From positions 1 to 32,532 of the forward strand of contig NAVB01001983.1 in NCBI GenBank assembly GCA_002179805.1: DNA of 32,532 bases, read 5' to 3'. Of this stretch, positions 1 through 32,532 are shown in pieces. The notes beneath the pieces are model-generated. The model made no database searches. It was not told the origin of the DNA and was given only the letters and a program-made list of their open reading frames with translations. Made by a program: the position numbers and the translations under genes. Origin of the DNA: Acanthamoeba lenticulata (Eukaryota; Discosea; Longamoebia; Acanthamoebidae). Positions within the stretch are counted from its first letter, which is position 1, and every line of letters begins with the position of its first letter.

Positions 1-66
1 AACCCTAACCCTAACCCTAACCCTAACCCTAACCCTAACCCTAACCCTAACCCTAACCCTAACCCT
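1..66. repeat. Terminal telomere array, (AACCCT)x11
   Basis: Eleven perfect AACCCT units run from the first base and stop abruptly at a T run. The C-rich strand reads 5' to 3' inward, as expected at the left end of a chromosome with a TTAGGG telomere. The window therefore starts at, or very near, a physical chromosome end. Confidence 0.97.
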
Positions 67-1140
67 TTTTGTCCTTTTCAATTTAAATTGGTTGGAATGG
101 GCTGTTGCCTTTGGTGACAATGGTTGGGTTTGTACATTTCATTGTTTCTTAGTCATCCAGAAAGATATTTGCATTATTGTTGTGCTTGGCTTCCAATTGG
201 CTCAAATAGTCCTTGTTGGCTTCAATAATTGCCATTGAAGTGCTGTTGTTGTAAGTTTTCCTCTTTTGGTTGAGTTTTGCCTGGTTGGGCAATGAAAAGG
301 GCACAATAGTTTCTGCAATTACTTGCATAGCAAGCATGTCAGAGCTCATATTCTTTATTGACTTTTTGAGTTTGTCTTGGTCCTTACAACCAACCTACTT
401 TTGTGATTTTTTGTGTTTTTTAGTTTTTTCATTCTTTTTTTGTTGTTTTTTGTTTTGATCTTAGTCATTCAGCTTTTTCACTCCCTTATCCTCCCATTTT
501 TTTTTTATTTCACACTTTTTTGCCTTTCCACATTTTCATTTGGTTTTTCACTATTGTCATCATTGTTGTCATTGTTGTTGTTGTTGCAGCTGGTCTTTTG
601 CAATCCTGCTTCATTGACCTTGGGGTCTGGAACATCTATGTCACTCCCCCTTGCTCACTGTCACTCTTTTGGTTGTTCATCCACCTAATTCAAAAAGTGA
701 ATGAATGTATATATATGCAGTTCAATGGTGGGGGAAAAAGACTTTAGCATTTGTGGTCAATATCAAAATTGTGATTTCAATTTCATTTTCTCAAACATTG
801 GAAGTGAAAAAGAGGGAGGGTGAGGGGGTAGGTAGTATTTTGTTGCTTGTTGGTGATTTTTTATATCATTGACAATATTGGTATTGTTGTTTGTTTTTGT
901 TTTTTCTTGTATGATATTGTTTGGGTGTATATATTGTATGTTAGGTGGATTGTTGTAATATTTTAAACATTTATTGTTTATAGTGTTGATCAATAATGAT
1001 ATATATTTCAATATATATATATATATCAAATGGTTTGTAGAAGATTGAATAAATCTATATTGTGTATTCATATGTATAAAATTTTAATTTAGTATTTTAA
1101 CTTGATCAATTGTTTTGAATTAAGGTTTTAACAATTTATT
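67..1140. other. AT-rich subtelomeric block without a confident gene
   Basis: This kilobase is far richer in A and T than everything inboard of 4.4 kb, with long T runs, an ATATAT tract near 1008-1026 and T-rich pyrimidine stretches on the plus strand. A 12-bp perfect palindrome, CAATTTAAATTG, lies at 79-90, thirteen bases from the telomere. Open frames here are low-complexity (Phe-rich on plus, Asn/Ile/Tyr-rich on minus). The only coding-like piece is a possible minus-strand terminal exon at 149-394, listed separately. The right part is the 3' flank of the recombinase gene that ends at 1141. Confidence 0.7.
149..394 (-). CDS. Possible terminal exon of an unrecognised protein (relic?)
   Basis: On the minus strand a 3' splice-like site (AAAAGTAG before 394) opens a frame that runs to a stop at 149. 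It gives about 81 residues with a balanced, non-repetitive composition, including KDQDKLKKSIKNMSSDM and a polar, possibly coiled-coil end. Farther upstream, at about 510-650, another minus-strand stretch looks like an Asn/Asp-rich coding segment, but no clean splice joins the two. No family is recognised. It could be the last exon of a second protein of the telomere-associated element, or chance in AT-rich DNA. Confidence 0.25.
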   Translation of the reverse strand, partial: VGCKDQDKLKKSIKNMSSDMLAMQVIAETIVPFSLPNQAKLNQKRKTYNNSTSMAIIEANKDYLSQLEAKHNNNANIFLDD

Positions 1141-4100
1141 TTAAAACCTTGGTTGAGCACAACGTTTGCACTCATTTCTGCGTGCAAAATTGACATTATG
1201 ACATTTGGCACATTGCCAATCACCAACACGATATTGGTAAGAAGGTTGAACAGCAGTTAAATGGGGAGCTGTCATGGTTGGGGGAGGTGTTGTAAATGTA
1301 AAAGGGAAAGAAGGTTGTTCCAGACTTGTCGTAGCTGGTCTTGGCTCCTCTTGCTGCTGGTGGGGTACAGCTTCTTCTATCACCTGTAATTGTTGATTGT
1401 TTTTTTTTTGGTTAATAATAATATACAAAGGTAAATGGTTTGTTATTGAGTTTTTTGTTTGTTTTTACCTTAATTGTTGTGGTGGTAGTGGTTTTCATTA
1501 ATGATTGCCACACTGTGTGGACTTCTTGGCTCTTGGCACGTGGATCGTGGGTCACATAGTAGTCTTGCCCCGTCTTGTGCTGATGTAGCAACGCAGCACT
1601 CAGAGTCTGCTGCTTGTCCACCGTGTTCTGCATGGATGATGCTGTTTCCGCAACCTTGCGCCAGACACGGAGGTTGGTCTTCTGGGTCGTGTTCTCCTGG
1701 ACGAAGTTGATCCAGAGGCCACCGATCTTGGTCGCCTTCTTGTTGCCTGGAAGGAGGAAGAGCCAGGGTGCCTGAGCACGCCACACTCGCACTTCGTCAC
1801 ACAGCTCAGTCTGTGCAGGTTGGCGAGAAGCAATTTGAAGTGGAGCACAAGTTGGCTGCTGTGTTGTATCTTCTTCGTCATCGTCGTCATCATCGTCGTC
1901 GTCCACAGGACTCTCCTCTTCATTGTCGCTGGCTTCGACCATCCTTCCACGAGAACGCCGAGAGATGGAGCACGCGTAGATAGGCCGGACCATTGTCATG
2001 TAGGCAAGGAGCTTCTTCTGCAAAGTGTCAGGGAGGTCGAAGATGTGCTCGCCATGGAAGGCCGCGTTTTTGAACTGCACGATCTGCAGAGAAACACGAG
2101 ACTTGAAGAACAGGATGCCGTTGGTCGTACGACTTCCAGCAGGTTCAGTGTGTGCCATCACCTCAAGAACTCCGTTCTGTGGACGCATCGGGGGGATATC
2201 GACAAAGAGGGAAAACACGATCCAGTTGCGCAGCCAGTCGACTTGTTCCTGGCGCTGGCCTTGAGCGCCAACGAACTCGCTTGCGGTTGTAGTGTGGAGC
2301 ACGGCTTCCAAACGGCGCAGGCGTGCCCATCCTTCCGTGTCGAGTGCTTGTGCCATGGCACTCATCCACTCGATCGAGATCCATGTTCCCCGTTCTTGAA
2401 GGGCCTCTTGTGAGTTGCGTGCTCGCACTTGTTGCTCCGCTCGATCCTTGAGACGGCCGATCTGTTGGCAGAGGTAGTGGTGGCTCTCCGCCAGTTGCTC
2501 GCGGAGCTCTGCAACCTCACTCTGCAGCCGCGGTAGAAGAATAGCACGTAGCTGGAGGTCTTCACCATCCCACGTGCTGGTAGACACACGTGGGTGAGTA
2601 AGGTGCTGGAGGAATGCTAGGTGCCAAAGGAGCGCGCTCATCAAGTTGACTTGAGATCGGCCCATGAAGTTGTCCCGCTCACGCCCTCGCGTAAACTCAC
2701 TGATTGGCTCGAGCTTGCCAAAAAGGAGCACCATCTTCTTGTACGTGGCATCGTTGTTCTCTTCTGCCAGCACCTCTGCCACGCCAAATGTGTGGTGAGT
2801 GGCAAGTGGGGTGAGTGGTGTGGTGAGCGGCAAGTGAGGTGAGCAGCGAGTGGTGTGGTGAGTGGTGTGAGTGGCGAGTGGTGTGGCAAGCAGTGTGGTG
2901 AGCGGTGAGCGGCAAGCGGTGAGCAGTGTGGTGAGCGGCAAGCAGTGTGGTGAGCGGCAAGTGAGGTGAGCAGCGAGCAGCAAGTGAGGTGAGCGGCGAG
3001 CGGTGAGCGGTGTGGCGAGCGGCAAGCGGTGTGGCGAGCGGTGTGGCGAGTGGCGAGCGGCAAGCAGTGTGGCGAGTGGTGAGTGGTGTGGCGAGCGGCG
3101 AGCAGTGTGGCGAGTGGCGAGCAGTGTGGCGAGCGGTGTGGTGAGTGCGGCAAGCGGTGTGGCGAGCGGTGTGGCGAGCGGTGTGGCGAGCGGTGTGGCG
3201 AGCGGCGAGCGGCAAGCGGTGTGGCGAGCGGTGAGTGGTGTGGCGAGCGGCGAGCAGTGTGGCGAGCGGTGTGGTGAGTGCGGCAAGCGGTGTGGCGAGT
3301 GGCGAGCGGCAAGTGGCGAGCAGTGTGGTGAGCGGCAAGCAGTGTGGCGAGCGGCAAGCGGTGAGCGGTGTGGTGAGTGGCAAGCGGTGAGCGGTGTGGT
3401 GAGTGGCGAGCGGCAAGCGGTGTGGCGAGCGGCGAGCAGTGTGGCGAGCGGTGTGGTGAGTGCGGCAAGCGGTGTGGTGAGTGGCGAGCGGCAAGCGGTG
3501 AGCGGCGAGTGGCGAGCGGCAAGCGGTGAGCGGTGTGGTGAATGGCAAGCGGCAAGCGGTGAGCGGCGAGTGGCGAGCGGTGTGGCGAATGGTGAGTGGT
3601 GTGATGAGTGGTGAGCAGTGTGGCGAGCGGCAAGCGGTGAGTGGTGAGTGGCGTACCTTGACTGTGACCAGTGACAAGGCCAGTCACTACGGCCTCAAGA
3701 AACTTGCGCACAAAGGATTTGTAGCTCAAAATTGTCTGCGTGGCCAGTGGTGTGAGCTGAGATTTGTTCGAGTAGGTGAAATCTCTGTTTTCAAGGTATG
3801 CGACAAAGCGCACCAGGTAATGCTCAACAGCAGCATAGTTTTGCTTGCGGGAGCGGGACTTGATGTGTGGCGCAGTCGGACTTGGTGGAACGGCTGATGG
3901 CGGGATGACGCAGTGAATGGCAATTGCGGGCTGTTGCTGGCAGGTATGAAGATGACGAGGAAGAGATGCAGCATTTGAAAAAACCTGCTGGCAATGCGGG
4001 CAGGTTTGGTCGGAGATGGGGGCGTGAGCCTGCTTTTGGTGCTTGTTCAGCTGTTTGTGGCTGGAAAAGGAGGAGTCGCATTGTGAACAAATAAACTCCT

Positions 4101-4248
4101 CCTCCTCCTCCTCTGCTTCTTCCTCTTCTTCTGGCATTGGACGTGAGCGTTTTGCCACAGGATGTTGGCGCTTCATTGTTGTGGTGTTGAAGAAAACTGT
4201 TTTGTTGTGCCTCTGGCGCAATGAAACAGAGAAATTAATTGAGGGCAT
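1141..4248 (-). CDS. Tyrosine recombinase with C2H2 and RanBP2-type zinc fingers
   Basis: Three exons fit: 3657-4248, 1469-2775 and 1141-1383. Introns are 2776-3656 (phase 1) and 1384-1468 (phase 0). The spliced frame is 713 residues from the ATG at 4248; an ATG at 4176 is an alternative start. Order: basic then Glu-rich head; two C2H2 fingers (CSQCDSSFSSHKQLNKH and CPHCQQVF...H...C); a helical region like a recombinase core-binding domain; then a catalytic domain. Likely catalytic residues are Arg395 in PPMR, Arg570 in WRKVAET, His597 and Tyr603/604 in HKTGQDYY. A Lys-Asn motif followed by GEHIFDLPDTLQKKLLAY fits the region between the arginines. An Asp/Glu run interrupts the domain near residue 490. 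The last exon encodes one RanBP2-type finger (WQCAKC...CKRC). The activity expected is DNA strand cutting and rejoining through a 3'-phosphotyrosine. Family placement is by motif only. The RKxxxT form in place of HxxR matches Crypton- or virus-like recombinases rather than phage integrases. Confidence 0.75.
2790..3652. repeat. GC-rich minisatellite forming an intron
   Basis: About 860 bases are built almost only from 7-base blocks (GCGAGCG, GCAAGCG, GTGAGCG and close variants) and a 5-base GTGTG block, combined in varying order, for example GTGTGGCGAGCG. The plus strand is strongly G-rich and C-poor. The array begins right after the putative 3' splice site and ends four bases from the putative donor (CAAG then GTACGC at 3656), so it fills a minus-strand intron. 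All three minus frames stay open through it because the units contain no stop triplets, which makes misleading long ORFs rich in Arg, Ser, Pro and His. Confidence 0.85.
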
Positions 4249-4256
4249 GACCAGTG

Positions 4257-4289
4257 GGCGCGACTAGTGGGACGCGCCATACGCGCGTC
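4257..4289. other. Nested inverted repeats upstream of the recombinase gene
   Basis: GGCGCG at 4257-4262 pairs with CGCGCC at 4273-4278, and GACGCG at 4271-4276 pairs with CGCGTC at 4284-4289. They lie just upstream of the recombinase start codon at 4248, within its promoter. They could be a regulatory hairpin, a recombinase binding site, or chance in GC-rich DNA. Confidence 0.35.
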
Positions 4290-4360
4290 AACTTTTTTCT
4301 AAGTCTCAAAACACAGTCATTTTAACTGGAGTGCGACTTTGTGCAGGGACTTAGGTTTGA

Positions 4361-4401
4361 AACCCTAACCCTAACCCTAACCCTAAAACCCTAAACCCTA
4401 A
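4361..4401. repeat. Interstitial telomere array
   Basis: Four AACCCT units are followed by degenerate AAAACCCT and AAACCCT units, in the same orientation as the terminal telomere. Just before it the sequence TTAGGTTTGAAACCCTAA (4351-4368) is an imperfect palindrome of telomere-like halves. The array separates the telomere-associated segment from the gene-dense arm and cuts into a kinase-like reading frame. The simplest reading is a former chromosome end that was later extended. Confidence 0.9.
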
Positions 4402-5244
4402 GACCTTGACGCTCCAGTTGTCGTAAATGAAGATGTTTGGTTAGGGTAGGGAAGCTCTGGCCGGATCTGCTTGGCGGGGTCGAGCTCAATGACGCCCTGG
4501 AGGAGCTTGTGGAAGGTCGTGCCTTGATAGGGGACGCGCCTCGTGAGGACCTCCCACATGACAATGCCAAAGGAGTAGACGTCAATCTTCTCATCGTAGT
4601 GCTTCTCGTAGTAATGACTACTGGTAGGAGAGTGAGAGACAGGCAATAGAGAGCCATCGGTGCCCCAATGCAGTAGGCCCATATCACTGCCCATGTCTAT
4701 TGCGTACTGGGCAAAGGGCGATGCAGCGGGCGGCTTGGACATCTCCAAAAAGCAATGGGAAAATGGCAGATCAGTGATCTCAGTGACAAATCATCACTGA
4801 TCTGAGTGATCCTTGTCACGGCCTCCTCAACGACCCGCCCCAGTATTTGGCCTTCTGTAAGAGTCACAGTGCCAAGACACTGCCATCGGCCCCGATCCAT
4901 GTCGCTTTCCCTGCGTCTGCAGAACTCTGCCCAGTCGTCGCACATGAAGCCGTAGGTGAAGAATGTCAACACCTTGCCCTGCAGTATCTCTTCAGCATGC
5001 CCATCTGCCGATTGAGTGGCAACGAGAGCGTTGAAGGACCCGTATGGGTGGAACGAAAGAATTGCGTGGCAGTCATCACCAGACTTCTGTTTTGATCGGC
5101 CTTGGCTTGGCGGAGCCGGCTAGATCCCACCCCGATCTGATGTAGTAGATCGCACGCGTCATCAAACCTGTAATAAGGCTCTCTCGCCAGCCCAATTACC
5201 CACATGGCCAAGAATTGGGCCTGTTGACTTTTGTTAAGCATCAT
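4402..5244 (-). pseudogene. Truncated kinase-like gene fragment
   Basis: The minus strand encodes a piece of a tyrosine-kinase-like (TKL) catalytic domain: YDEKIDVYSFGIVMWEVLTR followed by VPYQG and an IRPELP tail, which is kinase subdomains IX to XI. Farther upstream another coherent frame covers about 4790-5080 (FHPYGSFNALVATQSADGHA, FFTYGFMCDDWAEFC) and an ATG-led segment starts at 5244 (MMLNKSQQAQFLAMW). Frames change between these pieces and I could not join them with phase-matched introns. The glycine loop, catalytic HRD, DFG and APE motifs are absent. The fragment stops exactly at the interstitial telomere array, so its 3' end is missing. This fits a gene broken by chromosome truncation; unrecognised introns could explain part of the frame changes. 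Confidence 0.6.
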
Positions 5245-5357
5245 GTGCGCTTGTGAAGATTCATCAAGAAATCCTGTTCGCGCCTGACCTTAATTTGACG
5301 GACGGATGCGGAGGTCGGAACGGGTCTCGCACGCGTGCACGAGGCGGGCACCGAGGC

Positions 5358-5365
5358 TATAAAAA
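5358..5365 (+). promoter_or_regulatory. TATA box
   Basis: TATAAAAA lies 65 bases before the ATG at 5430, within a GC-rich stretch, and is followed by a C/A-rich leader. The spacing fits a TATA box driving the secreted-protein gene. Confidence 0.7.
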
Positions 5366-5429
5366 GCAACGAGGGAGGTCGCCACAATACTCACCACAAC
5401 ACCCCTAAGAACTCACCCCCACGTCGGCA

Positions 5430-6227
5430 ATGCACTCCTCCACCAAGTATCAGTACTTCCAGTGCCTCGTCCTCTTGGCCACCATGCTTGCCGTAGCCCT
5501 GGGTCCCACTGCCACCCAGGCCGATGCCCTCTACTTCAACCAGAACTACATGCTCTACAACAAGGTCCAGGGCGGCTACTGCCAGCACAACTGTACCTCC
5601 GCTGCGCCGTGCCTCACCGCGTGTGCCGCCAGTTCGACCGCTTCGTCTCTCTCCTCCTGACCAACAGCCAGTCGACTGGCAGCGACTATGTGATCTCGCC
5701 TTCCCTGTCCTCCATCCTCAGCGGCGGCTCCTACGGTAACTGGTGCTTCCCCAAGAACGCGACCGGCTTCCCCACCACACACAACATCCCCGGAGGGGAC
5801 CCCTACCCAATTTGGGAGTTGGCCCCAGGGGGGCCACTGGTGGTGGATGGTGTGAGGTGTTGGTCTTGGGCGGCCAAGTGAAGGTTCTCAACACGTTGGA
5901 GGCAAGAAGGGTTCATGTATACCTCTGCTGTGCGATATGTAGCTGACATGGTGGATGTTGAGCGAACCGGCCATGGGCACGATGCTGCCCCCGTACCTGG
6001 ACGATCACTGGCAGCTGCACAAGCTGTTGGCCATCGCCACCGACCTCGTGGTTCACGCCATCAAGAAGGCCCTGGCTCCTCGTACTCACGCGACGCCGGA
6101 AAGATACCCTTTGCCCATTCCACTTCTTCTTTTTTCTTCTTCTTTGAGCCCCGTGTCTTACACTCGTGGGCAGTTGGCGCTGGCGTTCACAGCGAACGGG
6201 ATCGGGCTGGCCTACGTGACCGAATGA
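5430..6227 (+). CDS. Unrecognised secreted protein, frame interrupted
   Basis: The ATG at 5430 starts a classic signal peptide: polar head, hydrophobic core CLVLLATMLAVAL and a likely cleavage after TATQA. The mature start (DALYFNQNYMLYNKV) leads into a Cys-containing region. Near 5600-5640 the coherent frame shifts: the next good frame reads FVSLLLTNSQSTGSDYVIS and GNWCFPKNATGFP. No intron with correct phase explains this shift, so it is either a real frameshift or a sequence error. Farther on, an intron at 5852-5942 (GTGAGG to GTAG, phase 0) rejoins a frame with PPYLDDHWQLHKLLAIATDL that ends at a stop at 6225-6227; a second, unresolved intron may lie around 6082-6173. The fold is not recognised. 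The TATA box and signal peptide suggest a strongly expressed secreted or lysosomal protein, possibly now broken. Confidence 0.5.
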
Positions 6228-6326
6228 GGTACTTTTGTACACCTTTTTCTGCGGCAAGGACGGTTCGGTGTGCCAAAGAGTGTGCACAGGGGAACACGCC
6301 AGTGGTCATTGTAGATAATTTTTACT

Positions 6327-9300
6327 TCACCCCATTTGAGTTGTGGTGGTTACAGCTAAGTGGCCAGCGTCAAGTGCACAAGCAACAGCAGCAGCAGAAG
6401 AAGAAGAAGAAGAAGAGGAAGCAACTTGAAGCTGTTGGGCCACAATGGGAGCCGAATTGGAGCGTGTTCGCTTGAGCGCCCTCATGGGCAGGCGAGGCCT
6501 CTTGAGCGCTTTTCCTTCAACATTGTTGTCCTGCATTGCAAGGGACCGCTGTGATTCTTCTCCTGTAGGTCGAGGTCCTCCCCTTGCAGGCTCGGATGCA
6601 GGCAAAGGTGATGGAGCCTCGGGTGCTCCCAATTCGCTGAGCTTTCTCTTTTGTGTCAGAGAAGAGAGAGGTTCGCGCACACTGGTGGATCGGCTTCGGC
6701 GTGTTGGCTGGCCAGTTGAAAGAGACGTTGATGCACCACTGACACCAGCTGGCCGCGCCTCACCACTTGTCTCGCTCCGGCTGCGTTGGAGATTGGGTAC
6801 GAAGCGCTTGGAAGGCCGAAAGTGATTGAAGTTGGACGGGTCCAGGAATGAGCGCAGCGCCTGCGCTTCGTTCGCCACCCTACGCAATCCCCTCGCCCGC
6901 CCCAAGCAACAGTTGTGTGTAAGCTGATTGCTCTCGCTCTCTGACGACTCTCTTCCTCTCTGTGTTCTGTGAGTTACAGCGAGAGCGGCACGCCGCATGC
7001 ATAAGAGCCCACGCACGTATCGAGAAGAACATGCACATGTCGATTGGTGAGGTGCCACAATGCCTCGTCCTTCATTGCCTGCTTGCGAAAGTTGACTGGC
7101 GAATGCGCATTCGCAAATTAGGGATAAAAGCATTAAATAAAGAATAAAGAAAATATGAAAGAAGAGGGTAACATAATGAGACAGAGATATTGAGGAAAGC
7201 GGGGAAGGATGAAAGGGTTTGATGGTTTACCATCGGCCTGACAGAGGCACTTAAGAATATGAAAGAGGCTGGCCAGGAACTGAGGCTGCGGCGTGCCCGG
7301 CAGGTCAAGCAGCTGCCGTATAGCATTGGCATGTCCCTTTAGCCATATACAGGTTTCGGCTGTGCCACAACACACACACACACACACATCACACCAGAAG
7401 TGAGCTCTTCTAAGAACTGAGAACGTTTGAGCTTTCTCCAAGGTCATACTCTAGTGTGTGTGTGTGTGTGCGGCGAAAAGAGAAGAGAAGAGAAGAGGGT
7501 ACGATCATGAGCCAGGACCGCGAGAGTGCCGGCAGCTTCAAGCTGGAGGTGCGAGTTTTGCGTCTGCAGGAGAAGCTCCACCACGCTGGGCAGTCCACCC
7601 TCCGCCCGCACCAGCTTTTGGTTGGTGCCTAACAGCATGAATAACAAGGTCAGACGACGAAAGCCACAATCCACCAAAGAGACTGCCGCACACCACCAGC
7701 AAGAGGGGGGCCTCTTCATTCTTTTATCCAAATCGGGGGGATAGGTTACTGTTGTCGAGACAGATGTTGCGGAGTGCCTTTAGCGCAAGTTCTTGAATGT
7801 AGGGCGGGGTCAGCGCCTCCGGCAACAGCAGCCGAAGGAGGGCACCAATGCCTTGGAGCTCCCTCATTGCTTCCCTGTTTCGCTCTGTCAGGAGGTGGGT
7901 GCAGGCGGGTGCAAAAGTAAGTGGTTCACCTTCTTTTTGTTGTGCACATGTTGGGTGAGGGGGAGGGAAGAGGCGAGAAATGAACCATCGCGCGCGAGCT
8001 CGCTCAACGCGGCTATCGCCCAGCCACGCTCGGAGAGGTTGCTAGAGATATCCTCAAGCACGCTCCGTCCGCGATTGGTGATCAACTCAATCAGTGGCTG
8101 CAGCCCATTCAGCTCACGCACCACCGCCCAGCTCTCCTCTGCACGTATGCGAGAAATATATATATATAGAGGAGAGACCGACCGGAGATCACGTGAAATT
8201 AAAAGGAGATCCTTGTCCATGTCCCCGCTGGAGAAAGAGAAGCATTATATCATTACCTGAGGTGACGTGGTCGCGTAGAGCACGGAGGGCTTTTCTTCGC
8301 TCTTTATCGTCTTGACTCAACGAAAGCAGAGGGATCAGGTGACGAAGTGGTGGCGGCCGACGTTCTGAGTGCACAAACAAGCAGAAAGAGAGAGAGAGAG
8401 AGAGAGAGAAGACAGAGATTGAGTCAGAACAAAGATAGCAAGAATTTCGCGATTGTTTGGGGGTGGGGGTTCGAGGAGTAAGCTGTGCCTCGGGTCCGGC
8501 GCAGTGCACGTTCATCTTCCACCGCCCCACTTCCAGAGACACGCAGCGGAGACGATGGCGGCATTGGTGAGGAGAACAACGAGGATGACGAGGACGACGA
8601 TGACGAGGACGACGATGCCGAGGATGAGGTGCTTAAAGCAAGCAATGATGACTCTGATGACGTCAATCGGTGAGGCGAAGGCGGAGCGAAAACCTCAGCA
8701 GAGGAGGAAGTGGGCAGGGTGCTGCAGGACGCCACTAATACTGAAGCAGCTGACGACGATGACGAGATTGTCGTTGACGAGGACGATGATGACGGTGGTG
8801 ATGATGATGATGATGACGAGTACGTTGATCGGGTGCGCTCGGCGGTAGCCACACGCGGGATAGGAGGTAGGAGCCCCCTGCGCGTAAGCTCCTCCCTGTC
8901 GAGTACGCCATAGGCGTCGCGCGACACCACCAGCCGCCGTTCTTTGATTGTTTTCTTGTCCCCTTCGATCGGGTCCATGATCTGCCCCAAACCCGCGCCA
9001 TTTCGCAGCAGCAGCCACGCAGCGCATGTGAGGAACAGCTAGAGAACAGGGAAAGGGGCAGAGCTAACCCCACCACCACCACCACCACATAGACACACAA
9101 TAACAAAAGAAGGAAAGCGCAGGTAGCTAGCGCGCAAATGCAAATGCCAACTGACCTCAGATGTTGAAGCGCGTCTCCGCGACGCCCAAATGGACTGCGC
9201 GAACTCAAGCGTGGTCTTGTCGATCTCTACGTTGAGGGTAGGGCATGGGAACAAGCGAGTCAGAGCGCGATAGATCACCACATGAGGATAGAGCCATCAG

Positions 9301-9410
9301 GTACCGGGAATGTCGGAGCCATCATCATGAGGCTTGGTGGCGTCCCACATGTTGTTCACTCGTCGCTGGTACTCGTGGTTCGAGGCTACCACGATCTGAT
9401 CCGTCGTCAT
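6327..9410 (-). CDS. Armadillo-repeat protein, multi-exon
   Basis: The minus strand carries a series of exons with armadillo-type helical repeats: LRHLIPLLSLSQ (about 8330), LNGLQPLIELITNRGRSVLE (about 8090), IGALLRLLLPEALTPPYIQE and ELALKALRNICLDN (about 7760-7840), GLPSVVELLLQTQNSHLQLE (about 7550) and ANAIRQLLDLPGTPQPQFLA (about 7290). If the ATG at 9410 is used, exons 9305-9410, 9156-9226 and an exon beginning at 9038 join in phase; the last holds a long Ser-rich linker (about 8550-8850) encoded by trinucleotide runs. The C-terminal tail (6327-6900) is basic and Ser/Arg-rich (RSRSTSVREPLSS, KRPRLPMRALKRTRS), which suggests nuclear localisation. Armadillo arrays bind other proteins; the partner is unknown. 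No intergenic gap separates this gene from the HsdR-like gene upstream, and the reading frame is continuous between them, so it may be the 3' half of one larger gene. Several exon borders here are not resolved. Confidence 0.65.
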
Positions 9411-9488
9411 TGTTTGCTGGTGGGTTTTTGTTGTGTTGGCGTACGTGACCAGGTACAACCGTGAGCACAGGCGGCACAATCGACGCCA

Positions 9489-9526
<38 letters not shown>
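9489..9526. repeat. Compound (CT)n(CA)n microsatellite
   Basis: A CT run passes directly into a CA run on the plus strand. It lies in the 132-base stretch (9417-9548) between the last supported HsdR-like exon and the first armadillo exon. On the sense strand this is TG then GA, so it is not a pyrimidine tract for the minus-strand intron. Similar simple repeats lie in nearby introns at 7371-7388 (CA), 7454-7470 (GT), 9646-9664 (GA) and 15371-15390 (GA). Confidence 0.9.
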
Positions 9527-9548
9527 GAAGAGGAAATAAAGTTGGCAC

Positions 9549-12500
9549 CTCTTGCCGTAAAACTCGCTTTTGAGTCTTGTCGCCAGGCATTTGCAGCACC
9601 TGCCCGTCTGTGCCCAACATAATGGCGCCTGTATGCAAGAGAGAAAGAGAGAGAGAGAGAGAGAAGGAGCAGCAGTAGCAATAGCAGCAGGGGAAAGGGT
9701 GTTAGTGCCATGCTTCAAAGGTAAGCTTAGGTCAGGAAGACAAACAGGTTCGGAAACTAAGAACCTTTCTCCTCCTCGATCTTCTCGATGGTGATTGTCA
9801 CGTTGTCCAGAAGGGACTGGAAAGACTCGATCCGGCGTCGATGTCGCAGCTGGGTCAACTCTTGCAACAGCCGCCGTATGAATGCGTAGGAAATTTGCGT
9901 GTTCTCCACCTGAATGACCGCCACCCCACCACGCGGGAAGCGCGCGAAACAAAAGCTGTGATGAGAGGGGAGGGGGAAGTGCCAAGATGATCATGAAACC
10001 AGTGAGGGTTACCTGCAGACGATCACAGAGCGCCAGATACTGGCGCAGGTCGTCCTCGAGCAGCCGGTCCTTGTTTTTCGCTTTGATTCGGAGCGCGTCT
10101 TCGATCATTATGTGATCCCGGCCTGCGTGGTAGTGAACGCAACAATTTTGTTCAAAATTGGTACTGACAGTAGGTACGCCGCCACACGCGGTTTCACCAG
10201 GCCCGCGACAAAATCATGTACATCACCAGGGCGCACACGACACACGTACACTGGTTCAAATCCCGCTCAATGACTCCCGGCACCTGAAGCAGCCGCGTTG
10301 AGACTCGATCGAGCTTTGCTTCCTGCGGTGTGCTGTAAAACGCGCAGAAGCACTAACGTTCAGCAGAAAAGAATGGCGCAGCGGGGAGGGAGGGTGCAAA
10401 TTGAGGATTCGAACCGATTATCGTTACACTTGAGGGTGGTCTTCTTCCAGTAGAGGGCAAACGCCTGACCGATGTCCCTCCGGCTATTCACAAAATCTAC
10501 AATACACGTGTCTGTCTTCCCCGGCGCCGCCCTGTTGGCCCTCCCTGCACGCCACATGGCAACGCAACGCATAAAAGAGTTTCCCTCAGCCCACTCGCGT
10601 TTTCCTCCGTCGCCACAGGCGTATTGTGTTGGAAGGTGGGGAGAGACCCAGGGCGGGGGAGGGTATTTACCGATCGTTTGCACGGCGTTGGATCCGCGCA
10701 GACGCTTGTCTATGTACAGGGTGTGAAGCATCGGCTCATCAAAGCCCGTCTGGAACTTGTCTGCTGCGATGATGAGCTTCACTGTGGAGGTCGGGTCCTT
10801 GAAATACTTGACGATGCCCTTTGCGTAGGCGCCATTGACCGCCACATCAGTTTCCTTCGTCAGTCGCTCGCCCCCGTAGGTAAACTGGGTGAAGGCGGCC
10901 ACCACCCCGAAACGCTGCCAACGCGAGGCACAATCTCTCATCAGCTTCCTCTTCTAGAGCTATTAAAGACACTATATATTGCATATATGGCGTCATACCT
11001 TTTCATGAGGAAGCTCGAGCAAGAGCTTGTCGATTTCTTCCTTGTACCACATGACATGCTTGCGGCTGCTGGCAATCAGCATGGCCTGCCACCACAACAT
11101 TAAATGCATAAATTTAAGGTCTTTAAAAGTACAATCTGCTTGCTGCATGCTAAACAAACAACACAAGACCGGTGGGGCTTGAAGGGGGGAAAAAAAAAGA
11201 AAAAAAGAAAAAATGAGGAAGGGGAAAGGGTCACCTTAGGCTGAAACAAAGGCGTGGTTTTCGACTCGAGCACCTCGAGGAAATGTGCCAAGATATATTT
11301 GGCCTTTTCCCGGAGCAGTACCCGATCATCGGCCGCACTCTTGACCAGGTGATACGTGGCGTCCAGGCCTGCACCTCCCACCAAACCCCCACGCTCAGTT
11401 CTTGAGTTATTTGAGTGGCGTGCCATCCACACGATGCCGGTCCCAGGGCAGCAGAAAGGACCGAGACGAAGGAGAGGCCGAACCTTCTTCGAAACAGGCC
11501 TCTTCGGCCTTTTGGCGGGACAGCTTGGCATAGATGCCCACGCTCTTGTAGTTGAGCAAGGGATTCAACACATAACCGTCTCTGCTCCCGCGCAGAAATG
11601 AGCGACCCGATAACGTCAGCGATCGGTTCAAAGGGAGGAGGAGGAGGAGGAGGAGTTGAATGCAGGTTAGGTGCGCACCGGATGCAATGCTCGATACTGT
11701 ATGTGTGGAATGGCTCATAGAGCCCATTTGTGCGGACGCCAAACATCTCCAGGGCCTTGGCGTTGGGTGTGCATGTGAAGCTGAAGTAGGACAGGCGGCT
11801 CGACTGCCGTGATAAGCCCGTCAAAAACTCTGCACGAGGACCATTAGCGACTGAAGCAGCAGCAGCGGACGGCTAAAACCCCTTGGAGAGAGGAAACCTG
11901 AGGAAGGTGAGAGACGAACCATGCATGGTACGGGTGCTCTTCCGACCATGTGAACGGTGGGCCTCATCGGCGATTATGGCGATGTTCTTCTGCCCGCTCT
12001 CTTCTTCAATGTCCCCCTTTGAGAAGAGAGAGTGAGGGGAAGAAGCAACCAAGGAAAGGTTAGAGTAGTGAGAGTTTGAAGAACATGTTGCATCACACCC
12101 GCCGCCTGACAGAGACGCGCGGTTTCGCATCGAACCTTAGCGAGTTTGATGAACTTTTGCATGGTAGTGATAATGACTCGTGGGCGCTCGGTGCGCATGA
12201 GCTGGGCCAGGTGTTCTGAAGTCTTGCTTCGCTGCACATCACGGATGCCGTTGGCCGAGAGGAAATTGAGCACCGTGTCGCCCAGTTGTTCGTCTAGGAT
12301 TTTTCTGCAGAAAAACAGCGCCACACATCAACACATACATGCATAAGAGCCTGGAGGGGATCATCGCAAGTGGTCCGTGCCGCACCTGTCATTCATTACC
12401 ACAATCTTGTGGTACTTGAACTGCTTATCGTCCCAGACATCCTGTGTCCCCCCCCCCCGGAGATCGACACCACACCATAAAAACACGGTCTTGAGAGAGT

Positions 12501-14201
12501 GTTCATCATCGATCGCCATCACCAGAGCCAATCACGAAACCGAGGGTACCCGCAGCAGATAGAGGCAATAAGTGAGACACGCGATGGTGAGGCTCTTGCC
12601 GCTCCCGGTAGCATGTTGTAGGAGAAAGTTTTTCATGACGCACGCCTCCAGATTCTCTACTGGCTGCAGTAGGTCCTGCATGATAGCGTACACGGCCTCC
12701 CACTGTAGCGTCATGTGTTTCATACCCAGAGGATGCAGCACGAGATTTGGGCGCAAAAACAACACGACAACAACAACAACAAGATTAGCAACAGCCATTC
12801 TCAGATGAGGGGAGAGCGTGTGGGACCTGATGCGGCCGAGGTGGCTGCCTTGCGGTAAAGGAAGCTAGGATGAGCTCCTTGAGCTTCTCAAGCTGGCCGT
12901 CCTTGACCAGGCTAAAGTCAATGCAGGGGAGGTCCTCCGGCCGTGCAACCGGCACAGCTGCATTTCAAGAGAGGAGGATGAAGTAGAGTTGGTTTGCACA
13001 TGTGGGAACATGTTGTTGACATATAGGCCTCAAGCTGTGTCGCACCTTCGCCGAGCGACGGCTGGGGTGGCAGCGTTGAAGGATCATTGTTAGTGTGGTG
13101 ATCTTCGTCGTCTTCTTCCATGCCTTCTTCACTCTCGCTGCCGCTGTGTTCCTCGTTATCCGAGTCGCCGTTCCACTTGAGCTCTTCTTCTTCTTCTTCT
13201 TTTTCATCTTCGTTGGCCTTCTCTTTGCCCTTGTCAACAAGGGTGCCGCTGCCGCTGCCGCCGCCAACATTCACCGTAGACGGTGATGGCGTATGCACCG
13301 CGATGACGTCACTCACCTCAGGCACAGTAACCGGCTTTTCGGTCGAAAACGTGCTCATTCCGTTAGTGATTGGCCCTAAGCTGCTGCTGCTGCTAGTAGC
13401 AGTAGAGGAGGAGGAAGAAGAAGCCGGTGGGACAGCGGCGGTCGCATGCTGTGGTGCGCTAGAAGCGGAACCTGCCGATGCGTCGGTGATGAGCTGCACG
13501 AGCCGCGAGTCGGCAATGATGTGTTGGAGCTCCGGCAAGGGCCTTTTGGTGAGCCTGGTGGAAGAAGAAGAAGAAGAAGCAGCAGCAGCAGCAGGGATTT
13601 CGGAGGAGAAGATGTGGCTTTTGAGTTTCTTGTTCGCCCGCCGGGCGGACGAAGGAGGCTTATCGTCCTGCCGACTGCCGTCAGAAGTTGAAGATCGAGC
13701 ACGCTTGATCAGGTTTGTGCTCGTTGTAGTCTTCGTCTCCACCACGACGCCAGTTGCTGGTGGTGGCTGAAGCAGAGGAGGAGGAGGAGGCTTTGCAGAC
13801 TCCTGCGGCACACTGACCACACCGCCTGGAACTGCTGCTGCTGGTGATGACGATGGGCTGCAGCTGAAGTTTGAAGTTCTGTGGCCGCCACGGTCGGCCC
13901 TCGGTTGCACATCGGTTGTGGTGTTGGTGGTAGCATCGTGCAACGCCTTCAAAATTTTGATGCGATGACCGATCAAAACAATGCCCATTTCTTTGAGCAG
14001 TGCGTGGTCGACCCCGCTGCAGTCCTCGCGTTCGATGGCATGCTCGGCAAAGATGGCGCCATAGCGAAGTGCGTCGCCCGACGAGAGGCCGCGTCTCTCA
14101 AAAAATGGGCTCGTCCAATACTTGAGCAAAGTGCAAGAAGAAGAAGAAGAAGAAGAGGCCGCCTCTTCCTCCTGGCGTGAATTCTGTATTCGAGGCTCCA
14201 T
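9549..14201 (-). CDS. SAM-domain HsdR-like (type I restriction) helicase
   Basis: Sixteen phase-matched exons give at least 1003 residues: 13046-14201, 12827-12957, 12550-12702, 12386-12441, 12136-12304, 11920-12016, 11679-11829, 11484-11581, 11235-11368, 10999-11085, 10671-10914, 10430-10544, 10250-10332, 10013-10122, 9765-9909, 9549-9628. An N-terminal SAM domain (about 25-90, YWTSPFFERRGLSSGDALRY) is followed by a long Ser/Pro/Glu-rich linker. Splicing then rebuilds superfamily 2 motifs of the HsdR kind: RPHQWEAV, Walker A HATGSGKS (Lys465), VVMNDRKILDEQ, ITTMQKF, IADEAHRSHGR (DEAH 572-575), FTCTPNAKALEMFG, AADKFQTGFDEP, and QTIGRANR (about 823-830) with IVDFVNSRRDIGQAF. A helical tail and EKGAIMLGTDGQ resemble HsdR C-termini. 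Bacterial HsdR pumps DNA using ATP before cleavage, and its nuclease domain lies before the Q motif. Here there is no room for that domain, so cleavage by this protein is unlikely. No stop follows exon 16: the frame runs on into the armadillo exons. Confidence 0.85.
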
Positions 14202-14520
14202 TTCTTCAATATGTGGGCCGAGAAACTAACCGTTACGCGAGATGATCCTCTCCGCGTTGTGTCGGTTACCCCCCCCCAATTATTTTTGTTCATGAAAATA
14301 AAAACCGGAAAGAAAAAGCGGGTAAAAGAAAACAATATTTTTGTAAAATCGTTCCTCCCCTTTGAGATAGGGTCCTTCTCTAAAGCCCTGATGGTAAGTG
14401 TTATCACACCATCACACCACGCCACCGCGCGCTTCATGTGCAGTGACATGTCTTCTCTCTCTCTCTCTCTCCTGCTCTTTCTCGCTCAAGTTCTCCCTCG
14501 TTCTGACAACTCCTCTCCCT
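14202..14520. other. Intergenic: helicase promoter and Ras 3' flank
   Basis: This stretch lies between two minus-strand genes. It holds a C8 run (14270-14277), an A-rich patch on plus (14290-14345) and a (CT)n run at about 14454-14472. No ORF, RNA gene or clear TATA box is seen. Confidence 0.6.
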
Positions 14521-15515
14521 CTAGAAGAGAGTGCACTTTTTCTTCTTGCCGACTGCAGCCGAGCGCTGGGTGTTGAGGTCGGGGTGCTTCTTGCGCCATT
14601 CGTCGATGGCGTGCACCAGCCACACGAATGATTCCACCACATTGAGTCGGCCCTTGGCACTCACCTCGAGGAAGCCGGTGCGGTGCTTGTCAGCCCACGA
14701 TTGACCTTGCTCGGTCTCAACCTCGCGGTCATGGGCGAGATCAGCCTTGTTGCCCGCCAGCATGATGGGCAGTGCAACAGGGTGCACTCGCTTGATGCTC
14801 TCATAGAACTTGTCCATGGCCTCGAAGCTGGTCTTGGAAGTGATGCTGTACACCAGCAGGAACCCATGCGCGTTCTTCATGTACTGGTCCAACAGTGCTT
14901 GAAAAGATAAGAAAAGAGAAGAGAAGAGAGAGAGAAGAAACAAGACAAGAGGTCAGCCACTTTTCCTGACCTTAGGCGCTGCTCTCTTTCGTGTGCTGCC
15001 CTCTCTTATTTTTATAAAAACATGGTACCTTTGTACTCGTCCTGCCCTGCGGTGTCCATGATATCCAGAGTACAGGCCACACCGTCCACAGCCATTTCCT
15101 TGCTGTACAGCACAATATTGTTACAATTAAGTGGACCGGGGGGGGGGTCTGCAAGGTGTGGACTAAAAAAAGGAAACAAGACACGACTCCAAAAAGAACG
15201 GAAACGACGCAGCAGCGGCAAAAAGAGGGAAAGAAGTGGAGGGACGGAGGGAGGGAAATGCACAAACCGGTAGCTGTCCTCTACGGTGGGGTCGTATCGC
15301 TCGAGGAATTTGTCGTGAATGAATTGTACCGTGATGGCGGACTGTGGAGCACGTACAGAATAAAAAGTAAAGAGAGAGAGAGAGAGAGAGGAAATATTGA
15401 TGCGTGAGTGCAACTACAACGCACAAGACAAAGAGAAGAACATATAATATATCTGCACCTTGCCTACGCCGCCAGGTCCCATGACAACAAGCGTGTATTC
15501 CTTCATGGTTGTCAT
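14521..15515 (-). CDS. Ras-family small GTPase
   Basis: Four exons (15459-15515, 15268-15341, 15029-15102, 14521-14897) join with phases 0, 2 and 1 into 193 residues, the usual Ras length. All G boxes are visible: GPGGVGKS (13-20), switch I YDPTVEDSYR (35-44), DTAGQDEYK (60-68), NKAD, and SAK within LEVSAK. The C-terminus has a lysine run and a CAAX-type end, KKKKCTLF. The terminal Phe favours geranylgeranylation and the lysines favour plasma-membrane anchoring. The effector loop matches Ras/Rap rather than Rho, Rab or Arf. It would cycle between GDP and GTP in receptor signalling, motility or macropinocytosis. The start is the ATG at 15515; the longer upstream open frame is not needed. Confident as a Ras GTPase; the exact subgroup is not settled. 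Confidence 0.95.
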
Positions 15516-15884
15516 GCTCCAAGAACAAGTTGTAAAGCTTGCCGGTGGTGTTGTTGGTGGTCTTCTCGTCTTCTCAAAGCGCAAAAGTAAAAAAAGAAGA
15601 AGTGGCCGGTGCCTGGTTGCTTTCTTAGCCGAAGGAGCGTGCGGCGAACAAAAACAAGGCAACTCCGCTTTTTTATTTTTATTCATCTTTCCGCAACCAA
15701 TCAAAACGTTCGGGCAGTACTCTGAGCAGAAAAGGCACGCGCGCGCGTTGCCGCTATCACGCGCACCGAGTAAATGTGAGCCCACGTTGTTGCTGGGAGC
15801 TTTATTGGGTGAGAACGAAAAAGAGCAGCAAGAGCCTCATGGGAGGGCCAGAGTCCTTGGCACCAACTCTATCGACGCCACCAT
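15516..15884. other. Intergenic: Ras promoter and DUF2267-gene 3' flank
   Basis: About 370 bases between two minus-strand genes. An A/T-rich stretch on the minus strand (complement of 15662-15690, AATAAAAATAAAA) lies about 150 bases upstream of the Ras ATG. No coding sequence or RNA gene is seen. Confidence 0.55.
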
Positions 15885-16643
15885 TCAGGCACTTGCCTGA
15901 GTGGTTGTTTGAGCAACAACCGGTTGGGCGCCGGACGACAGGTGGAAGAGCTCTTTCAGGTCATGGGGCATCACATTCTCGAGTTTCTTCATCTCTGGTG
16001 CGTTAATGTACTTGGCCAGCACTGCCCCCAACTCAAGGGTTAGTTGAACATCTTCGCTCCGTGCCAGTGGGTGTGATGATGACGCCACCTTTGAAGACAC
16101 CCATGGTCTTCCGCTCAATGTCGACTCCAAGCGCGCCTGGCCTGTTGCCCACGTGCAAGAGCACTGAGTCGAAAAAGTGCTGCTTGGTGCGTATGTCTTT
16201 TGGGTGGGATGGAGAGGGAGTGGTAGGTAAGTGGCAGTTCAAACACAAACAAGAGAGAACAAAATGGGGCAATCTGATGGAGACTCGAATCCACCGTACC
16301 CTTGTCAGGCGTGCTGAAGGGGATCCAGCCTTCATAGTAGAAGCCCCGCACCAGCATGGGCAGCTGAGCCGCGAAGTTCACGGCATCCCCTATCGGCGCC
16401 CGGTCTCTGTTCATAAAAACTTGAACGATGAGTTATCAGATCTGACCGGTCAGAAAAACTGAGCTGCGACCTGATCGTAAACAGGACCGCGCGAAGTAGA
16501 GTGTATGCTTGGTGAACGTCGTTAAGACCACATTCAACTTTGATGTCCTTGAGCCAGTGATGGGTCTTGTCGAGAGTCTTCTGGAAGATCTCGTGGACAG
16601 TGGACTCTTTGCCGCCGACAAGTGTTGTTTGCTGGGTGGTCAT
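15885..16643 (-). CDS. DUF2267 family protein
   Basis: Exons 16471-16643, 16300-16406, 16101-16196 and 15885-16051 join in phase (2, 1, 1) to give 180 residues. The first half has STVHEIFQKTLDKTHHWL and HQAYTLLRAVLFTIRDRAP; next come FAAQLPMLVRGFYYEGW and a Lys-rich turn; the end has AVLAKYINAPEMKK and MPHDLKELFHL. These match the order of conserved pieces in DUF2267, a small all-helical family found mainly in bacteria: an HVLRAVL-like helix, the QLPMLLRGxYYEGW motif, and a final LPxELxELF helix. The Thr/Gln-rich tail is extra. The third intron is only 49 bases, or 37 if an alternative donor is used. The biochemical role is unknown. Presence in a spliced eukaryotic gene suggests old transfer from bacteria. 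A TATA box lies 48 bases upstream. Confidence 0.85.
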
Positions 16644-17061
16644 GGCGTGTGTGTGTGTGTGGTTGTGAAAGTACACTGAACCGCAGTTTATTTTATATAG
16701 ACTGACTGGGGAGCATTCTCTCTACTGCGGCGCCGGGATCTCGCTGCTTCTATCCACGAGCTGTCGGCTGCGAGCAAGCAGGGCGTGTGTGAGCTGTCGT
16801 CTGGATTCTCTGTTTCAAGGACAGGCAAAAGCTTTCTGTATTTCCGAAAGGCGCTCCAAGAAAAGATTCTAATTATTGTTTTTCTTCGAGGTGCCAAAGG
16901 CGCATTTGTACAAGTTCCTACGAAGCGGACGTGACTTGGGTTTGGGGCTAGGCTTCTCTTGACGGTTTATATCTTCAGCCGTAGTGCGGGGACAAGAGTG
17001 AATCAGGCTCTGTTGGACCACGAGACTTTGCCCGCTCAAGCACTAATGAGGCCAGTGTCAG
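16644..17061. other. Intergenic: DUF2267 promoter and 3' flank of the C2 gene
   Basis: Apart from the TATA box at 16691-16699 and a short (GT)n run at about 16647-16662, no feature is evident. A minus-strand open frame at 16688-16897 overlaps the promoter, lacks family motifs and is judged non-coding. Confidence 0.6.
16691..16699 (-). promoter_or_regulatory. TATA box of the DUF2267 gene
   Basis: On the minus strand TATATAAAA lies 48 bases upstream of the ATG at 16643, with a CA-repeat leader between them. Confidence 0.65.
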
Positions 17062-20000
17062 TCAGTGAACACACATCAAACACCACCTCCACCTCCCGGT
17101 GATGGGAGAACCTTTGGCTACAGTTGCACAGTTGTGGTCGATGATAGCGCCTACAATTTGGTTGCAATCCATGTGATAGCGAACGGGATGCATCATCTGT
17201 TCGTTTGGTGTTTTCGTTAGCCTTGGCGTGTTGACTGCTTGCGTTTTCTTTATGGTGGTGGGTCGTCTTACGTGGGCGTGCCAGATTGTCTCCACAGCAA
17301 GAGTAGGAATTGGAGGTTCTGTGGTGGCCACATGAGCCAAGTGGCTCTGTTTTGAGTCATTGAGTGAGTGGTTCAAGTGAGTCAGAGCTGACATCAGTTT
17401 GGTTAAAAAAGAAATGTACCTTGTATGATATCAAATATTGAAGGTAAGCCTCAGTAGCATGGTCAAGCCATTCCGTAGTTAGAGTCTCCTCACGCAGTCG
17501 TAGAAAGAACCTCAGTTCTTGTGCGGCGCTATCAAGCAGATCCACACCCAAGTGCAAAAACTGCGTGCAGTGCGGTGTGTCCATGATTAAAAAAATTTGC
17601 ACAACAAGCAACATAAACCCATTCATTTACCTCTTGTTTGTTCCTTTGGCCCCACGCAATGGCTGTCTCTCCTTGATATTGAGGGTTGAGAGATCCAACA
17701 TCAGAGATGTCTTTGATGCTACCGAAGAGGGTAATGGAGGCACGAGCATAATCGAGTGGATTGAACATGTGTAGAATCATTACACACAGAACATCTGCAA
17801 TATTGTGCATAATGATAAGCCACAAATATATCCAAATACATCACTCAACCTGCTCGAACCTTCAGGCAGGAAAAGTTGCAGATCTTCACACCGCTTTTTA
17901 AGAGGCTGCAGGAAACCACTCATCATCAGCTCGGGAAAGGGAGGTAGGGAAAAGATCAAACCGCAATCTGTACCAGAAATTGTTGATAACGGACCACCGC
18001 GTTCTTGATAAAGGCCGCAGCTGATGCAAAGGGGAGCATAATTGTGAAGGTGAGATATGGGGGCAATCATAATCAAACTAAGGACAAGAAGGCACGCACA
18101 ACTGTACTGCTCCTGCGTAAAGCATGTTTTGATAATTCTGTACACGAGGAGGACAGTAAGCAAATCACAAATTAAAAAAAGCGAGAACTCTATAAAATCA
18201 AGTTGCGTTTTACCGCAGGTATTGCAGGGCCCAGGTGCTCAAGTCCCGTCGAATGTCCCCGATCGACTTGCGCAACTGATTCTGCGCTGCTGGATCTGGT
18301 TGAACGTTGAAGGTACTGCAAAGGAATGTGGAATCGACGTCAAGTTAGGCGCCAACTTGCGTGCGGGTCTCAATGTTGGCTACGTACTGCGGGCTCATGA
18401 CGGAGAGGCGAGGCGACGTAGGTAACACATTTCCTGAATAGAGCGCAGTTAACCGTGGCAAACGAGGATCCAGAAGATGTTGGCCGCTGCCTCCTCCGCT
18501 TCCAGCGAGTACTGTCGTTTGGCGCCGCACGAGAGGGCTTGGACTCTGGTTATTTCTGTTTGAATTGACTTTCAGTGTGTCTTGTCCAGTGCAGGCACAA
18601 AAGGACAAGGAAGGATATACCCTGCAGCTGCTTGTGTGTGCGCTAGAGCGCTTGGATTGGTAGATCGGCGTTGCAGCAGGAGAGGCGACCCAGAGTTTGA
18701 TAGAGGTGCAGCATCTGCAACTCGATTGTTGCGCGGTGATGACGGAAGCGCTCCGCCCGAGGCTCTCGGAGAAAGGGGGCTGGCACGTTGCCCTGCACTC
18801 TGCGAGTTGCCAGACTGCACCGTGGCAGAGGCATGAGCTTGGGGGTGGCCCTGCGCTTGTGCTTGAGCATTCTGTGCTTGGGCCTGTGCTTGTGCTTGTG
18901 CTTGAGCAAAAGCCAAAGCTTGAGTCTGGAGGAGCGCCTTGTGCCGGGAAGCGGTTGCGACAAGCTCAAGGTAAAGATGGCAGGTATTGGCCGAGTGTCC
19001 TTTGGTTGTGCATAGCTGACACACCACCGACGCACCACGGGGAGAGACTGATTGGGGAGAAGATGAAGTTGAATCTCCAGATCCACTGCCACCAGAGCCT
19101 TGCTTTGCCGCGCGAGTGGAGGTCATCTGGGCCGACTCTGCCACCGGTCGCATTGAATTAACCTTGGCCATTTCTTCGTAATAGTCGTTGTCATCGTAGG
19201 CGCTCGAGTCAGAGCTGCCGCTCTCGCTGTTGTGCCGTCTCTTGTCCAGTTGTGAAGCCAAAGCAATGGAAGTTGAAGGAGGCTGACCGACTTCGTTGTC
19301 GTGGTTGTCGTCATCGCCATCGTCGTCGTCGTCAACAGCGGCAAGGGAAGCAGGTGTGGTGGAGAGGCTGTCGGCAATCTGGGTCACAAGGACCGCCTTT
19401 GTGGGCAAAGGGAACACCGAATGGCGGTAGTTGGAAGAGGAGGGCGATGGAGATGGTGAACTGCTGCCTCCGTTCTCCGCGAGTTGTGCCTTCAGCGACT
19501 GGTTGATGTTCGAGAAGTTTCCTACGGTGTCGTAGATGTTCTGACTCTCCTTCTCCTCAGACTTCCGCATCTTCTTCTCGAGCTTTTCCTTCTCCTTCTT
19601 CTCCTTCTTTTCCCGCTTCAACCTCTGCTTCTCTTCTTTACGCGATAGTTTCGGAGGTGGAGGTTCGTCAGTAACCGAGCTTCCGCTGTCAGTTCCTGGT
19701 TGGCTGCTGTTAAGCAGACCGCTTTTGCCAGCAGCATTGCGACCGCCTGATTTCTTCTTCTTGCCAAAGTTCATGGCTAGCAGCCCAATGCGTAGTTCTC
19801 CTGCTTGCGTATTCTCCAGCTTCAGCCATCCAATGGTCTCCTCCATCTCAACCAGGTGCCCTATATCCGTAACTAACACTTCTCCCATGCGGTCGTTTTC
19901 TTCGTTTCCACAATCCTGTTGTGTGCACGTATTCACCCCCCCCCCCAAAAGCCCACCGGCGGTCGTCAAGGAGGAGGTTAGCACGACACTGACGCAAAGC

Positions 20001-20384
20001 GAACTGGCCAGTTGTGTCACCTTCACACGAAATAGGAGGCGGTCTGCGGTGGATTTCAGTTCCAGGCTGAACTGAGCGTTGAACTGTGCGCAAGAAACAC
20101 GAGTGATATGTGTGTGTGTGTGTGTGTGAGAGAGACGAAGTCGTCGAGGTTATTGAACTAACGCACCTGCGGATTGAGCGTTCCTTCCACAACCTTAGTT
20201 TTGATTTCAGCTCGAGAGGATGACAGGGTGGTCAACACAACATACGGATTGGCCCGTCCTGCCTCAACATAAATCGGTAAGATAAACTGCTATGACACTT
20301 CGAACTGCAGGGTAACGCACCATCTGGTCTTCTTGTTGCCAAATTACGCGCTTCAACTACTCTTACCTGCAGCTGTAGAGGCAT
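17062..20384 (-). CDS. C2 domain, zinc knuckle and DUF1399 (GRDP-like) protein
   Basis: The first six exons are firm: 20321-20384, 20167-20258, 20021-20083, 18621-19915, 18388-18555 and 18214-18315, with matching phases. Exons 1-4 form a C2 domain: LQVRVVEARNLATRRPDG, RANPYVVLTTLSSS, TKVVEGTLNPQ and GWLKLENTQAGELRIGLL; most calcium-binding Asp residues are missing. Exon 4 continues with a Lys/Glu helix, acidic runs, one CCHC knuckle (CQLCTTKGHSANTC, 18980-19021) and an Ala-Gln repeat. Farther on are pieces of DUF1399, the plant glycine-rich-domain protein family: FIKNAVVRYQQFL, VMILHMFNPLDYA, and, when an intron from 17270 or so to 17202 is removed, IWHAHMMHPVRYHMDC near the C-terminus. Middle exon borders (about 17400-18150) are not all resolved, so two adjacent genes cannot be excluded. 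Function is unknown; C2 suggests membrane association and the knuckle suggests RNA or protein binding. Confidence 0.65.
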
Positions 20385-20754
20385 TTTATGACTGCTCGGC
20401 TTGAACAAACGTTGAAGATACTCAAGGGTATGAATATGTTTACTGCTTGTGTCTGGGCTGCAGCTCTGTTTTGATGGTGAGCAGAGGATAAAAGAGTTTT
20501 GAGATACCAACGTCGACTTGCACCGCGTAACGGCGACATTTCCCTTTCGACGACTCCGTATCGCAAAATAAGGAGGACAAGTTCTTCTTTTTTGTACACC
20601 GCTGGTCTTTCTTTAGGTTTGCGTGTCGTTCGAATCGTGCTTGCGGGCAATCTATCCGCAGCAACTACAAGCTGTGCACCGAGGAGTCACTCAGTAAAAT
20701 CAATAAATAAATCTATTTTGGTTTGTGTACAAGGGTACTAGGAGGTTGGTTGCC
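20385..20754. other. Intergenic: promoter of the C2 gene and 3' flank of the EF-hand gene
   Basis: About 370 bases between two minus-strand genes. Open frames here (20499-20741 plus, 20440-20664 minus) lack family motifs. An AT-rich patch with AATAAATAAAT on plus lies at 20701-20711. No RNA gene is seen. Confidence 0.55.
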
Positions 20755-21666
20755 TCACGACATCGCGCAACGTGGGCCTTTGACTCTTCCGTCATCTGCG
20801 TCTCTTGTAGCATCGTGCGGCATATGAACAACAAGCCAAGCCTCCACATTATTGAAGATGTCGAAGTAGAGCAGCATGAAGGCTTCGTAGTCGAATGAAG
20901 AAAATGCATTCATCTTGTAGTGCCACAGCCGTCCTGCCACATTCCCACCACGCACACTTACAAAAGTGGACTTGCACGTTTCTCTATCTCTATCTCTATC
21001 CTCTCTCTCTCTCTCTCTCTTTTGAGGAAAGGAGCTGTACCGAGGATATACTTCTCAGGAATCCCAAGCAGGAAGCCAAGCCGACGGAACTTGTCATACA
21101 TGACCAGACCGGTAAGCTTGTTCATCAGGATGTTAAACATAGACTCACTGTGTAAAAACCTGTATGGGTATTAAGAGGGTGTGAATCAGCTCGGTGCCGC
21201 TCTCTGATGCGCAGTGACGAGGAGGTGTAGCGAACAAGTAAGTACCAAAACTTGTTCAGTTGGCCGCTGTCACGAGAGCCTAGCAGAGCCAGTATGAAAA
21301 AGCACTCCTCAAACCGAATGCCGCTGGTCACGCCCAACCGCACGTCTGCCATGTTCAACACACCCAAACGGACAGTTGGTTCGTGTCCAAGTTGCATTCT
21401 AAAGGGAAAGGAGCGTAACCGAAAGTGTCGTAGATCTCCAGTATCTCATGGTCGTTGAAGTCGGTAAGCTTCCGCAAGAAGTTGATGAACTGGTTTTCGT
21501 TGAAGTACTCATCCCGTTCCGGGCCCTTTTTCTCGTCCGCATCGACCGTGGCAATCAAGTGGAAGTAGTTTTTGGCGTGGTTGAAGCCCTCTTCCGTGTG
21601 CAGGTAGTCAAATGGACTTTTGTTGTGTGGCAGGGTGACTGACTGACCTGGGGAGACTTGACCCAT
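20755..21666 (-). CDS. EF-hand-like protein
   Basis: Four exons (21420-21666, 21246-21345, 21041-21147, 20755-20933) join with phases 1, 2 and 1 into 210 residues. The pattern is that of paired EF-hand proteins: NENQFINFLRKLTDFNDHEI, then a degenerate loop DVRLGVTSGIRFEE, then FFILALLGSRDSGQLNKF, then LMNKLTGLVMYDKFRRLGFL and finally FSSFDYEAFMLLYFDIF. Loop positions normally filled by Asp or Asn are mostly replaced, so calcium binding is doubtful; the fold may be kept for protein binding. The start could be the ATG at 21666 (MGQVSP) or an earlier in-frame one. It lies immediately downstream of the Sec12-like gene, with about 165 bases between stop and start. The closest relatives are not known to me. 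Confidence 0.7.
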
Positions 21667-21830
21667 TAACACTAACGTTAAGAACTCGTGGTTGACCCTC
21701 ATACCAGGCCAGCCAAGTCTCTTAAGAAGAGACTTAACAGCACCAACTCGCGAGTACACACCTCCAACAACACAACAAAGAAAAAATGCCGCGTTGGTCC
21801 TCTTTCCTTTTTCAGCGCCGCAACGCGCGC

Positions 21831-24114
21831 CTACATAAAAACCTGGGCGAGGACTGCCAGCAGCGCCACCAATATGGCCAAGGTCACAAAGAGCTTCTTG
21901 CCGTACATGGACACAAAGCCTAGAAGGGTGGGCCCAGTCAGCAAACGCCAAACCGCAGCAGAGGATTATGCATAACGCGCGACAAAAGGGAAAGAAAAGA
22001 GGAGATTTGGTGGGGGGGGGGAAGAAATGCACCGCGAGTGGGCTGCACAGCGGTCACAGCAAGCGTGTAGTCGCCCGACGTCGAGAAGATGTGTGCACTA
22101 AGTAATAGTATAAAGATGACACATCGTCAGCAGATTCGTTGAGCAAAAGACAAGGGCTGAAATGTTACCTGTCAGGAGCGAAGGCCACTTTGGAGACGAA
22201 GAAGTCGTGAACGCGCTTCCTGTGAATCCACTTCATGTCGTTCGAACGGAAAATGGCCAACTCGCCCTCACCGCTGCCAGTCGCCACGAACTTTCCGTCT
22301 TGGCTATAGCATAGAAATGCAAATGCACGGTCACCCTCGTCAATGCCACGGCCTGATGAAAGGGAGAGAAGCGGGCCCTTCCCCTTAGATGCGCACCTTA
22401 CGTTTAGGGCAACACAAGCACCGGCCATCCTTGTGTGGGCCACGGTCGTGGAAATCACCTGCACAGCCGCCAGCAGACTACCATCAGCCAGCAAGCTAGA
22501 TGGAGAAGGGCGGGGGGGGGAGGCACGTTGACTTGCCTTCCAGCTTTTGGTGCTCCACTTGGTGAGATACGAGTCTGATCGGCTCTTGGTCTGTATCGTG
22601 TACAAGTTACTCCCATCGGGCGAAAACTTGCAATCCCTGAAACAGAGCGTCTTGTCCCCACCTGGAGGCAGCCACATGACATTTGCGTCAGGTCAGTCGG
22701 TGGTTTGCCGGCCAGAAGGCATGAAACACACACGGCCACCGGCAAAAGGGGAGGATGTGCAATTTTTTTCATACCGGGAGGCACCAAAGTCTGCAGCTCT
22801 TTTGGTTGATCGTCGTCGCCTGCAGGCAGCTTCCAGATGCGACACACGTCTCCAGCCTGGCCAGTAACGGTTGCCAGCTGTCGGACGTCTCGTCAGTGCG
22901 GCTGCGCTCACCCTTTGTCTTGCAGCTTTTTGTCTTGTGCTGCGCGTAATGAATTGCTTACCAAAAGGCCATCAGGCGACACGTGCATGGATGCGATCTC
23001 CTTGGGCGAGGCAGGCGCAAGCGCGCTTCTCTCCTTTAGCGTCGACCCTGAAGAGCAGAGGCAGCAATGAAGAGTAAGTGGCCTCTTCATGTAGAGCGAG
23101 AGAAACTGGCTTTAGCAGAAGTCCATACAGTCCCACAGGCGCACGATGCCATCGACGCCAGCCGTGATGAGCATCTCTCCGTTCGGTGTGAAGAGAACGG
23201 CTTTCTGTGTGTGTGTGTGTGTGGTAGTGTAGAGCTCATTAGAGAACGGGGGGTCCTTGTCTGTGCACACCACACACACACACACAAGCAACTCATTCGA
23301 GTGTCCCTTTTTCTTTTTCGTACCTGGTCACTCTCTTCTTTGTCCTCGAAGAAGTCCGTTTGAAACTCTTGCCGCTGTGAGAACCTGCGCCCACGGCTCA
23401 GTCAGTGCTCTACAGCTGGGCAAGGCACCAAAGGGGCCTTTTTCGGAACGAGAGCTTTACACTTACCCAAGCTTGGTGAATTGAAGAACACGGCATTTGT
23501 TCTGGGCCCCACACGCAATCACCCTTTCCTGTGGTTATGTGTGCGGTGTGGGCGGAGAACGTGTGAGCTATGCATCTTCAACTGAGATGCGAGAGCAAAC
23601 CGGTTTGCTAAGAGAAGACCTGTGGGTGCAGCGCAAGATTCATAATGGCACACTCGCCCTGGTCGGCCAAGGCCAGCAGGTGCAGACCGCCATCCTGCAC
23701 AGGCGAAGTGCGCAAGTGTGTGAATAGAAGTGGCGGGCACAGGATCTAAAGAAACCGTAATGACAAGTGTGTGTGAACCTTGAACTGAAACAGAGCGACC
23801 TTGTTCTCGATGCCAGTGTTGCCCGGGCCACCGCCACCGCCAACAATGACAACAAGCCGGGCAGAAGCCTCGTCTGACCCCTTCGATTCCTCTTCTTCCT
23901 CTTTTTTGTCTTCTTGATCCAACCCCACGTGTTGCACTGCCAAACCGTAGATAGGGAGCTGCAGGTTCACGATCGGCGAACCAAGGCCTTGGATTTCTTT
24001 CTTGTCCTTCTTGGTTTTCTTCTTTCCCTCCTTCGATGTTTCCTCCACTGCAAGGCCTTCTGCCTTTTGTTCCTCTTCCCCCTTTGTGGCCGCGTTGCCT
24101 TTCCTCTGCTTCAT
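21831..24114 (-). CDS. SEC12: Sec12/PREB-like Sar1 exchange factor
   Basis: Sec12 is an ER membrane WD40 protein that loads Sar1 with GTP to start COPII coat assembly. Here the N-terminal exon (ATG at 24114) has a Lys/Glu-rich head, then IVGGGGGPGNTGIENKVALF, which matches the conserved first blade of Sec12/PREB. Later exons give ERVIACGAQNKCRVLQF, LITAGVDGIVRLWDC, ASMHVSPDGLLVSN, GDVCRIWKLPAGD, CKFSPDGSNLYTIQTKSRSD, YLTKWSTKSWKA, FATGSGEGELAIFR-like repeats ending VHDFFVSKVAFAPD, and FSTSGDYTLAVTAVQP. The last exon (about 21920-21831) encodes the single C-terminal membrane anchor, KKLFVTLAILVALLAVLAQV. This N-cytosolic propeller and C-terminal anchor is the family layout. The charged Lys/Glu N-terminal head and a Glu-rich insert are extra. 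Confidence 0.88.
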
Positions 24115-24478
24115 CGCTGTGGGTGGGGGGGGGGAGGCTTGGCAAAGCGAGTAAACGCAGGCTTCACTGCTTCACCTCGGCTCTCTCTAGGGACAAGAAT
24201 TTGAAATATTGGCGGGAACACCCAGTCGAGGGCAAAGGCGCGAAAAGATTCGTGAGGCGAGAAAAAAAAAAACCGAAATGGAGGTGGTTGAATCTGCTGG
24301 CTCGCATGTTCTTAAAGAAGGGGATGATGAACTACAACCATTCTTGCTGGAACGGTACGTTTTGCGTCTATTTGGGACGCAAAATTGTAGAATTTCTCTT
24401 ATTTTATATCTGGCACACAGATACTTGGCGAACTCGCCGTGTGATGACTTGCTAAGGGCTCCGGCAATCAACGATCCG
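24115..24478. promoter_or_regulatory. Divergent promoter region between SEC12 and POLD2
   Basis: The two genes start 364 bases apart in opposite directions. The stretch holds a G9-10 run near 24126, a pyrimidine patch near 24180 and no TATA box of note. A plus-strand open frame enters POLD2 from 24209, but it has no polymerase homology before the ATG at 24479, so the region is taken as shared 5' flank. It may also hold 5' non-coding exons. Confidence 0.55.
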
Positions 24479-26565
24479 ATGGCGTTGGAGGGAGGGGAGG
24501 AAGGAGGGCGCAAGATACAACGCGAAATGGCTGACTACACCGCCAAACATCACAGTTTTCGTACACTCACCAAGGAGTACTCGCAGCAGTATGCGCCGCT
24601 CTACTATCACCGACTTCAGCAGATGCGACCACGACTCCTGCAAGAAGCCAAAGAGCGGTGGCACAACAATACGGCCAAGCCACCACGCATCGTGCACAAG
24701 ATCCTGGAGCTGCGTGCTGAGGAAGAGGTCATTGTCTCCGGGACACTCTACAAGGAAATGCCCCTTCGACCCAACATTCTTGAGTCCTACGCCAAGGAGG
24801 TGCGCGCAACAACAACCCTCTTTCTCTCTCTCTCTCTCTCTCTCGTTGTTGTTGTCGTTGTGTTGGAGCCAGTTTTGTGCTCGCGTCTCTTGACTCGATT
24901 GCTGATTAGACCCCGTCTTTTTACCACTTCAGCGCTCCATCGTTCCGCCACCGCTTCGCTCGAATTACTCGAGTGAGAAGGACCGCCTCATTATCGAGGA
25001 TGAATCCGGTCGCATTAGCCTGGTCGGCGCGAAATTACCCACGAGCCTGGTGGTGACGGGCATCATCGTGGCCATCCGTGGCCGCGAGCTCAAGGATGGT
25101 GACTTCGAGGTGGAGGACATTATCTATACCGGCATACCCTCTCAGCTCAAGCGTCCCGTTCTTGGTATGGACTCTTTGTCTAGCTCAATTGTCTAGCCGC
25201 AACCGCCACCCGCCTAGAGATTGGAAATCAGCGATTGTGACACTAGTGATGCTGCTCATCTCTCGTTCTCTCTTCCTTTCCCTTGTATGTCGAGAGCAGA
25301 GCAGGACAAGTACGTGGCCTTTGTGTCCGGCCTTTCCATTGGGAACGACAGCAAAAATCCGCTCGCCGTGCAGCTGTTCATCGACTACATCACCGGCCAC
25401 GTTGGTGGAACTGCGGTATATCGATAAGAAGTCTTCCCCCTTCGCTCCCCTACCCGGGCTGGCCCTTCTTACCTCCATCACGCGTGCAGGAGCAAAAGCT
25501 GGAGTCTCGCATTTCGAGATTGATCATTGCCGGTAACTCGTTAGTCCCGCCGGAAGAGCAGACCAGCGCTATCAAGAGCTACCAGAAGGTTTAACGCTAC
25601 AATTGAATGGTCATTCAGCGCACGCGTGGTGATGATCTCTTACACCACGCAAATGTGACAGAGGCTCACACCACAAGCTCAAGCCCGCATGCTGAAGCCG
25701 ATCCAGGAGCTGGAGCAGCTGCTGTGTCAATTGGCCTCGAGCATCCATGTTGACATCATGCCCGGTGCAACCGATCCGGCCAACTTCGTGCTGCCGCAGC
25801 AGCCGTTCAACCCGTGCCTGTTCCCCACGTACAACGAACCTCTTCCCTCTTCCTCCATGCTTTTGTTTTCAAGTCCTCACGGATACCGTTGCGGTCAACA
25901 GGGCGAGCCGCTACGCCACGTTCTTGCCCGTTACAAATCCTTATAAATGCAGCATCGACGGCGTATCGTACGACCTCCTTTCATCACCTCTTCTGAGGGT
26001 GTTTGTCTGACCGGTTCGTCCCGTGTTCGCAGGTTCCTGGGCCACGCGGGCCAGCCCGTGGATGACATCAAGAAATACATCGACCCGGCGAAGAGTATGC
26101 CTTCTTCTCTTTGTATCCTCAATCTGTGAAGACCAAGAGCCGTGGTGCTCACCACCCATACTACCAAAAAACAGGCGATGACGTGCTGCAGATACTGGCG
26201 GACACGCTCGAGTGGTCACACATGGCTCCTACAGCCCCCGATACGCTGGGCGCTTACCCGTTCTCGGGCGAGGACCCCTTCGTGCTGGAGGAGTGCCCCC
26301 ACCTCTACTTTGCTGGCAACCAGCCCACCTACGCGTCCAAGCTCATCACCGGTACGATAACATTCACCTTAGCTCTTGTTTGAGTCTGATCTCTCTTGAC
26401 GCTCACACTTCAAACTTTGGGGCTGCGTGACATGAAGGCAAGCGAGGGCAGGCGGTACGGCTCTTGTCAGTCCCGTCCTTCGCCAAAACCGGCACGATTG
26501 TGCTGGTCAACCTGCGAACCCTCGCCACACACCCCATCGCCTTCAACGCGGAGCTCGATCTTTAA
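24479..26565 (+). CDS. POLD2: DNA polymerase delta subunit 2 (small B subunit)
   Basis: Nine exons join in phase: 24479-24799, 24933-25164, 25300-25415, 25490-25588, 25662-25828, 25902-25967, 26033-26094, 26175-26351, 26438-26565. The product is 455 residues, close to the human subunit. It starts with the family motif [17 protein letters not shown], has an OB fold ([36 protein letters not shown]), then the inactive phosphoesterase-like domain: [79 protein letters not shown] and [20 protein letters not shown]. It ends with [19 protein letters not shown]. The subunit ties the catalytic subunit of polymerase delta to the other accessory subunits for lagging-strand synthesis and repair in the nucleus. 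Intron 1 holds a (CT)n pyrimidine run on the sense strand. It is convergent with CDC45. Confidence 0.95.
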
Positions 26566-26960
26566 CAGGAAACCTCGCCGCTCGCCTTGTTCTTGTCTTA
26601 TGCGCTCGTTGGCGGCGTTAAGAGAAGACATTTGTTTGATCATCTATCTGCATAAAGTAGGCTCCCTTTTTCAGCTCCTGATTGCTTGCGATCATCGCGG
26701 TCAGATTGCCATGCTCGATCTGCCGCGTGGCAGGTCGGTCAGGTGGCTGTGGCGGGCGTTGCATTTTAGGATTCCTTCTTGTTGGCGGTAACCGCTCCGT
26801 CCCAACATTCCTCTTGCGGTCTGCCGTCCACAACAACATTTCCCACACACACATCCGTTTTGTAATTATAAGAAACAAAAGTTTTTATGCCCCTCCACAC
26901 TGCTCCCTTACGAGCAGCGTGGCTGTACTTAAGTAAGCTAATCTCGATAGTGGTGGGCGA
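26566..26960. other. Convergent 3' flanks of POLD2 and CDC45
   Basis: Both neighbours end into this 395-base stretch. Small open frames on both strands have no family motifs. A plus-strand A-rich tract (26868-26885) could belong to POLD2 transcript ends. No RNA gene or repeat is seen. Confidence 0.6.
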
Positions 26961-29847
26961 TCAGTGGCCCTTCATGCGCCACTGGATGTACTCGAGGAAT
27001 TTGTGGATGTCGTCGGCCATGACCTCCACCACCGATGAGTCGAACCCAAAATGGGCAATCCGCGCCCCCGTCCGCGACGCAGCCTCTCGGAAACTCCGCC
27101 CAAAGTTCCTGCGCGTCCGGTAACCCATAAGTGCATGATGATGATGACGATGATTATGACGGGGTGGTTGTGGTGACGAGACGCACTTTTCCTTTTGTGG
27201 TGAGTTGAACTCTTGGTCGGTGCCGACGGCGCCCACGACCAGGTACGTCCCCTTCTTATCATTCTTCGCACACACGAGGAAGGGCTTCGGCTTCTTCTTC
27301 CGCTCCTGTTGGTGTTTTTTGTCATCCATCTCGGGTGGTGAGTCGCGCAACGGGATGGCGAGGGAGTGGGTTTATCGCCCGGGCACCACGCACGTTGACG
27401 TATTCGACGAGGAAGAGAGCGAGCCGGCGCAGGGCCAGCGGATGGATGAAATAGTTGAGGTCCGGCGTTTGGTGCAGCATCGTGTATCGCAGCGGGCCGC
27501 AGTGCGTGATGCACCTCTGTTGATGCACCCACACATAAAATGGCTCTTTCAATCTTCCCACTCACTTCGCCCAAGATGCAAAGCGACTGGGCTTCTTTGC
27601 GCACCTTCTCTACAACATCAGCCGCTTGCCGCACGATGGCCTTCTGCAAGTTGATGGCCAGCTCAATACCTGCATATAGATTGATGAAATGATGAGTCGT
27701 GCTTTAAAGGCGTCAAGAAGGTGGTCTCAAAGCGCGGCAGAAAGGAGGAGTACCGCGCTGCTGGAGGAGGTCGTAGGCGTCGTCCTGTCGCAGGGAGAGC
27801 GAATCAAAGGCGCGCCAGAAATTGGAGACCCACTTCTTGTTTTCCTCCTTCTCCTCCTTTTCGTCTTCGGCCCATCCATCAGCGCCCTCGAGCAAGCTGC
27901 ACACCCGTTCCCAAGTCAGAAAAAAAAAAATTCTCTGCTCGCCCGAGCCTGGGCATGGGAAGGGGGTGAAAGGAGGAATAAGAACCTTGAGATGATATGG
28001 ACGTGGTCGGCGGCCGAGACTTTCGACTTGAAGCCTTTTTGCTGCACACAAGTCGATTGTAACCAGTCAGTCCAATGTTTGCTCATCAGCTCGTGAAAGG
28101 GATCTTAGAGATGGGATGAGGGCAGGACGAAGGTACAAGGACAAAAGACGGGTAGCAGAGGTCGTTGAGGCCGAATTGAAGGCCAATCTCTCGGACGTGC
28201 TTCTGGAACTGCTCCCGGATGGCATTGTCCATGCAGTTCCAGTTCTCCTTGGCCTGCGCCAATGGCACGCCCATCCGTGCCAGCAGCACGTCCAATCGCT
28301 GCGCGCACAACCAAGATCCCCGCGGCCCTTAAGTGCCCCCGAAACGGCCAGCGTGTAGATGGAGCAGGCGGGAGGGGTAGGGTGAGCACCTTTTGCCCAT
28401 TCTCCTTCCAGATGCCCAGCCGAGTGGCGATGTATTGGGAGTGCCACATACTAGCGTAGAGGCTCCAGTGGCGGTAGAGCATGAACCGGTATCTGGACGA
28501 TTCATGAAAAGATCAGCAGGTGAGCGAGGATCTCGACAGGACATGTCGAAACGGCGCCTGGTAGGGAAGGCACAGCGTACTCATTGGAGATCTCGACATG
28601 AGCGTGGCCAGAGGTGCGGATAGCGCGCTTGAACTCGTCGGTGCAGGTGACCTGCTCGAGCACGCTCGACTCGTTGGTGTAGCGGAAAGTAGCCGGCAAG
28701 ACGTTGAGGTCGACAGCGTAGTTCTCGTTGTTGATCTTGTCGGCTTGCGCCCTCGCGGCCTGCGCCTCGCGAATCTTGCCCACGTTGTACTTTTGGATCT
28801 CGTTCTGGTAGACCTCCACCTCAAACCGATATTTGGAGTCGTCGATACGTCCATGCAGCCACTGGTCCGTGATGCCGATAATGGCTGGCCAGTAGAACCT
28901 GAGGTCGACGCCGTTTTGGTAGACCTGAGTCGCCATCTCGAGGAGGAGACCTGCCACAGAGGCGCCGTAGGAGAGGCCCCTGCTCGTCTCCTGCTCGTAG
29001 AAGGCCTTCTCCACTTGTGTGCGGGGAGGCTTGGAGATTTGCCTTGCGATGCGACGCCGCGCGTTCATCCGGCGCCTGTATTCACGGGCTCGTTCACGTT
29101 CCTCCGAGCCGCCATAGCCGCCTTCGTCGAACCCGTCGTCTTCGTCCTCGTCATCTTCGTCATCATCATCATCATCCTCAAAAGCTGGGTCGTTGTACAA
29201 GTCCTGCAGGTTTGGCAGGTCGGCCTCGGTTGTCGTGCCGTCGTCGATGAGCCACACCTGCGTGGTGCACATCCAGTCAGAAGCAACGCATAGTCCCATT
29301 GACCCCCAAGATTGGAAAGGAGAAAGAGGCTCTAAACCTGGTTGTGGCAAATGTTGCGAAGGTTATAGGGCCTGTGCGAGTCCAACACATAAACGAGAAT
29401 GGTGGTGTCGTCCAGCCCGAGCAGGCGCGCGAGGTCTACCATGGCCCCGCAATTGATCAAGAAGAGTGCTCGGATCTGCAACCATGACGCATGCAGAGGC
29501 GTCAGCCAGAAGGGACTCATGATGTACAAAAAGCTTGTTGCGCACCTCTTCCTTGGCCATCTCCTCCTTGGCAATTTCACACAAATCTTCATAGCCCTTG
29601 GTGGGACGCAGCACATAGGGAACATCTTCGCGTTTGAGAATTAACTGCACAAAGTTTGGATTTGAAGAAGTGAGTCGGGTTCCCCCGTGAAAGATGCACT
29701 TCGTCGTAGCTGTCGCACCGTTAGAATGTAACTTGCAGCAATGGCATCGGGGTTGGGCGCAACCAAAATGGTCAGGGCCGGCAATCGTAGGCCCCGAAGC
29801 CGCTTAAAATCGGCGTGCATGTGTGCATCTGCTCCAATCAAAACCAT
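26961..29847 (-). CDS. CDC45: Replication initiation factor Cdc45
   Basis: Cdc45 joins MCM2-7 and GINS to make the CMG helicase that unwinds DNA at replication forks. The ATG at 29847 opens with VLIGADAHMHADFKRL; the DHH-like core has NPDAIAASYILT, REDVPYVLRPTKGYEDL and LLGLDDTTILVYVLDSHRPY. An Asp/Glu-rich insert (about 29105-29185) follows, as in other Cdc45 proteins. Then come GASVAGLLLEMATQVYQNGV, FYWPAIIGITDQWLHGRID, LYRHWSLYASMWHSQYIATR, LDVLLARMGVPLAQAKENW, FKSKVSAADHVHII, VSNFWRAFDSLSL, and the end GARIAHFGFDSSVVEV with a stop at 26961. The order matches the family from end to end, interrupted by short introns; individual exon borders were not all fixed. Divergent from the J-protein gene (136 bases apart) and convergent with POLD2. 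Confidence 0.93.
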
Positions 29848-29982
29848 TGTCGTCTCGCCTTTCTCATGTACAATTTGTGAAACACAACTTTCGCAACAAC
29901 AACAAGTAGTTCCCGCCAAAATAACGCACGTCGCGAAAACAAGCAAGGAAAACAGGAAAGAAAACAAAAAGTGAAGCCGCAG

Positions 29983-32116
29983 ATGAGACGAGCCCAGTGC
30001 TCGTTCGTCGCGGCTTGGCCAGTCCGGCCTGCAGGCCCTCCCTCTTCCTTTCGTTGGACCAACGCACGAGTGCTTCGACTTACGATATGCAGCACTCAAC
30101 GTCCCTACGATGGCGCAGCAAGGGGCGTGACTGCGGTGTGGACACGAGGTTACAGGCCCATCAATCCGCACGCAGTTGACTTCCGCGTCGAATCCAATGA
30201 TGCTGTGAAGGCCTTTGAAAAACATCATGAGCAGTCATGGTTGTCGCCCCTCACGGCCACCCTCAAGGCGAGCAGCGACGTGCGGCCTGTCTTCTTGCCC
30301 TTCTGGATCTTTGAGGCCTCTGTCAAGGGCACTGTCTCTGGCGAGGTGCAGCCCACTTCTTCTCTTGTCAATTACGGCCTCAAGCCCACTACATGTGAAC
30401 TTGGCCGCTGACCCTCGACGCCAAACAACAGGTAGGCCACCGTGTGCTTCAGTCAGTGTACAACCGCAGCACCAAGAGGATGGAGATACGGCCTACCATG
30501 CAGTGGCAGCCCACCAACAAGCATAAAATGTACGTAACGTCTTGCACCTGATGAACCCCATCCAAACACACAATCACCCTCCCGGCGGGGGGTGTGGGTA
30601 CCATCAGGCCGCTGCTCAAGTTCCACAAGAACCAGCCGGAGATGCAGGTGTGCGCGTCCTACGCCTTCAAGAAGGAGCATGTAGACGCTGTTAAAGGCCA
30701 GTACGTCGACGCCGCCCAGCGCATGACAGCTTCGATGTTGGAGGGACGCAACGGCGAGAAGCGTGAGGTACCGTCACCTCTACCCTCGGGCAACCACAGT
30801 TTGTTGTTGTTGATCCGCCCGGGGTTCAACTCAACCGCTCCTCAGGTGGAGCCCTTCGAAATGTTCCCATCGGTTGCGCGCGAGCGCGTGCTGGCCGACT
30901 TGAAAGCGCAGATCCTTCACGACGGCGCCGAGTACCTGCGTATACTCTATAGCGCCGACGACGTGCGGTCGGTCACCATCGACTTTGACTTTATCGGCGA
31001 CATCCGGGTAGGCCTCCCCGCCCTCGACAAGCTCCTACCAGACCTCTGTTCCTCTAACCCGATGAACTTTCTTGCCTGCAGCCGTTCCCCGTGTACCTGC
31101 CGGCCTATGTGGTCGAGTATACTTATATTGGCCACCCCTTCCGAGCGATCGTGAATGGCGTCAACGGGCATGTGGGCGGCGAGCGCCACTACTCGTCCTT
31201 CAAGGTGGGTGGTCTGACGGCCTTGGGCGCGATGATCGGCGCGGCGTTCACTGGCCTCGAGTTCGTCAACCTCCCGAGCTTCATTTCGATCGGTTTGGCT
31301 GCCGTTGCTGCAGGTCCCTTATCCTCCCCCCTCCCTCTCTTTTCGTAAACTGGAGCGACGTCGGCTAACTGTTGGTTTCGCGCTCGGCAGGTGTAATTGC
31401 ACGGTATTACCCCATCTACGCCGACCGCTGGAAGGAACAAAAGCGCGCCACTGAAGAGGCGCTCCAGAAGCAGCAGGCCCGGTATGTCTTCTGTCTTTCT
31501 CTTTCTCGTCTTTCTCTGCTTTGTAACCGGCGGTTGATGATTCGTCATCGTTCGGGCGGCTGTACAGCTTCCGGTGGGAGAATGAATCCTTCTGGCGGGA
31601 CTACGGCGAGCACCAACGCCAGCAGCGGGACAAGGAGCGCGAAGAGGAGCGCCGGTGGCAGCAGAGCCGAGAGCAGCAGCGTCAGCGAGACCAATTCTAC
31701 CAGAAGAGCGTACGCCCGTCCTCGTGCATCACGATGACGCCATTGAACGTTATGTACTAACACTTGATGGCAATCCTCCCTCAACAGCGGTACGGCGAGG
31801 CGCCACGTACGCGCACGGTGGACCCTAAGGGCTACTACCGGACGCTGGAGCTCTCGGGCAAGGAGGGAACCGCTACAGAGGAGGAGATTAAGGCACTACC
31901 ATCAGCAAAAATCAATCTTCTTGAAGCTAACAACTGAACAAAACGAACGCAACACAGACATCCTTCCGACGGCTGGCGATGAAGTACCATCCAGACATGC
32001 AGAAGACGGACGCGGAGAAGAAGAAGAGTGCCGAAGTTTTCAAGCAGGTTGTTGCGGCCTACCAAGTCTTGCGCGACAAGAATAAGCGAAGCGACTATGA
32101 CACCTACGGCCAGTAG
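29983..32116 (+). CDS. C-terminal J-domain protein, probably mitochondrial
   Basis: Nine exons join in phase: 29983-30394, 30436-30529, 30608-30767, 30846-31007, 31082-31313, 31391-31481, 31568-31709, 31788-31892, 31958-32116, giving 518 residues. The ATG at 29983 starts an Arg/Ser/Ala-rich, acid-poor head typical of a mitochondrial presequence. A soluble region follows (FLPFWIFEASVKGTVSGEVQ, DVRSVTIDFDFIGDIR, YVVEYTYIGHPFRAIVNG), then one or two hydrophobic segments (LTALGAMIGAAFTGLEF, ISIGLAAVAAGVIARYYP), an Arg/Gln/Glu-rich helix, and a J domain at the very end with YYRTLELSG, LAMKYHPDMQK (HPD tripeptide) and AYQVLRDKNKRSDYD. The HPD loop is what stimulates the ATPase of Hsp70. The partner is likely mitochondrial Hsp70 if the presequence is real. 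The first intron is only 41 bases. The last intron begins with GC instead of GT. The subfamily is not recognised. Confidence 0.82.
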
Positions 32117-32194
32117 GCGGCAGTCAGCCGACAGTAATGCCGAGGTGGTGGCCCTTTAATTTTATTTTCCCGGCCAGGCAGAAAGGGAAACCTC

Positions 32195-32532
32195 ATGCGC
32201 GAAATAACAAAAAAGAACGAGATGGAGGAGCAAACAAGCACGGAAAGCCCCCAATCCGAGGCATCGAACGTGGAGGTGCTCGCGACGGGACCTAAGAAGG
32301 ATAGGCTCAGGCCTCGTCGTGCCATTCATTTCCTCTTGGATCGGATTAAGACGCAACCCGAAACCTACTCGCCCGATTTAATCGAATGCATGGCGCAGCC
32401 GTGGTGGCGCGAGTTGGTTCACGGCGACTTCATCCATCCCGATTTCCACCAGCTGTTCAATCACAAGAATCTCGCCAAGGAGCTCACCGAGGCGTGGGCC
32501 AGCTACCTCAAAATCAAACAGCTGCTCGCCCG
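32195..32532 (+). CDS. Start of an unrecognised gene, cut by the window edge
   Basis: An ATG at 32195 opens a frame that stays open to the last base, giving 112 complete codons. The head is acidic and polar (EITKKNEMEEQTSTESPQSE), then RPRRAIHFLLDRIKTQPETY and ECMAQPWWRELVHGDFIHPD, and finally FNHKNLAKELTEAWASYLKI. The Trp pair, His-Pro-Asp segment and helical end look like a genuine folded domain. The family is not recognised. The start codon lies only 79 bases after the J-protein stop, which is tight but in line with the gene density here. The rest of the gene lies outside the window. Confidence 0.6.
   Translation, partial: MREITKKNEMEEQTSTESPQSEASNVEVLATGPKKDRLRPRRAIHFLLDRIKTQPETYSPDLIECMAQPWWRELVHGDFIHPDFHQLFNHKNLAKELTEAWASYLKIKQLLA

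Follow-up and report, generated by a model that had tools for sequence, protein, structure and literature searches.

The window analysed here is a stretch of 32,532 nucleotides from Acanthamoeba lenticulata (contig NAVB01001983.1), the outermost features of which are collected in Table 1. A sequence-only reading of this DNA had described a single clear gene in the outermost 4.3 kb, within a segment bracketed by telomere arrays of the same orientation, and both points have been borne out, the arrays being the terminal one and a short internal stub. The gene (positions 1141-4176, minus strand) is predicted to comprise three exons joined by GT-AG introns and to encode a protein of 689 amino acids, in which two C2H2 fingers beginning at residues 30 and 59 are followed by the residue set of a tyrosine recombinase (YR) and by a C-terminal RanBP2 finger. 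The conserved edge of the element is the proximal one, at 4360/4361. Comparison of copies, as the sequence-only reading had proposed, has defined one boundary but did not locate the distal terminus, as the tails of the C1240 and C374 copies are each single copy in the assembly. Since positions 67-1130 occur only once, the border at 66/67 may be either the element's own end or a break healed by telomere addition. The host flank beyond the internal stub is likely to represent an older chromosome end, broken and subsequently healed.

Table 1. Features at the telomeric end of the window.
Feature	Positions	Strand	Remarks
Terminal telomere array, (AACCCT)11 / (CCCTAA)n	1..66	.	11.0 perfect units, contig end
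Distal AT-rich tail	67..1140	.	67-1130 single copy in assembly
Exon 3: C-terminal RanBP2-type zinc finger, ends ...CAQPRF, stop included	1141..1383	-	
Intron 2	1384..1468	-	85 bp, GT-AG
Exon 2: remaining core-binding half and YR-like catalytic region with acidic insert	1469..2775	-	
Intron 1	2776..3656	-	881 bp, GT-AG, filled by GC-rich minisatellite
Exon 1: start codon, acidic stretch, two C2H2 fingers, initial core-binding part	3657..4176	-	
Gene-proximal terminus, conserved arm GCGACTTTGT, ...GGTTTGA abutting telomere repeat	4177..4360	.	
Internal telomere stub, orientation of terminal array	~4361..4401	.	6.3 units, 89% match
Host flank: open frame, partial protein-kinase domain running into internal telomere	4398..4790	-	PK_Tyr_Ser-Thr E=1.4e-6

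The residue set consists of R371, K409, R546, H571 and Y579/Y580, held in the motifs PPMR, FKN, RKVAET and HQHKTGQDYY, with the second tyrosine nine residues from H571. We take this R-K-R-H-Y order and spacing to be the usual one for tyrosine recombinases. Such a catalytic set had been proposed from the motifs PPMR, RKVAET and HKTGQDYY, and it has held up across the aligned relatives (n = 13), where, with rows having a gap at a given position excluded, the first arginine is conserved in 10/12, the lysine in 13/13, the second arginine in 9/11 and both the histidine and the tyrosine in 11/11, the arginine losses being confined to the decayed copy C1323 and to P0004. Relatives in other sequence sources, found by a search that scored the best 8000 candidates by word sharing, show 42-66% protein identity, and dN/dS in exon 2 is 0.09-0.14 when C1240 is compared with C1086, C336, C374 and C1132, all comparisons between subfamilies. 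These identities and ratios indicate that the motif set exceeds chance, and with dN/dS near 0.1 the protein is under purifying selection. Exon 3 is present also in C336, C374, C1132 and C1323.

Profile searches that the sequence-only reading had looked to for a phage_integrase or DIRS recombinase did not detect the YR domain: no credible match was obtained for it in Pfam, PHROGs or a PDB profile search, the top PDB rows (E 0.1-0.5) all falling on the acidic stretch, and nothing emerged from an hhalign comparison with a pair of DIRS YRs. One relative, P0005, matches Phage_int_SAM_2 with E=3.9e-4 and 21.4 bits, below the cut-off of 22. The AlphaFold model of the protein is poor (mean pLDDT 47); the recurring family in its long structural matches is that of Cre/Tre, XerD and topoisomerase IB, and its strand and helix order agrees with that of tyrosine recombinases. 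A structure without such a fold, which had been named as grounds for rejecting the recombinase, was not what was predicted, although confidence in the model is low, and the model supports a YR fold without proving one. Other entries in the structure list, including Yersinia YopO/YpkA, exportin and a botulinum complex, were taken as generic helical matches.

Relatives of the protein occur on 13 contigs of the assembly and constitute a multi-copy family, not the lone copy that would have spoken against a mobile element. Among 32 protein matches, those on C32, C1055, C670 and C726 were dropped, as they share the RanBP2 finger only. Telomere-type repeats are found at the copy or elsewhere on every family contig except C1323, and arrays of at least four units occur on 9/12 family contigs as opposed to at least 32 of 1825 contigs (p = 1e-14), the 32 being a lower bound from pooled listings and C1074 having joined the family count after this test. 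The three contigs on which Pfam detects Phage_integrase are absent from the at least 32 array contigs listed. Between subfamilies of this genome, protein sequences diverge by 33-43%, and introns are retained in the copies. Truncation or decay has affected many copies, and layers of them are stacked at chromosome ends, with cut points at the distal side that vary between copies and are recapped by telomere. A terminal array is borne directly by five copies, four of which (C1003, C938, C1436 and C1086) are cut by the array inside the gene.

The gene-proximal side is constant. Fourteen termini are readable, including those of C105 and C1144, which carry a terminus without the gene and stand outside the 13-contig count, while C1323 and C266 contribute none; 12 of the 14 join telomere repeats directly, in the same register and orientation, one adjoins decayed repeats and one none. 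The telomere stubs at these junctions measure 12-60 bp in all 12 cases. The probability of 12 equal registers by chance, 2.8e-9, is valid only if the insertions were independent, and for that reason no weight is placed on the figure. In three pairs of near-identical copies the match ends at the telomere and the proximal flanks are unrelated (C374/C1132, 99.8% over 2423 bp; C1095/C938, 97% over 1140 bp; C1240/C1436, 95% over 548 bp). In two of these three pairs the first repeat adjacent to the element differs (ACCCTAA vs ACCTAAA), so the exchange is located right at the border. Telomere targeting, previously suggested from position, is backed by the single register and by the pairs that are nearly identical up to the telomere but whose proximal flanks are unrelated. 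When inverted repeats at the terminus were compared with 200 shuffles each, p values were of 0 to 0.03 in C374, C1132, C646, C1003 and C938 and of 0.215-0.97 at the other 11 termini, including C1240, and a palindrome common to all termini is consequently not claimed.

A second telomere-resident YR family, which bears a chromodomain and has the opposite gene orientation, is present in the same genome, the sequence similarity between the two being slight or undetectable. It occurs on 13 contigs, a count that includes three weak matches (C262, C509 and C531) and one contig, C31, added on the basis of its sequence. Six of its eight proximal ends lie at telomere repeats, whereas C877 is decayed and C1155 has none. 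In the RanBP2-finger family the gene is truncated from its 3' side, in the chromodomain family from its 5' side.

Taking these observations into account, the locus probably belongs to a family of small single-gene DNA transposons which encode a tyrosine recombinase and insert site-specifically into the TTAGGG telomere of the amoeba. A circular or otherwise excised form of the element would be the recombining species, with the putative enzyme joining a crossover site at one terminus to a CCCTAA repeat; the gene-proximal terminus would as a result always face the centromere, and telomere repeats would remain outside. The distal part, being at the chromosome end, would then be lost to erosion or breakage, and telomerase would recap the stub, providing a fresh telomere for the next insertion.

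An old element fixed in the subtelomere might instead have been copied passively between ends by recombination or break-induced replication in telomere repeats, without its own enzyme being involved. Truncated and stacked copies are expected from such end-to-end exchange, a constant register would be inherited, and Acanthamoeba subtelomeres are described in the available text of one study as polymorphic and poorly conserved (PMC12210455). Nevertheless, the differing first repeats point to exchange at the border rather than at any position of the array, the divergent subfamilies and the separate chromodomain family show like behaviour, and the protein is under purifying selection, which together make passive spread unlikely.

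The recombinase might also be the one visible part of a telomeric retroelement like the TATE/DIRS elements or Terminons; it would then recall TATE, which as a YR element occupies GGGTTA repeats (PMC6681497, PMC2696322, as far as the available excerpts describe it), and the Terminons, which are stacked and truncated by telomere repeats according to the available part of PMC6431247. This is highly improbable in view of the retained introns and the lack of a Pfam reverse transcriptase (RT) in the gene and four tail ORFs; moreover, truncation on opposite sides of the gene in the two families is not accounted for in both by incomplete reverse transcription. Equally remote is the possibility that subtelomere duplication has spread a subtelomeric gene family of the host, or else a recombinase domesticated for a role at the telomere. 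Purifying selection, the extra zinc fingers and the telomere location would suit such a gene, as would the precedent of WOC, a domesticated Crypton protein reported at fly telomeres in an excerpt of PMC3212892, but many copies are truncated or decayed, 12 of 14 termini meet telomere repeats at the identical base, and the subfamilies have diverged widely within one genome.

When the proposed DNA transposon is compared with known systems, the TATE elements of trypanosomatids resemble it as YR elements residing in telomere repeats, with insertion at a single position of the hexamer, as at the 12 junctions here (PMC6681497, PMC2696322). In the accessible portions of these sources TATE counts among the VIPER-like retroelements; unlike TATE, VIPER-like and DIRS elements, the amoeba element shows no RT-RNase H gene beside the YR in its gene and four tail ORFs, although its distal end may be truncated, and unlike TATE its protein has C2H2 and RanBP2 fingers. 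No Pfam domain was found in the four tail ORFs tested, and neither these nor the gene exons showed an RT or any other transposition domain. The telomere-associated YRs of endogenous nimaviruses, as outlined in the available part of PMC10871703, combine C2H2 zinc-binding, SAM-like and YR domains in a single protein and insert into host (TAACC)n. Telomere-motif insertion and C2H2 fingers are thus held in common; in the amoeba protein the C2H2 part is clear, the SAM-like part appears through P0005 alone and below the cut-off, and the YR fold match is weak. Nimaviral YRs sit in large virus genomes, whereas the amoeba element is a single gene of approximately 4 kb with a RanBP2 finger, the likeness described being one of domains. 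Two peptide patterns matched 95 stretches in viral contigs, none of which encodes a relative.

Cryptons have a single YR gene without RT and are expected to move as DNA (PMC3212892, PMC3627910, from the excerpts available), and a YR as sole transposition gene is likewise what was found here in the exons and four tail ORFs. Cryptons are further marked by short direct repeats at both ends and by the lack of a target duplication; of the two ends of the amoeba element, the proximal one has been defined. The excerpts mention no telomere-targeting Crypton and the zinc-finger set differs, the likeness described being one of gene content. Terminons, the telomeric Penelope-like elements of bdelloid rotifers, share arrays at chromosome ends, with short telomere repeats truncating the majority of copies, but are RT elements attached by the 3' end in the available text of PMC6431247, whereas here a YR-like enzyme is encoded and the gene's 5' side is attached.

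In the literature searched, partly available as excerpts, telomere-targeted mobile elements are mostly retroelements, the YR cases being a retroelement of kinetoplastids and viruses endogenous to crustaceans, and neither an amoebal telomere YR element nor an RT-free single-gene one was found. The "new type" announced in the sequence-only reading is too strong a term, since telomere YR elements are known from TATE and nimaviruses, although the combination is new as far as searched. It is conceivable, if rather doubtful, that these chromosome ends are a renewing stack fed by both YR DNA transposon families, in which insertion into a very short stub of 12-60 bp, expendable DNA outside the genes, erosion, telomerase healing and the next insertion would follow one another and buffer the ends, a DNA-transposon counterpart of Drosophila HeT-A and rotifer Terminons. 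The like behaviour of two dissimilar YR families in one amoeba suggests that telomere targeting by these enzymes evolves readily, or that it was overlooked because chromosome ends drop out of draft assemblies. If the preferred interpretation is true, an apparently RT-free single-gene YR transposon with the TTAGGG hexamer as its crossover site would indicate that telomeres are open to colonisation by simple DNA transposons, and it would supply an enzyme specific to the vertebrate-type telomere repeat.

The Acanthamoeba lenticulata assembly searched comprises 48.48 Mb in 1825 contigs, among which C1240 is present in full as the window. A gene with tyrosine recombinase (YR) motifs between two telomere arrays of the same orientation had been reported in the sequence-only reading, and this observation was borne out, with a product of 689 aa predicted from a three-exon gene. 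Pfam analysis detected two C2H2 fingers near the N-terminus and one RanBP2 finger near the C-terminus, and the residues R371, K409, R546, H571 and Y579/Y580 follow in mid-protein, matching the tyrosine recombinase pattern in order and spacing. Intron 1 has expanded into a long G+C-rich minisatellite in the window copy and spans less than 100 bp in the C336 and C374 copies.

Coordinates of features in the window (contig C1240) and on related contigs
Feature	Contig	Position	Strand	Remark
Terminal telomere array	C1240	start of window		(AACCCT)11
Recombinase gene, exons	C1240	4176-3657, 2775-1469, 1383-1141	-	both introns GT-AG
Intron 1 minisatellite	C1240	2790-3651
Second telomere array	C1240	4361-4401		partly degenerate, same orientation
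Kinase fragment	C1240	4398-4790		runs into internal stub
DNA polymerase delta subunit OB-fold domain (frame)	C1240	24191-24973	+	less than 30 kb from the chromosome end
CDC45 domain (frame)	C1240	28505-29362	-	less than 30 kb from the chromosome end
Solitary proximal terminus	C105	oriented 5159-5263		84% identity over 106 bp; ~5 kb from chromosome end
Decayed copy	C1323	10131-12190
Chromodomain-YR fragment and C2H2-YR gene, tail to tail	C374	77-2170
Chromodomain-family site	C374	77-1186
Chromodomain-family site	C31	start
Chromodomain-family sites	C877, C661, C1155, C1132, C1174, C266, C41, C531

DNA and protein searches place the family on 13 contigs (C1240, C1095, C1003, C938, C1436, C336, C1086, C374, C1132, C1323, C646, C266 and C1074), with two element layers each on C1003 and C1436, and further protein relatives are present in sequence sources beyond the assembly. 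Arrays of at least four units are found on 9 of the 12 family contigs tested (all but C1074), compared with a listed 32, a lower bound, among all 1825 contigs (p = 1e-14, hypergeometric test), with shorter arrays on C1095, C1132 and C1074 and none within the 8 kb examined on C1323. The Pfam Phage_integrase contigs C644, C677 and C310 are all absent from the 32 listed array contigs; the Phage_integrase-domain elements of C644 and C677 (L054-L056) have other frames that appear DIRS-like by eye. Selection acts on the encoded protein, with dN/dS of 0.09-0.14 for exon 2 between C1240 and C1086, C336, C1132 or C374 (dN 0.25-0.28; dS at least 1.9, which is saturated), and of 0.33-0.83 for exon 1 inside the young subfamily (C1240, C1095, C1003, C938 and C1436). 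The decayed C1323 copy and C374 differ chiefly through lost CpGs: of the 109 CpGs in C374, 59 appear as TG or CA in C1323, compared with 13 of 57 in the reverse direction, and the four stops in the main match of C1323 are all TGA. This pattern suggests decay through methylation.

The proximal border, on the gene's 5' side, was readable at 14 termini from 13 contigs. In 12 of these, GA(A/G)ACC directly joins CCCTAA-type repeats, always in a single register and orientation. An arm of the type GCGACYTTGT, with variation, is common to subfamilies and lies some 23-25 bases ahead of the border. The repeats at the C1144 terminus have decayed, and none adjoin the border on C105, a contig with no recombinase match anywhere. 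The comparison of edges proposed earlier also revealed near-identical copies with unrelated proximal DNA: C374 and C1132 share 99.8% identity over 2423 bp up to the border, C1095 and C938 97% over 1140 bp, and C1240 and C1436 95% over 548 bp. Such flanks are what insertion into telomere repeat predicts; taken alone, they are also compatible with host-driven copying between chromosome ends as the source of these copies. The repeat nearest the element already differs in two of the three pairs, and internal stubs of 12-60 bp occur at all 12 junctions considered (C1240, C1095, C1003, C938, two on C1436, C336, C1086, C374, C1132, C646 and C1074), the 99.8% identical pair included.

On the distal side, copies are lost from the outside. 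A terminal array is attached directly to a copy in five cases, cutting the gene at differing points in C1003, C938, C1436 and C1086, the fifth being the window's own. The CCCTAAG joints look like ordinary telomere healing, because they are also found at the C1205 and C969 ends, where no element was found, and along the inner edges of several internal stubs; the kinase fragment of the window fits an older healed break. Truncated C336-subfamily pieces lie beneath newer copies on C1003 and C1436. The distal tail of C1240 occurs only once in the assembly, and so does that of C374.

A second family encodes a protein with weak, below cut-off Pfam matches from a composite query to Phage_integrase (E=1.3e-4) and a chromodomain (E=0.003). 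The protein was located on 13 contigs, of which three are weak matches; 9 of the 13 carry arrays of at least four units (p = 3e-14), and two relatives are named Acanthamoeba castellanii Neff proteins. Its gene has the opposite orientation, and seven copies or fragments (C877, C1155, C1132, C374, C1174, C266 and C31) start distally exactly at telomere repeats. There are two subfamilies, each with one proximal end common to four contigs; telomere repeats adjoin six of the eight proximal ends, the repeats beside the C877 end are decayed, and the C1155 end has none. This family forms two layers on C877, and on C1132 a C2H2-YR copy is stacked over one of its fragments. On C374, the tail of a chromodomain-YR fragment faces that of a C2H2-YR gene; no intervening telomere repeat was seen, and the pair may be a two-recombinase element. 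Truncation affects the gene's 3' side in one family and the 5' side in the other, so that incomplete reverse transcription fails to account for the truncations; the kept introns likewise speak against reverse transcription.

In a site-specific insertion into telomere repeat, the encoded enzyme would recombine a site at the element terminus with a CCCTAA repeat, the recombining form being presumably a circular or excised element. The conserved arm is a putative binding site for the enzyme, and the zinc fingers may help to locate telomeric DNA, RNA or chromatin.

The proposal of a telomere-resident YR element of a new type largely stands, except that telomeric YR elements are known. TATE of trypanosomatids is a YR element found at a single position within the telomere hexamer (PMC6681497, PMC2696322). 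Endogenous nimaviruses insert into (TAACC)n, and their YRs, with C2H2 and SAM-like domains, were set apart from both Cryptons and DIRS by the authors of that study (PMC10871703). Cryptons themselves are DNA transposons with a YR (PMC3212892). Terminons have a similar stacked, telomere-truncated appearance, but with reverse transcriptase (PMC6431247). Acanthamoeba subtelomeres hold mobile elements (PMC12210455), the main text of that report containing none of the terms recombinase, integrase and Crypton, and a survey with a table row for A. castellanii reports Dirs1-like elements in this species (PMC4157794). No amoebal telomere-inserting YR element was found in searches of the open-licence PMC literature (including PMC8226300, PMC3627910, PMC10680173 and PMC4640811). 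The same literature yielded no description of this domain set or of the companion chromodomain family, and the element is best read as a telomere-targeted YR element, apparently free of reverse transcriptase.
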